From an uncultured Eubacteriales bacterium (lineage in GTDB: Bacteria; Bacillota; Clostridia; Christensenellales; Aristaeellaceae): DNA of 64,000 bases. Numbering within the stretch: position 1 is the first letter of the stretch; every line of letters begins with the position of its first letter. The notes beneath the pieces are model-generated. The model saw only the letters and a program-made list of their open reading frames with translations, did no database searches and was not told where the DNA came from. Shown here piece by piece: positions 1-64,000 of this stretch. A program made the position numbers and the translations under genes. The stretch covers positions 83,592 to 147,591 of the forward strand of contig OMZY01000006.1 of assembly GCA_900315675.1 (NCBI GenBank). The letters run 5' to 3'.

Positions 1-581
1 GCCCAGCACCATTCGTCATAGAAATTCTGCACCGCGAAGGGCAGCCGTTCAAAGAAACTGTAGTCCTCCAGCGCAAAGAGACTGAAGCGGTTGGCGTATT
101 CCGCCTCCTCCGGATCCAGCCAGTCGGTGCTGAACCAGTCTGAAAGCGGGAAACCGATTCCCTGCTCCTTAAAGATCAGGCCGCAGATAATCCGGCCGGC
201 CACGATCAGCAGGCAGGCGCCCACCACCGCGGAGTCCATGATCCGGGACCCCGGCTGCTTCGTGATTTTGCCCGTCAGCCATGCCGCCAGCATACCGCCG
301 CCCAGCGCGCCCCACAGCAGGAAGCCGCCTTCGTTCACCCGGAATATCATCCCGAAGCCTTCGTTGCCCAGAATTTCGTCAATCATAAACAGGCAGAAGC
401 CCAGCCGCGCCAGTGCAAAGCAAAGCGGAACCGCCAGCAGGGCAAACCAGCCGGCGGTTTCCTTTTTCAGTCCTGCCTTCCCCATGCTCCGGGCTGCCAG
501 CAGCAGCGCGCCCAGCGCCGGAAGAATCATCAGCAGGCCGAAGGGGTAGATGGTCAGAAAACCCAGTTTGATCGGTTCCAT
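1..581 (-). CDS. Lgt-like polytopic membrane protein (partial, C-terminus off the window)
   Basis: The reading frame is open from an ATG at 581 to the window edge, giving 193 residues. It starts three bases after the stop of the upstream glycosidase gene and has a GAGGAA ribosome site. The protein is very hydrophobic. A segment reading NEGGFLLWGALGGGMLAAW, followed by MDSAVVGACLLIVAGRI, resembles the Gly-rich and D...GR segments of prolipoprotein diacylglyceryl transferase (Lgt), but the usual His before the Gly-rich loop is Trp and the RxGNFxN motif is not kept. A homologous protein lies at 18166-19104 beside a second glycosidase. I infer a membrane enzyme or carrier acting on a lipid or lipid-linked substrate. 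True Lgt activity is unlikely on motif grounds. Confidence 0.6.
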   Translation of the reverse strand, partial: MEPIKLGFLTIYPFGLLMILPALGALLLAARSMGKAGLKKETAGWFALLAVPLCFALARLGFCLFMIDEILGNEGFGMIFRVNEGGFLLWGALGGGMLAAWLTGKITKQPGSRIMDSAVVGACLLIVAGRIICGLIFKEQGIGFPLSDWFSTDWLDPEEAEYANRFSLFALEDYSFFERLPFAVQNFYDEWCW

Positions 582-584
582 CTC

Positions 585-1583
585 TTATTCCTCAACATAG
601 CCTTCCGCGGATGCAAAGTAAATAATATCGGTAATCTCCCGCAGGCCGGGGGTCTTGCAGATCTTCTTGTTGTTCATGATCAGGTTGGTGGATCCGCCGC
701 CGTCAAAGTTGTAGGCGATGATGGCTTCCGGCACTTTTTCCGCGACCAGTTCCGCGAATTCCTCCAGCGTCAGGCCCGCGGTGGAATCCGTCTGGCCGAA
801 CACTTCCACAATGGCATACTCCAGGTGACCGGTCTGCACCAGCGCAATCCGCTGCTGGGGATAGCTCCACTGATAGTCTCCCTGCTGTGCCGCCTGGGAG
901 GAGGCGATATCCTGCACTTCTCCGTTGATCACCAGGGCGGGGCCCAGGTTGAAGGTATCCATGATCGTCCTGCCTTCAGGGGTCAGTGTTTCTTCCGTAA
1001 ATGCCTCAATATCCTTTGTTCTGGCATGGGGAACAATGTGGAAATCTCCCTCGCTGTCCACCACCAGCATATCGAAGCAGATGGGCTGCCCCTTCTTTTT
1101 CCGGGTGGTGTCCGTCGCGTCCCGGATAAACTCGCCCTGCCGGACCACGTAGCCCACGTCGTTTTCATATTTGAAGAAGTCGCCGTTCATGGCCACCACG
1201 GCATTCTTGCTCTTGGCAATGTCCTCACCCTTAGCTCGGCCATTGCCGCTGTAGGTGTCCTTGCTCACCGCGGTGCGCAGCTGAGAGGCGTCCTGGATTT
1301 TCACCCGGACAACCCAGACCTCGTGCTTCACGCTCTTGCCCTTCACCTTGGCGGTCACAGAGCTTTTTTCCGAGGTGACTTCAATCGTGGAATCGCTGTA
1401 AGCCACGGGAAGCTTTCCGTCGTAGGTCCATTTTTCCTTTTCCGTTTTGACGCCGCCTTTGGTAAAGTCCATCGGCAGTTTCACGGCGTCTTCCGCCACC
1501 ACGATCGACGGGCAGGAAAGACCGGCTGCCATCGCAAGCAGCAGCAGTACGGCAGCAATCCAGCGGATCAGATTACGGTTCAT
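585..1583 (-). CDS. Secreted phosphodiester glycosidase family protein (NAGPA/DUF2233)
   Basis: The 332-residue protein has an N-terminal signal peptide (hydrophobic residues about 8-28, ending near VVAEDA). The NAGPA fold is marked by AVVAMNGDFF near residue 131, GYVVRQGEF, FNLGPALVINGE, QRIALVQTG and the C-terminal NFDGGGSTNL motif. Family members cleave sugar-phosphodiester bonds (alpha-GlcNAc-1-phosphodiester in the animal enzyme); the bacterial substrates are mostly unknown. The start follows AAGGAG by eight bases. The gene sits between a DUF6273 lipoprotein gene (upstream, 12 bases) and the Lgt-like gene (downstream, 3 bases), which suggests one operon acting at the cell envelope. A paralogue lies at 19108-20079. 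Confidence 0.82.
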   Translation of the reverse strand: MNRNLIRWIAAVLLLLAMAAGLSCPSIVVAEDAVKLPMDFTKGGVKTEKEKWTYDGKLPVAYSDSTIEVTSEKSSVTAKVKGKSVKHEVWVVRVKIQDASQLRTAVSKDTYSGNGRAKGEDIAKSKNAVVAMNGDFFKYENDVGYVVRQGEFIRDATDTTRKKKGQPICFDMLVVDSEGDFHIVPHARTKDIEAFTEETLTPEGRTIMDTFNLGPALVINGEVQDIASSQAAQQGDYQWSYPQQRIALVQTGHLEYAIVEVFGQTDSTAGLTLEEFAELVAEKVPEAIIAYNFDGGGSTNLIMNNKKICKTPGLREITDIIYFASAEGYVEE

Positions 1584-1595
1584 GGCATTATCTCC

Positions 1596-2480
1596 TTACT
1601 CTTCGGTACCGGCCGGAGCGATCTCATAGGGATCCTCCAGGGTGCCGGATCCTGAAATGATCCTGTAACTGCCTTCCGCCAGGTACAGGGCAGGACGGAC
1701 TCCCTCATTGTCCCGGCCGACCTCGATCCGGCCGACCTGGCCGCCGTCCTTGGTGCAGACTGCCTGCTTCTTGTCCGTGGTGGACGGTGACCGGCCCCAG
1801 TAGGGACTGCAGGATCCGTACTTGGACTGGAACACATACAGGCGTTTCTCCCCCAGCGTGATGTTCGCGGTATCCGTGGCGTTCCGTACCTTTGCCTTCG
1901 GATCCGGATATTCCGCCGGATCAAATCCGTTGTTTTTGATGGCCCATTCGGTTCCCCAGGCGCGGACGGCGGGATTCTCCTCAATCTGCTTCAGCGTCGG
2001 GTCCTTCTTGGATGTCCAGGCTCCCAGGCCGATCTCCTTGTTTTTCATATCCTCCCGGGTAATCAGGAACACCTTGCCGAAGTTCTCACAGGGAAGCAGC
2101 ATGGACAGCTCCTCCTCCGTGAAGGCCTCCTCCGCGAAGGTGGTGTTCAGGTAGCCGCACAGCTCCGTCTGCGCAAAATCGCCTTTGAACTTTGCGTATT
2201 CGTTCCGGTTGTTGTGCAGCGCCCGGGCAAAGAGGATATATTCGCTCAGCAGGTAGGCCTTCTCGTCGTCCCTGGTCAGCACCCGCCACAGGATCGGTTC
2301 CACGCCGCCCTCTGCGGTCTGCGGATAGCGTCCCAGCCGCAGATAGGTATAGCCTTTTTCTTTGGAATAGCCTTCCAGCCCGTCTTCAGCAAGGGCGCAG
2401 GAAGCCAGCAGAAGAACCGCCGCCAGCAGCGCCGCCAGCCATTTTCTTCCCGGAATCCGGGTGTTCTTCCGTATCTTCAT
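1596..2480 (-). CDS. DUF6273-type secreted or lipid-anchored protein
   Basis: The 294-residue product begins at the ATG at 2480, chosen because AAGGTG lies eight bases upstream and the signal peptide starts there; the alternative start at 2516 adds 12 residues. The signal ends in LLLASCALAE, a possible lipobox with Cys. The mature part begins with a LRLGRYPQ...PILWRVL stretch and ends with SPYWGRSPS and GVRPALYL, the pattern of the DUF6273 domain common in surface proteins of gut Clostridia. Its biochemical role is unknown. It is the first gene of the run leading into the phosphodiester glycosidase and Lgt-like genes. Confidence 0.7.
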   Translation of the reverse strand: MKIRKNTRIPGRKWLAALLAAVLLLASCALAEDGLEGYSKEKGYTYLRLGRYPQTAEGGVEPILWRVLTRDDEKAYLLSEYILFARALHNNRNEYAKFKGDFAQTELCGYLNTTFAEEAFTEEELSMLLPCENFGKVFLITREDMKNKEIGLGAWTSKKDPTLKQIEENPAVRAWGTEWAIKNNGFDPAEYPDPKAKVRNATDTANITLGEKRLYVFQSKYGSCSPYWGRSPSTTDKKQAVCTKDGGQVGRIEVGRDNEGVRPALYLAEGSYRIISGSGTLEDPYEIAPAGTEE

Positions 2481-2619
2481 TGCTGTTTCACCTTTCTGAA
2501 TTAAAAAGCGATCCATGACTCATGGACATCCTGTTTATTATAGCATTTCCTGATTGTTTTGCATAGGGGAATCCTGCCTGTTTACACTTGTAAAAAGAAA
2601 GCGGCGCCCCTGTCAAACA

Positions 2620-2649
2620 TTGACATTTTGGCAGCTTTTAGTGTATATT
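2620..2649 (+). promoter_or_regulatory. Sigma-A-like promoter of the sensor-GGDEF gene
   Basis: TTGACA at 2620-2625 and TATATT at 2644-2649 are separated by 18 bases and lie about 55 bases before the start codon of the downstream gene. Confidence 0.55.
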
Positions 2650-2702
2650 TGTATAGCTGTACTGACGTATTGTAAATATGAAATAAATTGCAGGGAATCT
2701 AC

Positions 2703-4610
2703 ATGGCTACAGATCGGAAGAAAAAGTTCCGGATTGCATTTCTGACAGCCGACTGGAACTACGAACTGGTGGAAAGCACCCTCCACGGGCTCACGCAGTA
2801 TACCGTGGATCATCCGGATGTTCAAATCCGTGTATTCGACTGCTTCGGCAAGGATCAGGGCAATGATAAGGACCGGAGTGAATACACGATTTTTCAGCTG
2901 CCCAATTTATCCTGTTTTGACGGTCTGCTCATCCAGAGCAACCAGATTGTCCTCCGTTCCGCGAGGGAATCTCTTGAAAAGCAGATAGAAGAAAGCGGTA
3001 TCCCTGCTGTTGCCATCGGTCAGGAAATGAAGGGGTGCTCCCTTGTTTTCTTTGACAACATCCAGGCCCAATACGATATTGCCGAGCATGTGATCCGTGA
3101 GCACGGTGCTCGCCGCCTGGCCTATCTCACCGGTAACCTGCACTGCGGGTCTGAAGGACCGGACCGGCTGAGCGGTTTCCTGGCTGCCTGCCGGGACAAC
3201 GGTATCCCCAAGGAACAGGTCGAAATTGTTGAATGCACCTGGCGCACCAGCGATGCCGTAAACCTGGCAAAGCGCTGGATCCGGGAAAAGCATCCCCTGC
3301 CCGACGCTTTCCTCTGTGCCAACGATGAAATGGCTCTTGGCCTGATGGAAACGCTGCAGGAGAACGGCCTGCGGATCCCGCGGGATGTACTGGTCTGCGG
3401 TTTTGACAACCTGCCCTCCGCGGAGCTGTCCAGTCCCCGCCTTTCCACCGTCCATACCGATCACAGCAAACTGGATTATTTTGCGGCGGATGTACTCCTC
3501 GGCTTGATCCGCGGGGTGGAATCACGCACGCGTATTTCCTTCGGATATGACCTGATCTGTTCCGAATCCTGCGGCTGCCACAACGCGCCTCGCCGGGGTG
3601 TGATCCGGGATCTGTATTTCCAGCAGACCCGTTTCCTCCGTTCCTTCTATATCCAGCAGGACCTGATGGCTGAAGAACTGTTTGAAGCCCAGGACCTGCA
3701 GGATCTGATGCGTATTTTCAACCGGAGCCACGCCATCTTCGGCTGTGAGCATGTCTATCTGTGCATCAACGAATACTATTACGATAATTATGATAAAAAC
3801 ATGTGGCCGCGTTACGCGGAACATTTTGATTCCAACATGGTGCTGTTCGACAGCAGCTCGGATAACGAAGTCGTCCGTTTCCCCACCAGCAGTCTCCTGC
3901 CGGAGCGCCTGATGGAGAACGAGCCCTTCCTGATCTTTTATCCCCTGCATTACAACACCTATTCCATCGGTTACATTGTCATGAACGGGATCTGCGGCGC
4001 GGCAAAGCACAACCTGCACGAAAGCATCCTGAACTTCCTGGAAATTGCCATTGAAAACGTGCGGAAAAAGAGCCTGCTCCATAACCTGAACGATACCCTG
4101 GACGAGCTGTACGTCCATGACGCGCTCACCGGACTGTACAACCGCTTCGGTCTTACCCGTTTCGGTCAGCAGCGCTATGATGACCTGATCCTTTCAGAGG
4201 GATCCGTCCAGGTTCTTTTCATTGATATGAACGATATGAAGGCCATCAACGATCAATTCGGCCATGAGTCCGGCGACGCCGCCCTGAAGGCTGCCGCCCG
4301 GATCCTCCAGCGGATCTGTTCCGAAGACGCCTTCATCATGCGCTATGGCGGCGATGAGTTCATCATCATCGACAGCGGTGTCAGTCCTTCCCTCTGTGAC
4401 GAAATCAACGCCGCTGCGGAGCAATACAACCTCACCTCCGGCGTCCCCTTCACCCTGAGCCTGTCCGTCGGTGTTGTCCGGACCGATGTCCTGGAGCGGA
4501 AACCGCTGGACGAATGCATCCGGGGGGCGGATTCCCTGATGTACCGTAACAAGCAAATGATAAAAGCTGCCCGTAAAGCCGGGCAGCCGGTTCCGGATCA
4601 ACCGGAATAA
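2703..4610 (+). CDS. Sugar-binding-protein-like sensor fused to a GGDEF diguanylate cyclase
   Basis: The 635-residue cytosolic protein starts at an ATG preceded by AGGGA. Residues about 5-285 match the periplasmic-binding/LacI ligand-binding fold (AFLCANDEMALGLMETL, VLVCGFDNLPSAELSSPRLSTV), but there is no N-terminal DNA-binding helix-turn-helix. Residues about 300-445 look GAF-like and lead through a helical linker into DALTGLYNRFGL. The GGDEF domain carries an intact RYGGDEF active-site loop. The usual RxxD inhibitory site five residues upstream is not present. I infer a sugar- or metabolite-responsive cyclic-di-GMP synthase. No membrane segment or signal peptide is visible. Confidence 0.8.
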   Translation: MATDRKKKFRIAFLTADWNYELVESTLHGLTQYTVDHPDVQIRVFDCFGKDQGNDKDRSEYTIFQLPNLSCFDGLLIQSNQIVLRSARESLEKQIEESGIPAVAIGQEMKGCSLVFFDNIQAQYDIAEHVIREHGARRLAYLTGNLHCGSEGPDRLSGFLAACRDNGIPKEQVEIVECTWRTSDAVNLAKRWIREKHPLPDAFLCANDEMALGLMETLQENGLRIPRDVLVCGFDNLPSAELSSPRLSTVHTDHSKLDYFAADVLLGLIRGVESRTRISFGYDLICSESCGCHNAPRRGVIRDLYFQQTRFLRSFYIQQDLMAEELFEAQDLQDLMRIFNRSHAIFGCEHVYLCINEYYYDNYDKNMWPRYAEHFDSNMVLFDSSSDNEVVRFPTSSLLPERLMENEPFLIFYPLHYNTYSIGYIVMNGICGAAKHNLHESILNFLEIAIENVRKKSLLHNLNDTLDELYVHDALTGLYNRFGLTRFGQQRYDDLILSEGSVQVLFIDMNDMKAINDQFGHESGDAALKAAARILQRICSEDAFIMRYGGDEFIIIDSGVSPSLCDEINAAAEQYNLTSGVPFTLSLSVGVVRTDVLERKPLDECIRGADSLMYRNKQMIKAARKAGQPVPDQPE

Positions 4611-4622
4611 AAGTTTTTCGCG

Positions 4623-5975
4623 TCAGTCCTTCCGGATGGAAGTGTCCCCCTGGTAACAGCGGTAATAGACCTTGTTGGGCTGCAGGGTGACCCCGTCCTT
4701 GGCAAAAAGCTCGTCTATGGTCAGCGGCATATAGCCTTCCTCCTCCAGATAGCGGATAATCTGCCGCGTCGATTCCGGAGTGTGGTCCTTGATGTCATGG
4801 CAGAGGATAATATCCCCGTCATGCAGCTTTTTCCTGACCTTATTCATGACTGCCGAAGTGCTCAGTCCCCGCCAGTCGTAGGTATCCAGGCTCCACTGGA
4901 TATAAGCCCAGCCCACCTTGACCTCGATCATCCGCGGATAGCGTCCGCCCGGTACCCGGTCATAACGCACCGGAATCCCGATGGATTTGATCATGGCCGC
5001 GTTCACCTTTTTGGGCATGGCCCGCAGTGCGGAACCGGAGGACTTGGTTACGTTGCCATGGTGCCAGTTGTGGGAAGCTACCGCGTGCCCGTTGTCATGC
5101 TCCCGCTGTACCAGCCAGCGGTTTTCCTTGATCCGGTTCCCGATCACAAAGAAAGTTCCCCGGGCTCCGGTTTCCATCAGCGCGTCCAGCACTCCGGGAG
5201 TGTTCTTCGCGCTCGGACCGTCGTCAAAAGTCAGCGCACAGGTGTTGTAGTACGCCTCATTATTGGTTTCATCCCGGCCTTCTTCGGTCATCAGGTCCCG
5301 GATCTCAGGATAAAAGAAGGTCACGTCCATGAGGGTGCAGTGATCCTTGTACAGCGTTTCCGCCGGATAATGCAGCACCAGGGACATGCCGTGCAGCGTA
5401 AAGTCCGCCCCGGCCAGCGCTTCCCGGCTGCAGAGGCTCTCCAGGGTATCCGGGTCGGGTTCCTCTTCGGGCCAGTAATCCGTCAGGCTCTGCCGCACCC
5501 GGTCTCCCAGCGTCTTCCAGGTATTGTCCGTATCCTCGAACAGGTCTGTCAGACGCACAGGATCCCCGGTTTCCATATTATAGGTCCGGGTAGTGAATTT
5601 CTGGGCAGTCAGTTTCTGATGATAGGTGGTCCGTGCCTGTACCAGGAAGCTCATCCAGTGCAGGCCGGTCCGGCTGTAGCGGATCTCCACGTCCAGCCGG
5701 CTGTTTTTCTTTCCGTTGTTGCCGGCCTTGGGCAGTTCCGGTCCCAGTTCCTCCGCCCAGGCTTCCGCGATGCCGTTGATTTCCTCCGTCACCGCGGGAT
5801 GCGCTGTTTCCGCGTGCCACAGTTTAATCTGTGACTTGTTTTTCTGCGTGCTCAGTGTCGCTGTATTGGTCACCTTATGGCATTCCTGCAGCGTTTCGGC
5901 AAAAGCGGTGCTTCCGCCGGCCAGCAGGCAGACCGCCGTCAGGAAAACCAGTACGGTTCTTACTGTCTTTCTCAT
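4623..5975 (-). CDS. Secreted polysaccharide deacetylase with N-terminal DUF3298/PdaC-like domain
   Basis: The 450-residue protein has a signal peptide (residues 1-26). An N-terminal beta-rich region (about 30-230) resembles the DUF4163/DUF3298 region found in PdaC and RsiV. A C-terminal NodB-type carbohydrate esterase 4 domain follows. Its motifs are TFDDGP (catalytic base and metal Asp), SHNWHHGN (metal His pair), RVPGGRYP, LDTYDWRG and ILCHDIKDHT. It probably deacetylates peptidoglycan or another N-acetylated glycan outside the cell. The motif-3 segment is RVPGGRY rather than the common RPPYG. The start at 5975 follows AAGGGAAACG. Confidence 0.85.
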   Translation of the reverse strand: MRKTVRTVLVFLTAVCLLAGGSTAFAETLQECHKVTNTATLSTQKNKSQIKLWHAETAHPAVTEEINGIAEAWAEELGPELPKAGNNGKKNSRLDVEIRYSRTGLHWMSFLVQARTTYHQKLTAQKFTTRTYNMETGDPVRLTDLFEDTDNTWKTLGDRVRQSLTDYWPEEEPDPDTLESLCSREALAGADFTLHGMSLVLHYPAETLYKDHCTLMDVTFFYPEIRDLMTEEGRDETNNEAYYNTCALTFDDGPSAKNTPGVLDALMETGARGTFFVIGNRIKENRWLVQREHDNGHAVASHNWHHGNVTKSSGSALRAMPKKVNAAMIKSIGIPVRYDRVPGGRYPRMIEVKVGWAYIQWSLDTYDWRGLSTSAVMNKVRKKLHDGDIILCHDIKDHTPESTRQIIRYLEEEGYMPLTIDELFAKDGVTLQPNKVYYRCYQGDTSIRKD

Positions 5976-6015
5976 CGTTTCCCTTCCCGCGCGTATGGCG
6001 CAGTCTTTCCCGGTT

Positions 6016-6975
6016 TCACTGCACGGATTGGTCGGTTTCGTTCTTTTCCGTTTCCTGTTTCAGGTGTTCGGTCCGCCAGGGCTCAGGCATGTTCTCCGGG
6101 TCGGAATCCGCGAACGGTTCATAAACCTTGGAATGGAAAATCCGCTGGATAACCTCCTGGTGCGGATGCTGCACCCATCCCTTCGACCGGGATGTGCCCC
6201 TCGCTTCGATCAGGCAGTCCGGCAGGGCCGCCTGCAGCATCTTCACGGTCGCCTCGTCCGGGGATTCCAGGTCATCCTTGATGTTCCGGTAAATCCACAG
6301 CCGTTTCAGGCTCTTGATCTCCGCCAGGGGGGACAGATCCTCCACATAGTTCTGCACCAGGTCCAGGTCCATCAGGTGGTCCAGGTCTTTCAGGCAGGAG
6401 ACGTCCGTTATCCGGTTATGGAAGATTTCCAGGTATTCCAGATGCTTCAGGCTCGCGATCGGCGTAATATCCGTCAGATCGCACAGTGCCACAATCAGCA
6501 CCCGGAGTTCCGGCATTTCATAAAGGAAGTCCAGCTTCTTCACCGGATGGTGCCCGATATCCAGGGCATACAGGTTTTTGCACCATGTCAGCATTTCTAT
6601 TTCCTCATAGGAATGCTGCCGGTCTCCCCCGCTGTAGAGGGTGGAGAAGGCGGTGTCATCCGTCCGGACCCGGTGCCGTCCGTAGCGGAACTGGACGCCG
6701 AACTCCACATCCGGGAAAAGCTCGTTCAGTTTTTTGTACACTTTCAGGTTGATCACCGTATTGTACATATCTACTTTTTTGAGGTTCGGCAGCTGCTGCA
6801 GAAAAGCGTAAAAACCGTCCCAGTCAGTTACGCCGCGTTTCTCCAGATCCACATATTCTGTATCTGTGCTGACCGTAATTCCGCGGTAAGTGACTGTTCT
6901 TTTCTCCTCCGCCGAAACAGGCGCGAGGAGCATCAGCAAAAGCAGCAGAAGCGCTCCAGTCCTTTTGAAAACCAT
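6016..6975 (-). CDS. Secreted leucine-rich-repeat-like protein (copy A)
   Basis: The 319-residue protein has a signal peptide ending near APVSAEE. The body has repeated LxxLxxLxI units (for example LKHLEYLEIFHNRITDVSCL and LKRLWIYRN), typical of a short leucine-rich-repeat solenoid, preceded by HRVRTDDTAFSTLYS. It shares this unusual motif and the order of its segments with the protein at 17222-18193, so the two are paralogues. No enzyme motif is visible. It may bind another envelope protein or a glycan; that is inference. The tail is highly charged. It lies 40 bases upstream of the deacetylase start on the same strand. Confidence 0.65.
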   Translation of the reverse strand: MVFKRTGALLLLLLMLLAPVSAEEKRTVTYRGITVSTDTEYVDLEKRGVTDWDGFYAFLQQLPNLKKVDMYNTVINLKVYKKLNELFPDVEFGVQFRYGRHRVRTDDTAFSTLYSGGDRQHSYEEIEMLTWCKNLYALDIGHHPVKKLDFLYEMPELRVLIVALCDLTDITPIASLKHLEYLEIFHNRITDVSCLKDLDHLMDLDLVQNYVEDLSPLAEIKSLKRLWIYRNIKDDLESPDEATVKMLQAALPDCLIEARGTSRSKGWVQHPHQEVIQRIFHSKVYEPFADSDPENMPEPWRTEHLKQETEKNETDQSVQ

Positions 6976-7169
6976 TCCGTTGGCCGCACCTTTCCATTAT
7001 TATAATACTATATTATAGTAAATTCCCGTTTCCGGCGCAAGTTTCCCTGTGTAATCGTGTACATGGCGAAAATAGCATCATATAAAACCAGATTCTCACT
7101 TCTCATTCCATCCAAATAATAGTATAATGATTCTGTTCGAGTTTCCCTGACCATTTGAGGAGGATCGCC

Positions 7170-8387
7170 ATGACAGATTTTGTCAGCACCTGGAACAAAG
7201 ACTCTTTTCTGACTTATCCCGTTGGTCCTCTTGGGCTGATTGCCATGCCCGGCACCGAAGAGATGGGCGTTAAGGTAAACAGCTGGCTGAAAAAGTGGCA
7301 GGATCATACCGAAGAATCTCTGCCCGGAGACATGAGCACTACCCCCGGCGCAGAAAGACAGGACTTCCTGATCGAGGTCAACTGCCCCCGCTTCGGAAAC
7401 GGCGAAGCCAAGGGCATGATCAAAGAAAGCATCCGCGGTTACGACATGTACATTCTCTGTGACCCCGGTGCCTACAATGTGCAGTATCAGATGTTCGGGC
7501 AGACAGTTCCCATGAGCCCGGACGAACATTTTGCCAACCTGAAGCGGATCATCGCCGCCATGGGCGGTAAGGCCAAGCGGGTTACGGTCATCATGCCCAT
7601 GCTGTATGAAGGCCGTCAGCACCGCCGTTCAGCCCGTGAGAGCCTGGACTGCGCCATGGCGCTCCAGGAACTCGAGAACATGGGCGTCAGCAATATCATC
7701 ACCTTTGACGCGCATGACCCTCGCGTACAGAACGCGATTCCCACCACTGGTTTTGAAAGCATCATGCCCAGCTATCAGATCTTCAAGGCCCTGCTCAAGC
7801 GGGACAAAACCCTGCGGATCGACAAGGAGCACATGATGATTGTCTCCCCGGATGAAGGCGCCATCGACCGCAACATCTTCTACGCCTCCGTCCTGGGACT
7901 GGATATGGGTCTGTTCTACAAGCGGCGTGACTACACCCGCATCGTGAATGGCCGCAACCCCATCGTCGCCCATGAATACCTCGGCGACAGCGTGGAAGGC
8001 AAGGACGTCTTCGTTGCGGACGACATGCTGTCCAGCGGCGAAAGCATCATCGACCTGGCCAAGGAGCTGAAAAAGCGCAAGGCCAACCGGATTTTCGCCG
8101 GCTGCACCTTCGCCCTGTTCACCAACGGCCTGGACGCCTTTGAAGAAGCATACCGCAACGGTTTCATTGACCGGGTCATTTCCACCAACCTGACCTACCG
8201 CAAGCCTGAGCTGGCCCAGACCGAATGGTTCATCGAAGCGGATATGAGCAAGTACATCTCCTTCATCATCGCCACCCTGAACCACGACCGCAGCCTGAGC
8301 AAGCTCCTGAATCCCTACGACAGGATTCACGCCCTGCTCAAGCGCTACAACAACGAGCAGAAGGATGCCGGCATGCGCCTGGTCTGA
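7170..8387 (+). CDS. prs: Ribose-phosphate pyrophosphokinase (PRPP synthetase)
   Basis: The 405-residue cytosolic enzyme makes PRPP from ribose 5-phosphate and ATP for nucleotide, histidine and tryptophan synthesis. GAGGAGG lies eight bases before the ATG at 7170. Family landmarks are YEGRQHRRSARE (flexible-loop region), FDAHDPRVQNAIP, VSPDEGAIDRN and VADDMLSSGESIIDLAKELK, the PRPP-binding loop. At about 400 residues it is longer than the common 310-residue bacterial enzyme, as in a known clostridial subgroup. A strong terminator follows directly. Confidence 0.9.
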   Translation: MTDFVSTWNKDSFLTYPVGPLGLIAMPGTEEMGVKVNSWLKKWQDHTEESLPGDMSTTPGAERQDFLIEVNCPRFGNGEAKGMIKESIRGYDMYILCDPGAYNVQYQMFGQTVPMSPDEHFANLKRIIAAMGGKAKRVTVIMPMLYEGRQHRRSARESLDCAMALQELENMGVSNIITFDAHDPRVQNAIPTTGFESIMPSYQIFKALLKRDKTLRIDKEHMMIVSPDEGAIDRNIFYASVLGLDMGLFYKRRDYTRIVNGRNPIVAHEYLGDSVEGKDVFVADDMLSSGESIIDLAKELKKRKANRIFAGCTFALFTNGLDAFEEAYRNGFIDRVISTNLTYRKPELAQTEWFIEADMSKYISFIIATLNHDRSLSKLLNPYDRIHALLKRYNNEQKDAGMRLV

Positions 8388-8404
8388 TCACTCTGAAATC
8401 AATA

Positions 8405-8440
8405 AAGGAAGGGATTCTGAAATCCCTTCCTTTTGTTTTT
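8405..8440 (+). terminator. Rho-independent terminator of prs
   Basis: A 12-base-pair stem (8405-8416 with 8421-8432) is followed by a T-rich run. Confidence 0.85.
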
Positions 8441-8466
8441 CCTTTTCCCCTCCGCGGAATGCAGAA

Positions 8467-8503
8467 AGCCCGGTCCGGCGTGCTGCCGGACCGGGCTGTT
8501 GTT
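8467..8503. terminator. Hairpin between convergent prs and htrA-type genes
   Basis: A perfect 13-base-pair GC-rich stem (8467-8479 with 8485-8497) has a T-rich run on its plus-strand side. It lies 24 bases after the protease stop on the other strand, so it may serve either direction. Confidence 0.6.
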
Positions 8504-8521
8504 TGTTTTACCTGTCTGCGG

Positions 8522-9802
8522 TTACTGGGAAACCTCGTCCACCACAGCCAGTTTGACTGTCAGGTCGATGTATTTGCCTTCGTAGGAAACCCTGCCGTCC
8601 TCCGTGACATTGGCGGGCCGGAAGACCTTCACCGCGACCTCGTCGCCTTCCTTCAGCTTGGAGATGATCTCGATTTCTTCCGTCACGGTGGTGATCACCT
8701 GGCCGTTCACTTCCACCATGATGTCGCCCACCTTCAGGCCTGCGGCTTCCGCCGGGCTTCCCTCGTCCACGCTGTTGATATAGACGCCTCTGGGCAGCTG
8801 GCCGTTGGTATCCTTCACCGTGCTGACGGTCACGCCCATACGGGGTTTGCCGGTCAGACCGCCGGTGGTTTCATCCTTGCCGTCAGTCGCCTGCTCAGCC
8901 GGTTCCTCATTGCCCTTGTTATTCAGGGCGTCATTGATGATCTCCTTGGCTTCGTTGATCGGGATGCACATGCCGATGCTTTCAACAGTGGCGTTGGAGC
9001 TGTACCGGGTGCCGCTGTACTTCAGGGTCGGGATGCCCACCAGCTGTCCGGCTGTGTTGAACATACCGCCGCCGCTGTTGCCGCTGTTGATGGCCGCGTC
9101 CGTCTGGATCATGCTGTTCACAACCGGATTGTTCCGGCCGTATTTGTCCATCTTGGTGTTGTCGGATTCAATTTCCCGGTTCAGGCCGGAGACGATACCC
9201 GCTGTCGCGGTTCCGGTAAATCCGATAGGATTGCCGATGCAGATCACCCAGTCGCCGATCACCAGATCGTCGCTGTTGCCGATTTCCACAGGATTCAGCT
9301 GCAGACCGGGCACTTTCAGCACTGCCACGTCCTTGTCGGCATCGCTGGCCACCACGGTCGCGTCATAGAGGTTTTCCTCATCGTCGCCGATGGAGATCTT
9401 CAGGCTGTGGGCGCCTTCCACCACATGGTAGTTGGTCAGCACATATTCCTTTTCGATCACAACACCGGATCCGCTGCCGTACTTCACCTCTTCAGAGGAT
9501 TCCGGCCGGGAGTATTCGTAGTTGCCGTAGCCGTTGCCGAAGCCGCCGAAGTAGCTCCAGGGGAAGTATCCGCCGAAGTTGTCATAGCCGTTGCTGTAAT
9601 TGTTGTTGACAATCTGGTAGTTGTTCACGCCGACCACGCTGTCCCGCACCTTGGCAATTGCCTCGGTAAAGGGAGAAGTCAGCACCACTTTTTCTTCCGC
9701 GCTGGCGGAAGGCTGCGAACCGCCGATCACGGTTCCCGCAAATACACAAACAAGCGCCAGAGCAATTACGCTCAACACTTTCTTATTCAGAATCTTACTC
9801 AT
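8522..9802 (-). CDS. HtrA/DegP-type serine protease with PDZ domain
   Basis: The 426-residue protein starts at an ATG preceded by GGAGG at nine bases; the longer reading frame upstream lacks a good ribosome site. One N-terminal membrane anchor or signal (about residues 9-28) is followed by a Gly/Asn/Tyr-rich linker. The trypsin-like domain has His in VLTNYHVVEG, Asp in DKDVAVLKV and Ser in NSGNSGGGMF. One PDZ domain (about 320-410) has RGVYINSVDEGSPAEAAGL. It is expected to degrade misfolded proteins at the outer face of the membrane. The linker of about 40 residues rich in SNGYDNFGGY-like sequence is unusual and probably disordered. Confidence 0.88.
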   Translation of the reverse strand: MSKILNKKVLSVIALALVCVFAGTVIGGSQPSASAEEKVVLTSPFTEAIAKVRDSVVGVNNYQIVNNNYSNGYDNFGGYFPWSYFGGFGNGYGNYEYSRPESSEEVKYGSGSGVVIEKEYVLTNYHVVEGAHSLKISIGDDEENLYDATVVASDADKDVAVLKVPGLQLNPVEIGNSDDLVIGDWVICIGNPIGFTGTATAGIVSGLNREIESDNTKMDKYGRNNPVVNSMIQTDAAINSGNSGGGMFNTAGQLVGIPTLKYSGTRYSSNATVESIGMCIPINEAKEIINDALNNKGNEEPAEQATDGKDETTGGLTGKPRMGVTVSTVKDTNGQLPRGVYINSVDEGSPAEAAGLKVGDIMVEVNGQVITTVTEEIEIISKLKEGDEVAVKVFRPANVTEDGRVSYEGKYIDLTVKLAVVDEVSQ

Positions 9803-9905
9803 CTCAAAAACCTCCTTTCCGGTTTTCGTGATCAGTATATCCCCCCTTTTTGTCCGGAATATGAACGCAATATGAACACTCAAAAAAAGACGATGTTTTT
9901 TTGAA

Positions 9906-9937
9906 ATGCAGAATTCAGAATGCAGAATGCTGAATTA
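9906..9937. repeat. Heptamer repeat tract (ATGCAGA/ATTCAGA type)
   Basis: A seven-base unit, ATGCAGA with ATTCAGA and ATGCTGA variants, is repeated about 4.5 times between the protease promoter region and the GerMN gene. Confidence 0.7.
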
Positions 9938-10020
9938 AATGGTCAAACACCAAAGCTGTTTTGTATTGTTTGACAATATTCAGCTTACGATGAATTCTCA
10001 TAAGGCAGAAAAGACTATAT

Positions 10021-10053
10021 CATTGTGCATTATGCATTGTGCATTGTGCATTG
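10021..10053. repeat. Heptamer repeat tract (CATTGTG/CATTATG type)
   Basis: A seven-base unit, CATTGTG or CATTATG, is repeated about 4.5 times, immediately beyond the stop codon of the GerMN lipoprotein gene. The intervening 9938-10020 shows no gene. Confidence 0.7.
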
Positions 10054-10067
10054 AAAAAGGTCTTGGC

Positions 10068-11621
10068 TCAGCCAAGACCTTTTTCTGCCAGTCCTATATT
10101 GTACATAAACTCTCCTGCCCAGTAGATCGTGCCCGCCACATATTCCTCCTGCTTTCCTTCAAAGAAGAAGCGGACCCGCTTCGTTCCTGAATTCTTGCAC
10201 AGGGTATTCACCATGCTGTAGCAGGCCAGGGGTTCTTTTTCCTTTCCCTGTTCCTGGATCCGGATCCGGAAGTTTTCGCTCAGGTTCACCAGCAGCGTAT
10301 CTCCTTCTGCGGAAATACCCAGGATATCGTCCTCCCGGATGTCTCCGGGCAGCGTAGCCGCTATTCCGCCTTCCCGCTCGGTCTCGTCAGGCCCTTCCAT
10401 CAGGGCGCATAGCTGTGCCCGCAGGCTGTCCACGGACCGGCGTGCCACCGGTCTTTCACATTCACAGAGGATCCCGTTCCGGGCAAAATATACGGTGACG
10501 CTGCTTGTCAGGAACTGTTCCACCGCGCTGCGCCGGACCATGCCGCTCAGCGCGATCACGGGTTCAAACCGCGGCGTTTTCAGCTCTGTTTGCGGTTTGT
10601 CACCGATCCGGATACAGACCACGGAAATATCGGGGATGAAGGTGGTCAGTGTATAGGTCATCGACGCGGCGAAGCAGGCCAGGTCTGTTCTGGCGGCTTC
10701 CAGGATGCTTTCCGCGTCCTCCCGCAGGTTCAGCGTCATCAGCCTTCCGCCGTCCGGCAGGTCGCTGATCACGGGATCCCGCAGCAACAGGTCTCTCAAT
10801 TCCGGAAAGGACTGTCCGCCGGTCAGGCTCCTCCGGATGCTGCTGACCTCATCCATCAGTGCTACCGCCAGCTGGGACGGATCCTGCCCTTCAAAATTGA
10901 CCATCCGGATGGTACAGGCCATGCCCCGGTTGTCCGGCAGCGGATAATACAGCGTCGCCAGCGCGTTCAGCGGATTCTTCCTGGGATCCTTGTTGGTCGG
11001 CGTCATCGGGGTTTTTTTCGCTTCCATCTGTTCCCACAGCACCGGAAGCGATTCCCCCGCGTGGCCCATCAGGGTTCCCATGGGCAGGTATCCGGGAGTG
11101 TCCAGCGGAATGCTCTCATCCTCCACCAGCACATTCACCCCGTTGATATCGTTCAGCTCGCACAGGGTCGTGGCGATGGCCAGGCAGTTTTTGTAGTAAT
11201 TGCTCAGTTTCAGTTCCTTGGCGGTACGGGTCAGGTTAACCGTGCATACGCCTCCGCTGATCTCAATGGGATGCGTGCCGTACAGTTCCAGCGGCTTCGT
11301 TCCGCCCATGGCCAGCGCGTCCTTGTCTCCTTCATAGGAAAGCAGCTGCTGCATCAGTTTTTCCACGGCATCGTTCAGGTTCTCCGCTTCCAGCAGTACA
11401 CTGCGGGAAACCAGGCGCAGCCCATCCCTGCCCGGCAGATAGATACTGTATTCCCGGCTCTCGGTGACCATGCCGTCTCCGTCCGGCGCGGTATAACGCG
11501 CTTCTGCCGGTGGAAGGGTTGAAACCGGCGTCCGGGCTTCTTCGGTCTTTTGTCCTGTGCATCCGGACAGGAGAAGCAGGCAGCAGAGAGCCAGCAAAAG
11601 GCATACTCCTTTTTTCATCAT
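10068..11621 (-). CDS. GerMN-domain lipoprotein of a two-component operon
   Basis: The 517-residue protein has a lipoprotein signal (LLLLSGC), so it should be anchored outside the membrane. Two regions resemble GerMN domains: residues about 75-175 (GGVCTVNLTRTAKEL then CLAIATTLCEL) and about 370-505 (TLLVNLSENFRIRI, MVNTLCKNSGTKRVRFFF, then TIYWAGEF). Its ATG overlaps the kinase stop in an ATGA, so translation is coupled. Order regulator-kinase-lipoprotein recalls actinobacterial mtrA-mtrB-lpqB, in which the lipoprotein modulates the kinase; the beta-propeller of LpqB is absent here. The domain occurs in spore-germination GerM, but that alone does not show sporulation. Confidence 0.78.
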   Translation of the reverse strand: MMKKGVCLLLALCCLLLLSGCTGQKTEEARTPVSTLPPAEARYTAPDGDGMVTESREYSIYLPGRDGLRLVSRSVLLEAENLNDAVEKLMQQLLSYEGDKDALAMGGTKPLELYGTHPIEISGGVCTVNLTRTAKELKLSNYYKNCLAIATTLCELNDINGVNVLVEDESIPLDTPGYLPMGTLMGHAGESLPVLWEQMEAKKTPMTPTNKDPRKNPLNALATLYYPLPDNRGMACTIRMVNFEGQDPSQLAVALMDEVSSIRRSLTGGQSFPELRDLLLRDPVISDLPDGGRLMTLNLREDAESILEAARTDLACFAASMTYTLTTFIPDISVVCIRIGDKPQTELKTPRFEPVIALSGMVRRSAVEQFLTSSVTVYFARNGILCECERPVARRSVDSLRAQLCALMEGPDETEREGGIAATLPGDIREDDILGISAEGDTLLVNLSENFRIRIQEQGKEKEPLACYSMVNTLCKNSGTKRVRFFFEGKQEEYVAGTIYWAGEFMYNIGLAEKGLG

Positions 11622-13090
11622 GCCTCTTCTCCTTCCTGGGGGAATGTCACCACAAACTCGGAGCCCTTTCCCGGAGTGCTCCGGACGGTAATCGTACCGT
11701 CATGCATCCGGACCATCTGCTTCACAATGCTCAGGCCCAGGCCCGTGCCGCCGGTCTCCCGGCCTCTGGCTTTATCCACCCGGTAGAAACGTTCGAATAT
11801 ATGCTCCTGGTCTTCCTCCGGAATACCGATGCCGTTATCCCGTACCCGCCAGACCACATTGCCGTCCTCTTCCCGCAGGGACACGGAAATCTGTCCGTCC
11901 TCCGGGGTATATTTGATAGCATTGTCCATCAGGTTGTACAGGATCTGACTCAGCTTGCTCCGGTCTCCGTACAGGAACATTTCTTCCTGCACTTCCTCTG
12001 TAATCGTCTGCCGGTTCTTTTCCGCAGCGGGCGTCAGCTGGTGGATGGTCTCCCGGGTCAGCTCGGTCATATTCACGATGCCGCGCTTCATTTCCTCTCC
12101 GTTGTCCATCCGGGTCAGCACCAGCAGATCCGTCACGATCCCGGTCAGCCGGTCGATTTCATGGTTCATATCCTGCATGAAATCCTCCCGGACCTCGGAT
12201 GGCATATCCGGCTGGTACAGCATGGATTCCAGCAGAATCTTCATCGTGGCCAGCGGCGTTTTCAGCTCATGGCTGGCATTGGATACGAACTGGTTCCTGG
12301 TCTTGTCCAGGCTTTCAAGCTGGGCAGCCATGGTGTTGTAGTTTTCCGCCAGTTCCCGCAGTTCTCCGCTGCCCCTGACCGGCACGCGGACGCTCAGGTC
12401 ACCCTTCCCCATCTTTCTCATGGTCCGGCTGACGGCGGTGATCGGATTGGTCAGCAGTCGGCTCAGAAGCAGCGCGAAAGCCAGCGCCACCACCGCAATC
12501 ACGGCAAACACGCGGATCAGCTGCACCTGCACCCGGTTCACGGAGTCCATCATGCTCTGCACGTTGCTCACAAACAGCGCCGCGCCGATCCGGCCCTTGT
12601 AGCCGTTCATCTCATGGGCGCTGCAGGCAATGTAATCGGCGGGTTCGCCGATCATCGTCTCCACAACCTCCCTGCCCGGATTGTGGATACTGTAATCCTC
12701 CGTTGCCTCGCCCGTCAGGATCCGGATTGCTTCATCCACCTGGATTCGCTGTCCGCACAGGCTCTGGAAGGTATCATACTGGATTTTCCCGTCATTGTCG
12801 GTCAGGATCAGCCGGCCGCCCATGGTTTCCGCTTCCTCTTCCAGCAGATCGTTCAGTTCGCTGGAGGAAACAGACTGAAAAAGAGGAGCCGCCTTCTGGG
12901 CAAGCTTCTCGGTCTTCAGGGTATCGTCCCGTCTCCGCTGTTCATACAGATAGTCGCTGACGATCCCGGTCATGCTTTTTGCCGCTACGATAAAAGAAAT
13001 GCCTACAATGAGAAAAAAGGCCAGCAGGATCTTCCACCTGATGCTGGCCAAGAATGCGAGTTTAGTCCTGATCCGTGAAATAGTAACCAA
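11618..13090 (-). CDS. Membrane sensor histidine kinase (WalK/PhoR type)
   Basis: The product has a first membrane helix (ILLAFFLIVGISFIVAA), an extracytoplasmic domain of about 140 residues and a second helix (LIRVFAVIAVVALAFALLL). These are followed by HAMP, HisKA with SNASHELKTPL (phospho-His) and HATPase with LMDNAIKYTPEDG, RDNGIGIPEED and GGTGLGLSIV. It should phosphorylate the regulator encoded just upstream. The start is uncertain. No ATG exists near the first helix. TTG codons lie at 13138, 13090 and 13051, and an ATT at 13081 has GGGGAG at ideal spacing. I use 13090 as a compromise; the gene overlaps the regulator's 3' end. Confidence 0.85.
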   Translation of the reverse strand: MVTISRIRTKLAFLASIRWKILLAFFLIVGISFIVAAKSMTGIVSDYLYEQRRRDDTLKTEKLAQKAAPLFQSVSSSELNDLLEEEAETMGGRLILTDNDGKIQYDTFQSLCGQRIQVDEAIRILTGEATEDYSIHNPGREVVETMIGEPADYIACSAHEMNGYKGRIGAALFVSNVQSMMDSVNRVQVQLIRVFAVIAVVALAFALLLSRLLTNPITAVSRTMRKMGKGDLSVRVPVRGSGELRELAENYNTMAAQLESLDKTRNQFVSNASHELKTPLATMKILLESMLYQPDMPSEVREDFMQDMNHEIDRLTGIVTDLLVLTRMDNGEEMKRGIVNMTELTRETIHQLTPAAEKNRQTITEEVQEEMFLYGDRSKLSQILYNLMDNAIKYTPEDGQISVSLREEDGNVVWRVRDNGIGIPEEDQEHIFERFYRVDKARGRETGGTGLGLSIVKQMVRMHDGTITVRSTPGKGSEFVVTFPQEGEEA

Positions 13091-13754
13091 CTCCCCATTT
13101 GGTAAAGATGAATTCAGGCTTTGATGTGTCCCGTTCAATCTTTTCCCTCAGACGGCGGATATGTACGTCCACCGTACGGGCGTCGCCGGCATAATCATAT
13201 TTCCAGACGGTTTCAAGCATCTGTTCCCTGCTGAAAACAGTGCCCCGGTTGGTCACGAACATCTGCAGCAGGTCAAATTCCTTGGCGGTCAGCTTAATGT
13301 CCTTGCCGCCCAGGGTCACGCTGCGCTTGATCAGGTTCACTTCCATATCGTGAACCCGGATCACCCGGTGCTCCTGCTGCTGGACACTTCCGGATACACG
13401 GCGGAGAATCGTCTTGATGCGCGCCTTCACCTCAAGGATGTTGAAAGGCTTGGTCATATAATCATCCGCGCCGTACTCAAGGCCGAGGATCTTGTCCATA
13501 TCCTCTCCCTTGGCCGTCAGCATGATGATCGGAATATCGCTCCGTTCACGAATCCGCTGGCAGACAGCAATACCGTCCAGCTTCGGAAGCATCACGTCGA
13601 GAAGGATCAGGTCAAAAGAACCCGTCTCAAACTTGGACAGGGCCTCTTCTCCGTCCATGGCACTGTCCGTCTCGTAACCTTCCTGTTCCAGCGTATATTT
13701 CAGGCCCTTCAGGATCAGAGGTTCGTCGTCCACCAGGAGGATCCTTTTACCCAC
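13062..13754 (-). CDS. OmpR/PhoB-family response regulator
   Basis: The 230-residue regulator has a receiver domain (VDDEP acidic pocket, LILLDVMLPKLDG with the phospho-Asp, Lys in MTKPF) and a C-terminal winged helix (LTAKEFDLLQ, RTVDVHIRRLREKIE, KWGVGYYF). The start is the GTG at 13754, with AGGG eight bases upstream; an in-frame GTG at 13763 is the alternative. It is closest in style to WalR/PhoP regulators. It heads the operon with the kinase and the GerMN lipoprotein, and a good sigma-A promoter lies upstream. Confidence 0.9.
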   Translation of the reverse strand: MGKRILLVDDEPLILKGLKYTLEQEGYETDSAMDGEEALSKFETGSFDLILLDVMLPKLDGIAVCQRIRERSDIPIIMLTAKGEDMDKILGLEYGADDYMTKPFNILEVKARIKTILRRVSGSVQQQEHRVIRVHDMEVNLIKRSVTLGGKDIKLTAKEFDLLQMFVTNRGTVFSREQMLETVWKYDYAGDARTVDVHIRRLREKIERDTSKPEFIFTKWGVGYYFTDQD

Positions 13755-13787
13755 TGAAAACACCCTTTCGTAACCAATACTGTACGA

Positions 13788-13816
13788 ATTGTATAATACT
13801 TATTAGAAAAAATCAA
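13788..13816 (-). promoter_or_regulatory. Promoter of the regulator-kinase-GerMN operon
   Basis: Read on the minus strand, TTGATT (13816-13811) and TACAAT (13793-13788) are 17 bases apart and lie about 35 bases before the regulator start. Confidence 0.65.
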
Positions 13817-13912
13817 GGGTTTGTTACATACTATTGCAAAACCTGTAACGATTAATTACTCTTCCTGTGTCATCCGGTCACATATTGGCCCGTGGCGGCC
13901 CTCCGCAGCGCC

Positions 13913-15178
13913 TTATTCGTAGCTGACGCCGGTACCCGAATTGTTGTATCCCATCAGGATGATCAGCGTACGTCCCCGCTGCATTTCGATCTCATTTCCG
14001 TCCGGTCCGTAGAAAACCGTGCGGTGGTCATAATCCTCCCGTTCCCATACACCGGCGATATGCTTGCCGCCCATAAAGTAATCGGCGTTTCCCCGGCCGG
14101 TCAGCACGGGATCCGGCCGTGCGCCGCCCCGCCATTTCATCGTGATGCCCTGGACAATCACGTTGCTGAAGGTGATGGTGTTCCCGGGCACGCGGTCCTC
14201 ATAGGCAACCCTGCGGGCAATCCGCCCGTCGCTCAGCTTGTCGTCCACATTTTCCGCGCCGATCAGCGTGGTCTCCCGGTAGGGCATATCCACGGATTTC
14301 TTCACGGACATATAGCGGATATACACGTTGTCGTCCGGGTCATACTCCAGGCGGCTGTCGGAATCGTACTGGCTCCCGAAGGTTACATATACAATGGAAG
14401 CGTTATCCCCTTCTGTGGGCAGCTCGTCCGTGAATTTCCAGGTATGGTTTGCCGGCACATGGTCCTTCGGAACCACGTTCTCCAGCAGGTCCTTCAGCAG
14501 GAACACTTCACTGTTGGCGTCCTTGATGCCCCTCAGGCGTCTGACGTACTTCTTCCAGGGTTTGTTTTCCCCCGCGTCGCCCACATAGACCACGCCCGGA
14601 TCCTTTTCGTTCCGGTTCTTGGACATCGGGTTCTTTACGCCCAGGATCCGCCACTCGTCCGGCACATCCGCCTTGGTGTAGCCGGAGGTGCAGAAAAACG
14701 CGTTCCATTCCTGCCGGATCCGCGGATGAGTTGCGCGCGTACTGCGCACAAAGCCCACATAATCCGGAATCGTATCGGAAAAAATCATGCTCATGCGGGT
14801 TTCGGCGCCGCCCTTCCGCTGGCAGGCCTCATAGACCACGTCCGCGTAGGAGCCGTTCACCGGCGCGGGCGCGTACAGTCCTCCCGCCACCGTCCCCACG
14901 CCGTTGTTGGCATTGGAGATCTGAACCATGAAGGGGGTGTATTTTCCGGTCACCGCCGCGCCGGCAAAACTTTCCGGCACCTGGATCCCGCTCAGTTTCC
15001 GGCCGGTGGTCGGACTGATGCCCATCGCGATCATTTCCTCCGCGGACGGGTTCAGGCCTGCCGGCTTCACCTCAATCTCCCTGGGCGTAACACCGTCAAT
15101 CGCTTTCGGCTCCGCCGCGGCAAACGCCGCGCACAGGATCAGGGCCAGTACCAGGAACAATCCAGTCAGCTTCTTCAT
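13913..15178 (-). CDS. Secreted DUF3048 (YerB-family) protein, copy 1
   Basis: The 421-residue product starts at an ATG with GGAAGG upstream and has a signal peptide ending AAFAAAE. DUF3048 N- and C-terminal domains are recognised by YADVVYEACQRKGGAETRMSM, IPDYVGFVRSTRATHPRIRQEW, and at the end ADYFMGGKHIAGVWERED and GRTLIILMGYN. There is no lipobox Cys after the signal, unlike typical YerB lipoproteins. The function of the family is not established. It is a tandem duplicate of the gene at 15326-16585, with clearly similar sequence over the whole length. Confidence 0.8.
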   Translation of the reverse strand: MKKLTGLFLVLALILCAAFAAAEPKAIDGVTPREIEVKPAGLNPSAEEMIAMGISPTTGRKLSGIQVPESFAGAAVTGKYTPFMVQISNANNGVGTVAGGLYAPAPVNGSYADVVYEACQRKGGAETRMSMIFSDTIPDYVGFVRSTRATHPRIRQEWNAFFCTSGYTKADVPDEWRILGVKNPMSKNRNEKDPGVVYVGDAGENKPWKKYVRRLRGIKDANSEVFLLKDLLENVVPKDHVPANHTWKFTDELPTEGDNASIVYVTFGSQYDSDSRLEYDPDDNVYIRYMSVKKSVDMPYRETTLIGAENVDDKLSDGRIARRVAYEDRVPGNTITFSNVIVQGITMKWRGGARPDPVLTGRGNADYFMGGKHIAGVWEREDYDHRTVFYGPDGNEIEMQRGRTLIILMGYNNSGTGVSYE

Positions 15179-15276
15179 GTTTTTTCCTTCCGGTATATCC
15201 GGAGCCGCCGTGGTACCGGCCTGTCCCCTGATATCCTTCTTCATAATACTGCAGGATGCTGCAGCGCCTGTTCTTA

Positions 15277-15305
15277 AGAAAAAGGAACCACTTTGCAGTG
15301 GTTCC
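15277..15305 (-). terminator. Terminator after DUF3048 copy 2
   Basis: A perfect nine-base-pair stem (15284-15292 with 15297-15305) is followed on the minus strand by TTTTTCTT. Copy 1 lies downstream beyond it, so copy 1 needs read-through or its own promoter. Confidence 0.8.
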
Positions 15306-15325
15306 CGGAATCCCGTCTTCGGGGA

Positions 15326-16585
15326 TTATTCGTATTTTACGCTTCTGCCCTTGCTGTTGTAGTCCATCAGGATGATCAGGGTCTTGCCGCGCATCAGTTC
15401 GATTTCGTTGCCGTCTTCGCCGTAGAACACCGTGCGGCTGTTGTAGTCCTTCCGTTCCCACATGCCGGTATAGTGTTTGCCGCCGATGAAATAGTCGGCG
15501 TTGCCCTTGCCGGTCAGTTCGGGATCGGGACGTTCGCTGCCGAACCAGTTCATCTTGATGCCCTGGACGATAACGTTGGTGAAGGTGATCAGTTCGCCGT
15601 ATACGCGGTCATCCGGATCCACCATGGTCAGCTTCGCGCCGTTCACATTCTTCGCGGTCAGCTTCGGGTTCACCAGGGTCTGGGTGCGGTAGGCAAAGTC
15701 GTCCTTGCCGTCAATCGGGATGTAGCGGATGTATTCGTTGTTTTCCTCATCATATTCCAGACGGCTGTCGGTCTTGGTGCCGCCGCCGAAGGAAACATAG
15801 ACGATCTCACCGGAGTCGCCGCCGGCGGGAACTTCATCCGTGAATTTGAAGGTGTGGTTGGCGGGAACATGGTCCTTCGGAATCACGTTCTGCACAATGT
15901 TCGCCAGCTGGTACACATGGTCGTTGGCGTCGAATATGTTGGTGCAGTGGAACATGTACTTGGCCCACACCTTCGGGAAGTTCTGCACGTAGACCAGTCC
16001 GGGGTTGTCCGGCGTGGCCTTCTGGGGGCTCATCACGTCGAAGCGCTGCCACTCCTTCGGAACATCCGCGGAAGAGTAACCGGACGTCACAAACGCGCAG
16101 TCCCATTCCTGACGGATTCTCGGATGGGTGGCACGGGTGCTGCGGACAAAGCCCACATAATCCGGAACGGTATCGGAGAAGAGCATGCTGAAACGGGTCA
16201 GGCTGCCGCCGTTGGCGGAGTTCGCCTGGCAGGCTTCGTACACCACATCGGCATAGTTCGCGTTCACCGGAGCGGTGGTGGGTCTGCCCTTGGAGTCCAC
16301 GTTCACGCTGCCGCCGGCATTGGAAATCTGAACCAGGATCGGCTGATAGTCGCCGGTCACGGCGGTTCCGACAAATCCTTCCGGAGCTTCGATTTCATCC
16401 AGCTTCCGGCCGGTGGTGGGGCTGATCATCTGGCCGATCATTTCATCCGCGGACGGATTCAGGCCGGCTTCATTGATCTTGATATTCCGGGATGCAAGAC
16501 CGTCGATAACGGTCGGCTCCGCGAGAGCCGCAGACATGCTGAAAATCAGTATGAAAGCAAGGATCATACTCAGCAGTTTTTTCAT
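15326..16585 (-). CDS. Secreted DUF3048 (YerB-family) protein, copy 2
   Basis: The 419-residue protein has a signal peptide ending SAALAEP and the same DUF3048 landmarks as its neighbour: YADVVYEACQANSANGGSLT, VPDYVGFVRSTRATHPRIRQ, PKDHVPANHTFKFTDE, ADYFIGGKHYTGMWERKDY and GKTLIILMDYN. GGAGG lies ten bases before the ATG. A terminator separates the two copies, so they can be expressed independently. Presumed location is the outer face of the membrane or secreted. The family role is unknown. Confidence 0.8.
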   Translation of the reverse strand: MKKLLSMILAFILIFSMSAALAEPTVIDGLASRNIKINEAGLNPSADEMIGQMISPTTGRKLDEIEAPEGFVGTAVTGDYQPILVQISNAGGSVNVDSKGRPTTAPVNANYADVVYEACQANSANGGSLTRFSMLFSDTVPDYVGFVRSTRATHPRIRQEWDCAFVTSGYSSADVPKEWQRFDVMSPQKATPDNPGLVYVQNFPKVWAKYMFHCTNIFDANDHVYQLANIVQNVIPKDHVPANHTFKFTDEVPAGGDSGEIVYVSFGGGTKTDSRLEYDEENNEYIRYIPIDGKDDFAYRTQTLVNPKLTAKNVNGAKLTMVDPDDRVYGELITFTNVIVQGIKMNWFGSERPDPELTGKGNADYFIGGKHYTGMWERKDYNSRTVFYGEDGNEIELMRGKTLIILMDYNSKGRSVKYE

Positions 16586-16755
16586 TGGTTAAATACCTCC
16601 AAAGATATTCTTCAAAACATAAAGATTTTATCACCTTGTTCTGTTTTTGTCAAACATTTGTAACAAATTTGCATTTTCGATTGCACCATATTTGCACCTT
16701 TAGTTTACAGGTTCATGATATAATGATATGATTCCATTTCAGGGGGTGTTCAGGC

Positions 16756-17202
16756 ATGAAAAAAACGGCTTCTTTTCTTCTGGCTCTCATGTTCTGCCTG
16801 TTTTCGCTGATTCCGGTTGTTTCAGCGGAAAACAAGGTTGAGGAATACACTGAACTGCTGACAGGCACCTGGAAGGTTGTCTGGCGTTATCTTCCGCAGA
16901 CCGCCATGGCGCTGAACAAAATCAGTGATCCTGTCAAGCCGGTTAACCTTTTTGTCTTCCCCGGGGAGCTGGCCAAGGCGGGCATGACCGTTACCAGCTA
17001 CCTGACCGGGGACGATACCGGTGAGGTCTGGCTCACCCTGGTGACCGCCGGCAGCTCCCACGGCATCGTCAGCTTTGACGGCGGTTTCTACGGCAGGGTT
17101 TCCCTTTCTGCCGACCACAACAACCTGCTGCTGACCGGGCTGGACGGCGCCGCTGTTCTCTATACCCGTGCGGACGGCACGGATACCGATTCCGAAGAAT
17201 GA
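16756..17202 (+). CDS. Small secreted protein of unknown function
   Basis: The 148-residue protein has a clear signal peptide (residues 1-24, ending VVSAEN) and a Gly-rich ribosome site before the ATG. The mature part is beta-strand-like with a short TGTWKVVWRY start, which recalls lipocalin or META-like beta-barrels, but I cannot assign a family. It ends in an acidic DGTDTDSEE tail. The next gene starts 20 bases later on the same strand, so the two are probably co-transcribed. Confidence 0.55.
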   Translation: MKKTASFLLALMFCLFSLIPVVSAENKVEEYTELLTGTWKVVWRYLPQTAMALNKISDPVKPVNLFVFPGELAKAGMTVTSYLTGDDTGEVWLTLVTAGSSHGIVSFDGGFYGRVSLSADHNNLLLTGLDGAAVLYTRADGTDTDSEE

Positions 17203-17221
17203 TACCCGGAGGTTCCTGTTT

Positions 17222-18193
17222 ATGAATCTGAAATCCCTGGTTTCCCTGCTGCTTTGCTTCTGCCTGGTCCTGGCCTGCGGTGCCGTCCTGGGTGAAGAGA
17301 TCACCCTGTCTGTCGGCAGCCAGACCTTTTCCGCGTCTCCGGACGCCGTGGAACTCGACCTGGGCGAATTAAAGCTGCCGGACACGGATGAAGCCTATGC
17401 GGCTCTGGAGACCTTTCTGCAGCAGCTGCCTTCCCTGACCCGTCTGGATATGTTTGCCACCGATATCCCGGTGGACCGGGTTCTGTACCTGGGTGAGAAA
17501 TATCCGCAGATCCGGTTCGGCTGGACCATCCTCATTCCCTGCAAGAACACGGAACGGAAGGACCGTCCCCCGCACCGCCTCCGCACGGACCAGACAGCCT
17601 TCTCCACCCAGCACAATCTTTCCTGCACCTCCCATGGCCAGGATATCTGGGAAATCCTGAAGTACTGTCCTGACCTGCTGGCGCTGGACCTGGGTCACAA
17701 CAATTCCATTGACGACCTGTCCTTCCTGAGGTACTGCCCGAAACTGCGGGTGCTGATCATTTCCTTCAACATCTGGCAGCGGGGTGAAAAAAAGCCTTAC
17801 GTCGATATCTCCCCCATCGGGGAAATGAAGGATCTGGAGTACCTGGAAATCTGCAAGAGCAACGTGGCGGATATTGCTCCGCTGGCCAACTGCACCAAAC
17901 TGGTGGACCTGAACATCTCCACCAGCTATATCAAGGACCTGTCTCCGCTCTCCGGGCTGAAAAGCCTTCGCCGGCTTTACCTTTACGGCTGTGACGGAAC
18001 GGGCAAGCCCATTGATAAAAACAAAGTCCGGGAACTGCAGGAACAGCTTCCGGACTGCGTGATCAACAATACCCATGTAAACTGCGGCGGTCAGTGGCGT
18101 CACCACCACCGCTATGACACCCTGGCGCATATGTTCAGCTATCAGCTGCTGGACAAGCCCCAGGCTTACGAACCCTTCGATAATCTGGACTGA
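17222..18193 (+). CDS. Secreted leucine-rich-repeat-like protein (copy B)
   Basis: The 323-residue product begins at the ATG at 17222, which has GGAGG nine bases upstream. The signal peptide contains Cys in CLVLACGAVLGEE, so lipid anchoring is possible but the lipobox is poor. Repeats such as CPDLLALDLGHNNSIDDLSF, LEYLEICKSNVADIAPL and LKSLRRLYLYG form a leucine-rich-repeat-like solenoid. HRLRTDQTAFST matches HRVRTDDTAFST of the copy at 6016-6975, and both end in a YEPF segment. The last 28 bases overlap the converging Lgt-like gene. Function unknown. Confidence 0.65.
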   Translation: MNLKSLVSLLLCFCLVLACGAVLGEEITLSVGSQTFSASPDAVELDLGELKLPDTDEAYAALETFLQQLPSLTRLDMFATDIPVDRVLYLGEKYPQIRFGWTILIPCKNTERKDRPPHRLRTDQTAFSTQHNLSCTSHGQDIWEILKYCPDLLALDLGHNNSIDDLSFLRYCPKLRVLIISFNIWQRGEKKPYVDISPIGEMKDLEYLEICKSNVADIAPLANCTKLVDLNISTSYIKDLSPLSGLKSLRRLYLYGCDGTGKPIDKNKVRELQEQLPDCVINNTHVNCGGQWRHHHRYDTLAHMFSYQLLDKPQAYEPFDNLD

Positions 18194-19104
18194 TTCTTCC
18201 CCGCTGCCCGGACTCCCGCGGCGATCATGCCGGCGGAGCACAGGGCGAAAACGATAATGGCCAGCGTGCCGGCGTCCACACTTTCCGGCAGCGGGAACAA
18301 ATACGGTTTGTCCTGGACGAACTGCATCAGCGCGTTCAGGCCCATCAGCAGGGCTGTCACAATGGCAGGCCCTGCTTTTTTGATCCTTACGGACAGGCGG
18401 ATTACCAGGATCAGCAGGATCACCGCACAGATCACCTGATCCAGGTGGATAAAGCTGATAATGAACGGAATCCAGTAATTGACGATCAGCATTTCCAGGA
18501 ACAGCTGCAGGCTGCACAGGACAATACAGGCCTTCTCAAAAGCGCCTTTGACACCCGCCTGTCGCTTTTCGGAAATCAGGAGCCATACGGCGCAGCCTGC
18601 CGCCGTGATTGCCTCCAGCGTGAACACCGCGAGACTGGCTCCCCAGGCGTCCTTCAGCGCAAAGGGAAATACCTCCGGCAGGAAGGAGGGCATATCCCCC
18701 TGGCCGATGGTTTCCATCCCTGCTTCCGCCATCCGGGCAAAGATGATCAGGATGCAGCCGGGCACGGCAAACAGATCCAGCGCCTTCCCGCCGGGAACCC
18801 GGAGGATTCCGGCCGCAACCCGGATGCCCAGCACAAAGCCCAGGCAGCCGCCCGCAAAGGAAAGTTCCTCCCACCGGGGCAGGAACATGGTTTCCGCGGA
18901 CCAGTTCCGGAGATCCAGGCCCGCGTTATGCAGCAGGAAAAAGAGCTTCGCGCCGGCATATGCCAGCGGAAGCCCCAGAATCATCCCGATCAGCGCGCAC
19001 AGGCGCTTTTCACCGGCCTTTCCCAGGCGGTATGCAAACAGGAGGCCGGAAACCGCCAGCCCCGCGGCATACAGTCCAAGGATCAGCGTCATGTTTTCTT
19101 CCAT
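18166..19104 (-). CDS. Lgt-like polytopic membrane protein (paralogue of 1-581)
   Basis: The 312-residue protein has about seven hydrophobic helices. The N-terminal third aligns in pattern with the partial protein at 1-581: a GLLFAYRLGKAGEKR segment matches ALLLAARSMGKAGLKK, then a Gly-rich SFAGGCLGFVLG segment and a LDLFAVPGCILIIFARMAEAG segment follow. This resembles Lgt topology without its catalytic motifs. The ATG lies three bases after the glycosidase stop, with GAGGGG at nine bases. The conserved pairing with a phosphodiester glycosidase suggests a joint envelope function. Acyl or glyceryl transfer would be a guess. Confidence 0.6.
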   Translation of the reverse strand: MEENMTLILGLYAAGLAVSGLLFAYRLGKAGEKRLCALIGMILGLPLAYAGAKLFFLLHNAGLDLRNWSAETMFLPRWEELSFAGGCLGFVLGIRVAAGILRVPGGKALDLFAVPGCILIIFARMAEAGMETIGQGDMPSFLPEVFPFALKDAWGASLAVFTLEAITAAGCAVWLLISEKRQAGVKGAFEKACIVLCSLQLFLEMLIVNYWIPFIISFIHLDQVICAVILLILVIRLSVRIKKAGPAIVTALLMGLNALMQFVQDKPYLFPLPESVDAGTLAIIVFALCSAGMIAAGVRAAGKNQSRLSKGS

Positions 19105-19107
19105 GGT

Positions 19108-20079
19108 TTACAGCCCCTCTGCCGAAACAAAATAGATCACATCCTGCAGCTTGCGGATAGACTGGTTCGGCTTCTCGTTGATCCGTTTTCCGTGGAAATA
19201 CAGTAGCGAGGAATCCCCGCCGTCCAGGTTGTAGGCGGTCTTCACACCCTGCTGCCCGACCAGGCGGGTAAAATCCGTCAGCGTCAGGCCTGTGCTCTTC
19301 ATCAGGGTGCTGGTGTTCGTATAGGGTCCGCTGCAGCAGACCACCTTGTAATGCAGCTTCTCTACCTGGCAGAAGGCGATCCGCTGGCGCTCATACTCCC
19401 GTCCCATGTTCATCCAGGTATCCGCGCCGTCAAAATCCTGTACCGTTTCACCGTCCACCACCAGCGCGGGGCCGAAGCAGAAGGAGTTCATAATACGTTT
19501 TCCGTCCGCCTTCATCTCCGCGATGTCACCGGATTTCGCCCGGCGGATAATATGAAAATCACCGTCTTCGTCGATCGCCAGCACATCCATCAGGTGGCTG
19601 TTCCACCGTCCGGCGGTATCCAGGTTATCCCTGAACAGCACGCCCTGGCGCACCACATAGCCGAAGTCCAGCTTCTCCGTGCCGTTCACAAAGTCGCCGT
19701 TCAGACCCAGCACCGCGTTCAGGATATTGCACAGTTCCAGTCCGTCGCGGGTACCCTTGCTCCGGAAATCCCCCTTGGCAGCGGAAGTCCGGATCTGGGA
19801 AGGATCCTTGATGGTGATATCCGCGGTCCAGTAATCGCAGCGGTCTTCAAACCGGCCGGATTCGATCACAACCGCGATTGTGCTGTCCTGGTAGCCGTTT
19901 TCCGTATAGTTTTCTTCAATCGCTCTTTGGTCCAGAATGGCAAAGTCCACAGGCAGCAGATAATTCCTGTCGGAAAAATCAAGGCTCGGAAGCTCTCCGC
20001 CAAGAGCAGACGCCGCCTGTGTGCACAGGAAGGCTGCCAGAATCAGCGTCGCAAACAGCTTTCGAAGTATCTTTTTCAT
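19108..20079 (-). CDS. Secreted phosphodiester glycosidase family protein (NAGPA/DUF2233), paralogue
   Basis: The 323-residue secreted protein (signal peptide ending TQAASALGGE) has AVLGLNGDFV, FGYVVRQGVLF, FCFGPALVVDGE, QRIAFCQV and YNLDGGDSSLLY. These are the same landmarks as in the copy at 585-1583. In this copy the DGGGS loop reads DGGDS and the first loop ends GDFV rather than GDFF. It is followed after three bases by the Lgt-like gene. The ribosome site is weak. Its sugar-phosphodiester substrate is unknown. Confidence 0.8.
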   Translation of the reverse strand: MKKILRKLFATLILAAFLCTQAASALGGELPSLDFSDRNYLLPVDFAILDQRAIEENYTENGYQDSTIAVVIESGRFEDRCDYWTADITIKDPSQIRTSAAKGDFRSKGTRDGLELCNILNAVLGLNGDFVNGTEKLDFGYVVRQGVLFRDNLDTAGRWNSHLMDVLAIDEDGDFHIIRRAKSGDIAEMKADGKRIMNSFCFGPALVVDGETVQDFDGADTWMNMGREYERQRIAFCQVEKLHYKVVCCSGPYTNTSTLMKSTGLTLTDFTRLVGQQGVKTAYNLDGGDSSLLYFHGKRINEKPNQSIRKLQDVIYFVSAEGL

Positions 20080-20171
20080 GCCCAGTAAACACCATTCTTT
20101 CCGTTATGATCCGCTTGCCGCACAGCGGCCCGGTGAGCGATATTTTACCATAATCATCCTTATATCACAAG

Positions 20172-20195
20172 AGGAAGCATCCCGGGATGCTTCCT
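20172..20195 (-). terminator. Probable terminator of the symporter gene
   Basis: The near-perfect palindrome GGAAGCATCC/GGATGCTTCC lies about 25 bases after the symporter stop. The T-rich run on the minus strand is weak. Confidence 0.5.
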
Positions 20196-20221
20196 CCTGA
20201 TCAGGTACGATATCTTGTTTT

Positions 20222-21826
20222 TCAGCCTTCCGCGTCAGTTTCAATGGAGTCTTTCGCGGTCACAATCACCTTCCGCTCATAGCAGGAGAAGATGTGAGCC
20301 ACGGTGTCCTGATCCGGCGCCCTGGAAATCAGGCTGAACAGCGGTACAAGGATCAGGCCGGCGATCATGCAGAAGGCGCCCGCGTTGATCGGGGACTGCA
20401 GGAACCCGAGGCTGATGTTCAGCACCTTCAGGTTGGCCAGCATGTCGATGATCATGAATACGGAGGAGAAGAGCATGGAAGCCCAGCAGCCCACCTTCGT
20501 GGTGCGCTTCCAGTACAGGCCGTAGAGGAAGGGAGCCAGGAAAGCGCCCGCCATGGCGCCCCAGCTGACGCCCATCGCCTGTGCGATGAAAGCTACGCTG
20601 GAATTGGCCTGCACAATGGCCAGTGCGGCGGAAATCACGATGAAGACTACGATCAGCACCCGCATGATCAGCAGCTGCTTCTTTTCATCCATGTCCTTGA
20701 TTACGCGTCCCTTGAGCAGGTCCAGCGTCACCGTGGAGGAGGAGGTCAGCACCAGGGAGGACAGGGTGGACATGGAAGCGGAAAGCACCAGGATGATCAC
20801 AACGGCGATCAGGAAGGGAGACAGCGTCTGCAGCATGGTCGGAATCACGTTGTCGAATCCGCCCGCCGGGCTGCCACCTTCCGCGGCGCCGAGTTCCGCT
20901 GCGAAGAGGCGTCCGAAGCCGCCCAGGAAGTAGCAGCCGCCCGCGACCACGATCGCGAAGAAGGTGGAAATGATGGTTCCTTTATGAATGGAACCCTCGC
21001 TCTTGATCGCGTAGAACTTGCCGACCATCTGCGGCAGGCCCCAGGTGCCCAGGGAGGTGAGCAGCACAACGCCCAGCAGGCTCAGCGGATCCGGTCCGAA
21101 GAAGGAATTGAAGATGCCCGGAACGGTGCCGTTCGCGAAGCCTTCGCTGGTATCCTTTGCCGCGGATAGGCCTTCCAGGGAGGCCATGAAGCCGCCCTTG
21201 CTGCCCAGCACTGCTCCGATGACCGCAACAATACCCACCAGCATGATAATGCCCTGGATAAAGTCATTCACGGCCGTCGCCATATAGCCGCCCACAATCA
21301 CGTAGATGGCGGTCAGTACAGCCATCACGATCACGCAGACGGAATAATCGATGTTGAACGCCATCCGGAAAAGCCGGCTCAGGCCGTTATACAGCGATGC
21401 GGTATAGGGAATCATGAAGATAAAGATAATAATGGAAGCGGCAATCTTCAGGGAAGTCGCGGAGAAGCGCTTCTCGAAGAAATCCGGCATCGTCGCACTG
21501 GACAGATGCTGGGTCATGATCCGGGTGCGCCGTCCGAGGATTACCCAGGCCATCAGCGAACCGATCAGGGCGTTGCCGATACCGACCCAGGTGGCGGCAA
21601 TACCAAACTTCCAGCCGAACTGTCCGGCATAGCCGACAAAGATAACGGCGGAAAAATAGGAGGTGCCGTAGGCAAAAGCCGTCAGCCAGGGGCCGACGCT
21701 CCGTCCGCCGAGCACGAAGCCGTTCACGTCCGTGGAATGCTTCCTGCAGTAGAAGCCCACATAGACCATGACGCCGAAGAAAACCAGCAGCATGCCAAGT
21801 TTGAGAGCCAGATCACCGAATGCCAT
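20222..21826 (-). CDS. Sodium:solute symporter (SSS family), T-box controlled
   Basis: The 534-residue polytopic protein belongs to the sodium:solute symporter family, which includes PutP and PanF. Evidence includes GTSYFSAVIFVGYAGQFGWK near the first sodium-site helices, about 12-13 hydrophobic segments, and LSASMSTLSSLVLTSSSTVT, the Ser-rich sodium-binding segment of helix 9. The start at 21826 has GAAGGAG upstream. The leader is a complete T-box (see that entry), which points to an amino acid as substrate; the sequence of the protein alone does not show which one. Confidence 0.82.
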   Translation of the reverse strand: MAFGDLALKLGMLLVFFGVMVYVGFYCRKHSTDVNGFVLGGRSVGPWLTAFAYGTSYFSAVIFVGYAGQFGWKFGIAATWVGIGNALIGSLMAWVILGRRTRIMTQHLSSATMPDFFEKRFSATSLKIAASIIIFIFMIPYTASLYNGLSRLFRMAFNIDYSVCVIVMAVLTAIYVIVGGYMATAVNDFIQGIIMLVGIVAVIGAVLGSKGGFMASLEGLSAAKDTSEGFANGTVPGIFNSFFGPDPLSLLGVVLLTSLGTWGLPQMVGKFYAIKSEGSIHKGTIISTFFAIVVAGGCYFLGGFGRLFAAELGAAEGGSPAGGFDNVIPTMLQTLSPFLIAVVIILVLSASMSTLSSLVLTSSSTVTLDLLKGRVIKDMDEKKQLLIMRVLIVVFIVISAALAIVQANSSVAFIAQAMGVSWGAMAGAFLAPFLYGLYWKRTTKVGCWASMLFSSVFMIIDMLANLKVLNISLGFLQSPINAGAFCMIAGLILVPLFSLISRAPDQDTVAHIFSCYERKVIVTAKDSIETDAEG

Positions 21827-21857
21827 AATACTCCTTCTTTCTGCGGTGCCGTGCAAT

Positions 21858-22121
21858 AAAAAAGCCTCTGTGTCCTTTCGGACGCAGAGGGCGAAATTAT
21901 TCCGCGGTACCACCTCGTTTTTGCCGTTCCGTACGGAACCGGCCTCCGGATACTTTCATATCCTTTGCGCTGTATCGGGCGCGCCCGGTTTTCCTACTAC
22001 CCGAACGGGATTCAGATCACAGCTCCGGAGAGTATTTCAGGTAAACAGGCCCGGCTGCCTCACACCGCCCGGCAGCTCTCTGTGCGGAATATCTGTTCCC
22101 TTACTGGATCTCCATCATTGC
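21858..22121 (-). promoter_or_regulatory. T-box leader (tRNA-sensing riboswitch) of the symporter gene
   Basis: On the minus strand the leader has a Stem I with AGTA on its 5' side and TGAAATAC (22039-22032) on its 3' side, forming the specifier loop between GGAGA/TCTCC and GGAACAG/CTGTT stems. The distal GGCGGTGTGAGGC loop follows. The T-box core GGTGGTACCGCGG lies at 21914-21902. The terminator stem (21892-21864) ends in TTTTTT. The codon directly after GAA is AUA (Ile). AAU (Asn) or UAC (Tyr) in shifted register cannot be excluded. Confidence 0.9.
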
Positions 22122-22127
22122 ACCGCA

Positions 22128-22156
22128 ATCGTATTACGAAACCTGGCCTCCGTCAA
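22128..22156 (-). promoter_or_regulatory. Promoter of the T-box leader
   Basis: On the minus strand, TTGACG (22156-22151) and TACGAT (22133-22128) are 17 bases apart, just after the stop codon of the thiamine pyrophosphokinase gene. Confidence 0.7.
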
Positions 22157-22197
22157 GAGTCCGCCCCTGAAAAAACAGCAAACAAACAATCAGCTCT

Positions 22198-22818
22198 TCA
22201 GAAGACCCGTACCAGCAAGAGTCTTCCCTCCCGCACGGAGATCCGGGCGGTCTCTCCCGGAAGCACTTCGTTGCTGATACCGTACTGGTATTCGCAGGAA
22301 ATTTCCCCGTTCTCCAGCGGATACTTTGCTCCCCGGATGGTGATTCCCCTTGCGGTGCCGCTGATGTTCAGCAGGGAGAACCAGGAACAGTCTCCCTTTA
22401 CTTCCGCTTCCTTCCGGGACACAATGCTCATCTCGGAGTAATCGTCCAGGATGCGGGCGGGAATCCCCTGGGAATCCAGGTACAGCAGCAGCGATACGTT
22501 GCCGAAGGTATGGTCAAACCTTTCCCCTGTGACGCCGATCAGGAGAAAATCCCGGAATCCGCGCCGGATGGCTTCCTTCACCGCGTACACCGTATCCGTA
22601 TCATCCTTTTCCCGGGGCAGCACGATGGTTTCCGTGTCGGTAACCGGTCTTTCGTGGGAATCAAAATCCCCGACAATCAGATCCGGTTTCCGGCCGAGCT
22701 CCCGCTGATGATTCAGTCCGCCGTCGCAGTAGACAAACCAGTCATCCTCCCTCAGGCTGTCCCGGATCCGCTGATAGCAGCCAATCCCTGCTCCGCCGAC
22801 AATGACGCATCTTGCCAC
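22198..22818 (-). CDS. thiN: Thiamine pyrophosphokinase
   Basis: The 206-residue cytosolic enzyme transfers pyrophosphate from ATP to thiamine, giving TPP. Motifs are VYCDGGLNH, KPDLIVGDFDS, EKDDTDTVYAV, GVTGERFDH and a C-terminal beta-rich TPK_B1 domain (GARGITIRGAKYPLEN-like segment). The start is GTG at 22818 with AAGGA upstream. It is divergent from thiT across the TPP riboswitch region, so uptake and activation of thiamine lie side by side. Confidence 0.9.
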   Translation of the reverse strand: MARCVIVGGAGIGCYQRIRDSLREDDWFVYCDGGLNHQRELGRKPDLIVGDFDSHERPVTDTETIVLPREKDDTDTVYAVKEAIRRGFRDFLLIGVTGERFDHTFGNVSLLLYLDSQGIPARILDDYSEMSIVSRKEAEVKGDCSWFSLLNISGTARGITIRGAKYPLENGEISCEYQYGISNEVLPGETARISVREGRLLLVRVF

Positions 22819-22970
22819 CGGTTGTTCCTTCCTTTCGCGGTTTCTGCGCGTAAAAATGACTTTCTTGTTATAAACTGCATTCCGTTTCTGTCTTTCCGAT
22901 CCGGTGAACAGGGTAATGCCGTCCGTTCAAAAAGTCAAGAACTCCAATACGGAAAAGCTCTCCGGGTCTG

Positions 22971-22998
22971 TTGACAAACAGATGCCGGGTGATATAAT
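22971..22998 (+). promoter_or_regulatory. Promoter of the TPP riboswitch/thiT transcript
   Basis: TTGACA (22971-22976) and a perfect TATAAT (22993-22998) are separated by 16 bases and lie 23 bases before the aptamer. Confidence 0.8.
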
Positions 22999-23020
22999 GA
23001 CGCTGTTCCGTTGCGAACAT

Positions 23021-23160
23021 TGACGCTGGGGGGGCCGGTTTCCGGCTGAGAGGGCGAACGCCCGACCCTTGGAACCTGTGTAGGTAATCCTACCGTAGGG
23101 AAGCGGCCGTCACCAATCCAAACCGCTTCCCGCATGTTGCCGCACATGGGGGATTTTCTT
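23021..23160 (+). promoter_or_regulatory. TPP riboswitch with terminator platform
   Basis: The aptamer (23021-23112) carries the THI-box core GGCTGAGAGG, ACCCTTGGAACCTG and CCGTAGGGAAG, closed by TGACG/CGTCA. Two exclusive hairpins follow. GGGAAGCGG (23098-23106) can pair with CCGCTTCCC (23123-23131), acting as an antiterminator. Alternatively CCCGCATGT pairs with ACATGGGGG (23129-23152) before ATTTTCTT, acting as a terminator. The shared CCC at 23129-23131 makes them mutually exclusive. TPP should therefore shut off thiT transcription. Confidence 0.92.
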
Positions 23161-23193
23161 ATGTCCGCAGAACCGGAAAAAGGAGGAAAAAAC

Positions 23194-23778
23194 ATGAATA
23201 AGAACCTGACCCGTAAACTGACCGAGAGCGCGGTCCTGATCGCCCTGGGCACTGTGCTCAGCCTGCTGAAGATTGATCTTCCCTTCGGCGGAGGCGTAAC
23301 CATTGCAAGTATGCTTCCCCTTGTCCTGATCAGTCACCGCTGGGGATGGAAGTGGGGCATTCCCACAGCTTTTGTCTACAGCGCCATCCAGCTGCTGCTC
23401 GGTCTGGATAATGTAGGCTATGCCACCAGTTTCATCATGGCGGTTGGAATCATCCTGCTGGACTATATTATTGCCTATACCGTCATCGGTTTCTCCGGCG
23501 TCTTTGATAAAGTGATCGGAAAAAGCCGCGGAAGTATGGCTGTCGGCATCGCGGTAACCTTTGTCCTGCGCTTTGCCTGCCATCTGCTGACCGGTGTCTG
23601 GATCTGGGGTGAATGGATGCCTGAAACCTTCATGAATATGACCATGACCAGCCCCTGGCTGTATTCCTTCCTCTATAATGGCTGGTATATGCTGGCCGAA
23701 CTGGTTGTGACAGAAATCATCGCCATGCTGATTTATCAGCCGCTGGCCCGGTTTATTCGCAGGGAAGACCTCCGCTGA
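23194..23778 (+). CDS. thiT: Thiamine ECF transporter S component
   Basis: The 194-residue membrane protein has six hydrophobic segments and the ThiT pattern (ALGTVLSLLKIDLPFGGGVT, MLPLVLISHRWGWKWGI, and near the end SPWLYSFLYNGWYMLAEL). It binds thiamine and needs the shared ECF ATPases and T component, which are not in this window. AAAGGAGG precedes the ATG at 23194; the longer frame from 23134 lies in the riboswitch leader and is not used. Control by the TPP riboswitch supports the assignment. Confidence 0.9.
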   Translation: MNKNLTRKLTESAVLIALGTVLSLLKIDLPFGGGVTIASMLPLVLISHRWGWKWGIPTAFVYSAIQLLLGLDNVGYATSFIMAVGIILLDYIIAYTVIGFSGVFDKVIGKSRGSMAVGIAVTFVLRFACHLLTGVWIWGEWMPETFMNMTMTSPWLYSFLYNGWYMLAELVVTEIIAMLIYQPLARFIRREDLR

Positions 23779-23792
23779 GGTCTTCTTTTTTT
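23764..23792 (+). terminator. Terminator of thiT
   Basis: The stem GAAGACCTC/GAGGTCTTC is followed by seven T residues. It overlaps the last codons of thiT. Confidence 0.85.
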
Positions 23793-23854
23793 ATGCAAAT
23801 TAATTGTTACATGACACTTCCGCATATTCAGTTACGTAATTTTTGCAAAAACTG

Positions 23855-23883
23855 TTGACGTTGGTTACATTCTGCTGTAAAAT
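23855..23883 (+). promoter_or_regulatory. Promoter of the lacI-type gene
   Basis: TTGACG (23855-23860) and TAAAAT (23878-23883) are separated by 17 bases, about 50 bases before the start codon. Confidence 0.65.
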
Positions 23884-23936
23884 GATGAAAAAACAGCAAA
23901 CGATTTCCGTTTTGCGGAGGGAGGATTCATTCGATC

Positions 23937-24920
23937 ATGGTCAGGCTGAAAGACATAGCAGAGGTGTGCGGTGTATCGGTTGCAACGGTTTCCCGGGCTC
24001 TGAACGGATTAACAAGCGAAAGCAGGGAGAGGACCGCGTTCATTGTCCAGACAGCCAGGGATATGGGTTACTACCCGAACACGACCGCCAAAGTGCTGAA
24101 GACCAGCAAAACCAATAACATCGGCATCATCTATGAAGACCGGATGAATCATGAATATTTCAGTTCTCTTTTTGATGAACTGCGCCTGGAAGCGGAACGC
24201 AACGGCTATGACCTCACCTTCATCGGCCGGGGCGGTTCCTCCGAGGGCAATTATTATGAGCATGCGCGGCAGCGCAGTCTGGACGGTGTCATCGTTGTGC
24301 AGGCCGATTTTGAATCCGCCGGCATCATCCGTCTGGCCACCAGCAGTATCCCCACCGTCATCGTGGACCATGTCTACGACGGTGTGGACTGCGTCACCAG
24401 TGACAACCGGAAGAGCATGGAGCAGATCGTCCGTCATGTTTATGCCCGCGGTCACCGCAGGATCGCCTTCATTCAGGGCGAAAAGGGCGCTGTCAGCCGT
24501 GAGCGTCTTGCCGGCTTCTACAAAATCTGCGCGGAGCTGGGCATCCGCGTGCCTGTGGATTATGTCTGCGAAGGGCACTTCCATAATCCTGCCGATTGTG
24601 TTAAATTTATTCAGGGACTGCTGCAGCAGAAGGAAAAGCCCACCTGTGTGCTTTGTCCGGATGACTACAGTTGCCTCGGAGCGCTCTGGCTGCTGGATGC
24701 CCAGGGGATCAAAGTCCCGCAGGATATCAGCCTGGTCGGTTTCGACGGCATCATGCTGAGCCAGATGATTGCTCCCCGCCTGACCACCTACTGCCAGGAT
24801 ACACAACGGATTGCCAGGGAAGTGTTCAGTCTGCTGATCGACTCGATTGAGTATCCGGACAATCATATTCCGAAGCAGGTTACGGTCACCGGTAAGCTGA
24901 TCGAAGGAGAAACTGTCTGA
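23937..24920 (+). CDS. LacI-family transcriptional regulator
   Basis: The 327-residue repressor-type protein has an N-terminal helix-turn-helix with hinge (VRLKDIAEVCGVSVATVSRA) and a periplasmic-binding-like ligand domain (IGIIYEDRMNHEYFSSLFDE, GVIVVQADFE, CVLCPDDYSCLGALWLLD, ISLVGFDGI). The effector is probably a sugar. It is followed by, and translationally coupled to, a secreted-protein gene (TGATG overlap). No transporter or glycosidase gene adjoins it on the same strand, so its target is unclear. Confidence 0.88.
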   Translation: MVRLKDIAEVCGVSVATVSRALNGLTSESRERTAFIVQTARDMGYYPNTTAKVLKTSKTNNIGIIYEDRMNHEYFSSLFDELRLEAERNGYDLTFIGRGGSSEGNYYEHARQRSLDGVIVVQADFESAGIIRLATSSIPTVIVDHVYDGVDCVTSDNRKSMEQIVRHVYARGHRRIAFIQGEKGAVSRERLAGFYKICAELGIRVPVDYVCEGHFHNPADCVKFIQGLLQQKEKPTCVLCPDDYSCLGALWLLDAQGIKVPQDISLVGFDGIMLSQMIAPRLTTYCQDTQRIAREVFSLLIDSIEYPDNHIPKQVTVTGKLIEGETV

Positions 24921-25729
24921 TGTCTTTCACCCTGCGCAGGAGTGTTTCATTCCTGCTGGTATTCCTCTTCCTGGTCTCTCTCTTCCCTGCGGCGGTTTGC
25001 GGTGAAGAGGAAGTGGAGGAGGTTTCCCTGGACGGGGATTTCCTTTCTGAAGATACAACCGCTGATTTTACGGATGATGAAGACGCCCCTGGCACTGCCC
25101 GGGACGCCTTTATCAATGATATCATTGCTCTGGGCAAGGAGCTTTATGACAAAGCCGACGGCAAGCTTCAGCGGGCCCATTACAAGGGTGATATCTATGT
25201 CTGCAAGAACTTCACCGTTCATCTTTTCCGCCAGACCCGCGGCAGTTACCGCATGGCGGAGTTCCCGGACGTGGAGCTGAAGATTCCCAACAACCTGCCG
25301 GAAAAGAAATGCCGACCCTATGCTTACGGCTACTGCTGGGAGGATATTGCCGCTTCCGACGGCAACCCCTTTGAAGTCGCCGCCCAGTTCCTGTATGACA
25401 AACAGCTTTCCAAAGCGGAGAACATCGAACTGGCCAGGGAATTCATGAAACAGACCCGGAAGGGCGATTATTTCCAGATGACCGGCGATTACTCCGGCGG
25501 CAAGGGTGCCCACAGTGCCATTTTCATGTCGGATTACGATCCGGAAACCGATACTGTCCGTTCCCTGGAGAGCAACCGGAGCGGCAAGCGGATCAACGGC
25601 CTGCGCTACGGAAAAGTCATGTATGACTGCGAACTTTCCATTGACGAGTGGGTCGGTTTCTTCTGCCGGAAAAAATGCGGGGCCACCCTCTATCGGCTCC
25701 GGGATGATATCATTTTCGCGGATGAATAA
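24920..25729 (+). CDS. Secreted protein, possible papain-like (NlpC/P60 or CHAP type) hydrolase
   Basis: The 269-residue protein has a signal peptide (residues 1-28) and an acidic region (about 29-60). Its core contains a Cys in GDIYVCKNFTVHLF and a His in GAHSAIFMSDYD, an order and spacing reminiscent of NlpC/P60- or CHAP-type amidases; this is inference from pattern only. The ATG overlaps the stop of the LacI gene, and AAGGAG lies ten bases upstream. A possible role is cleavage of cell-wall peptides. It could equally be an unrelated secreted fold. Confidence 0.5.
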   Translation: MSFTLRRSVSFLLVFLFLVSLFPAAVCGEEEVEEVSLDGDFLSEDTTADFTDDEDAPGTARDAFINDIIALGKELYDKADGKLQRAHYKGDIYVCKNFTVHLFRQTRGSYRMAEFPDVELKIPNNLPEKKCRPYAYGYCWEDIAASDGNPFEVAAQFLYDKQLSKAENIELAREFMKQTRKGDYFQMTGDYSGGKGAHSAIFMSDYDPETDTVRSLESNRSGKRINGLRYGKVMYDCELSIDEWVGFFCRKKCGATLYRLRDDIIFADE

Positions 25730-25741
25730 AGACAGCGTGTA

Positions 25742-25777
25742 AAAAGGCCGTATCCGGATTTCCGGATACGGCCTTTT
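25742..25777. terminator. Bidirectional terminator between convergent operons
   Basis: A 17-base-pair perfect stem (25742-25758 with 25761-25777) has A-runs on one side and T-runs on the other. It serves the secreted-protein gene and the ABC-transporter operon. Confidence 0.9.
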
Positions 25778-25792
25778 GCTGTATGATGCTGT

Positions 25793-26854
25793 TTACTGTT
25801 TCCTCTCCCGCAGCTTGGCGAATACCGCCTGCAGCATGATGAACAGGAACAGCAGGAAGGCGGATACCACATTGGGCACCGTGCCGCCCAGCCGGGTCAG
25901 TTCTCCGTTGAAGCTCACCAGGCTGTTGATCGTACCGTTGATCAGCACGCCCACGAAGGAACCGAACACATTGCCCACGCCGCCGGTCAGCAGCGTACCG
26001 CCGATAACCGCGGAGGAGATGGCCTTCATTTCCAGGCCAAGCGCCTGGGTGGTGGTTCCGCACATGGTGTTCATGCAGTACAGGATGCCGCCGATGGAGC
26101 ACAGGAAGGAGGACAGGATGTAGGTGATCATCTTGGTCCGTTTCGTGTTCAGGCCCATCAGGGCGGCGCTCTGCTGGTTGCCGCCCACCGCGTACATGCT
26201 GCGGCCCGTCCGGGTGTAGCGCAGCATCAGGAATACCAGGATCACAACCACCAGCGCGATAACCACCGGAATGTTCACATACGGGACCATCTTCACACCC
26301 CGCTTGTTCACCACCGCGCCCAGCTCAAAGGGCATATACACCTTGACCGCCGCCAGGTCCTTGAACCAGTTCTGGGCGGTGATGTTCACCTGGTCCGTGC
26401 AGATCATGGCCGTCATGCCGCGGGCAAAGAACATGCCCGCCATGGTCACGATGAAGGGCTGGATCCCCAGATAGCCGATCAGATAGCCCTGAACAGCGCC
26501 GAATACAATGCCGATCAGCAGGACGAAAGGCACCAGCAGCGTGGGGGAAATCCCGCTGTTTTCCATGCCCACGGAAAGGATCATACAGTCCATGGCCACC
26601 AGGGAACCCACGGAAATGTCGATGCCGCCGGTCAGCATCACGCAGGTCATGCCGCAGGCAATGCAGATCAGGGCCGCATTGGTGCGGAAAATATCCAGGA
26701 AGTTCTGAAGCTTTTCAAAGCCCTTCGCGTTCTCGCCGAATCCGTACATGAAGTATCCGGCCGCGTACAGCAGGATGAACAGGCCTACGGTAATCCACAG
26801 CAGTATAGTGTGGCTGTTGAGGTTTTTCTTTGTCTTGATCGCTGTCTTTTCCAT
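25793..26854 (-). CDS. Sugar ABC transporter permease (YjfF-like)
   Basis: The 353-residue polytopic protein belongs to the ribose/galactofuranose-type permeases (RbsC/YjfF). It has about nine to ten hydrophobic segments and the family signature RTGRSMYAVGGNQQSAALMGL, the loop that contacts the ATPase. The start is the ATG at 26854, with GGAGGG ten bases upstream; the in-frame TTG at 26863 overlaps the previous stop and has no spacing. It is the last gene of the importer operon and pairs with the permease just upstream. Confidence 0.87.
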   Translation of the reverse strand: MEKTAIKTKKNLNSHTILLWITVGLFILLYAAGYFMYGFGENAKGFEKLQNFLDIFRTNAALICIACGMTCVMLTGGIDISVGSLVAMDCMILSVGMENSGISPTLLVPFVLLIGIVFGAVQGYLIGYLGIQPFIVTMAGMFFARGMTAMICTDQVNITAQNWFKDLAAVKVYMPFELGAVVNKRGVKMVPYVNIPVVIALVVVILVFLMLRYTRTGRSMYAVGGNQQSAALMGLNTKRTKMITYILSSFLCSIGGILYCMNTMCGTTTQALGLEMKAISSAVIGGTLLTGGVGNVFGSFVGVLINGTINSLVSFNGELTRLGGTVPNVVSAFLLFLFIMLQAVFAKLRERKQ

Positions 26855-26859
26855 TTTGC

Positions 26860-27951
26860 TCAAACCCTCCCCGCGGCAGCAAGGCTGCCTTCCTTCTGTG
26901 CCTTGCGGTGCGCGAAATAAGCTTTCACCGCCGGGGACTGCACCACCACGATCAGGATCACGATGATGGCCTTGTAGACGGGAGCCTGGGCCTTGGCGAC
27001 GCCCAGGGCGTACATGGTCGTTGTAATGGCCTGGATGGTGTAGGCGCCGATTACGGAGCCTGCCAGGTTAAACCGGCCGCCGCCCAGGCTGTTGCCGCCC
27101 AGGGCTACCGCCAGGATGGCGTCCAGTTCCAGGTTCAGGCCGATATTGTTGGAGTCTGCCGAATAGATACGGGATGTAGCCACAATGCCCGCCACACCGG
27201 AGAACAGGCCGCAGATCACGTAGCACAGCAGGATGATCGCCACGGAGTTGATGCCCGCGATCCGGGATGCCTTGGGATTGATACCCACCGACTGCACATA
27301 CATGCCCAGGGAGGTGGTTTTCAGGATCAGCGCCATGATCAGGATACAGGCTGCGGCGATAAGCGTCGGCGTAGGGAAAATCCACAGTTTGCCGCCGAAC
27401 ACCTTGAACTCGTCCAGGTGGACGTAAACCATCTTGTTGTTCGTCAGCAGCAGGCCGATGGCGCGGCCCGCCGTAAAGAAGATCAGGGTAGCCACCATGG
27501 GCTGGATCTTCATCTTCGCTACGAGGAAGCCGTTAAACAGACCGCACAGGCCCGCTACGGCAATACCGGCGATCACGCCGACAAAAATCGGTGTCTGCAG
27601 TTCGCTCAGTTCCCGGACATGCGTCACGCCGAAGCCGGCCAGCAGCATGCAGCACAGGCTGCCCGCCAGGCTCATCACGGAACCGACGGAAATATCCGTA
27701 CCGGCGGAAGCGGATACCACCAGCGTCATGCCGATGGCCAGGATGGCCGCCTCGCTGCCGCGGTTGAGAATATCGATGATCCGGCCGTACAGGGCGCCTT
27801 CCTTCAGTTCAAACTTGAAGAATTCGAAAATGTAATTCCCCTGGACCGCGTCATACACCACGTTGATGACCAGCACCAGGAAAACGCTGAACAGCGGCAG
27901 GAAAAGCGGCTTCTTGGAAACCTTTTTCAGCCAATCCATTACTCTTTTCAA
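26860..27951 (-). CDS. Sugar ABC transporter permease (YtfT-like)
   Basis: The 363-residue membrane protein is the second permease of the set. It contains GTDISVGSVMSLAGSLCCM and TTSLGMYVQSVGINPKASRIAGI, the BPD_transp_2 family loop, and ALGGNSLGGGRFNLAGSVIGA near the end. The TTG at 27951 overlaps the ATPase stop as TTGA and has GGAGGTG seven bases upstream; an ATG at 27939 is the alternative. Two different permeases in one operon, as in E. coli ytfT-yjfF, suggest a heterodimeric channel. Confidence 0.87.
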   Translation of the reverse strand: MKRVMDWLKKVSKKPLFLPLFSVFLVLVINVVYDAVQGNYIFEFFKFELKEGALYGRIIDILNRGSEAAILAIGMTLVVSASAGTDISVGSVMSLAGSLCCMLLAGFGVTHVRELSELQTPIFVGVIAGIAVAGLCGLFNGFLVAKMKIQPMVATLIFFTAGRAIGLLLTNNKMVYVHLDEFKVFGGKLWIFPTPTLIAAACILIMALILKTTSLGMYVQSVGINPKASRIAGINSVAIILLCYVICGLFSGVAGIVATSRIYSADSNNIGLNLELDAILAVALGGNSLGGGRFNLAGSVIGAYTIQAITTTMYALGVAKAQAPVYKAIIVILIVVVQSPAVKAYFAHRKAQKEGSLAAAGRV

Positions 27952-29462
27952 CTCCGTTCACCTCCGGCAATGACTCTCATCACCGATTCCTGGTTCAGGT
28001 TCTCGGTCAGTTCGCCCACTTTTTCCCCGTCGCGCAGCACTTCCAGGCGGTTACAGGTGCGCAGCATTTCCTCGATTTCGGAGGAAATAAAGATCACGCT
28101 CTTTCCCTGCCGGGCCAGTTCCACCACCAGCTTCTGGATCTCCGTTTTCGTACCGACGTCGATACCGCGGGTGGGCTCGTCCAGGATCAGGAAATCAGGA
28201 TCCGTAGCCAGCCACCGGGCGATAATCACCTTCTGCTGGTTGCCGCCGGACAGCTGCTTGACCAGCGTCTCAGTGCTGGGTGTTTTGATGTCCAGCAGAT
28301 CAATGAACTTCTTTGTGATCTCCATCTGCTTTTCCATCGGGATCTTTTTGACCACTCCGGCCAGGGATTGCATGGCCAGCATGATGTTTTCACGGACGGA
28401 CAGGTCTTCCACAATACCTTCCGCCTTCCGGTCATCCGGCAGCAGGCCCATGCCCAGCCTCATGGCGTCAATCGGCGCGTTGATTTTCGTTTCTTTTCCC
28501 TTCACCTTCAGGGTACCGGTCTGGGCTTTGTCCGCGCCATAGATGCATCGGGCCAGTTCGCTCCGGCCGCTGCCCAGCAGGCCCGTCAGGCCGATCACTT
28601 CGCCCTTATGGATGTCCAGGTCAAAGGGTTTGATCTTCCGCGCATGGCTCAATCCCTTCGCGTCAATCAGCACCTCGTCGGACACCGCTTCATCCTCTTT
28701 GGACTTGATGGACTGCAGATCGTCAAAGTCCTTGCCCATCATGGCAGCCACCAGCTTCAGCCGGGGCAGGTCGGAGATTTCATACTCGCCTACCAGCTGG
28801 CCGTTCCGCAGCACGGTAATCCGGTCGCAGACCGCGTACACCTGCTCCAGGAAGTGGGTCACGAAGATGATGCCGATGCCCTGTTCCCGCAGGGAGCGCA
28901 TCATCCTGAACAGCTTTTCCACTTCGTTATCGTCCAGGGAGGAGGTCGGCTCGTCCAGGATCAGCACCTTGCTGTCCATATCCACTGCCCGGGCGATGGC
29001 GATCATCTGCTGCAGGGCAATGGAGTAGTTTTCCAGCGCCTGGGTAACGTCCACCTGGATGTCCAGTTTCTTCATCAGTTCCCGTGCCCGGGCCATCATC
29101 GCCTTGTGGTTGATGGTGCCCAGCTTTGTCAGCGGTTCACGGCCGATAAACAGGTTCTCCGCCACGCTCAGGTTGGGACAGAGGTTTACCTCCTGGTACA
29201 CCGTGGCAATCCCGTTCTTCTGGGCTTCCAGGGTGGAATGGTTCCGGATGGGCCGTTGTTCCGGCCCCATGAAGATCTCGCCCTTTTCAAAGTCGTTGAC
29301 GCCCGTCAGGCACTTGATCAGGGTGGATTTTCCCGCGCCGTTTTCCCCCATCAGCGCGTGAATCTCACCCTTCCTGAGCGTAAAGTCCACATTGCTCAGT
29401 GCCTTTACGCCCGGAAAGGTCATGCAGATTCCGCGCATGCTGAGGATCACTTCATTGCTCAT
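27948..29462 (-). CDS. Sugar ABC transporter ATP-binding protein (YtfR/RbsA-like)
   Basis: The 504-residue protein has two fused ATPase domains. The first has GENGAGKSTLIK (Walker A), SIALQQMIAIA as a divergent signature and LILDEPTSSLD (Walker B). The second has GLLGSGRSELAR (degenerate Walker A with Arg), LSGGNQQKVIIARWL and LILDEPTRGID. This is the RbsA/MglA/YtfR pattern for monosaccharide importers. It lies between the binding-protein gene and the permeases, and overlaps the first permease gene by four bases. Confidence 0.92.
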   Translation of the reverse strand: MSNEVILSMRGICMTFPGVKALSNVDFTLRKGEIHALMGENGAGKSTLIKCLTGVNDFEKGEIFMGPEQRPIRNHSTLEAQKNGIATVYQEVNLCPNLSVAENLFIGREPLTKLGTINHKAMMARARELMKKLDIQVDVTQALENYSIALQQMIAIARAVDMDSKVLILDEPTSSLDDNEVEKLFRMMRSLREQGIGIIFVTHFLEQVYAVCDRITVLRNGQLVGEYEISDLPRLKLVAAMMGKDFDDLQSIKSKEDEAVSDEVLIDAKGLSHARKIKPFDLDIHKGEVIGLTGLLGSGRSELARCIYGADKAQTGTLKVKGKETKINAPIDAMRLGMGLLPDDRKAEGIVEDLSVRENIMLAMQSLAGVVKKIPMEKQMEITKKFIDLLDIKTPSTETLVKQLSGGNQQKVIIARWLATDPDFLILDEPTRGIDVGTKTEIQKLVVELARQGKSVIFISSEIEEMLRTCNRLEVLRDGEKVGELTENLNQESVMRVIAGGERS

Positions 29463-29593
29463 GACTGCTATCCCTTTCTCGTGTTTGTTCCGGATTTTGT
29501 TTTTTATTCATTTTATCATCCCTGCCGCGGCAGTACAACCGTCCGCAGGGCCTGGTATACTCGTTTTTTGAAATGGCGGTTTTAACATCAAAG

Positions 29594-29621
29594 GCGGAAG
29601 GAACCTTCCGGTTCCTTCCGC
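29594..29621 (-). terminator. Intra-operon hairpin after the sugar-binding-protein gene
   Basis: A perfect 12-base-pair stem (29594-29605 with 29610-29621) lies between the binding-protein gene and the ATPase gene. On the minus strand it is followed by CTTTGATGTT, so it is at most a weak terminator. It probably protects the binding-protein message or attenuates the downstream genes. Confidence 0.6.
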
Positions 29622-29666
29622 TGAGTGTCTCTTGTTTCTTCGCAGAACCGGCTGCTGTTTGACTGA

Positions 29667-30638
29667 TTAATACTTGCGGGCAGCCAGCACTTCGTCGGTC
29701 ATCACGGTCACGATAGAGCTTTCGATTCCGGGAGCGCAGAAGCCTTCGTCGGGAACCAGGGTGAACTTTTCAACCTCTTCGCCGGCCTGCAGCTTGTTGA
29801 TAACGTTCATGACGATAACAGCCTGGATGGGGTTGCATTCCACGTTGCACAGGATCTGGCCGTTCAGGGTGCGGGTCAGGCCTTCCTTGGTGGCGTCGAA
29901 GGAGATGATGATCTTTTCGCCAACGCCGTACTTGATGCCGGCAGCGTCCATAGCGTCCATGGCGCCATAAGCTTCGTTATCGTTGTGGCACACAACCACG
30001 TCGAACTCGGGGAAGCGTTTGATGAAGTCTTCCATGACAGCCTGTCCGCCGTTCTGGGTGAAGTCGCCGTCCTGGCTGGCCAGGATTTCCCATTCGGGAT
30101 GCTCAGCAGCAACCTGGTTGAAGCCTTCGGCACGGCCGATGGCAGCGGAGGAACCGGTGGAGCCTTCGATCACCAGGATCTTGGCAGCCTTGCCGGCCAG
30201 GTATTCTTCCAGCCACTTACCGGCGGTCACGCCTTCAGCGGTCATGTCGGTACCCACAGCGGTGGTGTACAGATCAGGGGAAGCGTCCACGGAACGGTCA
30301 GCGATGATGCAGGGGATACCGGCATCCTGGACTTCCTTCAGAACATCGTCCCAGCCAGCGGTCTGGATCGGGTCGATAACGATGTAGTCGAAGTCCTTCT
30401 GAACGAACTCACGAACCTTGGCCAGCTGCAGAGCGTGGTCGTTGTCGCAGTCGATCAGTTCGAGTTCGAAGCCCGCGTCTTCAGTGAACACATCATAGTA
30501 GTTCTGGGTGTTCGCCATACGCCAGTCAGATTCATGTCCAACCTGAACATAACCGATTTTCAGCAGTCCGTCCGCGAAAGCGGAAGTAGCGGCCAGCACC
30601 ATCACCAGTGCGATAACCAGAGCCAACAGTTTCTTCAT
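29667..30638 (-). CDS. Sugar ABC transporter substrate-binding protein (YtfQ-like)
   Basis: The 323-residue exported protein has a signal peptide ending TSAFADG and the Peripla_BP_4 fold: IGYVQVGHESDWRMANTQNY, DYIVIDPIQTAGWDDVLKE, CIIADRSVD, VEGSTGSSAAIGRAEGF-like loop and VVVCHNDNEAYGAMDAM. The QVG-E-WR start and TGWD motif match E. coli YtfQ, which binds galactofuranose and related sugars. There is no lipobox Cys, which is unusual for a binding protein of a Gram-positive cell. GGAGG lies nine bases upstream. Confidence 0.88.
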   Translation of the reverse strand: MKKLLALVIALVMVLAATSAFADGLLKIGYVQVGHESDWRMANTQNYYDVFTEDAGFELELIDCDNDHALQLAKVREFVQKDFDYIVIDPIQTAGWDDVLKEVQDAGIPCIIADRSVDASPDLYTTAVGTDMTAEGVTAGKWLEEYLAGKAAKILVIEGSTGSSAAIGRAEGFNQVAAEHPEWEILASQDGDFTQNGGQAVMEDFIKRFPEFDVVVCHNDNEAYGAMDAMDAAGIKYGVGEKIIISFDATKEGLTRTLNGQILCNVECNPIQAVIVMNVINKLQAGEEVEKFTLVPDEGFCAPGIESSIVTVMTDEVLAARKY

Positions 30639-30689
30639 GGGTAAAAACCTCCATTTCTATTTTTGGCATCCCTGCCATGTTGGTTAAAG

Positions 30690-30730
30690 TATAAAAATAA
30701 TCCCCTGTATTTGAAATACAGAGGATTATT
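30690..30730 (-). terminator. Terminator of the sensor/regulator operon
   Basis: The long stem AATAATCC...GGATTATT with an inner CTGTATTT/AAATACAG stem (30696-30730) is followed on the minus strand by TTTTATAC. It separates the regulator gene from the transporter operon. Confidence 0.8.
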
Positions 30731-30809
30731 GTTTTGGTTTGTTTTTTTCCGTTTCTGCCATTCCGGCATCCGGCTTCTGTTCGAAATCCTTTTCCCGAAG
30801 TTTGTTTTT

Positions 30810-32378
30810 TTATTCTCCGGTCCGGTTCGTCCGGCGGTACTCGCTGGGGGTCATCCCCGTGGTTTTCTTGAACAGATAGCTGAAATAATGGGAATCGTTG
30901 TACCCCACTTCCTGCGCGATCTGGGAGGAACGCATCTCCGTCGCCTCCAGCAGTTCCTTCGCTTTGCCGATCCGCAGTGCCGTCAGGTACTGGGTAAAGG
31001 TCAGGCCCGTTTCCTGGGCGAAAACCGTGGAGAAATGGCTCTGGGACAGGTGAACCTCCCCGGCCACGTCCTGCAGCATCAGGTTCGGATCCGCGTAATG
31101 CTCGGAAAGGTATGCCCGGGCCCGGCTGATGGTCGGATCGCCGTATCCCGCCCGGTTCCGGTTGCGGAAGGCGATGGCCTTGCGCAGCAGCTCAGACAGC
31201 AGGCGGAAACCTTCCTCTCCTTCAGTCCGCAAAGTTTCCTCCACCTTATCGTCGGACAGGACTTCTTTGGGAACCCCTTCTCCCTCCTGGATAATCCTGC
31301 GCGCCGCCAGCAGGCCGGCCACCCGCAGGTAGCCCAGCGCCAGCGCGGGATCCAGGGACCGGGTATACTCTGTCAGGATCGGCTCCACCTCTTCCTCGGA
31401 GGCGTACTGCAGCCGTTCATACAGGGGACTCAGTTCGGTTTCAGACAGGGGCTGCAGCTGGCTGTTGGTTTCGTTGACGCCGATGATCCGCCGCTCCTCG
31501 TTGGCCTCCGGGCCCTGCAGGTGCCGGGCGTGCCGGGCGCCTTTCATGGACTGGCGGATATCATGGAAATCCGTTACCGTTTCTCCCACGGAGATCAGCA
31601 GCCGCTTTTCCTGGCTCAGCTCCGGCAGGTGCATGGCCGAGTTGGCAAAGGAATAGGCCCTCTCCTCCGTATCCTCCGGATTGTCGCCCAGCACCAGTGC
31701 CCGGGCCCCCTTCGGCGCGCCGCACACATAAACGCCGCCGCCGCTCATTTCCGCCAGGGAGGTCAGCGCGTTCCGGCAGGCAATCCGCTTCTCTCCCTCC
31801 GCGGGGAAGGCGATGTCTATCACCGCGTAGCAGCCGGCCTTCAGGTTGACTCCCAGCTCCCGCATCTGCCGGAGCATGGCTTCGTCGTCCTCACTGTCTC
31901 CTTCGTCGGTAAACAGGGAGGCCAGCAGCTTGTCCCGCAGGAACTGGTTGCCGGAGGACAGGCGTTCCCGCAGCGCGGTCAGGTTTTCCCGGTCCCGGCG
32001 TTTTTCCTCAATCTGGCGGCTCACCCGGTTCAGCGCCGCCTCCAGTTCCGCGGCGGTCACCGGTTTAAGCAGGTATTCCTTTACGCCCAGGGAAATGGCC
32101 TTCCGGGCATAGGTAAAGTCGTCGTAGCCGGAAAGGATGATCCGTTCCACCCAGGGCATGGTCCGCTGAACTTCCTCGCACAGTTTGATTCCGTCCATAA
32201 AAGGCATCCGGATATCGGTCAGCAGGATATCCGCGTTCAGGTCCCGCAGCATCGGCAGGGCCATTTCACCGTCCGGCGCTTCACCAACCAGCTGATAGCC
32301 TTTCTCTTCCCATGGAAAGGAATTCCGGAGATTCTCCCGGATAGCAATTTCATCATCCACGAGAAAGACTTTCATCAT
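30810..32378 (-). CDS. YesN/AraC-type response regulator
   Basis: The 522-residue regulator has a receiver domain (FLVDDEIAIRENL, ILLTDIRMPFMDGI with the phospho-Asp, LLKPVT), a middle region of about 280 residues without clear family, and a C-terminal pair of AraC helix-turn-helices (VAGEVHLSQSHFSTVFAQET and QIAQEVGYNDSHYFSYLFKK). It should respond to the adjacent YesM-type kinase and activate the YtfQ-type transporter operon just downstream. The start follows GGGAGG; it overlaps the kinase gene by 26 bases. Confidence 0.9.
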   Translation of the reverse strand: MMKVFLVDDEIAIRENLRNSFPWEEKGYQLVGEAPDGEMALPMLRDLNADILLTDIRMPFMDGIKLCEEVQRTMPWVERIILSGYDDFTYARKAISLGVKEYLLKPVTAAELEAALNRVSRQIEEKRRDRENLTALRERLSSGNQFLRDKLLASLFTDEGDSEDDEAMLRQMRELGVNLKAGCYAVIDIAFPAEGEKRIACRNALTSLAEMSGGGVYVCGAPKGARALVLGDNPEDTEERAYSFANSAMHLPELSQEKRLLISVGETVTDFHDIRQSMKGARHARHLQGPEANEERRIIGVNETNSQLQPLSETELSPLYERLQYASEEEVEPILTEYTRSLDPALALGYLRVAGLLAARRIIQEGEGVPKEVLSDDKVEETLRTEGEEGFRLLSELLRKAIAFRNRNRAGYGDPTISRARAYLSEHYADPNLMLQDVAGEVHLSQSHFSTVFAQETGLTFTQYLTALRIGKAKELLEATEMRSSQIAQEVGYNDSHYFSYLFKKTTGMTPSEYRRTNRTGE

Positions 32379-33834
32379 GGTCGATTTCCTCCCTTGTGCG
32401 AATCGGAATACTGAATGATACCTCGGTTCCCTCCTGGCCTGACGTGATCAGGAGGCCGGTCTGTTTTCCGTAATACAGGCGGATCCGCATGTCCACGTTC
32501 CGCATGCCGAAGCCGGAATGTCCCGGCTCAGGCGCCGGCTGGGCTGTCGGTTTGTTTTCCTTCAGCAGCATTTCCACTTCCTCCAGCTGCTCCGGGGTCA
32601 TCCCCTTGCCCGTATCCGACACCGTGAAGGTCATGATCCGGTTCTGCATCTGAACCTTCACCCGGATCATACCGCCGCCCCGCTTGTTTTTGATCCCGTG
32701 ATACAGGGCATTCTCCACCAGCGGCTGCAGCAGCAGTTTGAGCATATAGATTTCTTCCATGCCTTCCGGCTGATCCACTTCATAGTCCAGGATATCCCGG
32801 TACCGGGTCTTCTGGATACTCAGGTAAGCGGAGACATGCTTCAGTTCCTGGGTGACCGGGATCCAGTCCGCGCCGGAGGACAGGGAAATCCGGAAGAAGT
32901 CGCTGAGGTTCCGGGTCAGGTGAACCACTTCTTCTCCCTTGCCGGATTCAGCCTGCCAGACAATCGCGTCCAGCGTATTATACAGGAAATGCGGATTGAT
33001 CTGTGCCTGCAGCGTGCGCAGTTCCGCCCGCGCCAGGTGATCCTGGTTCCGGCGGATCTCCCCGATCAGGGTCTCCAGCCGGTCCGCCATCTGGTTGACT
33101 TGTTCGCCCAGTTCCCGCAGTTCCTCCACGTTCATGCCCTTTACCCGGTCGCCGAAGTTTCCTTCCGCAATCCGTCGGACCGTTCCCTCCAGGGAATAAA
33201 TGGAGGAATGAATGGATTCCGTCAGTTTTTTGGTTTCCCGCCTCGTCCGCAGGAACGCGATCAGCAGCAGGAGGACCTCCGTCAGCGCCGCGGTGATTAC
33301 AACGGTTCTCAGCCGTCCGCTGGCCACTGTCGCATTTGATATTTCTTCCGTAGTAAAGGCGTCCAGCATAGCCACTACCAGACGCCCCACACCCCGGACC
33401 TCGTCCACAATTTCTTCAATTGTACTGATGGGCGTTCCGGCTTCCATGCCGTCCCGCACAGCCATCACATACTGTTCCAGCGTAGCCATTGTCCTCCTGG
33501 CAATGGTCAGCTGTGTCTGTCCTTTGCCTTCGGTTTCCGCCAGGAGCCGGTCCAGCGTACGGTCCGTGCCCGCAATCAGCTCCTCCACACCGCTGTCTTC
33601 AAAATTGGTCCGGCCGGCGGCCACGGAGAACAGGTTCTCCGCGATGGTGCTTTCCAGTGCCGGTTTCATCCCGGCAATGGTGTCCATCCGCCGGATCATC
33701 GCCTGTGTCCGGTTGGAATAAAGCATCATGACCACCAGGCCGATGACCGCCGGTACCGCCAGCAGGAAGGCAATGGAAAACACTGAACGGCGGACCTGGG
33801 CGGTAATGCTGGTCATCCCGCTGCGTTTCATCAT
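32353..33834 (-). CDS. YesM/LytS-type sensor histidine kinase
   Basis: The 493-residue membrane kinase has a first helix (about residues 18-40), an extracytoplasmic four-helix-like domain (about 41-175), a second helix, HAMP (about 215-265), a His_kinase domain with LQAQINPHFLYNTLDAI (phospho-His) and a HATPase with QPLVENALYHGIKN, SDTGKGMTP and SGFGMRNVDMRI. The ATG overlaps the stop of the upstream sugar-binding lipoprotein gene in TGATG, so the two products are probably made in balance. Together they look like a sugar-sensing three-component set. Confidence 0.9.
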   Translation of the reverse strand: MMKRSGMTSITAQVRRSVFSIAFLLAVPAVIGLVVMMLYSNRTQAMIRRMDTIAGMKPALESTIAENLFSVAAGRTNFEDSGVEELIAGTDRTLDRLLAETEGKGQTQLTIARRTMATLEQYVMAVRDGMEAGTPISTIEEIVDEVRGVGRLVVAMLDAFTTEEISNATVASGRLRTVVITAALTEVLLLLIAFLRTRRETKKLTESIHSSIYSLEGTVRRIAEGNFGDRVKGMNVEELRELGEQVNQMADRLETLIGEIRRNQDHLARAELRTLQAQINPHFLYNTLDAIVWQAESGKGEEVVHLTRNLSDFFRISLSSGADWIPVTQELKHVSAYLSIQKTRYRDILDYEVDQPEGMEEIYMLKLLLQPLVENALYHGIKNKRGGGMIRVKVQMQNRIMTFTVSDTGKGMTPEQLEEVEMLLKENKPTAQPAPEPGHSGFGMRNVDMRIRLYYGKQTGLLITSGQEGTEVSFSIPIRTREEIDHDESLSRG

Positions 33835-34811
33835 CAGAAGCCCTCCACCGCCGGATCCGTCAGGTCATCAAAGTCGCTGAACGCGCCTTCCTCCGGATGA
33901 TACACCTTGGGAGGTTCTTTTCCCGCTGTCATCTCCCTGACCAGTTTCATGACCGAAGGCCCCAGATGCGGCGTACACTGCACCACGCAGTTGATCCGGC
34001 CGGCTTTCAGGGCGTCCACCGCGTCCTTTTCCCCGTCCACGGTGATGATAATCATGTTCTTTGTCGCGGCTGCGTCCGTCTTTTCCAGTACGTTCAGCGC
34101 GCCCAGCGTCATGGCGTCATTGTGGGAGTATACCACGTCGATGCCGTCCGCGCCGTATTTCTCCAGCAGTTCCCGCATGCATTCCTCGCCCTTGGACTGG
34201 AGGAAATCGCCGTCCACGCTGTCAATAACCGTGAAGCGCGCGTCCTTCCCGATCACGTCCATAAAGCCCCGGTGCCGGTCCCGCATGGGGGTGGAATCCG
34301 TTGTTCCGCAGATCTCGGCAATCCGCAGGTGCTCCGCGCCCAGGGCGTCCGCTTTCCGGACCAGGTATTCGCCTGCCCGGACTCCCTCCGCGTAAAAATC
34401 CGCGCCGACATAAGCCTTATACAGGCTGTCGTCCTGGGTTTCAATCATCCGGTCCATCAGGATCACGGGAATCCCGGCCTGCTTCGCCTCGGAGAGTACA
34501 TTGTCCCAGCCGGTTTCCACAATCGGGGAGAAAACGATTACGTCCACCCGGTAGGCAATAAAGGAGCGGATCGCGTCAATCTGCTTTTCCTGCTTCTGGT
34601 TCGCGTTTTCCATCATCAGCCCGTAGCCGGCTTCCTTGGCAGCCTGCTCCATGCTGACCGTGTTCGCGATCCGCCAGGAGCTTTCCGCTCCCAGCTGGGA
34701 AAAGCCGACCACCACCGACGCGGTCTCCCCGCCCGGCTCCTGCTTCCCGGAGCATCCGGTCAGAAGGAGCAGCACCAGCAGCATAAGGACCGGCACGAAT
34801 CGTTTACGCAT
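33834..34811 (-). CDS. Sugar-binding lipoprotein, likely the ligand sensor for the adjacent kinase
   Basis: The 325-residue protein has a lipobox (LLLLTGC) and the YtfQ-type fold, closer to E. coli YtfQ than the transporter's own binding protein: GFSQLGAESSWRIANT, NQKQEKQIDAIRSF, SPIVETGWDNVL, GTTDSTPMRDRHRGFMDVIG and VYSHNDAMTLGALNVL. The start is the ATG at 34811, with AGGTG six bases upstream. It lies in the kinase-regulator operon rather than in the transporter operon, which suggests that it presents the bound sugar to the kinase. Direct evidence for that is absent. Confidence 0.85.
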   Translation of the reverse strand: MRKRFVPVLMLLVLLLLTGCSGKQEPGGETASVVVGFSQLGAESSWRIANTVSMEQAAKEAGYGLMMENANQKQEKQIDAIRSFIAYRVDVIVFSPIVETGWDNVLSEAKQAGIPVILMDRMIETQDDSLYKAYVGADFYAEGVRAGEYLVRKADALGAEHLRIAEICGTTDSTPMRDRHRGFMDVIGKDARFTVIDSVDGDFLQSKGEECMRELLEKYGADGIDVVYSHNDAMTLGALNVLEKTDAAATKNMIIITVDGEKDAVDALKAGRINCVVQCTPHLGPSVMKLVREMTAGKEPPKVYHPEEGAFSDFDDLTDPAVEGF

Positions 34812-34835
34812 TTGTTTCACCTGCTCTTATCTGTC

Positions 34836-35990
34836 TTAGGCTGCCTCGTCCGTTTCCGCCGGTTCTTCCGTTACCTCGGCAGGTTCCTCCGAGGATTCAC
34901 CCGGATCTGTTTCGGTATCAACTGCGGTATCGGCTGTCCCCGCTGAGCTGTCCCGGGTTGCGGGATTCACGATGCTTCCGTCCTCCAGGCCCTGGATGTA
35001 TTCCTCCAGGCACAGGTCATGATCCCTCATGTACAGGGCATGCTCGATCCCCACATAACGGATATGCCACGGTTCCGCTTCGAACCCGGTGATCTTTTCC
35101 TTTTCCTCCGTATAACGGATGATAAATCCGTATTCCCAGCAGTGTTCGTTCAGCCACTCGCTCTGCTTGGTTCCCTTGAAGGTGGAGGCCCCCTTCTTGT
35201 TGATGTCAAAGGCCAGCCCCAGGTGATGCTCGCTGTATCCCGGTTCCGCCACGGTCCGCAGGGCGGCCCGCCGCGCTTTGGAGCTGCTCCAGTCCTTATG
35301 GCTCTTCTGGTAGCTGCGGACCTTGGAGTTCAGCATACTCACCTGGTCATCCCAGGTCCGGTAGCCCGCGCTGATCTGCCATTTGCCGATCCCGTCTTCC
35401 TTCGCCGCTTCCAGCATTTCCTTCAGCGCGTCCACGGCGGCCTTCACGCCCCGGGTCTTCTTGTATTTGATGGTAACCAGCTTGCTGCTCAGTTCCTTGT
35501 TCAGCTGTACCAGATCCGCCGGGTTAAAGAACTCTCCGCCCGGAACCGGATGGTCCTTGTTCACCAGAATCGGAACGTCGCCCGTCAGCACATCCACAGG
35601 GCTGTCGTCCGGAGCGGCAATCGCGTCCTCCGCAAACAGTCTGTCCTGGGTTTCCTGCCCTGCCACACCGTCCGTTGTCAGGCCGTTTGCCCGCTGGAAG
35701 GCAATCACGGCCCGCTTGGTGCCGCCGCCGTACTGGCCGTCCACCTTGCCGTCCAGGTATCCCAGGTCCTTCAGCCGCTGCTGCACTCTCGTCACTTCAT
35801 CGCCCTTCGCGCCGACGGACAGGATCCCCTGCGCCTGGAGCTCCGCTGCGCTCATTTTGGGCTTTGCGGTCTGCTCCGCCTGGGTCGTTTCCGCCGTGTT
35901 CTCCGCGAAAACGGACTGTACAGGATAAAGGCATATCAGCATCAGTATAGCCATCAGCACCGCTGTAAGGCTTCTCAAACCATGTTTCAT
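34836..35990 (-). CDS. VanY-type D-alanyl-D-alanine carboxypeptidase with peptidoglycan-binding domain
   Basis: The 384-residue secreted protein has a signal peptide (to about residue 29), a PG_binding_1 domain (about 58-120, GAKGDEVTRVQQRLKDLGYL) and a VanY/LAS metallopeptidase domain (about 150-320). The zinc and catalytic motifs are SEHHLGLAFDI (His and Asp ligands) and EPWHIRYVG (catalytic Glu and His). It should trim terminal D-Ala from peptidoglycan stem peptides. The acidic C-terminal tail (about 45 residues rich in Glu, Thr, Asp) is low complexity. GGAGGAG lies before the ATG. Confidence 0.9.
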   Translation of the reverse strand: MKHGLRSLTAVLMAILMLICLYPVQSVFAENTAETTQAEQTAKPKMSAAELQAQGILSVGAKGDEVTRVQQRLKDLGYLDGKVDGQYGGGTKRAVIAFQRANGLTTDGVAGQETQDRLFAEDAIAAPDDSPVDVLTGDVPILVNKDHPVPGGEFFNPADLVQLNKELSSKLVTIKYKKTRGVKAAVDALKEMLEAAKEDGIGKWQISAGYRTWDDQVSMLNSKVRSYQKSHKDWSSSKARRAALRTVAEPGYSEHHLGLAFDINKKGASTFKGTKQSEWLNEHCWEYGFIIRYTEEKEKITGFEAEPWHIRYVGIEHALYMRDHDLCLEEYIQGLEDGSIVNPATRDSSAGTADTAVDTETDPGESSEEPAEVTEEPAETDEAA

Positions 35991-36155
35991 CTATTACTCC
36001 TCCTTCGTTTGAAGGCTTTTCCCCGGCGCTGTGCCCGGATGTGATCAGTCTGATTATATATCACAAATGCGTTCCCGGCAAATAACTTGTCGGTCTGAAC
36101 GAAAAAATGTTATACTTGATGGGTAATTTGCACCCAGAAAGTACAGGTGAGAACG

Positions 36156-37094
36156 ATGCCTGATGTTGCGGTTCACGCGGCCTTCGGCCGCGAAGTCCTG
36201 GCCTCCCTGCCGGAGGAAATCCGGGAATATCTGCTTCCCGATCCTTATACCTTTGCGCTCTTCGGTCCGGATCCCTGGTTCATGTATAAGCCCTGGCACC
36301 GCCGGGAAGGGCGAGGCCGGCGCATGCATACCGGAAAGCCCGGCCTTTTTCTGTCTTCCCTGCTCCGGCAGGCCGGGAATTCCGGCGCCCGGCGGGAAAT
36401 GTTTTCCTATCTTTCCGGTTTCCTCTGCCATTACGCGCTGGACAGCATTGCCCATCCCTACATTATTTATGTCACCGCGGAGGAGCGGGTTTTCCCCCGC
36501 AGTCACATGAGCCTGGAGCACGCCCTGGATGCTTTTGAAATCCGCCGCGGCGGCTATGGGGCTGAAAAGCATCCGGTCACAAAGCATTATTATCCCCTGG
36601 TTCGCCTGCCGGAAAGCCTGCGTCCGGATCTGGATGCCGTTTTTGAAGAAGTCTACGGCTGGAAAAACTGCTGGAAGGTGCTGAACCGTTCCTGCCGCCG
36701 GTACCGGCTGTGCTACCGTTTCCTGGAAAACCCCCGCGGTCTGGCGGCGCGCCTGGCCCGGCTGACAAAGCGGGATGTGCTTTGCTCCATGGCTTATTCG
36801 GAATCCCAGTTCCTTTCCGCGGACCCGGAAAACACGGAGCACCGGGTCTGGAAGCATCCGTTTGATCCCTCCCTGTCCTTCTCCGACAGTTTTCCGGAAC
36901 TGCGGGAAAAAGCCCGGCAGTTCGCGGTGCAGCTGATCACTGCCGCCTTCCGCCTGCTTCAGTACGACGAAGGCACCCTGGAAAGCGTATCAGCGCTCAT
37001 CGGCAACAATTCCTACCTGAGCGGCCTGCCGGCGGACGATCCGCGGAATTACCGGGTCAAATCCCTGCTTCCCCCTGAAAAGGAGACGCGCTGA
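36156..37094 (+). CDS. Zinc-dependent phospholipase C-like protein
   Basis: The 312-residue protein starts at the ATG at 36156 with AGGTGAG upstream and has no signal peptide. Its His/Asp-rich helical pattern (PDVAVHAAFG, FGPDPWFM, MFSYLSGFLCHYALDSIAHP, SHMSLEHALDAF) is that of the Zn_dep_PLPC family, where these residues bind zinc. Family members hydrolyse phospholipids, but many cytosolic bacterial members have no tested substrate. Its stop overlaps the start of the VanZ-VOC gene (TGATG), which suggests related roles in envelope lipids or resistance. Confidence 0.75.
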   Translation: MPDVAVHAAFGREVLASLPEEIREYLLPDPYTFALFGPDPWFMYKPWHRREGRGRRMHTGKPGLFLSSLLRQAGNSGARREMFSYLSGFLCHYALDSIAHPYIIYVTAEERVFPRSHMSLEHALDAFEIRRGGYGAEKHPVTKHYYPLVRLPESLRPDLDAVFEEVYGWKNCWKVLNRSCRRYRLCYRFLENPRGLAARLARLTKRDVLCSMAYSESQFLSADPENTEHRVWKHPFDPSLSFSDSFPELREKARQFAVQLITAAFRLLQYDEGTLESVSALIGNNSYLSGLPADDPRNYRVKSLLPPEKETR

Positions 37095-38176
37095 TGGATT
37101 TTAACAGCATCAAGATCAATGTTCTGATCACCTTCCTCGTCGCGGTTGTGGTTTTCCTGCTGCCCTGGGCCGACCGGCGGATCTGCCGCCGCCTCCGGCT
37201 GAACCTGGAAGGCGGACTGAGCGAGAACCCGAATGCCGACCGGCTGCTGCGGCTCCGCCAGCGGCTGCTGACCCTCGGCCTGCTGCTGTATTTTGTGCTC
37301 TTTGCCTGGCTTGTATTCTTTTCCCGGGCGGCCACCGCGTATTATACGGTTCATGTTGCGCCGCTGGAAGACCTGAAGAACGCGTTCTCCACGCCCACCG
37401 GTTTCTCCGGCTGGTTCCGCACCCTGTTTACGGAGGGCATTGCCTCCGCCTTTTCGCAGATCTCCATTGTCCGGCCGGAGGACATTTCCCAGTTCTACCT
37501 GAACGTGATGCTCTTCCTCCCGGTCGGCTATCTGCTCCCCTATGTTTTCCGCTGGTTCCGTTCCCGGGTCCGGATCCGTCCTGTGGCCTTCTGCCTGCTG
37601 CTCAGCTTCATCGTGGAAAACCTGCAGCTGATTTCCCGCCGCGGCATGTATGACTTCGACGATATTATTTCAAACACCCTCGGCGGGCTGATCGGCCAGC
37701 TGCTCTACATTGCCGTCGGCTATGTGGTCACCCATCCCGGCTGGAGAAAGGAACTCCGGCAGTACCGCGCGTGGAGGCACCACGCCCGGCGCAGGACGCT
37801 CTTCCCTTACACCCGGAAAGCCCAGGCCTTCCGCACCACCCTGATGGGTTCGGATGAGGAGGCCGTCCGTGATTTCTTTGTCCGGCAGCTCGGTTTCCGT
37901 CTTCGTCAGCAGATCGACCGGCGGGAATCCGGGGATGTGGTTTTCCTCTTTGAAATGGGCAAAGTCCAGGTTCAGGTCTTCTGTTCCCCATCCCAGCCCA
38001 TTCCGGAAACCCAGTACCTGACAATCTTCGCCACCCGCCTGTCCGCCGTGCGTTCCCGTCTGGAAATGAACGGGATCCGGACGGGCGACTACCGCCGGGA
38101 TCCCAGCACCGGGCTGCGGTTGCTTCGCTTTACCGGTCCGGACAATCTGCAGATTGAAATCATCGGCGCTGAATAA
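37094..38176 (+). CDS. VanZ-like membrane protein fused to a VOC-like domain
   Basis: The 360-residue protein has four to five N-terminal membrane segments. The VanZ core (about residues 70-225) contains LNVMLFLPVGYLLPY and IVENLQLISRRGMYDFDDII followed by SNTLGGLIGQLLY. The cytosolic C-terminal 115 residues (about 245-360) read like a vicinal-oxygen-chelate/glyoxalase domain: SDEEAVRDFFVRQLGFRL, a central FEMGKVQVQVF strand and a final GPDNLQIEI close to the canonical DPDGNxIEL. VanZ is linked to teicoplanin resistance by an unknown mechanism. The fusion to a VOC-type domain is uncommon. Confidence 0.75.
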   Translation: MDFNSIKINVLITFLVAVVVFLLPWADRRICRRLRLNLEGGLSENPNADRLLRLRQRLLTLGLLLYFVLFAWLVFFSRAATAYYTVHVAPLEDLKNAFSTPTGFSGWFRTLFTEGIASAFSQISIVRPEDISQFYLNVMLFLPVGYLLPYVFRWFRSRVRIRPVAFCLLLSFIVENLQLISRRGMYDFDDIISNTLGGLIGQLLYIAVGYVVTHPGWRKELRQYRAWRHHARRRTLFPYTRKAQAFRTTLMGSDEEAVRDFFVRQLGFRLRQQIDRRESGDVVFLFEMGKVQVQVFCSPSQPIPETQYLTIFATRLSAVRSRLEMNGIRTGDYRRDPSTGLRLLRFTGPDNLQIEIIGAE

Positions 38177-38186
38177 TATACAGGAA

Positions 38187-38233
38187 AAAAGCCGGGCATG
38201 CCGCGGGGATTTCCCCCGGTCTGCCCGGCTTTT
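38187..38233. terminator. Bidirectional terminator
   Basis: The 12-base-pair stem AAAAGCCGGGCA/TGCCCGGCTTTT (38187-38198 with 38222-38233) lies between the convergent VanZ-VOC and glycosyltransferase genes. Confidence 0.85.
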
Positions 38234-38245
38234 GATTCACGGCTT

Positions 38246-39433
38246 TTAAAGCACTCTTTTCCGTTTATCCTTCAGTTTTCCTTCTTTTCCGAGGGCCACC
38301 AGCCGCTCGTAACGTTCCACCGCAGTTTCCAGCACCTTGTCCCAGGGTACCGGAATGGTTTCTTTTGCTTTTTCGCCGATCAGCTCCAGCTTTTCCGGAT
38401 CCTTCAGCGCTTCCGTCATCACCCTGGCCAGGTCTTTCGGATCGTTGTCGCACAGCAGGCCGTTCTCCCCGTGGCGGATAATCTCCGCCGCGGTGCTGCC
38501 CCGCACCATGACCGAAGGCGTTCCCATCACGGCCGCTTCCCGCACTACCATGGGGGCCGCGTCATACAGGGAGGGGAACGCGAACAGCGAAGCCCTGGCA
38601 TACAGGGCGTCCAGCAGGCTTGCGTCTGTGATATGGCCGATCTGCTCCGCCCGGTCCTGGATGTTCAGGTCATGGATCTTCTGGCCGATGGCGTTCATGT
38701 CCATGCCCTGGCCTGCCAGCAGCAGCCGGTAGGTCATGCCCGCCTTTTTCATTTCCGCGCAGGCTTCCAGGACGGTCAGGATATTCTTCTTCCAGTCCAT
38801 CTGGCCGACGAAAAGAATCAGCGGATCCTCTCCCAGGTTCCACCTGCGGTTCACCTGCTCCACGTCGCTGGGGGAAACCGTGCGCAGGGTGGCGCCGTTG
38901 GGCATCACCTGGATCTCGCCTTCGTAGCCGTATTCCCGCAGGACGTCCGCCGTGTTTTTGCCCACGGCCCAGACCTCGTCGCAGCGGTTGTAAAAGCTCA
39001 CAACCAGCTTGACGCCCATCTTGGCGATGGACTCCGAACGGGTTGCCTTGAGGAAATCGTCATAGTATTTGGAATGAAAAGTGGCTACCAGCGGGAGTTT
39101 CCTGACCGAGGCCAGTCGCAGCGCTTCCGATCCCGCGGTAAAGGGACTGTGCGCGTGAATCACATCCAGATCAATCATCCGGATCCGGTGCCGGTAATGC
39201 GCGTCCAGCACAGCTTCCCCGACCTTGTACTGTTTCAGGCCCGGCACACTGCTGCCCACATATTCCACCAGCTGGTAAGGGAATCCGCCCTGAAAGCCTG
39301 TATCATACATCGGGGCCACCACGGTCACCTGGTGCCCCATTTTGCACAGCGTCTCTGAATAGGCCTGGACCACCCGGCCCACGCCGTCCACAATCGGCAG
39401 AAATGTATCTGTAAACTGCCCGATCTTCAGCAT
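38246..39433 (-). CDS. Family 4 glycosyltransferase
   Basis: The 395-residue cytosolic enzyme has the GT-B fold: an N-terminal acceptor domain (IGQFTDTFLPIVDGVGRVV, DVIHAHSPFTAGSEALRLA, LPLVATFHSKYYDDF) and a C-terminal nucleotide-sugar domain (LILFVGQMDWKKNI, FAFPSLYDAAPMVVREAAVMGTP). The start most like that of 1,2-diacylglycerol 3-glucosyltransferases and PimB-type mannosyltransferases suggests a glycolipid product, but the acceptor cannot be read from sequence. ATG at 39433 has AAGGTG at seven bases; a GTG one codon upstream is possible. Confidence 0.85.
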   Translation of the reverse strand: MLKIGQFTDTFLPIVDGVGRVVQAYSETLCKMGHQVTVVAPMYDTGFQGGFPYQLVEYVGSSVPGLKQYKVGEAVLDAHYRHRIRMIDLDVIHAHSPFTAGSEALRLASVRKLPLVATFHSKYYDDFLKATRSESIAKMGVKLVVSFYNRCDEVWAVGKNTADVLREYGYEGEIQVMPNGATLRTVSPSDVEQVNRRWNLGEDPLILFVGQMDWKKNILTVLEACAEMKKAGMTYRLLLAGQGMDMNAIGQKIHDLNIQDRAEQIGHITDASLLDALYARASLFAFPSLYDAAPMVVREAAVMGTPSVMVRGSTAAEIIRHGENGLLCDNDPKDLARVMTEALKDPEKLELIGEKAKETIPVPWDKVLETAVERYERLVALGKEGKLKDKRKRVL

Positions 39434-39613
39434 CACAATTCACCTTCACCACAGACGTTTGTCTGTTTTTCGCCATTTATTATCTCATGATATGATGAAA
39501 AAAGCAAATCAGTCCGCACAGTTCGAAAAACAGAAGGAAAACCGTTGGATTCCTGAAGAAACATTGACATCCCCGGCCCCGGGGTATATTGTTTCCGTCA
39601 GGGAGGGATACCG

Positions 39614-40672
39614 ATGAACCGCGAAACGATCACCCTGTCTCTTGGTGAACACAGTTATGATATCGTGCTGGAACCCGGCTGTCTGAGCAACGCGGGTTCC
39701 CTGCTGAACCTGAACCGGAAGGTTCTGGTGGTCACGGACTCCGGTGTGCCCGAATCCTATGCGGATACCGTTGCCGCATCCGCCCTGGCTGCGGAGGTGG
39801 TCCGGATCCCCGAAGGGGAATCCAGCAAGAGCTTTGACAATTACCGCCTGCTGCTCCGCCGCATGCTGGCCCTGGGCATGGGCCGCGGGGACTGCGTGGC
39901 TGCCGTCGGCGGCGGCGTGGTCGGCGATCTGTCCGGTTTCGCCGCGGCCTGCTATATGCGCGGCATTGATTTCTACAACATTCCCACCACCGTCCTTTCC
40001 CAGGTGGACTCCTCCATCGGCGGCAAAACCGCCATCGACCTGGATGGAATCAAGAACGTTGTCGGCGCATTTTATCAGCCGCGCTGCGTCCTGGTGGATC
40101 CTGCCACCCTTTCTACCCTACCCCGCCGCCAGATCGCCAACGGCCTGGCCGAGGCGGTGAAAATGGCGCTCTGTTTTGATCAGGAAGCTTTTGCCCGCTT
40201 TGAAGCCCTTGATTTTGAAGCGGAACTGAATTTCCTGGCTTCCGGAAAGCCTTCTCCCGGGCTGGTGCGGATCATTTCCGACGCCCTGCACCTCAAAAAG
40301 AAAGTGGTGGAGGAAGATGAAAAGGAGCAGGGTCTGCGCCGCGTTCTGAACTTCGGCCATACCCTCGGTCACGGAATCGAAAGTGTCGGTTCAAAGAACG
40401 GAATGCTTCACGGCGAATGCGTAGCCCTCGGCATGCTGCCCATGTGCTCCGCCTCCGTACGCGCCAGTCTGCTCCCGGTGCTGGAAAAGCTCGGCCTGCC
40501 CGTCGCCTGCGCCGCTGATCCGGATCAGGTGATGCAGGCGGTCATTCATGACAAAAAGCAGTATGCCGGCAAAATCCGCTCCATCTTCGTGGAAACAGCC
40601 GGTACCTATACAGAAAAGGAACTCACCCCGGAAGAACTCCGTCAGCTTTACACAGAATACTTTTTCTCTTAA
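39614..40672 (+). CDS. aroB: 3-dehydroquinate synthase
   Basis: The 352-residue enzyme catalyses the second step of the shikimate pathway, DAHP to 3-dehydroquinate, with NAD and a divalent metal. Landmarks are VAAVGGGVVGDLSGFAAACYM (NAD-binding), PTTVLSQVDSSIGGKT, GLAEAVKMAL (metal Glu) and NFGHTLGHGIE (metal His). GGGAGGG precedes the ATG. It is the first gene of the shikimate operon. DAHP synthase, which makes its substrate, is not in the window. Confidence 0.94.
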   Translation: MNRETITLSLGEHSYDIVLEPGCLSNAGSLLNLNRKVLVVTDSGVPESYADTVAASALAAEVVRIPEGESSKSFDNYRLLLRRMLALGMGRGDCVAAVGGGVVGDLSGFAAACYMRGIDFYNIPTTVLSQVDSSIGGKTAIDLDGIKNVVGAFYQPRCVLVDPATLSTLPRRQIANGLAEAVKMALCFDQEAFARFEALDFEAELNFLASGKPSPGLVRIISDALHLKKKVVEEDEKEQGLRRVLNFGHTLGHGIESVGSKNGMLHGECVALGMLPMCSASVRASLLPVLEKLGLPVACAADPDQVMQAVIHDKKQYAGKIRSIFVETAGTYTEKELTPEELRQLYTEYFFS

Positions 40673-40715
40673 TCTCTCCAGTCAGCAACGATTCTCCGGC
40701 AAATACAGTTAATCT

Positions 40716-40748
40716 AATTCTGCATTCTGCATTCTGAATTCTGCATTA
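40716..40748. repeat. Heptamer repeat tract between aroB and aroC
   Basis: ATTCTGC-type seven-base units (with an ATTCTGA variant) are repeated about 4.5 times, ending 17 bases before the aroC start codon. This is the complementary form of the tract at 9906-9937. Confidence 0.75.
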
Positions 40749-40764
40749 GTATTGTGGGGTTATC

Positions 40765-41856
40765 ATGAAAAACACCTTTGGCACTTCCCTCACCGTCACC
40801 CTCTTCGGCGAAAGCCACGGAGCGGAAATCGGCGCGGTCATCGACGGCCTCGCACCCGGTATTCCCGTGGATGAGGACTGGATTGCATCCCAGCTGACGC
40901 TCCGCCGCCCTGCGGGCCGCATCTCCACCGCACGTCAGGAAGCGGATGCCTTCCGCATCGTCAGCGGCGTTTTCAACGGCCGGACCACCGGCACCCCCGT
41001 GGCAATCCTGATTCCCAACGCGGATACCCGCAGCGGGGATTATCAGCGCGGTCCCGCCCGTCCCGGTCACGCGGACCTGACGGCCTGGGCCAAGTATCAC
41101 GGATATGAAGACTACCGCGGCGGCGGACATTTCAGCGGGCGGATCACCGCTGCCCTGGTGGCGGCTGGCGCCATCGCCATTGCGGCGCTGCGGCAGAAGG
41201 GCATCCTCATCGGTACCCATATTGCCCGCTGTGCCGGCATTGACGACGCGCCCTTTACGGATCTTTCCGCGGATCTTCCCCGTCTGAACAGCCTGCCCTT
41301 TGCGGTGCTGGATGAAGCCCGGGGCCAGGCCATGCGTGAAGCGGTGGAAAAAGCAGCCGCGCAGTGCGACAGCGTCGGCGGCATCCTGGAAACGGCGGTC
41401 GCCGGACTGCCCGCGGGTGTCGGCGAGCCCTGGTTCGATACCGTGGAAAGCGTGCTTTCCCACGTGCTCTTTTCCGTTCCTGCTGTCAAGGGCGTGGAAT
41501 TCGGCGACGGCTTTGCCCTTGCGGACATGACCGGCAGCCGGGCCAATGATCCCATCCGGATGAAGGACGGAAAGCCTTATACGACCACCAACCGTAACGG
41601 CGGCGTCAACGGCGGCATTACCAACGGAATGCCGGTCATCTTCCGCTGCGCGGTCAAACCTACGCCCTCCATCGCGCAGGAACAGCAGACTGTTGATCCC
41701 TCCGCCGGAGAGGAAACCACCCTCACCATCAAAGGCCGTCACGATCCGGCCATTGTCCACCGGGCCAGGGTAGTTGTAGACAGCGTAACGGCCCTCGCCC
41801 TCTGCGACCTGCTGGTCCTCCGCTACGGCACCGACTGGCTGGCTCCTGAAAAATAA
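40765..41856 (+). CDS. aroC: Chorismate synthase
   Basis: The 363-residue FMN-dependent enzyme makes chorismate from EPSP. Landmarks are FGESHGAEIGAVIDGLAPG, RRPAGRISTARQEAD, SGDYQRGPARPGHADLTA, KYHGYEDYRGGGHFSGRITA and NRNGGVNGGITNGMPV. It follows aroB after a 92-base gap that holds a heptamer repeat and no clear promoter. The ribosome site (GGGG at about eight bases) is modest. Shikimate pathway, last common step, cytosol. Confidence 0.95.
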   Translation: MKNTFGTSLTVTLFGESHGAEIGAVIDGLAPGIPVDEDWIASQLTLRRPAGRISTARQEADAFRIVSGVFNGRTTGTPVAILIPNADTRSGDYQRGPARPGHADLTAWAKYHGYEDYRGGGHFSGRITAALVAAGAIAIAALRQKGILIGTHIARCAGIDDAPFTDLSADLPRLNSLPFAVLDEARGQAMREAVEKAAAQCDSVGGILETAVAGLPAGVGEPWFDTVESVLSHVLFSVPAVKGVEFGDGFALADMTGSRANDPIRMKDGKPYTTTNRNGGVNGGITNGMPVIFRCAVKPTPSIAQEQQTVDPSAGEETTLTIKGRHDPAIVHRARVVVDSVTALALCDLLVLRYGTDWLAPEK

Positions 41857-41892
41857 CCTTTGTATCTCTTTTTCCTTATCCTGAACCATTTG

Positions 41893-41928
41893 TCATTATG
41901 AATTGTGAATTATGAATTATGAATTAGA
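41893..41928. repeat. Heptamer repeat tract (ATGAATT type) containing the aroEK start codon
   Basis: ATGAATT or GTGAATT units repeat about 4.5 times. The ATG at 41912 lies in the third unit; the units on each side are out of frame and run quickly into stops. Confidence 0.75.
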
Positions 41929-43153
41929 ATACGGATGCATCGGCGAGCACCTGCCTCACAGTTTTTCCCGGGAAATCCACGGGGAAATCGGCGGCTATGC
42001 CTATGAACTGAAGGAACTGACGCCGGAGGAGCTGCCCGCCTTCATGACGGCGCGGCAGTTCAGGGGAATCAATGTCACCATTCCCTACAAGCAGGCTGTC
42101 ATTCCCTTCCTGGATGAAATCGATAAAACCGCCCGTGCCATCGGCGCGGTCAACACCGTTGTCAGCCGGAACGGGAAACTGACCGGTTATAACACAGACC
42201 TGTACGGCCTGACCCGGCTCATCCGCCGCATCGGCCTGGATCTGTCCGGTAAAAAAGTGCTGGTTCTCGGCACCGGCGGCACCTCCCGCACCGCGGCCTA
42301 CGCCGCGCAGCAGCTCGGCGCCCGGGAAATATACCGGGTCAGCCGCACTGCCCGGGAAGGCAGCCTTTCCTATGAGGATGCCCTGTTCCGTCACGCAGAC
42401 GCGGAAATCATCCTGAATACCACGCCCTGCGGCATGTTCCCCCACCCGGCGGAGCAGCCCATTCCCCTGGAACCGTTTACCCGGCTGGAGGGGGTGGCAG
42501 ACGCGATCTACAATCCCCTGCGCAGCCGCCTGGTGCTGGACGCCTGCTCCCGCGGTATCCCCGCGGAAGGCGGCCTGTACATGCTGGTTGCCCAGGCGGT
42601 CCGTGCCTCTGAGCTGTTTCTGGACAGGATCTATCCGGAAAGCCTGACGGACGAGATTTATGACCGGATTCTTCGCCGGAAGGAAAACCTGGTCCTCATC
42701 GGCATGCCCGGAAGCGGGAAATCCGCTGTCGGCAGCGTCCTGACCCGGATCACCGGCAAGCCCCTGGCGGATACCGATCAGCTCATCGTTGAAAAAGCCG
42801 GGAAATCCATTCCCGATATCTTCCTGGAGGACGGGGAAACCGCCTTCCGGAATCTGGAAACTGAAATCATCCGGGAGCTTTCCCTGCAGGGCGGACAGAT
42901 CATTTCCACCGGCGGCGGCGCGGTTCTGCGTCCGGAAAATGTCACCCTGCTCCGGCAGAACGGGCGTCTGTTCTGGCTGAACCGGGATCCGGACAGCCTG
43001 GTGCCGACGGATGACCGTCCGCTGGCGGACACTGCCGCGAAAATGAAACAGCTGTATCAGGTGCGGGAACCCATTTACCGGGCCGCCGCGGATGAAATCA
43101 TCCCCGTCTCCGGCACCCCCGAAGATACCGCGCAAAATCTCCTTCAGCATTAA
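41912..43153 (+). CDS. Bifunctional shikimate dehydrogenase-shikimate kinase (AroE-AroK fusion)
   Basis: The 413-residue protein joins two consecutive shikimate enzymes. Residues 1-about 250 are AroE: YGCIGEHLPHSFSREIH, GINVTIPYKQAV (catalytic Lys), GAVNTVV, YNTDLYG and VLGTGGTSRTAAYAAQ (NADP site; GGASR-like). Residues about 255-413 are AroK: LIGMPGSGKSAVGSVL (P-loop), DTDQLIVEKAGKSIPDIF, GGGAVLR and DDRPLA (lid). The start codon falls inside a heptamer repeat, so the first five residues (MNYEL) are repeat-encoded. No Shine-Dalgarno site is evident. Confidence 0.93.
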   Translation: MNYELEYGCIGEHLPHSFSREIHGEIGGYAYELKELTPEELPAFMTARQFRGINVTIPYKQAVIPFLDEIDKTARAIGAVNTVVSRNGKLTGYNTDLYGLTRLIRRIGLDLSGKKVLVLGTGGTSRTAAYAAQQLGAREIYRVSRTAREGSLSYEDALFRHADAEIILNTTPCGMFPHPAEQPIPLEPFTRLEGVADAIYNPLRSRLVLDACSRGIPAEGGLYMLVAQAVRASELFLDRIYPESLTDEIYDRILRRKENLVLIGMPGSGKSAVGSVLTRITGKPLADTDQLIVEKAGKSIPDIFLEDGETAFRNLETEIIRELSLQGGQIISTGGGAVLRPENVTLLRQNGRLFWLNRDPDSLVPTDDRPLADTAAKMKQLYQVREPIYRAAADEIIPVSGTPEDTAQNLLQH

Positions 43154-43154
43154 C

Positions 43155-43180
43155 TATTCATTCTTCATTTTTCATTATTA
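43155..43180. repeat. Degenerate heptamer tract (TTCATT type) between aroEK and aroQ
   Basis: ATTCATTCTTCATTTTTCATT resembles the complementary strand of the ATGAATT tract but is more degenerate. It ends 20 bases before the aroQ start. Confidence 0.5.
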
Positions 43181-43199
43181 TCTGCGGGTTGGTGTTTTC

Positions 43200-43631
43200 A
43201 TGAACATTCTTGTCATTAACGGTCCGAACCTCAACATGCTGGGAATCCGTGAACCGGAGATCTACGGCAAGGCCACCTATGCGGATCTTTGCCGGCTCAT
43301 TGAAGCCCATGCGGCGGAGATCGGCGTTGAAGTTTCTCTGTATCAGTCCAACCACGAGGGAGATCTGGTGGACGCCATCCAGCAGGCCTACGGCAAGGCG
43401 GACGGCATCGTCATCAACCCCGGCGCCTATACCCACACCAGCGTCGCCATTCTGGACGCCCTGAAAGCGGTGGGCATTCCCGCGGTGGAAGTCCATATCT
43501 CCGATCCGGACGCCCGGGATGAATTCCGGAAGATCAGCTATATCCGCGCGGCCTGCGTCAAAACAATCAAAGGCCATGGCTTTGACGGCTATCTCGAAGC
43601 CATGGATTTTCTTGCGGGAGTAAATCAATGA
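43200..43631 (+). CDS. aroQ: 3-dehydroquinate dehydratase, type II
   Basis: The 143-residue enzyme dehydrates 3-dehydroquinate to 3-dehydroshikimate and forms dodecamers in the family. Landmarks are ILVINGPNLNMLGIREPEIYG, YQSNHEGDLVDAIQQAYG, VINPGAYTHTSVAILDAL and VEVHISD. The catalytic Tyr of the REPxxYG loop is present. The ATG at 43200 is used because a type II dehydroquinase normally begins a few residues before LVINGPN; the longer frame is repeat sequence. The stop overlaps the aroA start (ATGA). Confidence 0.94.
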   Translation: MNILVINGPNLNMLGIREPEIYGKATYADLCRLIEAHAAEIGVEVSLYQSNHEGDLVDAIQQAYGKADGIVINPGAYTHTSVAILDALKAVGIPAVEVHISDPDARDEFRKISYIRAACVKTIKGHGFDGYLEAMDFLAGVNQ

Positions 43632-44839
43632 ATGTTGTGATCCAGCCCGGTACTGCCCGGGGTTCCGTGGCGGCGCCGCCTTCCAAGTCCATGGCGCACC
43701 GCCTGCTGATCTGTGCCGCCCTTGCGGAAGGGGAAAGCCTGGTACGCGGCATGGATCCGAGCCAGGACATCCTCGCCACAGCGGACTGCCTGACAGCCCT
43801 CGGTGCTTCCCTCACCTGGGAAGGAGACGCCATCCGCGTCCGGGGCTGCGATCCCCGGAAAGCCGCTTCCGCAGTCCTGCGCTGCCGGGAATCCGGGAGC
43901 ACCCTGCGTTTCATGATTCCCCTGTGCCTGCTCTCCGGACAGGCCATGCGCCTGGAAGGCAGCGAAACCCTGCTGTCCCGGCCCCTCTCCGTCTATGAGG
44001 ATCTCTGCCGGGATCAGGGGCTGCTGCTGGAACACGCCGAAGGCGGTCTCCGGGTGCAGGGCTGCCTGACTGCCGGGGAATATACGGTTTCCGGAAGCAT
44101 TTCCAGCCAGTTTATCTCCGGCCTGCTCTTCGCGCTGCCGCTGCTTCCCGGAAACAGCCGGATCCGGCTCCTGCCCCCGGTGGAAAGCCGTTCCTATCTG
44201 GATCTCACCCTTCAGGCCCTTCGGGACGCCGGTGTCCCGGTTTCCTGGTCTGATGAATATACGCTGGAGATTCCCGGCAACTCCCGCTTCCATGCCGGGG
44301 AAACCGTCGTGGAAGGCGATTATTCCAACGCTGCTTTCTTTGAGGCCTTCAACTGTGCCGGCGGCAGCGTCGCCGTTACCGGCCTGCGCCCGGACAGCCT
44401 GCAGGGAGACCGGGTCTACCGGGACTTTTTCCCGCTGCTGGCGAAAGGCCCCGCGGAACTGGATCTGACCGACTGTCCGGATCTGGCGCCCGTGCTTTTT
44501 GTCACCGCCGCCCTCTGTCACGGTGCCGTCTTTACCGGCACCCGCCGTCTCCGCTTCAAGGAAAGCGACCGGGGAAATGTCATGGCTGAGGAAATGGCGA
44601 AGTTCGGCGTCATCCTGAACGTGGAGGAGAATCGGATCACCGTTCCCGCAGGCGTTCCCCATGCTCCGTCCGAACCGCTCGACAGCCACAACGATCACCG
44701 GATCGCCATGGCCTTGTCCCTGCTGTGCGCCCGCACCGGCGGAGAGATCCGCGGCGCCGAAGCGGTGCGCAAAAGCTTCCCGGATTACTGGGACCGTCTC
44801 CGTTCTTTAGGAATCAATGTATCCGTTCAGAACGCCTGA
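43628..44839 (+). CDS. aroA: 3-phosphoshikimate 1-carboxyvinyltransferase (EPSP synthase)
   Basis: The 403-residue enzyme joins shikimate 3-phosphate and phosphoenolpyruvate. Landmarks are PPSKSMAHRLLICAALA, CRESGSTLRFMIPL, SGSISSQFISGLLFALPLL, a central VEGDYSNAAFF segment, RLRFKESDRGNVMAEEM and DSHNDHRIAMALSLL. In the glyphosate-binding region it has ESGSTLRF where class I enzymes have NAGTAMRP, typical of divergent Firmicutes enzymes. It overlaps aroQ by four bases. Confidence 0.94.
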   Translation: MNVVIQPGTARGSVAAPPSKSMAHRLLICAALAEGESLVRGMDPSQDILATADCLTALGASLTWEGDAIRVRGCDPRKAASAVLRCRESGSTLRFMIPLCLLSGQAMRLEGSETLLSRPLSVYEDLCRDQGLLLEHAEGGLRVQGCLTAGEYTVSGSISSQFISGLLFALPLLPGNSRIRLLPPVESRSYLDLTLQALRDAGVPVSWSDEYTLEIPGNSRFHAGETVVEGDYSNAAFFEAFNCAGGSVAVTGLRPDSLQGDRVYRDFFPLLAKGPAELDLTDCPDLAPVLFVTAALCHGAVFTGTRRLRFKESDRGNVMAEEMAKFGVILNVEENRITVPAGVPHAPSEPLDSHNDHRIAMALSLLCARTGGEIRGAEAVRKSFPDYWDRLRSLGINVSVQNA

Positions 44840-44864
44840 TTCTGAACGGGAAGGAGTTTATATT

Positions 44865-45263
44865 ATGGCTGTTTTTCAAACGCTCACGGAAGCCCGCGAA
44901 TTCTTCAGAAAAGACATCTTTGCCATGTCCAACAGCATGTCCCTGGACGCGCTCCCGGAAGGCAGCGCGGTCTGCAGCATGCAGATCACCGAACGCCATC
45001 TTAATGCCGAGGGCGGCCTGATGGGCGGCGCCATTCTGGCCCTGGCGGATTTCACCTTCGCCGCCGCTTCCAACAACGTCCACCGGCCCACAGTAGCCCA
45101 GCAGGTCAGCCTGAATTTCCTCAACGCTTCCAAAGGCACCCGTCTGATTTCCGTCGCCACCTGCCTGAAGGACGGCCGGACCTCCTGCGTCTATGTCATC
45201 AGCATAAAAGATGACCTGGGCAAGGATATTGCCCAGGCCACATTCACAGGCTTCAAGCGCTGA
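44865..45263 (+). CDS. PaaI-type hotdog-fold thioesterase
   Basis: The 132-residue protein has the 4HBT/PaaI signature RHLNAEGGLMGGAILALADFT and a beta-rich second half. It begins at an ATG with GGAAGGAG upstream; the longer reading frame reaches back into aroA. Family members hydrolyse acyl- or aryl-CoA thioesters. It is the last gene of the aro run, 25 bases after aroA, which may point to an aromatic acyl-CoA, but this is inference. Confidence 0.8.
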   Translation: MAVFQTLTEAREFFRKDIFAMSNSMSLDALPEGSAVCSMQITERHLNAEGGLMGGAILALADFTFAAASNNVHRPTVAQQVSLNFLNASKGTRLISVATCLKDGRTSCVYVISIKDDLGKDIAQATFTGFKR

Positions 45264-45271
45264 ACTGTTTT

Positions 45272-45877
45272 TCACGCTTTTTTCTCAAGCAGCTTCAGGA
45301 TGCCGCCGGCCTTAAGGGCCGGACGCACCGCGTGGAAGAAGATCGGCGCCGTCACCACCGCGAAGGCCGCGTTGATCAGGGAAGGAATCAGCTTCGCCAC
45401 CATGATTCCGGGAATCGTATCCACCGGAACCGGCTCCACATACAGCTTAAACAGCCACGTCTTCAGCATATACAGCGCCACATAGGTCAGCGCGCCCAGC
45501 ACGCAGGACACAATCAGCGGAAGGAGATTTTCCTTCCAGCTTTTTTCTTCCCGGCTCAGCACCCACTTCTGGTACAGGATGCCGGTCACCCAGGCCATCG
45601 CGAACTTGCTCACGAAGGTGATCAGCGCGTCAAAGAAGCTGTATCCGCCCAGCAGCACGTCGTAGATCGCGGAGCCGAGTCCGGCGGCCGTGCCGCCCCA
45701 GACCGGTCCCAGCAGAAGCCCGCTCAGCAGGCACATGGAGTTGGCAAAATGGACCTTGCTCTGTCCCAGCGGAATCCGGAATGTGGTAATCACACAGATA
45801 ATCGCGGCCATCACGCCGGCAAACACAATCCTGGTAATCAGCGCGTTGCTGTTTTTTCCCCCTGCTGCATTGCTCAT
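45272..45877 (-). CDS. ECF transporter S component
   Basis: The 201-residue membrane protein has five to six hydrophobic segments and a typical S-component pattern: RIVFAGVMAAIICVITTFRI, VHFANSMCLLSGLLLGPVWG, GLGSAIYDVLLGGYSFFDAL and ITFVSKFAMAW. It needs the shared ECF energising module, absent here. Its substrate is unknown. It is divergent from a MocR-type protein, and MocR regulators often govern vitamin B6 genes, so a B6 vitamer is one guess. It converges on the thioesterase gene. AAAGGGG lies before the ATG. Confidence 0.78.
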   Translation of the reverse strand: MSNAAGGKNSNALITRIVFAGVMAAIICVITTFRIPLGQSKVHFANSMCLLSGLLLGPVWGGTAAGLGSAIYDVLLGGYSFFDALITFVSKFAMAWVTGILYQKWVLSREEKSWKENLLPLIVSCVLGALTYVALYMLKTWLFKLYVEPVPVDTIPGIMVAKLIPSLINAAFAVVTAPIFFHAVRPALKAGGILKLLEKKA

Positions 45878-45978
45878 AACAATAACCCCTTTCAGAACCT
45901 TGACTTTGGATGCAAAGGAGTATATGCTTCACTTGGCCATATGAAAAGTGCCAGAAACGGAGAATTTTATAAGACCAG

Positions 45979-47049
45979 ATGAAACAGAGAAAACCGGCTT
46001 ACCTGAGCCTCTACGAATCCCTGCGGGAAGAAATCATTTCCGGCGTCCGGCCTTACGGAAGCCGGCTTCCCTCCCGCCGCGTCCTTTCCCGGGACCGGGG
46101 GGTCAGCGCCATCACCGCGGAACACAGCATCGAACTGCTGTGTGAAGAGGGTTATGCGGAATCCCGTCCCCGCAGCGGCTGCTATGTCGTCTACCGGGAA
46201 ACGGACGGTTTCACCCTTCCCCCCGCCGCTGCGGACCGCCGGATTGTTTCCGCCCCGCCGGCCCCGGACCGGGATACCTACCCTTTCCCCGCCCTGGCCC
46301 GCGTGATGCGCCGGGTCCTGACGGAATACGGGGAGGAAATCATGGTTCGTTCCCCCAATACCGGCTGTGTTCTCCTGCGGGAAGCGCTATGCCGTTATCT
46401 TGCCCGCAACCGGGGCATCCGCGTCCGGCCGGACCAGATTGTTATCGGCGCCGGTGCGGAATACCTTTACGGCCTGGTGGTGGAGCTTCTGGGGAGCGGC
46501 AGGATCTACGGCATTGAAGCCCCTTCCTATCAGAAGATCGAGCAGGTTTACCGCTCCCGCAATGTGCAGGTGGACTTCTGTCCGCTGGGAAAGGACGGCA
46601 TTCTTTCCGAGGCGCTCCGGTCCACAAAGGCCTCCGTACTGCATATCACTCCCTTCCGCAGCTTCCCCAGCGGGGTCACCGCCACCGCTTCCAAGCGCGG
46701 AGAATACCTGCGCTGGGCGTCGGAACCGGACCGGTATATTGTGGAGGACGACTATGAATCGGAATTTTCCCTCCTCCGCAAGCCGGAAGAAACCCTCTTT
46801 GCGGGTACCGCCCGTCAGAATGTCATCTATCTGAACACCTTTTCCCGCACGGTATCCCCTTCCTTCCGCGTCGGATACATGGTGCTTCCCCGCGCCCTGC
46901 TCCCGGTCTTTGAGGAGCGCGTCGGCTTTTACAGCTGCACCGTCCCCACCTTTGAGCAGTATGTGCTGGCGGAGCTGATCAGCGGCGGGGATTTTGAGCG
47001 CCATATCAACCGGATCCGCCGCAGCGAGCGGAAAACCTCCGCGGTCTGA
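45979..47049 (+). CDS. MocR/PdxR-type GntR regulator, lacking the PLP lysine and the C-terminal small domain
   Basis: The 356-residue protein has an N-terminal GntR winged helix (LYESLREEIISGVRPYGSRL, about residues 8-75) and a fold-type I aminotransferase-like region (about 100-345; FPALARVM, VIGAGAEYLYGLVVELLG, YIVEDDYESEF). Where the family has TFSKT with the PLP-binding Lys, this reads TFSRT (Arg 290). It stops after FERHINRIRRS, about 100 residues short of usual MocR proteins. The next bases form a terminator rather than lost coding sequence. It may bind DNA without PLP chemistry, or be decaying. It is divergent from the ECF S component. Confidence 0.8.
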   Translation: MKQRKPAYLSLYESLREEIISGVRPYGSRLPSRRVLSRDRGVSAITAEHSIELLCEEGYAESRPRSGCYVVYRETDGFTLPPAAADRRIVSAPPAPDRDTYPFPALARVMRRVLTEYGEEIMVRSPNTGCVLLREALCRYLARNRGIRVRPDQIVIGAGAEYLYGLVVELLGSGRIYGIEAPSYQKIEQVYRSRNVQVDFCPLGKDGILSEALRSTKASVLHITPFRSFPSGVTATASKRGEYLRWASEPDRYIVEDDYESEFSLLRKPEETLFAGTARQNVIYLNTFSRTVSPSFRVGYMVLPRALLPVFEERVGFYSCTVPTFEQYVLAELISGGDFERHINRIRRSERKTSAV

Positions 47050-47060
47050 AGCATACGGAA

Positions 47061-47095
47061 AAGCCCGGAACGGATTGCCTCCGCTCCGGGCTTTT
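47061..47095. terminator. Bidirectional terminator after the MocR-type gene
   Basis: AAGCCCGGA and TCCGGGCTT form the stem (47061-47069 with 47085-47093), followed by TTT, with AAAA on the opposite side. It can also serve the convergent small secreted-protein gene. Confidence 0.8.
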
Positions 47096-47107
47096 TCGGT
47101 TTCCGGC

Positions 47108-47485
47108 TTATTCCGCCGCGCCGTAGGTGCACAGCGCGCCGATGTCAAAATCCGCGATGTTCAGGATGGACACATTGCCCTGCAGATCCTCGTACAGGTA
47201 GACGATCGCGTAGGCAGGCTCCGTTTCCATGCCGGGATAGGCGGTCACCCTCTGGCAGAGAAACGCGTGATTTCTCCCTGCCACCACCTGGGAACCCAGG
47301 TAGGCCACCGGATTGTATCCGGCTCCGGTCAGCGTCTCCGTTCCCTTTTCAAACAGCGCCCGGAGTTCCTCCGTTACGGCAGGATCGGCGCTGGGCGTCC
47401 ATCCGCCAGACAAGGGGCCGGTTTCCGCACAGGCAGCGGAAATCATCAGCAGCAGCGCGCACAGAACAGCCAACATCTTTTTCAT
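47108..47485 (-). CDS. Small secreted protein with a cystatin-like QVVAG motif
   Basis: The 125-residue protein has a signal peptide ending ISAACAE. The mature part of about 104 residues starts LSGGWTPSADPAVTEELRAL, then ALFEKGTETLTGAGYNPVAYLGSQ and VVAGRNHAFLC, and ends with a strand-rich YAIVYLYEDLQGNVSI. The order of an early Gly-Gly, a helix and a central QVVAG followed by an aromatic strand is that of the cystatin fold. Such small proteins occur in gut Clostridia without a known role. Protease inhibition is possible but untested. Confidence 0.6.
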   Translation of the reverse strand: MKKMLAVLCALLLMISAACAETGPLSGGWTPSADPAVTEELRALFEKGTETLTGAGYNPVAYLGSQVVAGRNHAFLCQRVTAYPGMETEPAYAIVYLYEDLQGNVSILNIADFDIGALCTYGAAE

Positions 47486-47599
47486 GATTCTTCATCCTCT
47501 CTTCCGGCCTTTTTTTCCGGCCTCACTACTATATACGTTCTCTTCACCGGAAAGTTCCCTGTCTTCACATTTTTATTTTCAGAAAGAGCCGGGAACAAA

Positions 47600-47628
47600 T
47601 TGACGTTGGATTTTCCGACATATATAAT
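47600..47628 (+). promoter_or_regulatory. Promoter of the cobalamin riboswitch transcript
   Basis: TTGACG (47600-47605) and a perfect TATAAT (47623-47628) are 17 bases apart and lie 20 bases before the aptamer. Confidence 0.8.
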
Positions 47629-47648
47629 AATCCGGACAGATGAATAGC

Positions 47649-47933
47649 CGGTGTATCTGCGCAGCGATGCGCGATATCCGTCTCTTTGGGACGGATACCA
47701 TAGGAATCGGATGAAATTTCCGGGCTAACCCAGTAACCGTGAAGCTGACAAGGCACGATGAAACCACTGCCGCAGGGCGGGAAGGTGTGCCGGAGGATGA
47801 AGCCAAGCCGGGAGACTTGTTTACACCGTGAATCACTGTAATCCCCTGGGTAACGGGATCTGCTAGCGAAAAAGCCCGCGTAAAGGCTTTGTTTCGCTTG
47901 GCGTTCCTCAAAGGGGAACGTCCTTTGTTTTTT
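47649..47933 (+). promoter_or_regulatory. Cobalamin riboswitch with terminator platform
   Basis: The outer helix CGGTGTA/TACACCG (47649-47655 with 47822-47828) encloses the B12 core: TAGGAATCGGATGAAAT, CCAGTAACCGTGA, AACCACTGCCGC, GGGCGGGAAGG, GGATGAAGCCAAGCC and GGGAGACTTG. Downstream lies AAAGCC/GGCTTT and then a stem at about 47900-47923 followed by TTTGTTTTTT, the likely intrinsic terminator. It precedes btuF by about 50 bases, so excess cobalamin should shut off uptake. Confidence 0.9.
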
Positions 47934-47985
47934 ACGGGAACGTCCCCTTGCTGATTCATCTGATCATTTTTGAGGAGGGACTTAT

Positions 47986-48897
47986 ATGTCCAGGAAACTT
48001 GTATCCCTTTTTCTTGCCCTGCTGATGGTTTTCAGCGCGTCAGCAGTGCTGGCGGAGGACGCCGGAATCACGGTGACGGATATGTACGGCCGTGAAATCA
48101 CCCTGGCGGAGCCTGCCACCCGCATCGTGGCCCTGCAGCCTTCCGACTGCGAAATCCTGTGCGCGATCGGCTGTGAAGACGCCCTGGTGGGAATCGGCCA
48201 GTACTGCAATTACCCCGCTTCCATCACAAGCCTGCCCACGGTTCAGTCCGGCAAGGAAACCAACATTGAAGAAATCCTGGCCCTGGAACCCCAGGTTGTG
48301 CTGATGAATGACATGAGCCAGTCCGAGGATCAGGTAAAGCAGCTGGAGGAAAACGGTGTGAAAGTGGTCATCAGCACCACCTCCGATATCGCCAGCATTT
48401 ATACCGCCATCCGCATGATCGGCGCGCTCATGGGCAAGGATGAGAACGCGGAAGCGCTGATTGCCGACATTCAGGCTACCTGTGATGAAATCAGGGCGAA
48501 GACCGAAGGCAATGAGAAGAGCGTCTATTTTGAGATTTCTCCGCCTCCGTACCTGTACTCCTGCGGCAGCTCCAGCTTCACCCATGAACTGGCTGAAATC
48601 TGCGGGCTGAAAAATATCTTCGGCGACCAGGCGGATCCCTGGCTGATGATCAGCGATGAACAGGTCATCGAGCGCAATCCGGATTACATCATCCTGATGA
48701 ACGGTATGGGTGCCGAAGGCATCGATGAGATTTCTGCCCGTGACGGCTGGGGAGACATCACCGCGATCAAGGAAAAGAATATCTATTATGATGAAACCAG
48801 CATGATGACCCGTCCCGGCCCGCGCCTGAAGGACGCTGTCATCGCGCTGTATGACTTTGTCTACGGTGATGAAGCCGCGGAAGTCCCGGCTGCTTAA
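47986..48897 (+). CDS. btuF: Cobalamin/corrinoid ABC transporter substrate-binding protein
   Basis: The 303-residue exported protein has a signal peptide ending ASAVLAED and the two-lobed class III binding fold: ITVTDMYGREITLAEPATRI, VALQPSDCEILCAIGC, NIEEILALEPQVVLMN and a C-terminal lobe with GDQADPWLMISDEQVIERNP. There is no lipobox Cys. Its place directly under a cobalamin riboswitch and before FecCD-type permease and ATPase genes supports a B12 or cobinamide ligand; siderophore-type ligands are less likely. GGAGGGA precedes the ATG. Confidence 0.87.
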   Translation: MSRKLVSLFLALLMVFSASAVLAEDAGITVTDMYGREITLAEPATRIVALQPSDCEILCAIGCEDALVGIGQYCNYPASITSLPTVQSGKETNIEEILALEPQVVLMNDMSQSEDQVKQLEENGVKVVISTTSDIASIYTAIRMIGALMGKDENAEALIADIQATCDEIRAKTEGNEKSVYFEISPPPYLYSCGSSSFTHELAEICGLKNIFGDQADPWLMISDEQVIERNPDYIILMNGMGAEGIDEISARDGWGDITAIKEKNIYYDETSMMTRPGPRLKDAVIALYDFVYGDEAAEVPAA

Positions 48898-48911
48898 TCC
48901 GACTGATTCCT

Positions 48912-48941
48912 GGGGAACCGGCTCGGTTCCGGTTCCCCTTT
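48912..48941 (+). terminator. Intra-operon hairpin after btuF
   Basis: GGGGAACCGG/CCGGTTCCCC (48912-48921 with 48929-48938) is followed by TTTCCTT. It lies within the btuF-btuC gap and may lower expression of the membrane parts relative to btuF. Confidence 0.6.
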
Positions 48942-48959
48942 CCTTCTGATGAGGTTGCT

Positions 48960-50003
48960 ATGCAAAAATCACGGCTGCTCCTGCGGGAGCGATTTTCGCC
49001 CGTTACCTATCTGTTCCTGTCGGCAGCGCTGTTCCTGACCATGGTGCTGTGCGTCTGCGTCGGCAGCGTCAGGATCACTTTTTCCGATACCGTCACAGCG
49101 GTATGGAACGCTGTCTGGGGTCTGCCGATTCCTCAGAATATTGCCAAAAACATCATACTGAATGTCCGACTGCCCCGCGTGCTGTGCGTCACGCTGGCCG
49201 GGGCGTCTTTATCCATATGCGGCGCCGCCATGCAGGGGCTGCTGCGCAATCCTCTGGCGGACGGTTCCACCATGGGCGTTTCCTCCGGGGCTGCCCTGGG
49301 CGCCATCATTGCCATTGTCATCGGATTCACCATCCCCGGTTCCGCCTACGGCGGCACCATGATCATGGCCATGGTTTTCGCCTTCGGATCCCTGATCCTG
49401 ATTCTTTCCCTGGCTTACGCCCTGGACCGGTCCCTGAGCACCAGCAGCATCATCCTGATCGGCGTCATCTTTACCATGTTCATTTCCAGCATTATCTCGC
49501 TGCTCATCACCTTCTGCAGTGACCATACCCGCTCCCTGAGCTACTGGACCCTCGGTTCCTTCTCCGGGGTCAACTATGACCAGGTCAAACTGCTGTTCCT
49601 GGCGCTTCTCCTGTGCGGCGGAATCCTGTTCCGCTTCAGCCCGGAGCTGAACGCCTTTGCCATCAGCGAAGACAACGCGCGGCACATCGGCGTGAACGTG
49701 AAGCGGGTGAAGCTGATCATCATGATTACCGTCTCCGTGCTCATCGGCGTTTGCGTGTCCATTTCCGGCACGGTCAGCTTCGTCGGCCTGGTGATGCCCC
49801 ACATTGCCCGGATGCTGGTCGGGCCGAATCATAAGCGCCTGCTGCCGGCTTCCCTGTTTTCCGGCGCTATTTTCCTGCTTCTGGCGGACCTGGTCGCCCG
49901 CACCCTGCTCAGTCCCATTGAACTGTCCATCGGCGTGGTCACCTCCATGGTCGGCGCAGTCGCGTTTGTCATCATATTCAACAAGACGAGAAAGGCCAGG
50001 TGA
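48960..50003 (+). CDS. btuC: Cobalamin ABC transporter permease (FecCD family)
   Basis: The 347-residue polytopic protein has about ten hydrophobic helices. Landmarks are NVRLPRVLCVTLAGASLSIC followed by GAAMQGLLRNPLADGSTMGV (signature region), GVNVKRVKLIIMITVSVLIG and SISGTVSFVGLVMPHIARML, the family loop that contacts the ATPase. It is the second gene of the riboswitch-controlled operon. The ATG has a GAGG site. Confidence 0.9.
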   Translation: MQKSRLLLRERFSPVTYLFLSAALFLTMVLCVCVGSVRITFSDTVTAVWNAVWGLPIPQNIAKNIILNVRLPRVLCVTLAGASLSICGAAMQGLLRNPLADGSTMGVSSGAALGAIIAIVIGFTIPGSAYGGTMIMAMVFAFGSLILILSLAYALDRSLSTSSIILIGVIFTMFISSIISLLITFCSDHTRSLSYWTLGSFSGVNYDQVKLLFLALLLCGGILFRFSPELNAFAISEDNARHIGVNVKRVKLIIMITVSVLIGVCVSISGTVSFVGLVMPHIARMLVGPNHKRLLPASLFSGAIFLLLADLVARTLLSPIELSIGVVTSMVGAVAFVIIFNKTRKAR

Positions 50004-50008
50004 CCGTC

Positions 50009-50791
50009 ATGCTGCAGGGAGAACACATCACCGTCCGTTACGGCAGCTTCACGGTTGTCGAGGATCTTTCCTTTGACCTGAAGGAAGGGCAGTGGCTCAT
50101 GCTGGCCGGGCCCAACGGCGCCGGCAAATCCACCCTGATCGAAACCATCGCCCAGGGCACGCCCTATACCGGCTCCGTCCGGTGGCAGGGCCGGGATATC
50201 CGTACGCTGAAGGCCGCCAGCCTGGCGCAGAAAATCGGCGTCCTGGCGCAAAAAAACAATGTAGGCTACGCCTACACTGTTGAGGAAGTTGTGGGCCTGG
50301 GCCGTTATGCCTACAAATCCGGTCTCTTTTCCGGCCGGGACGATGACGGCAAAGAAGCGGTGGAGAAAGCGCTGGAAATCACAGGGCTCACCGGACTCCG
50401 GCACGCCAGTATGCTGACGCTGTCCGGCGGAGAAATGCAGCGCGTCTTCCTCGCCCAGGTCTTCGCCCAGAATCCGCAGGTGCTGATTCTGGATGAACCC
50501 GCCAACCACCTGGACCTGAAGTATCAGCAGCACATTTTCTCGCTCATTCAGGAATGGCTGGAACAGCCCGGCCGGGCCGTCCTGTCCGTGGTTCATGACC
50601 TGAGCCTGGCCCGGCGCTACGGAACGCACGCCATCCTGCTGGATCACGGAAAAACCGTGTCGCAGGGACTGATTGCCGATGTTATGACCCCGGAAAACCT
50701 GAAGCAGGTTTACGGGATGGATGTATACGCCTGGATGCGGGAAATGCTGTCCCAGTGGCAGGATCCTTCACAGGCCGATGCCGGTGTATGA
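50009..50791 (+). CDS. btuD: Cobalamin ABC transporter ATPase
   Basis: The 260-residue cytosolic ATPase has GPNGAGKSTLIE (Walker A), LSGGEMQRVFLAQVFAQNP (signature), VLILDEPANHLDLKYQ (Walker B) and VVHDLSLA (His switch). The start is the ATG at 50009, with AGGTG six bases upstream; the GTG at 50000 overlaps the btuC stop. Its last 24 bases overlap the convergent cobC gene. Confidence 0.92.
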   Translation: MLQGEHITVRYGSFTVVEDLSFDLKEGQWLMLAGPNGAGKSTLIETIAQGTPYTGSVRWQGRDIRTLKAASLAQKIGVLAQKNNVGYAYTVEEVVGLGRYAYKSGLFSGRDDDGKEAVEKALEITGLTGLRHASMLTLSGGEMQRVFLAQVFAQNPQVLILDEPANHLDLKYQQHIFSLIQEWLEQPGRAVLSVVHDLSLARRYGTHAILLDHGKTVSQGLIADVMTPENLKQVYGMDVYAWMREMLSQWQDPSQADAGV

Positions 50792-51322
50792 TCCGTCCTC
50801 CTGCAGGATGTATCCGCAGCCGTTTTTGACCTGGAAATCGTAGTAGTTCCCCTTGGGCCGGGCCATGGCTTCCATGATCGCCATGACGGTGCCCCCGTGG
50901 ACAATCAGCGCGCAGTCCTCCCCGTCCGCTCCGGGCAGGAGGGACCGGAACGCCGCCAGGCTTCGCGCCGCGAAGGACGCCCTGCTTTCTCCTCCGGGAA
51001 AAGGCAGCTCGCCGCCGGAATCGATCCAGGCCTGGTAATCCGCCCGTCCGTTCAGTTCTTCATAGTTTTTATATTCAAATTCGCCGAAATCACATTCCCG
51101 GAAATCCGGAATGATTTCGGCTTTTATTGTGGGATACAGGATGGCGGCGGTCTCCGTGCACCGTTTCATGGGGCTGGCATAGACCTTCCGGACTTCCGGA
51201 TACAAGCCCTGCTTCAGCCGCGCGATTCCCTCGGCGCACAGCGGTTCGTCCGTCCGGCAGCCCACATACCTTCTCTCCAGGTTTCCCTGCGTCATGCCAT
51301 GCCTGATCAGGATCCAGCTCAT
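50768..51322 (-). CDS. cobC: Histidine phosphatase, probable alpha-ribazole phosphatase
   Basis: The 184-residue protein has the phosphoglycerate-mutase-like signature LIRHGMTQGNLERRYVG (catalytic His), ASPMKRCTETAAIL, FRECDFGEFEYKNYEEL and LIVHGGTVMAI (second His). The family also contains sugar phosphatases, but its place as the last gene of the cobalamin nucleotide-loop operon supports alpha-ribazole 5'-phosphate as substrate. The ATG overlaps the preceding stop in ATGA. It converges on btuD with a 24-base overlap. Confidence 0.85.
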   Translation of the reverse strand: MSWILIRHGMTQGNLERRYVGCRTDEPLCAEGIARLKQGLYPEVRKVYASPMKRCTETAAILYPTIKAEIIPDFRECDFGEFEYKNYEELNGRADYQAWIDSGGELPFPGGESRASFAARSLAAFRSLLPGADGEDCALIVHGGTVMAIMEAMARPKGNYYDFQVKNGCGYILQEDGSYTGIGL

Positions 51323-51648
51323 TTGATCCGCACCCCGATTCCGCACACGCAGCGCGTGACCTGTTCCGCCCTGCCGGCGATCACACACAGCGCCCTGCCG
51401 GCGGCCTCCCGGAAGGCCCGGTCTTCCGCAGCCAGGGGCACCACGCCCGCGCCAACCTCATTGGCAATGACCACCGCCTCCGGATGCTCCCGGCAGAACT
51501 CCTCCGCAAAGCTCCGCGCCTCCCGGCCGTTCTTCAGCACCGCTTCGCGAACCGTCTCGTGAAAATCAGGAAAAAAGGCGCCCTCCGGATTTTCCTGCCG
51601 GGCCAGCTCTTCCTGTCCCTGGTATGCCCCGCCGATATACAGTTTCAA
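51319..51648 (-). CDS. Short CobU-like protein with a degenerate P-loop
   Basis: The 109-residue protein is read from a TTG at 51648 with GGAGGG eight bases upstream; TTGA overlaps the cobS stop. Its C-terminal half, VVIANEVGAGVVPLAAEDRA followed by FREAAGRALCVIAGRAEQV, matches the end of adenosylcobinamide kinase/guanylyltransferase CobU. The N-terminal segment has IGGAYQGQEEL where CobU has GGxxSGKS, so nucleotide binding by a P-loop is unlikely. A full-length CobU is encoded 750 bases upstream. It may be a partner subunit or a distinct small enzyme. Confidence 0.72.
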   Translation of the reverse strand: MKLYIGGAYQGQEELARQENPEGAFFPDFHETVREAVLKNGREARSFAEEFCREHPEAVVIANEVGAGVVPLAAEDRAFREAAGRALCVIAGRAEQVTRCVCGIGVRIK

Positions 51649-52406
51649 AGCAGTTTCCCTCCGATCACAATCACCGCAGTCAGCGCCAGCTCGGTCACCT
51701 GCAGGAACCATCCCGCCAGGTCCCCCGTCACGCCGCCGAACTGCCGGTAAGCCATCCGCCTGTATCCCATGAAGCACAGGACTGCCGTTCCGGCGCAAAG
51801 CAGGGCCGTCCAGCCTCCCGTCAGTCCCCACAGCAACAGGCAGGCCAGCGCGTATACGCAGCCGCTGACGGATACCATCCGGATCCGCGTCACCCGGGAG
51901 AAATCATCCAGCATGCCGTCCTGTCTTGCCCCCTTCAGGACCGCCAGTGCCCAGGCGCTCAGCGCCCTGGACAGGGTGAAGACGCCCACAAGCCGCAGGC
52001 CGGCCGCCGCGTCCGCCTCGCTGTACAGAGCGGCGGACAGCAGCAGGTATCCCGCGCAGGCCATCACCGCAAAAGCGCCGGTATGGCTGTCCTTCAGGAT
52101 CTCCAGCCGTTTTTCCGCCGGCTGCCAGGAAGCCTGCGCGTCCACCGTATCCATAAAACCGTCCATATGGATTCCGCCGGTCACCGCCAGCGGGATCAGG
52201 GCCGCTCCCGCGCCCCGGAGCAGCAGGTGAAAGCCGAAGTGATCGCACAGCGCCAGCCAGCCCCACAGCACAAGGCCGGTCACCAGGCCCACCAGCGGGA
52301 AAAAGCACATGCTGTACCGCCGGTTCTCCTCCGTCCATTCCACCTGGGGGACCGGAATCCGGGAATAGGTGGAAAACGCGATCAGCAGGGATCGGATCAT
52401 ACGCAT
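51645..52406 (-). CDS. cobS: Adenosylcobinamide-GDP ribazoletransferase (cobalamin synthase)
   Basis: The 253-residue membrane enzyme joins adenosylcobinamide-GDP and alpha-ribazole (phosphate). Landmarks are FSTYSRIPVPQVEW, the acidic active-site segment TGGIHMDGFMDTVDAQASW, EILKDSHTGAFAVMA, SRALSAWALAVLKGARQDGM and FGGVTGDLAGWFLQVTEL. The ATG at 52406 overlaps the end of cobU by ten bases and has AAAGGAG upstream; the longer frame is antisense-like sequence within cobU. Confidence 0.92.
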   Translation of the reverse strand: MRMIRSLLIAFSTYSRIPVPQVEWTEENRRYSMCFFPLVGLVTGLVLWGWLALCDHFGFHLLLRGAGAALIPLAVTGGIHMDGFMDTVDAQASWQPAEKRLEILKDSHTGAFAVMACAGYLLLSAALYSEADAAAGLRLVGVFTLSRALSAWALAVLKGARQDGMLDDFSRVTRIRMVSVSGCVYALACLLLWGLTGGWTALLCAGTAVLCFMGYRRMAYRQFGGVTGDLAGWFLQVTELALTAVIVIGGKLL

Positions 52407-52912
52407 GGCAGTTCTCCTTTCAGCGCGACGGGAACGGAATAAACCACTTCCACTGCGCAGTCGGCCATTTCCGCGGCCTGCCGGTTGATTTCCGCCAGGC
52501 ACCGCAGGTATTCCTGTACGGAAGGGGAATACTCCATCCCGTCCGAAAACAGGTCGTTGGTCACCATCACCAGGTGGCTGCACCGTGCCGCCAGGTTCCG
52601 GATCGCGGGAACAATCCGCGCCGGATCGCCCCCGTCAAACATTTCATTGGCGGTCAGGTTTACCAGGTCCTCCAGCAGCACAATGCTTCCGTCCTCAATC
52701 GGCGCGTTCGCCAGGTCCTTTTCGCACTCAACGGTCCGGAACCCCTTGTCCGCCCGCTGTTTCCTGTGCCGTTCCACCCGCAGTTCCGATTCCCGGTCAT
52801 AAACCTGCATGGTGGCCACATAAACCCGTTTTTCCATCGGCAGGGTCTGCACCAGTTTTTCCGCCCAGGTGGATTTTCCGCAGCCGCTGCCTCCGGTTAC
52901 CAGTACGATCAT
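52397..52912 (-). CDS. cobU: Adenosylcobinamide kinase/adenosylcobinamide-phosphate guanylyltransferase
   Basis: The 171-residue enzyme has an intact P-loop (VTGGSGCGKSTWAEKL), VYVATMQVYDRESELRVERH with the family's RxxxHR element (HRKQR), VLLEDLVNLTANEMF and VMVTNDLFSDGMEYSPSVQEY. It phosphorylates adenosylcobinamide and adds GMP. The normal TNEVGxGIVP segment is replaced by TNDLFSDGMEYSP, so the 3' half is divergent. It overlaps cobT by four bases. Confidence 0.88.
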   Translation of the reverse strand: MIVLVTGGSGCGKSTWAEKLVQTLPMEKRVYVATMQVYDRESELRVERHRKQRADKGFRTVECEKDLANAPIEDGSIVLLEDLVNLTANEMFDGGDPARIVPAIRNLAARCSHLVMVTNDLFSDGMEYSPSVQEYLRCLAEINRQAAEMADCAVEVVYSVPVALKGELPCV

Positions 52913-53928
52913 TGTTTTCCCTCCTGCGGCGTATAGGCGTCCATGCCCAGGCTGCTGAAGGTATGCGGGCCGTTGTATACCCGCAGCGCCATATCCAGCA
53001 GCGGCAGCAGCAGGATGCCGCCGGTTCCCTCTCCCAGGGCGGTCTGCGCGTGGATCACCGGTTCCATGCCGAGGACTTCCAGGATCAGCCGGTCCGCCGG
53101 TTCTTTGCTCACCGTCCCGGGCAGGATGGACTGCGTCACACCGGGATTGATCCGGGAGGCAATCAGGGCGGACGCCGCCGGAATCATGCCGTCCGGAATC
53201 GTCGGAATATGGTATTCCAGCCCGCCCAGGAACGCGCCTGCCATCCCGGCCAGTTCAAAGCCGCCCACCTTGGCCAGCACGTCCACCGGGTCCTCCGCGT
53301 CCGGCCTGTTGACCCGGATCGCTTTCCGGATCGCGTTGATTTTCCGCTCCAGTCCGGCGTCGGAAAGCCCCGCGCCCCGGCCTGTCACTTCTTCCGGTTC
53401 CCGTCCCAGCAGCACCGCGGAAACCGCGCTCGCCGCCGTGGTATTGCCGATGCCCATTTCACCGATCACCGCAATCCGGTATCCTCGGTCCCGGAGTTCC
53501 TTCATCTGCTCCATGCCGGCCCGGATCGCCTGCTCCGCCTGGGCCCGGGTCATTGCCGGGCCTTCTGTCATGTCCGCGGTTCCCCTGCCAACATGCCGGT
53601 CCCGGACCCCGGGCACAGGCGTCAGCATGCCCATGTCCACCGCCAGCACGTCCGTATCCGCCGCGGCCGCCATCAGGTTGATGTTGCCTGTTCCTTCCGC
53701 GATCGCTTTGGCCACCAGGGCCGTCACGCTGCTGTCCGTCTGGCTGACGCCCTGCCGCACCACCCCGTGGTCCCCGCAGAAAACCACCGCGCATCGGCGG
53801 TCAATGTTCACGTTTTCCGTTTCCTGAACGCCGGCAATCCGGACAATCAGATCCTCCAGCAGTCCAAGGGAATGCAGCGGTTTTGCCACATTGTCCCACC
53901 GTCTGCGGGCTTTCTCCTGAACGTTCAT
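52909..53928 (-). CDS. cobT: Nicotinate-nucleotide-dimethylbenzimidazole phosphoribosyltransferase
   Basis: The 339-residue enzyme activates the lower-ligand base for cobalamin assembly. Landmarks are VFCGDHGVVRQGVSQTDSSV, NLMAAAADTDVLAVDMGML, IGEMGIGNTTAASAV, ALIASRINPGVTQSILPG-like loop and, near the C-terminus, LGEGTGGILLLPLLDMAL with the catalytic Glu. The stop and start overlap those of neighbouring genes (ATGA type). The base used cannot be told from sequence alone. Confidence 0.93.
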   Translation of the reverse strand: MNVQEKARRRWDNVAKPLHSLGLLEDLIVRIAGVQETENVNIDRRCAVVFCGDHGVVRQGVSQTDSSVTALVAKAIAEGTGNINLMAAAADTDVLAVDMGMLTPVPGVRDRHVGRGTADMTEGPAMTRAQAEQAIRAGMEQMKELRDRGYRIAVIGEMGIGNTTAASAVSAVLLGREPEEVTGRGAGLSDAGLERKINAIRKAIRVNRPDAEDPVDVLAKVGGFELAGMAGAFLGGLEYHIPTIPDGMIPAASALIASRINPGVTQSILPGTVSKEPADRLILEVLGMEPVIHAQTALGEGTGGILLLPLLDMALRVYNGPHTFSSLGMDAYTPQEGKQ

Positions 53929-54209
53929 TTCATCTCTCCGTCCGTCATCCGGACAACCTCCGCGATCTCTTTGAACCGTCCTGTCACCTTGTCGTAGTTT
54001 TCCCTTCGGTGCGGGAAAGCGCAGTCCTTACAGCTCTTGATGTTTTTCTCCGTATACACATAGTTCCCGCCGCATTTCCGGCCGAGCGTATACAGGGGGC
54101 AGTAACAGAACAGGCAGTTGAATTCCTCTTCCGGAACCCCCGTGTGGCAGGGAAAATACCGGCATTCCCGGTTCTGGAAAAAACGGTCGCTGTTCGGAAC
54201 CTTTTTCAT
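53925..54209 (-). CDS. Cysteine-rich small domain protein of cobalamin operons
   Basis: The 94-residue protein has nine Cys, in CRYFPCH, FNCLFCYCPLY, KCGGNY and SCKDCAFPH, the pattern of the cysteine-rich small domain (PF04071), often found in cobalamin-biosynthesis clusters. The Cys pairs probably bind a metal such as zinc or an Fe-S centre. The role is unknown. It lies between cbiB and cobT with a four-base overlap to cobT. Confidence 0.82.
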   Translation of the reverse strand: MKKVPNSDRFFQNRECRYFPCHTGVPEEEFNCLFCYCPLYTLGRKCGGNYVYTEKNIKSCKDCAFPHRRENYDKVTGRFKEIAEVVRMTDGEMK

Positions 54210-54220
54210 CTCTCATTCTC

Positions 54221-55162
54221 CTATCCAATCAGTCCGGTCGTCGCCGCAATCAGCATCATCAGGAAGCTCGTCCCGTACAGAAGCAGGTTCACCCGCAGGA
54301 TATCCGCTTCCTCCGCCGGCCGGTCCGCGTCCCCGATGGTCGGCTTTTCCACCGGTTTTCCGAAGTACAGATGCGTACCGCCCAGCCGGATATGCAGGGC
54401 GCCTGCCGCCGCGGCTTCGCTCCAGGCGCTGTTGGGGCTTTTGTGATTGGCGTGGTCCCGGCGGACGATCCGCCAGGCGTTCTTCCCGTCCAACCCGGTC
54501 AGGAAGGCCGCGCAGGTCATCAGCAGCGCCGTCAGCCGGGCCGGAAGATAGTTCAGGAGATCGTCCAGCTTCGCGCTGCTCCAGCCGATGTCCCGGTATT
54601 TCTCATCCATATACCCCACCATGGAGTCCAGCGTGTTCACCGCTTTGTATCCCCACAGCAGCACCGGTCCGCCGATCAGGGCGTACAGGATGGGGGAAAT
54701 CACCCCGTCTGTGGTATTCTCCGCCACGGTTTCCACCGTGGCCTTGATGATCTCCTCTTCACTCAGGTTTCCGGTGTCCCTGCCCACAATGCGGGCCACC
54801 TGTTTCCGGGCCGGCTCAATGCCCTTTTTCAGGGCTTTTCCCACGTCCCGGGCTTCCTTTGCCATGCAGGTTACGGCAATGCCCATCCAGTCCATCAGCG
54901 CCATACCGATGAACAGCGGGACGCGTCCCGCCAGCTGCAGCAGCCACAGGATCAGCGCGGCCGCCGCCATCGTCAGCAGGGTGGTGGAACCCGTCAGGAT
55001 CAGCGCGCTCCTGCGCAGGTTTCCGCCCCGTTTCCGGAGGCGTTTTTCCGCGAAGGAGATATACTTTCCGATCAGCCGGACCGGATGGTAAAGCCATTCC
55101 GGATCCCCCAGCAGCAGGTCCAGGACATAACCGGCGATCAGCGCTGCGATACCCAGCCTCAT
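54221..55162 (-). CDS. cbiB: Adenosylcobinamide-phosphate synthase
   Basis: The 313-residue membrane protein attaches aminopropanol (phosphate) to adenosylcobyric acid. Landmarks are LDLLLGDPEWLYHPVRLIGK, NLSEEEIIKATVETVAENTT followed by DGVISPILYALIGGPVLLWG, VNTLDSMVGYMDEKYRDIGW and, at the end, AAAGALHIRLGGTHLYFG. It overlaps cobQ by four bases. Its partner, the threonine-phosphate decarboxylase, starts the operon. Confidence 0.92.
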   Translation of the reverse strand: MRLGIAALIAGYVLDLLLGDPEWLYHPVRLIGKYISFAEKRLRKRGGNLRRSALILTGSTTLLTMAAAALILWLLQLAGRVPLFIGMALMDWMGIAVTCMAKEARDVGKALKKGIEPARKQVARIVGRDTGNLSEEEIIKATVETVAENTTDGVISPILYALIGGPVLLWGYKAVNTLDSMVGYMDEKYRDIGWSSAKLDDLLNYLPARLTALLMTCAAFLTGLDGKNAWRIVRRDHANHKSPNSAWSEAAAAGALHIRLGGTHLYFGKPVEKPTIGDADRPAEEADILRVNLLLYGTSFLMMLIAATTGLIG

Positions 55163-56666
55163 CCTCTGTCCTCCCCGCGCAGAATCCGGTACACCGCTTC
55201 CATGTCCACGCTGCTCCGGACGATGGAGGCAATCCGGTCAAACTCTTTCTCACGGAAAGCTTCAAAGCTGACCGGCGCGCTGTCCTTTCCGGTTTCTCCC
55301 CGCGCTTCACGGATCCGGGAAGCCAGCGCGGCAAACATCTGTCCGTCGTCAAATACGCCGTGCAGATAGCTGCCCAGCACGTTTCCGCCGGCGTTCATGA
55401 CGCCGTCCGTTCCGTTTTCAGTCCGCAGCCAGGGATGCGCATCCTTTCCGAAGGTGCTCTGTCCCGCATGGATTTCATAGCCGTCCAGGGCGGTGCCGTT
55501 GTATTTTGCCAGCCAGCCTGTCGTACACGCCACCGTGCCCACTGCCTGGGTTGTCTGCTTTTCCTTTTCAAAAACCACGTCCATATCCAGCAGTCCCAGT
55601 CCCGAGGTTTCCGGCACGCCGGACTCTGTGTGTTCCGGGTCCCGCAGCCGGTTGCCGAGCATCTGGTATCCGCCGCAGATGCCGAACACCGTGCCGCCGC
55701 GGCGGGCATGCCGGATCACGGCCTGGTCCATCCCGCGGTTGCGCAGGTCGATCAGGTCTTCGATGGTATTCTTGGTTCCGGGCAGGACGATCAGGTCCGC
55801 TTTCTCCAGGTCCTTTGCCGTTTCCGCGTAGCGCAGCCTACAGCCCGGCTGCAGCGCCAGGGACTGGAAATCGGTGAAATTGGAGATGTGGCGCAGTTTG
55901 ACCACCGCCACGTCAATATCGCCTTCGCCGCTCTGCCGGCGGAAGCGTTCCGTCACGCTGTCCTCATCCTCCAGCTCCACATCCATCCACGGCACAACGC
56001 CGATCACGGGGATATGGATCCGGTCCTCCAGCATGCGAAGGCCCGGTTCCAGAATTTTGACGTCGCCCCGGAACTTGTTGATGATAATCCCCCGGACGCG
56101 TTTCCGCTCCTCCTCCGTCAGCAGCATCACCGTTCCCAGCAGGGAGGCGAATACCCCGCCCAGGTCGATATCCCCCACCAGGATCACGGGGGCGTCGGCC
56201 GCCTCCGCCATGCTCATGTTGACGATATCGCCTTCCCGCAGGTTGATCTCCGCCGGGCTTCCCGCACCCTCGATAATCACATAATCGTTTTCCGCCTCCA
56301 GCGAATCATAGATTTCCTTGATTCTCCTGCGGAGCGCGGGTTTGTATTCATGGTATTCCATCGCCGTCATGGTGCCGATGGCTTTTCCTTCCACAATCAC
56401 CTGGCTGCGTCGGTCGCTGGTGGGTTTGAGCAGCACCGGATTCATCCGCGCGTCCGGTTCCATGCCCGCGGCCTGGGCCTGGGTCACCTGAGCCCTGCCC
56501 ATTTCCAGTCCCTGCTTCGTCACAAAGGAGTTCAGGGACATGTTCTGCGCCTTGAAGGGGCGGTTTTCCATCCGTCCTGCTTCAGGATCCTGAGAAACGC
56601 GCTGCAAAGCACGCTCTTCCCGACGGAAGACGCGGTTCCCTGGATCATCAGGCATTTACCGTACAT
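55159..56666 (-). CDS. cobQ: Cobyric acid synthase, with an apparent one-base frameshift near the N-terminus
   Basis: The enzyme amidates adenosylcobyrinic acid a,c-diamide. The body is well conserved: [58 protein letters not shown] (glutaminase Cys), YEIHAGQS and [10 protein letters not shown]. From the ATG at 56666 the frame encodes the correct start, [14 protein letters not shown] (P-loop) through [10 protein letters not shown]. The frame is then lost at a run of four G residues at 56557-56560 (C on the coding strand). One more base there would give ...[11 protein letters not shown], an intact 502-residue protein. This is either a real mutation, a recoding site, or a sequence error. The start overlaps cobD's end. 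Confidence 0.85.
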
Positions 56667-57642
56667 GCAGTATTTCCTCCAGTCCGGCAATCAGCCGTGT
56701 GTTTTCTTCCTCTGTTTTCACCGCCAGCCGCCAGAAGCTTCCCGGCAGTCCGAAGGACCCGCAGGTGCGGACCAGGATCTTCTTTTCCTTCAGTTTCTCT
56801 GCCGCGGCCGTCATGTCCCGGCCGAAACCCGCCAGCAGGAAATTGCTTTGCGAAGGATACACTTCCGTGCCCAGCTTCCGCAGCTGTTCGCCGAACCGGC
56901 TTCTTCTTTGTCTGTTCATTTCCCGGTCGGAAGCAATCTGCTCCCGGTGTTCGGGAAGTGCCGCCGCGATTTCCGCCGCCGCGGCGTCCGGCGTCCAGGG
57001 CAGCGTTATCCGCCGCAGCCGGTCTATGGTTTCCGGCGCCGCGCAGAGATAGCCGAGCCGCACACCGGGAATGCCCAGGATTTTGGTAAAGGAGCCCAGG
57101 ATGACAAGTTCCGGACCAGGCTCCCCGCGCAGGCTGTATTCCGGGCAGAACTCGATGAACGCCTCGTCCACGGCCAGCTTTCCGCCGCCCGCTTTCAGCG
57201 TTTCCCGCAGCGACCGCATTTCCTCCCGCGTCCGGACTTTTCCCGTCGGATTGTTGGGATTGCAGATCACCAGCGTGTCGCCCGGTTCGCACTTTCCTTC
57301 CCATACGGCGCTTTCCCGCCCGTGAACCGCCGCGCGTGCGGCGTACTCACCGAATGTCGGGGGCACCGTGTAAACGCGGCCCCGGTCCAGCTGCAGGGCC
57401 AGGTCGATCGCCGCCATTCCGCCGGATACCGGCAGTACGCATTCCTCCGGAACGCCCAGGAACAGGGCGATTCCCCTGCGGGCCTGCTTCATCTCCGGAT
57501 CCGGATAATACCGTACCTTTCCAAGCGCTTCCCGCAGGCTTTCCCGAACCCAATCTGCCGGGCCTTCCGGCCGCAGGTTCGCGGAAAAGTCAAGCCATTC
57601 GGATGGATCTCCGGAACCCCACACATACCCTCCGTGATTCAC
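56656..57642 (-). CDS. cobD: PLP-dependent threonine-phosphate decarboxylase (CobD-type)
   Basis: The 328-residue fold-type I PLP enzyme resembles histidinol-phosphate aminotransferase: [58 protein letters not shown] and [18 protein letters not shown] with the PLP Lys. Its place at the head of the cobalamin operon favours L-threonine-O-3-phosphate decarboxylase, which supplies aminopropanol phosphate. The start is a GTG at 57642 with AGGAGG seven bases upstream. It is short compared with Salmonella CobD (about 364). Confidence 0.88.
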
Positions 57643-57682
57643 GGTCCATCCTCCTTTGTTGTATACGATCAGTCGTCTCCAT

Positions 57683-57711
57683 ATTTTACAATGGAAGCAC
57701 AGGTGCGTCAA
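57683..57711 (-). promoter_or_regulatory. Promoter of the cobalamin-assembly operon
   Basis: On the minus strand, TTGACG (57711-57706) and TAAAAT (57688-57683) are 17 bases apart, about 45 bases before the cobD start. There is no room for a cobalamin riboswitch in between. Confidence 0.75.
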
Positions 57712-57745
57712 TTTGCGAAACACAGTCTCCCGCCCGATTTCCGCG

Positions 57746-57774
57746 TTGCGATTCCCCGTTGTCTCTGGTATACT
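57746..57774 (+). promoter_or_regulatory. Promoter of the secreted hydrolase-like gene
   Basis: TTGCGA (57746-57751) and TATACT (57769-57774) are 17 bases apart, about 58 bases before the start codon. It is divergent from the cob operon promoter. Confidence 0.6.
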
Positions 57775-57831
57775 GATATCTACAGTCCAGAAACAGTCCT
57801 CATCAGAAAATTCCGAAAGGAGAGCGCGCGC

Positions 57832-58560
57832 ATGAGACGCTCCGTTCTGATATCCTTTTTGTCCTTGCTGCTGGTCTGTATCTGTGTATCATCGGGGCTG
57901 GCGGACGCCCGGAAGCTGAACCTGATCTTCATCGGCGGGGATTCCGACACGGAAGAGGGAAAGAACAATCTTTTCCGGAACATGATGATCAGTCATGAAG
58001 CCTTTCAGGAAGGCGCCGAAGCCTTCTTTATCAAATCCGCGGGCAGGGATTATTCCAACGCTGCCGCTATTGAACGGACCAAAGCCGCCGAAGCCCTGCT
58101 GGAAGACGGCAGCCTGAACGTGGTCGGCGGCTATTCCCACGGCGGCCAGTCCATCTTTTTCATGGAGATGGATCAGATCAGCGATCTGTATCTGATTGAC
58201 GCCTGCGTCAGCATCGGCGGAAAATGCTCCGAGCCGGAGAAGAACGGCATCGTCTGGGCGGACTGGATCCTTTCCACCGCCCGCCAGGGCGTAACGGTCC
58301 ACCTGCTCGTCTCCATCGGCAAGCACGACGAACCCTCCGGCGCGAAATTCGCCCTGAAAAACCTCAAAAAAGCGGCGGAAAAGGACCCCCTGCTCGAGGC
58401 GCAGGAGGACGGATGGTACCGGGTGCTGGATGAGAACGGAACAGAGCTGGGCCGGATTGAAACCGCCCTGCTGGACAGCAACCACAAAACCATCATCTCC
58501 ATCATTGAGGAGCGGGTGGCGCAGTATCTCCTCGGCCTGTGGCAGGAGACCGCCGACTGA
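57832..58560 (+). CDS. Secreted protein with an alpha/beta-hydrolase-like nucleophile motif
   Basis: The 242-residue protein has a signal peptide (to about residue 25, CVSSGLADA). Near residue 103 it contains NVVGGYSHGGQSIFFM, which fits the GxSxG nucleophile elbow of alpha/beta hydrolases, and later VHLLVSIGKHDEPSG (possible Asp region) and SNHKTIISIIEE (possible His). The order Ser-Asp-His fits that fold, but the family cannot be named. GGAG lies before the ATG. A much longer open frame that includes this gene extends 2.5 kb upstream but is antisense to the cob genes and is not used. Confidence 0.65.
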   Translation: MRRSVLISFLSLLLVCICVSSGLADARKLNLIFIGGDSDTEEGKNNLFRNMMISHEAFQEGAEAFFIKSAGRDYSNAAAIERTKAAEALLEDGSLNVVGGYSHGGQSIFFMEMDQISDLYLIDACVSIGGKCSEPEKNGIVWADWILSTARQGVTVHLLVSIGKHDEPSGAKFALKNLKKAAEKDPLLEAQEDGWYRVLDENGTELGRIETALLDSNHKTIISIIEERVAQYLLGLWQETAD

Positions 58561-58591
58561 TCCCCGCAGTTATCGCCTCAACCCTGTATAT

Positions 58592-58620
58592 CCCGGCCGG
58601 AAACGACAGTTTCCGGCCTG
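58592..58620 (+). terminator. Terminator of the secreted hydrolase-like gene
   Basis: GGCCGGAAAC and GTTTCCGGCC form a perfect ten-base-pair stem, followed by TGTCTTTT. Confidence 0.8.
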
Positions 58621-58645
58621 TCTTTTGACGCGGTCAGAAAAGCTC

Positions 58646-58676
58646 TTGACTTAAAGTTTACTCTAAGTTTTATCAT
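58646..58676 (+). promoter_or_regulatory. Promoter with a MerR-type operator (19-base spacer)
   Basis: TTGACT (58646-58651) and TATCAT (58671-58676) are 19 bases apart, too long for ordinary sigma-A use. The spacer contains ACTTAAAGT-TT-ACTCTAAGT, a near-perfect dyad (8 of 9). Overlong spacers with such dyads are the hallmark of MerR-family activation. Confidence 0.7.
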
Positions 58677-58730
58677 GGTTTCAGTGAGATTCCGATTCAG
58701 CTTCATCATACAGAGTCTGGAGGGAAAACA

Positions 58731-58910
58731 ATGTTTGGATTCAATTACTACACGCCCACCAAGGTGGTCTTCGGCAAAGGCACGGAAACACAGGTTGCCT
58801 CCCTGGTCCGGGAGTTCGGCGGCAAAAAGGTCCTGATTCACTACGGCGGAGGAAGCGTCATCCGCTCCGGACTGCTGAAAAAAGTCACGGACTGTCCTTA
58901 CGGAAAATAA
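58731..58910 (+). pseudogene. Remnant of an iron-containing alcohol dehydrogenase (N-terminus only)
   Basis: The open frame of 59 residues begins MFGFNYYTPTKVVFGKGTET and continues to VLIHYGGGSVIRSGLLKKV. This is the N-terminal nucleotide-binding start of NADH-dependent butanol-dehydrogenase-type enzymes, which are about 385 residues. The next residues, TDCPYGK, end at a stop, and no downstream sequence resembles the rest of the enzyme. It keeps a ribosome site (GGAGGG) and the MerR-type promoter, and the FMN-reductase gene follows after 22 bases. A deletion therefore appears to have joined the promoter and gene start to the reductase. Confidence 0.8.
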
Positions 58911-58932
58911 GCCTGAAAGAGGAGAAAACGGA

Positions 58933-59565
58933 ATGGAAAACAGAATGAATGTACTGATGCTGAACGGAAGCCCGCGGACGAACGGCAATATTGCCCTGGC
59001 CTTTCAGGAGATGGAGCAGGTTTTCCGGGAAAACGGCATCGGCGTGGAAAACATCCAGCTGGGTAAGCAGGTCATCCGGGGCTGCATCGCCTGCGAATCC
59101 TGCCGGAAAACCCACAAATGCGTCTTTGACGATATTGTCAACAAGCTGGCCGAAAAGTTCGAAGCCGCGGACGGGCTGGTCATCGGTTCCCCGGTGTACT
59201 TCGGTTCCGCCAACGGCACCCTGATGTCCGCGCTGCAGCGGCTGTTCTACAGCACCTCCTTCGACAAAAGCCTGAAGGTCGGCGCCAGCGTGGTCAGCGC
59301 CCGGCGTTCCGGCTGCACCGCCACCTTTGACGAGCTGAACAAGTTCTTCACGCTGGCTAATATGCCTGTGGCCACCAGCCAGTACTGGAACAACATCTAC
59401 GGCTGGGAACCCGGCGAGGGCAAGGCGGACGCGGAAGGCCGCCAGGTAATGCGGGTGCTGGCCCGCAACATGGTTTTCCTCATGAAAAGCATAGCCCTCG
59501 GAAAACAGGAACTGATCGTTCCCGGTTCCGAGGAGCAAAGGGTCTGGACCAACTTTTTCCGTTAA
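58933..59565 (+). CDS. NADPH-dependent FMN reductase / flavodoxin-family iron-sulfur protein
   Basis: The 210-residue protein has the flavodoxin-like FMN site LMLNGSPRTNGNIA and IGSPVYFGSANGTLMSALQR, with a Cys cluster GCIACESCRKTHKCVF between them. That cluster is typical of the iron-sulfur flavoprotein and NAD(P)H-reductase group in anaerobes. It probably reduces quinones, nitro compounds or other acceptors in the cytosol. GAGGAG lies eight bases upstream. It should be transcribed from the MerR-type promoter before the dehydrogenase remnant. Confidence 0.85.
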   Translation: MENRMNVLMLNGSPRTNGNIALAFQEMEQVFRENGIGVENIQLGKQVIRGCIACESCRKTHKCVFDDIVNKLAEKFEAADGLVIGSPVYFGSANGTLMSALQRLFYSTSFDKSLKVGASVVSARRSGCTATFDELNKFFTLANMPVATSQYWNNIYGWEPGEGKADAEGRQVMRVLARNMVFLMKSIALGKQELIVPGSEEQRVWTNFFR

Positions 59566-59596
59566 ACAATAGAAAGGCTTTTTCAGCAGCAGGGGA

Positions 59597-61762
59597 TCAG
59601 AACAGGTAGCGTCCTTTTCCGACCGTTCTGGACTTTCCGTTCAGGATGATTTCCGTCGGAACCTGGGTATCTATCTCGTATCTGATCCCCTGTTCCGTAT
59701 GTTTCCAGGCGGAGCGGATCCGGCCGTGCACGGTGTCCAGCACCGCGCAAAGGCTGTTCAGCCGCGGATCCGGCTGCGGCGCGATCCGGGCCCGGGCATA
59801 CCCCGGCTCCGCCGGCTGGATGCCGCAGGCTACCCCGAACACCCAGTCGGCCACGGAACCGTAGGCATAATGGTTATAGGAGTTCATATCGTCCGACCAG
59901 AAGGAACCGTCCGGCTTGATGCCGTCCCAGTGCTCCCACATGGTGGTGGCACCCTTTGAAATGGGATAAAGCCAGCCGGGATACTCCCTGCGCAGGAGCA
60001 GGGACCAGGCGATATCCGCATGGCCGTACCGGCTCAGTTCATGCAGCAGGTAGGGGGTGCCGACCATGCCGGTCTGCAGCTTCATACCGGAGGCGCAGAC
60101 CTGCTCCGCCAGGCTGTCCGCCAGTGCCTGCGGATCCTCCGCCAGGTTAAAGTGAAGCGTCAGCAGTTTTTCCGTCTGGGTTCTGAGGCGGCCGCCGAAC
60201 CGTTCCCGGTAGGCACCCACAATCCGTTCATACAGGGCTTCATACTCGCTCACGTCCCTGCCCAGCAGTCGGCCCGCCCGGATCACAATATCCACGGAGT
60301 TGGCATAGAACACGCTGCAGATCAGATCATCACTGCTGTATCCCCGTTTGGAATCCTCGATATCGCTCGGCTGGTAATCCTCCGGCACATCCAGCGCCAG
60401 CCAGTCGCCGTAAGTCCAGCACCCGGTCCACAGGTTCTCTGTGGTGGATATTGAAGCAACATAGCGGATCCATTTTTCCATGGTTTCGTACATTTCCGCC
60501 AGGAAGCTCAGTTCCCCGTAGGTCTGGTACAGCTGCCAGGGAATAATCGTGACCGCGTCGGACCAGGCGCCGCAGCCGGGTTTGTAGGCCGTCACGGCCG
60601 GCACCACTTCCGGGATCCAGCCATTCTCATGCTGCGCAGCTCGGACGTCCGCCAGCCATTTCCGGAAAAACTGCCGGACGTCATACAGAAGTGTGGCGGA
60701 ACGGCAGAACATCTGGGCGTCTCCGGTCCAGCCGTACCGTTCATCCCGCTGGGGACAGTCCGTCGGGATATCCAGGTAATTGCCCTTCTGGCTCCAGAGG
60801 ATATTGCTGAACAGCTGGTTCAGCGTCGGATCGCTGCTGTCCAGCCAGCCGGTCCGCCGCATTTCCGAATGAAGCACCACCGCGTGGATCTGCTCGGCGG
60901 TAAACCCTTCCGGCGCTTCGTCAAGGCGCAGATAGCGGAAGCCGAAGAAGGTAAACCGGGTTTTATAGCTCTGGTGTCCTTCCCGGCAGATATAATGCAG
61001 CTGGCTGCGGGCAGACCGGTAGTTCGCGTTATAGAAATTGCCGTCCCTGTCCAGCACTTCCGCCGTGGAAACGGACAGTTTTTCCCCGGCACGGGCGTCC
61101 AGCTCGAAGGCCATATATCCGGCCAGATTCTGGCCGAAATCAATGACCCATTCTCCCTTCGGCGTCCGGAAAGAGGAGCGGGGATACACAATCTCCTGCT
61201 CATGAACCTCCGGTCCTTCCTGGGGAATGAGCATGGATTTCGGATAATCGCAGACCTGCGCAGGCCGGAACGCCGGCACCCGGGTCATATCCACATCCTC
61301 GCCGATAAAAATACCGCTGAGCGTGACGCTGCTTTCGGATACTTCCCAGCTGCCGTCGGTCAGGATGAAGGTCTCCTCGCCGTCCTCCGTCACCACCCGC
61401 AGGGCGGCGATCAGCATGGCCGGAAGAAATTCATCCGCATTGTGCGTCCCGGTCCAGGGCGCGTTTGTCCGGCGGTACCAGCCGTTGGCCACGGTGATCT
61501 CCAGCGTGTTTTCCCGCTCCAGCAGTTCCCGGACGTCATAGGCCTGAACCTGCAGGCGTTTGCGGTACTCCGTCCAGCCGGGCGCCAGGATAAAGTTCCC
61601 CACCCGCTGCCCGTTCAGCACCGCCTCATAAACGCCGTCGCAGGTGACCTCCAGCATTGCGGAACGGACGGGCCGGCCGCAGGAAAAGCGCCTGCGGAAT
61701 ACCGGCACCACGGTGGACGCCGCGTCTTCCATGGTTATCCAGGATGCATTCTGAATCAGCAT
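59597..61762 (-). CDS. Alpha-L-rhamnosidase (GH78)
   Basis: The 721-residue cytosolic enzyme (no signal peptide) has the GH78 domain order: N-terminal beta-sandwiches (FILAPGWTEYRKRLQVQAYD, ITVANGWYR), a central one with GEWVIDFGQNLAGYMAFEL, the (alpha/alpha)6 catalytic barrel with PTDCPQRDERYGWTGDAQMF (catalytic acid region), GACWTYGDWL-like loop and MWEHWDGI, and a C-terminal sandwich. It should release terminal L-rhamnose from plant or bacterial glycosides taken up by the cell. The start follows AGGGGG; a MerR-like 19-base-spacer promoter lies upstream. Confidence 0.9.
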   Translation of the reverse strand: MLIQNASWITMEDAASTVVPVFRRRFSCGRPVRSAMLEVTCDGVYEAVLNGQRVGNFILAPGWTEYRKRLQVQAYDVRELLERENTLEITVANGWYRRTNAPWTGTHNADEFLPAMLIAALRVVTEDGEETFILTDGSWEVSESSVTLSGIFIGEDVDMTRVPAFRPAQVCDYPKSMLIPQEGPEVHEQEIVYPRSSFRTPKGEWVIDFGQNLAGYMAFELDARAGEKLSVSTAEVLDRDGNFYNANYRSARSQLHYICREGHQSYKTRFTFFGFRYLRLDEAPEGFTAEQIHAVVLHSEMRRTGWLDSSDPTLNQLFSNILWSQKGNYLDIPTDCPQRDERYGWTGDAQMFCRSATLLYDVRQFFRKWLADVRAAQHENGWIPEVVPAVTAYKPGCGAWSDAVTIIPWQLYQTYGELSFLAEMYETMEKWIRYVASISTTENLWTGCWTYGDWLALDVPEDYQPSDIEDSKRGYSSDDLICSVFYANSVDIVIRAGRLLGRDVSEYEALYERIVGAYRERFGGRLRTQTEKLLTLHFNLAEDPQALADSLAEQVCASGMKLQTGMVGTPYLLHELSRYGHADIAWSLLLRREYPGWLYPISKGATTMWEHWDGIKPDGSFWSDDMNSYNHYAYGSVADWVFGVACGIQPAEPGYARARIAPQPDPRLNSLCAVLDTVHGRIRSAWKHTEQGIRYEIDTQVPTEIILNGKSRTVGKGRYLF

Positions 61763-61812
61763 AACGATCCCCCTGTTGTCCTGCATAGGATATTCATTTT
61801 CTTCTGTCCATG

Positions 61813-61843
61813 ATTTTACAGGTTAAAGCATGCTCTAAGTCAA
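61813..61843 (-). promoter_or_regulatory. Rhamnosidase promoter with MerR-type operator (19-base spacer)
   Basis: On the minus strand, TTGACT (61843-61838) and TAAAAT (61818-61813) are 19 bases apart. The spacer dyad ACTTAGAGC-AT-GCTTTAACC shares its left half with the operator at 58646-58676. Confidence 0.6.
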
Positions 61844-61940
61844 GGGGCCTTTTCCCGCAGAAAACACTTGACGAAACGCCCGGGAAATGATTTATCATGA
61901 TGGAAAGAGCTTCGGCAAGAAAGCGGGAAGAGGAAAACAG

Positions 61941-62834
61941 ATGAGGATCCTGAACTTTGGTTCCCTGAACCTGGACTATGTATACCGGGTGGATCATTTT
62001 GTGCAGCCCGGGGAAACCCTGTCCGCCCAGTCCCGGGCGGTCAAGGCCGGCGGAAAAGGCCTGAACCAGTCCGTTGCCCTGTCCCGGGCCGGCGCCGCGG
62101 TCTGCCATGCCGGCTGCTTCGGTGCGGACGGCGCGGTACTGAAAGACCTGCTGGAGGAAAACGGGGTGGATACGGCGTTCCTGCTTCCGGTTCCGGAAGC
62201 CCAGGGGCATACCGTCATCCAGGTCAGTCCGGAGGGGGAAAACTGCATCCTGCTTTACGGCGGGTCCAACCGGTGTATACCGGAAGGGCATATCCGCCGG
62301 GTTCTCGGCTCCTTCAGCCGGGGAGACTGGCTGGTCCTGCAGAATGAAATCAACGATCTTCCGCTGATCGTGGAGCTTGCCTCCGCGCGGGGCCTGCAGA
62401 TCGTGCTGAATCCTTCGCCGTACAACCGGGCGCTGGACAGGGTGGACTTCGGGGTACTGGACTGGCTGCTGGTGAATGAAATTGAAGCGGAACAGATTAC
62501 CGGGGAAACGGAACCGGAAAAGGTCTGGGAAACGCTTCACCGGCAGTACGGCCGCCTGTCGCTGCTGCTCACCCTGGGAAAAGAGGGCAGCGTCGCCTGG
62601 CGGATGAAAAACGGCAAAGTGGAAACCCACCGGGAGGACGCCGTCAGCGTCCGGGCGGTGGACACCACCGCCGCCGGCGATACCTATACGGGCTATTTCC
62701 TGGCCGGGCTGGCGGAAGGGCGTTCCCTGCAGGAATGCATGAAGCGGGCCAGCCGGGCCGCGGCGATATCCGTCACCCGCCCCGGCGCGGCGGAATCCAT
62801 TCCCTGGAAAAAGGAACTGAACGAAAGCAGATAA
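61941..62834 (+). CDS. PfkB-family carbohydrate kinase (ribokinase-like)
   Basis: The 297-residue kinase has the N-terminal FGSLNLDYVYRVDHFVQPGE and GGKGLNQSVALSRAGA segments and the C-terminal signature VRAVDTTAAGDTYTGYF with the catalytic Asp (GD in AAGD) and anion hole. The most similar group is ribokinase. The sugar cannot be fixed, but the neighbouring rhamnosidase and VOC genes suggest plant-sugar use. The start is the ATG at 61941, with AGAGG upstream; its own promoter may be TTGACG/TATCAT at 61869-61899, again with a 19-base spacer. Confidence 0.87.
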   Translation: MRILNFGSLNLDYVYRVDHFVQPGETLSAQSRAVKAGGKGLNQSVALSRAGAAVCHAGCFGADGAVLKDLLEENGVDTAFLLPVPEAQGHTVIQVSPEGENCILLYGGSNRCIPEGHIRRVLGSFSRGDWLVLQNEINDLPLIVELASARGLQIVLNPSPYNRALDRVDFGVLDWLLVNEIEAEQITGETEPEKVWETLHRQYGRLSLLLTLGKEGSVAWRMKNGKVETHREDAVSVRAVDTTAAGDTYTGYFLAGLAEGRSLQECMKRASRAAAISVTRPGAAESIPWKKELNESR

Positions 62835-62849
62835 AGGAGAGAGCTGAAA

Positions 62850-63302
62850 ATGAGTCAGAAACAGGCGGTGGAGGGCCTGTCCCATATTGCGATCCGCACC
62901 CGCGATATCCTGGAAAGCGTCCGGTATTATACCGAGGTGCTCGGCCTGCAGGAAGCCTTCCGCATGCACGCGGAAGACGGTTCCCTGGCCACAGTCTATA
63001 TTTTCATTGCCCCGGGACAGTATCTGGAGCTGTTTGCCAACGGAACGCGGGACCGCGGCCCGGTGGGCGCGGAAACCGTCGGTTTCTGCCATCTCTGCCT
63101 CATGACCCGGGATATCCGGCAGTCCTATGAAGCCGTCCGCGAAAAGGGCGGGCCGCTGGATTCGGACGTCCGCCGCGGAAAGTCCCGGTGCCTCATGTTC
63201 TGGACCCACGACCCGGACGGTACGCAGATTGAGATCATGGAAATGCCGCCGGAATCGTTCCAGGCCCAGGCGGATCAGCGGCTGGCCGGTACGAAGGAAT
63301 AA
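62850..63302 (+). CDS. VOC-family protein (glyoxalase-like)
   Basis: The 150-residue protein has two beta-alpha-beta-beta-beta units: LSHIAIRTRDILESVRYYTE with VLGLQEAFRM, YLELFANG, then GFCHLCLMTRDIRQSYEAV and WTHDPDGTQIEIMEM. Candidate metal ligands are His 12, Glu near 60, His near 83 and Glu near 131. Related proteins include lactoylglutathione lyases, epimerases and dioxygenases, so the reaction is unknown. It lies 15 bases after the sugar kinase and is probably co-transcribed. Confidence 0.82.
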   Translation: MSQKQAVEGLSHIAIRTRDILESVRYYTEVLGLQEAFRMHAEDGSLATVYIFIAPGQYLELFANGTRDRGPVGAETVGFCHLCLMTRDIRQSYEAVREKGGPLDSDVRRGKSRCLMFWTHDPDGTQIEIMEMPPESFQAQADQRLAGTKE

Positions 63303-63465
63303 CAGGACGAACTGTTCCGGATGTCCAACTGTCTCCGCATCCTCAATCGGCGCGAGATGCTCTTGGGGCGAGCATCTGACTTGTTTCGGATGATTCGTTC
63401 GGGTCGTTACTGCCTCCGGCAGTTTCCCCACTGGGGAATCTCTCCCCTCGCTCACCACCACGAAT
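63303..63465 (+). other. Intergenic stretch with clustered short hairpins
   Basis: No plausible gene is present. Short stems GATGCTC/GAGCATC (63356-63376), CTGCC/GGCAG and TTCCCC/GGGGAA occur in a row before a strong terminator. This may be the 3' region of the kinase-VOC transcript or a separate structured RNA. Confidence 0.4.
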
Positions 63466-63505
63466 CCGGTAGGCGTTCAAGTTCAACGCTTACCGGATTT
63501 TTTTG
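63466..63505 (+). terminator. Strong terminator
   Basis: TCCGGTAGGCGTT and AACGCTTACCGGA form a 13-base-pair stem (one G-T pair), followed by seven T residues. Confidence 0.85.
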
Positions 63506-63608
63506 CGTACCCCTCAAGGGTACGCACTTTTCGAAGTCAGGAGTACGCACTTTTTTGTCAGAGGGGTACGCAAAAAGGGTACGCAGTTCACCTGAAAACT
63601 GCGTACCC
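63504..63608. repeat. GTACGC repeat cluster with nested hairpins
   Basis: The hexamer GTACGC occurs at 63520, 63543, 63566 and 63579, and inverted as GCGTAC at 63505 and 63601. The first three direct copies are exactly 23 bases apart, in units beginning GTACGCACTTTT. Hairpins are 63504-63526 (nine-base-pair stem) and 63577-63608 (12-base-pair stem). Confidence 0.75.
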
Positions 63609-63908
63609 TTGGAAGCATTTCGTTCACATCCATCGTGATGCTTTAGCCAACTTCCGTTTTTTTCACCAGAAACATAAGCAATTAACGAGCAGTTTTTCTT
63701 TCGAGTTTCGTATGCCTAATAGGAAAAAATTTCAAAAAATAATAAACACTCACCTAGTAGCAGTGCTATGATAATATATGTTGAACAAAGGAACAGAAAT
63801 CCAATAAAGCACTGTTCCAATGCTTAAATTAACATGGCATGGCTGCCAAAGTGATCAACACACGAGGAGGAATCCTTCTTAAACTGATTAAATAAGGAGC
63901 ACTGCTGT
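63609..63908. other. AT-rich intergenic stretch without a gene
   Basis: The base composition falls well below that of the rest of the window. No convincing reading frame is present. TATGATAAT near 63767 may be part of a promoter for the gene that begins at 63909. Confidence 0.5.
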
Positions 63909-64000
63909 ATGTTGTTTCAATCATTGGATAAACTCAAGCGGCAGTCGATACTGGCTGCAATTCTCATGATGGCTCTCGGTGTGGTCATGCTGATCTGCCC
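63909..64000 (+). CDS. Membrane protein start (partial), possibly DUF308/HdeD-like
   Basis: An ATG with AAGGAG ten bases upstream opens a frame that runs off the window: MLFQSLDKLKRQSILAAILM and then MALGVVMLICP. A short amphipathic head followed by an ILxGILxIxxGxxxL-type helix is the usual start of DUF308 (HdeD-like) membrane proteins, but 30 residues are too few to be sure. Confidence 0.5.
   Translation, partial: MLFQSLDKLKRQSILAAILMMALGVVMLIC

Follow-up and report, generated by a model that had tools for sequence, protein, structure and literature searches.

Co-inherited NAGPA and Lgt-like genes form a family of envelope cassettes within one genus of Clostridia and may act on lipid-carried sugars

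Within one genus of Clostridia, an envelope unit composed of two genes is present in several copies; one gene encodes a secreted phosphodiester glycosidase of the NAGPA family and the other a polytopic membrane protein derived from Lgt. The two genes form a co-inherited cassette. Relatives of the NAGPA protein are often located beside genes predicted to produce lipid-carried sugars, and the unit therefore probably handles such sugars in an undescribed way. The window referred to below is the whole stretch of DNA that was analysed, 64,000 nucleotides in length (contig C53, positions 83592-147591, of an assembly of 3.6 Mb).

Both NAGPA/Lgt-like pairs that the initial annotation had proposed for the window are present. 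At each site a NAGPA gene is followed, after a gap of 3 bases and on the same (minus) strand, by the gene of a polytopic membrane protein. The secreted NAGPA proteins, encoded at 585..1583 (copy 1, 332 amino acids) and 19108..20079 (copy 2, 323 amino acids), start with an N-terminal signal or anchor and are members of PF09992 (63.6 and 67.7 bits, respectively, at a cut-off of 25). The Lgt-like gene of the first pair (1..581) is truncated at the window edge; the complete gene (C53:83111-84172) encodes 353 amino acids and matches PF01790 with 71.6 bits. Its counterpart in the second pair (18166..19104, 312 amino acids) displays no Pfam match. A DUF6273 gene (1596..2516, minus strand; PF19789, 35.9 bits) is located 12 bases upstream of NAGPA copy 1 and likely belongs to the same operon; its homologues adjoin a NAGPA gene in all six fetched loci that hold one, a count biased by the choice of loci around NAGPA and LGT.

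Several further genes surround the two pairs. Downstream of the complete Lgt-like gene of copy 1, at a distance of 90 bases and in the same orientation, is an RnfC-like gene (C53:81650-83020; L009:5651-7021). Within the window, 2688-4610 encodes a LacI-type periplasmic-binding domain and a GGDEF domain in one protein, 10068-11621 a Germane domain (PF10646) protein directly downstream of a sensor kinase gene, and 13913-15244 and 15326-16585 tandem DUF3048 proteins located between the two pairs. A response regulator/sensor kinase pair is found at 11618-13763, and a similar pair stands directly after a solo Lgt-like gene elsewhere (L041:2534-5503), which may have lost its NAGPA partner. Another solo Lgt-like gene shares bases with the end of a gene for a P-type ATPase (L040:121-3452; PF00122).

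The initial annotation read the two sites as one duplicated two-gene unit. Instead, they belong to a genus-wide family of cassettes, of which the genome under study holds six, counting the second pair of the window. This genome contains 12 NAGPA and six LGT matches. The ordinary Lgt (C48:427532-428233, 227.9 bits) has no NAGPA match within its fetched neighbourhood of 15 kb, while each of the other five LGT matches (36.3-87.7 bits at a PF01790 cut-off of 24.9 bits) is located directly downstream of a NAGPA gene; window copy 2, invisible to this model, is the sixth Lgt-like protein. For the remaining six NAGPA genes, a profile made from the six Lgt-like proteins gives only one match of 15.2 bits, in an apparently non-coding frame.

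The LGT profile was searched in 41 genomes and the NAGPA profile in 32 of these. Adjacency was counted in the 17 genomes of the genus to which both profiles were applied, leaving out 8 of 25 genus genomes (all less than 80% complete), the outside genome G029, and the LGT matches of genomes without a NAGPA search. Among the matches listed, 57 of 78 divergent LGT matches have an upstream NAGPA gene on the same strand within 600 bases. Direct inspection of the other 21 revealed seven more tandem pairs, bringing the total to 64 of 78, which counts matches in related genomes and not independent events. Three others stand tail to tail with a NAGPA gene, yet adjacent; two are separated from it by a CapA-like gene; three are Lgt relatives of half length whose locus contains a pair as well; and six have no close NAGPA gene (five with none in the fetched stretch, one with a NAGPA gene 2.0 kb away). 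The intervening genes are of the CapA/PGA_cap family (L027:1427-2749, PF09587; L028:2658-3848, by sequence). By comparison, none of the 35 ordinary Lgt matches (16 in the genus, 19 outside), among the matches listed, has a NAGPA gene within 1.5 kb. The adjacency that the initial annotation suggested checking across Clostridia is strongly conserved within the genus, and this one genus is where the pairing was found.

Across 60 pairs, among them one with overlapping reading frames that was first classed as downstream (L095), the intergenic gap has a median of 12 bases and ranges from -71 to 89. Fetched loci hold six pairs in G000 and G022, five in G002 and two in G009, and NAGPA genes occur also alone in genomes with several pairs. 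Four metagenome assemblies, named "Clostridia" or "Clostridiales bacterium", contain the closest named relatives of the Lgt-like protein on contig C19; the labels of two give sheep and yak gut as the source.

The distances in the NAGPA and Lgt-like trees are strongly correlated over the 60 pairs (r 0.826; highest of 1000 permutations 0.102), and the correlation persists among 34 representatives more than 1.0 apart in the Lgt-like tree (r 0.782, reached by none of 2000 permutations). The 71 Lgt-like proteins, together with three half-Lgt proteins, are split from 19 other Lgt proteins with a support of 0.992, two of the 20 comparison Lgt loci having contributed no sequence to this tree. The two pairs of the window belong to different clades. 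Given the split and the correlation, the data are most simply explained by a single Lgt offshoot that joined NAGPA once, whereupon the pair multiplied.

Secreted leucine-rich-repeat proteins recur around the pairs. Two are encoded in the window, one at 6016..6975 (minus strand; LRR_4, 60.5 bits), about 4.4 kb from the first pair, and one at 17168..18193 (plus strand; LRR_4, 47.5 bits), tail to tail with Lgt-like copy 2 with an overlap of 28 bases. The family is fused to NAGPA in 4 of the 60 pairs and located within 1.5 kb of a further 14. Of five such genes in the genome under study, two are found beside a pair, one is fused to an unpaired NAGPA, one is that 4.4 kb from the first window pair, and one is located elsewhere. 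In the four paired loci and at C19:131772-133700 (L012:1773-3701), the repeat homologue constitutes the N-terminal part of the NAGPA fusion; the latter protein (642 amino acids) has no Lgt-like neighbour, whereas in four other genomes an Lgt-like gene follows a similar fusion. At L089:2852-13121, one strand carries five NAGPA genes, one Lgt-like gene, two leucine-rich-repeat genes (one with RCC1 repeats) and one DUF6273 gene.

The AlphaFold2 model of NAGPA copy 2 (pLDDT 89.0) begins with a long hydrophobic helix, possibly a cleaved signal. Its best PDB match by Foldseek is zebrafish NAGPA (6pki; E 2.0e-13, TM-score 0.59 of the query), and the bacterial DUF2233 structure 3ohg is matched with E 8.0e-13. 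Asp-Gly-Gly at 286-288 is invariant in the 79 NAGPA proteins of the fetched loci, and Arg233 is kept in 78 of them.

Comparison of folds identifies the membrane protein as an Lgt relative, in agreement with the layout noted in the initial annotation, which had also described it as devoid of Lgt catalytic motifs. This description holds for the equivalents of Arg239 and Asn146, which are lost, and fails for those of Arg143 and Glu243, which are kept. Conservation was assessed in 71 sequences matching a model from the bacterium's own genome with more than 60 bits, the ordinary Lgt (L024) and a half-Lgt match of 25 bits being left out; copies invisible to Pfam are under-sampled in this set, since its loci were chosen around Pfam LGT matches. 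Glu243 is invariant (71/71), and Arg143 and Arg246 are kept in 67 and 58 sequences, respectively. Arg239 is kept in 4 and lost in 67, with Gln in its place in 47. Position 146, the Asn of the GRxGN signature, is Glu in 63 of the 71, and Asn is absent from the residues listed. In place of His103 (HGGL motif), 28 sequences have Tyr and 16 have Phe; the ordinary Lgt of the genome under study also has Tyr. Window copy 1 retains Arg143 and Glu243, and displays Gln, Cys and Leu in place of Arg239, Asn146 and Arg246; Arg246 is lost in both window copies. Arg239 is described as the most conserved residue among Lgt homologues, and E. coli Lgt mutants R239A/E/H/K/Q and R246A/E/H/K/Q fail to complement (PMC4728403). 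Against the NCBIfam lgt models, four of the six Lgt-like proteins give matches, all below cut-off (the best being TIGR00544, 51.3 bits at a cut-off of 118.9), and two give none. Because two defining residues are missing and the NCBIfam cut-offs are failed, the protein should not be filed as Lgt.

Outside the genus, relatives of the NAGPA protein have other neighbours. A NAGPA profile built from the pairs matched in 201 of 292 genomes of the class and, at E <1e-20, in 23 of 398 genomes of the phylum, the bacterium's own genome included in both counts. Of the loci outside the genus, 29 from the class and 21 from the phylum, none was found to have an Lgt-like neighbour within about 1.5 kb of NAGPA. 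Directly beside NAGPA, a GT2-GtrA gene is present at 8 of the class and 14 of the phylum loci. At 10 class and 9 phylum loci, the NAGPA frame overlaps at its end with that of a small membrane protein. The class counts are partly circular, since the models for GT2-GtrA and the small protein include 7 and 6 class seeds, and the phylum counts are free of this. GT2-GtrA is absent at 21 of the 29 class loci, including all eight weakest (L072-L079); a GT2 match at L069 (23 bits, on the NAGPA frame) was not counted. Provided that these genomes have no more GtrA genes than three genus genomes (3-4 matches each), the proximity of NAGPA and GT2-GtrA is far above chance. The small membrane protein is unrelated to Lgt, displays about four hydrophobic stretches by eye, and has no Pfam match over cut-off in four members scanned; motifs are seen around FGHGVHS and GILEIAGT. 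The cluster of GT2-GtrA, NAGPA and small membrane protein genes, or two of the three, recurs in other Bacillota (L051-L063, L140-L157). As the small protein was not found in any of six genus genomes (the positive control, G564, gave a match; G142, searched as well, did not), the Lgt-like protein fills its slot.

A connection to lipid-carried sugars also exists within the genus. One orthologous group of pairs (the C48-type), fetched in 15 genomes, is accompanied by a GT2-GtrA fusion at all 15 loci, with Pfam domains checked in two. The other neighbours of this pair, whose Pfam domains were checked on single members, include a half-length Lgt relative (14 of 15 loci), a DUF1292 gene (13 of 15) and, after the pair, a gene of an acyltransferase-containing family (13 of 15; in two, the acyltransferase part lies beyond the fetched DNA). 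PF01553 scores 25.4 bits in the copy of this last family in the genome under study (cut-off 23) and 20.0-20.3 bits, just below the cut-off, in two copies lengthened by an additional membrane part. The same genome has three GtrA matches, one at C48 and none on the contig of the window; GT2-GtrA was seen neither beside the two window pairs nor, as far as the fetched loci extend, beside pairs outside the C48-type group. The link thus comes from one orthologous group and from NAGPA relatives outside the genus, and in both places it lends independent support to a connection with lipid-linked sugars, the initial annotation having suggested the editing of glycan-phosphate or lipid-linked polymers. 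YfhO (PF09586), the usual last enzyme of GtrA-type systems, was not found in three of three genus genomes, while B. subtilis, among the controls, gave a match; the search for GT-C enzymes covered YfhO only.

Polyprenyl-phosphate sugars, which GT2-GtrA proteins are expected to make and flip, are sugar-1-phosphodiesters, the class of bond cut by NAGPA enzymes. NAGPA enzymes release sugars linked by phosphodiester (PMC12419801). On these grounds, and given that YfhO went undetected, we tentatively hypothesize that the pair acts on polyprenyl-phosphate sugars outside the cell, the Lgt-like protein holding the lipid phosphate while NAGPA cuts, with release or transfer of the sugar; we favour this reading without calling it probable. 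Anatomy, fold, conservation, co-evolution and the linkage to GT2-GtrA are observed; we infer the substrate, the chemistry, the division of labour and the acceptor as follows. The NAGPA-fold enzyme would face the outside, secreted or held by its N-terminal helix, and its partner would contain a re-tooled lipid-phosphate site, in which Arg143, Glu243 and mostly Arg246 are kept, Asn146 has become Glu and Arg239 is lost. Their joint site of action would be the outer side of the cytoplasmic membrane, and their substrates polyprenyl-phosphate-linked sugars. At the C48-type locus, the GT2-GtrA protein may load and flip the sugar; the lipid phosphodiester would be bound in the cavity of the Lgt-like protein and cut by the NAGPA domain between sugar and phosphate, with release of the carrier. 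The sugar might then be freed or handed to a surface acceptor, and the several cassettes of a genome could differ in the sugars or acceptors that they serve.

Against this scheme stands the lack of GT2-GtrA beside the window pairs and at 21 of 29 class loci. A mismatch in stereochemistry may also exist: polyprenyl-phosphate glycosyltransferases of the GT2 type are inverting, so beta-linked carriers are expected, whereas animal NAGPA cuts an alpha linkage. A bolder version, which we regard as unlikely, would make the Lgt fold the basis of a new class of transferase or hydrolase that depends on polyprenyl-phosphate sugars in the outer leaflet and, jointly with a NAGPA domain, replaces the GT-C enzyme of GtrA-type systems. 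In that case, the GT2-GtrA/NAGPA/small-membrane-protein operon across Bacillota would represent one and the same machinery using a different membrane protein, and it would provide the missing final enzyme for surface glucans that depend on GtrA/GtrB.

The Lgt-like protein could also be a scaffold. It is conceivable, if rather doubtful, that NAGPA trims sugar-1-phosphate side groups or links of wall or lipid-anchored polymers, while its partner serves as a non-catalytic anchor or holds the substrate. The clear NAGPA fold and conserved residues agree with such trimming; so does the loss of Arg239 and Asn146, and of Arg246 too in the window copies, given the non-complementing R239 and R246 mutants of E. 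coli Lgt (PMC4728403), and the occurrence elsewhere of an unrelated small membrane protein in this slot fits a mere anchor. However, the conservation of Glu243, Arg143 and Glu at position 146 (71, 67 and 63 of 71) is more than a scaffold needs, and NAGPA has a long hydrophobic N-terminal helix of its own, although this may be a cleaved signal.

Retention of Arg143, which is proposed to face the phosphatidylglycerol donor in E. coli Lgt (PMC4728403), would also suit an enzyme that still uses this donor and moves diacylglyceryl to a sugar hydroxyl or other non-cysteine acceptor, yielding a glycolipid from sugars prepared or released by NAGPA. The acyltransferase-containing family after the C48-type pair points the same way, but was seen at this type of locus only, and Arg239, which contacts the C3 hydroxyl of diacylglyceryl via water (PMC4728403), is lost in 67 of 71 sequences; we consider glycolipid synthesis quite unlikely. 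Ancestry and fold would permit accessory lipoprotein diacylglyceryl transferases for the partner NAGPA or for special lipoproteins, which appears highly improbable: a lipobox-like motif occurs in just 2 of 60 paired NAGPA proteins, R239Q, the commonest replacement here, does not complement in E. coli (PMC4728403), and 16 of 17 genus genomes have an ordinary Lgt (>150 bits) as well. Unrelated genes inherited together without joint function, as might descend from one ancestral accident in a single genus and as the six divergent LGT matches without a close NAGPA gene might suggest, are very unlikely in view of the tree correlation, of several separate pairs that stay linked per genome although NAGPA genes also occur alone, and of the pairs that remain adjacent after tail-to-tail rearrangement (three) or carry one inserted gene (two).

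If action on polyprenyl-phosphate sugars is confirmed, this would identify an extracellular enzyme so far missing from the handling of lipid-carried sugars in many Bacillota, suggest a bacterial role for NAGPA, a common and little characterised glycosidase family, and demonstrate that the Lgt fold can be adapted to a reaction other than the one for which it is known. Assays for the sequestration of undecaprenyl phosphate exist in B. subtilis (PMC11898649). We found no description of the NAGPA/Lgt-like pair in the open-access PMC literature, which omits most subscription papers.

Compared with known systems, the secreted protein resembles NAGPA/DUF2233 (PF09992; the animal uncovering enzyme 6pki and bacterial 3ohg) in domain score, fold, and Asp-Gly-Gly and Arg residues, and differs in its pairing with a polytopic membrane protein. 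The membrane protein shares with Lgt (PF01790; E. coli structure 5azb) the fold and the equivalents of Arg143 and Glu243, but has mostly lost Arg239, mostly carries Glu for Asn146, and is linked to a NAGPA gene. Only at one type of locus is the module similar to GtrA-type systems: the C48-type locus has GT2 and a GtrA flippase domain, here fused in one protein, in common with CsbB-GtcA-YfhO glycosylation, where a GT-C enzyme moves the sugar to the polymer (PMC8035078, PMC11898649), whereas NAGPA and the Lgt-like protein, and no GT-C enzyme, are found at this locus and YfhO was not found in the three genus genomes. The surface glucan of Lactobacillus johnsonii requires GT2 and GtrA (GtrA/GtrB), no further glycosyltransferase having been found next to them, and the passages of that paper drawn on here report no link to NAGPA (PMC7117936). 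Finally, freeing undecaprenyl phosphate from UndP-sugars is the job proposed for UshA (YqjL) of B. subtilis, a putative UndP-sugar hydrolase resembling alpha-beta hydrolases and placed at the cytoplasmic side (PMC11898649); the enzyme proposed here, in contrast, would have the NAGPA fold and act on the outside.
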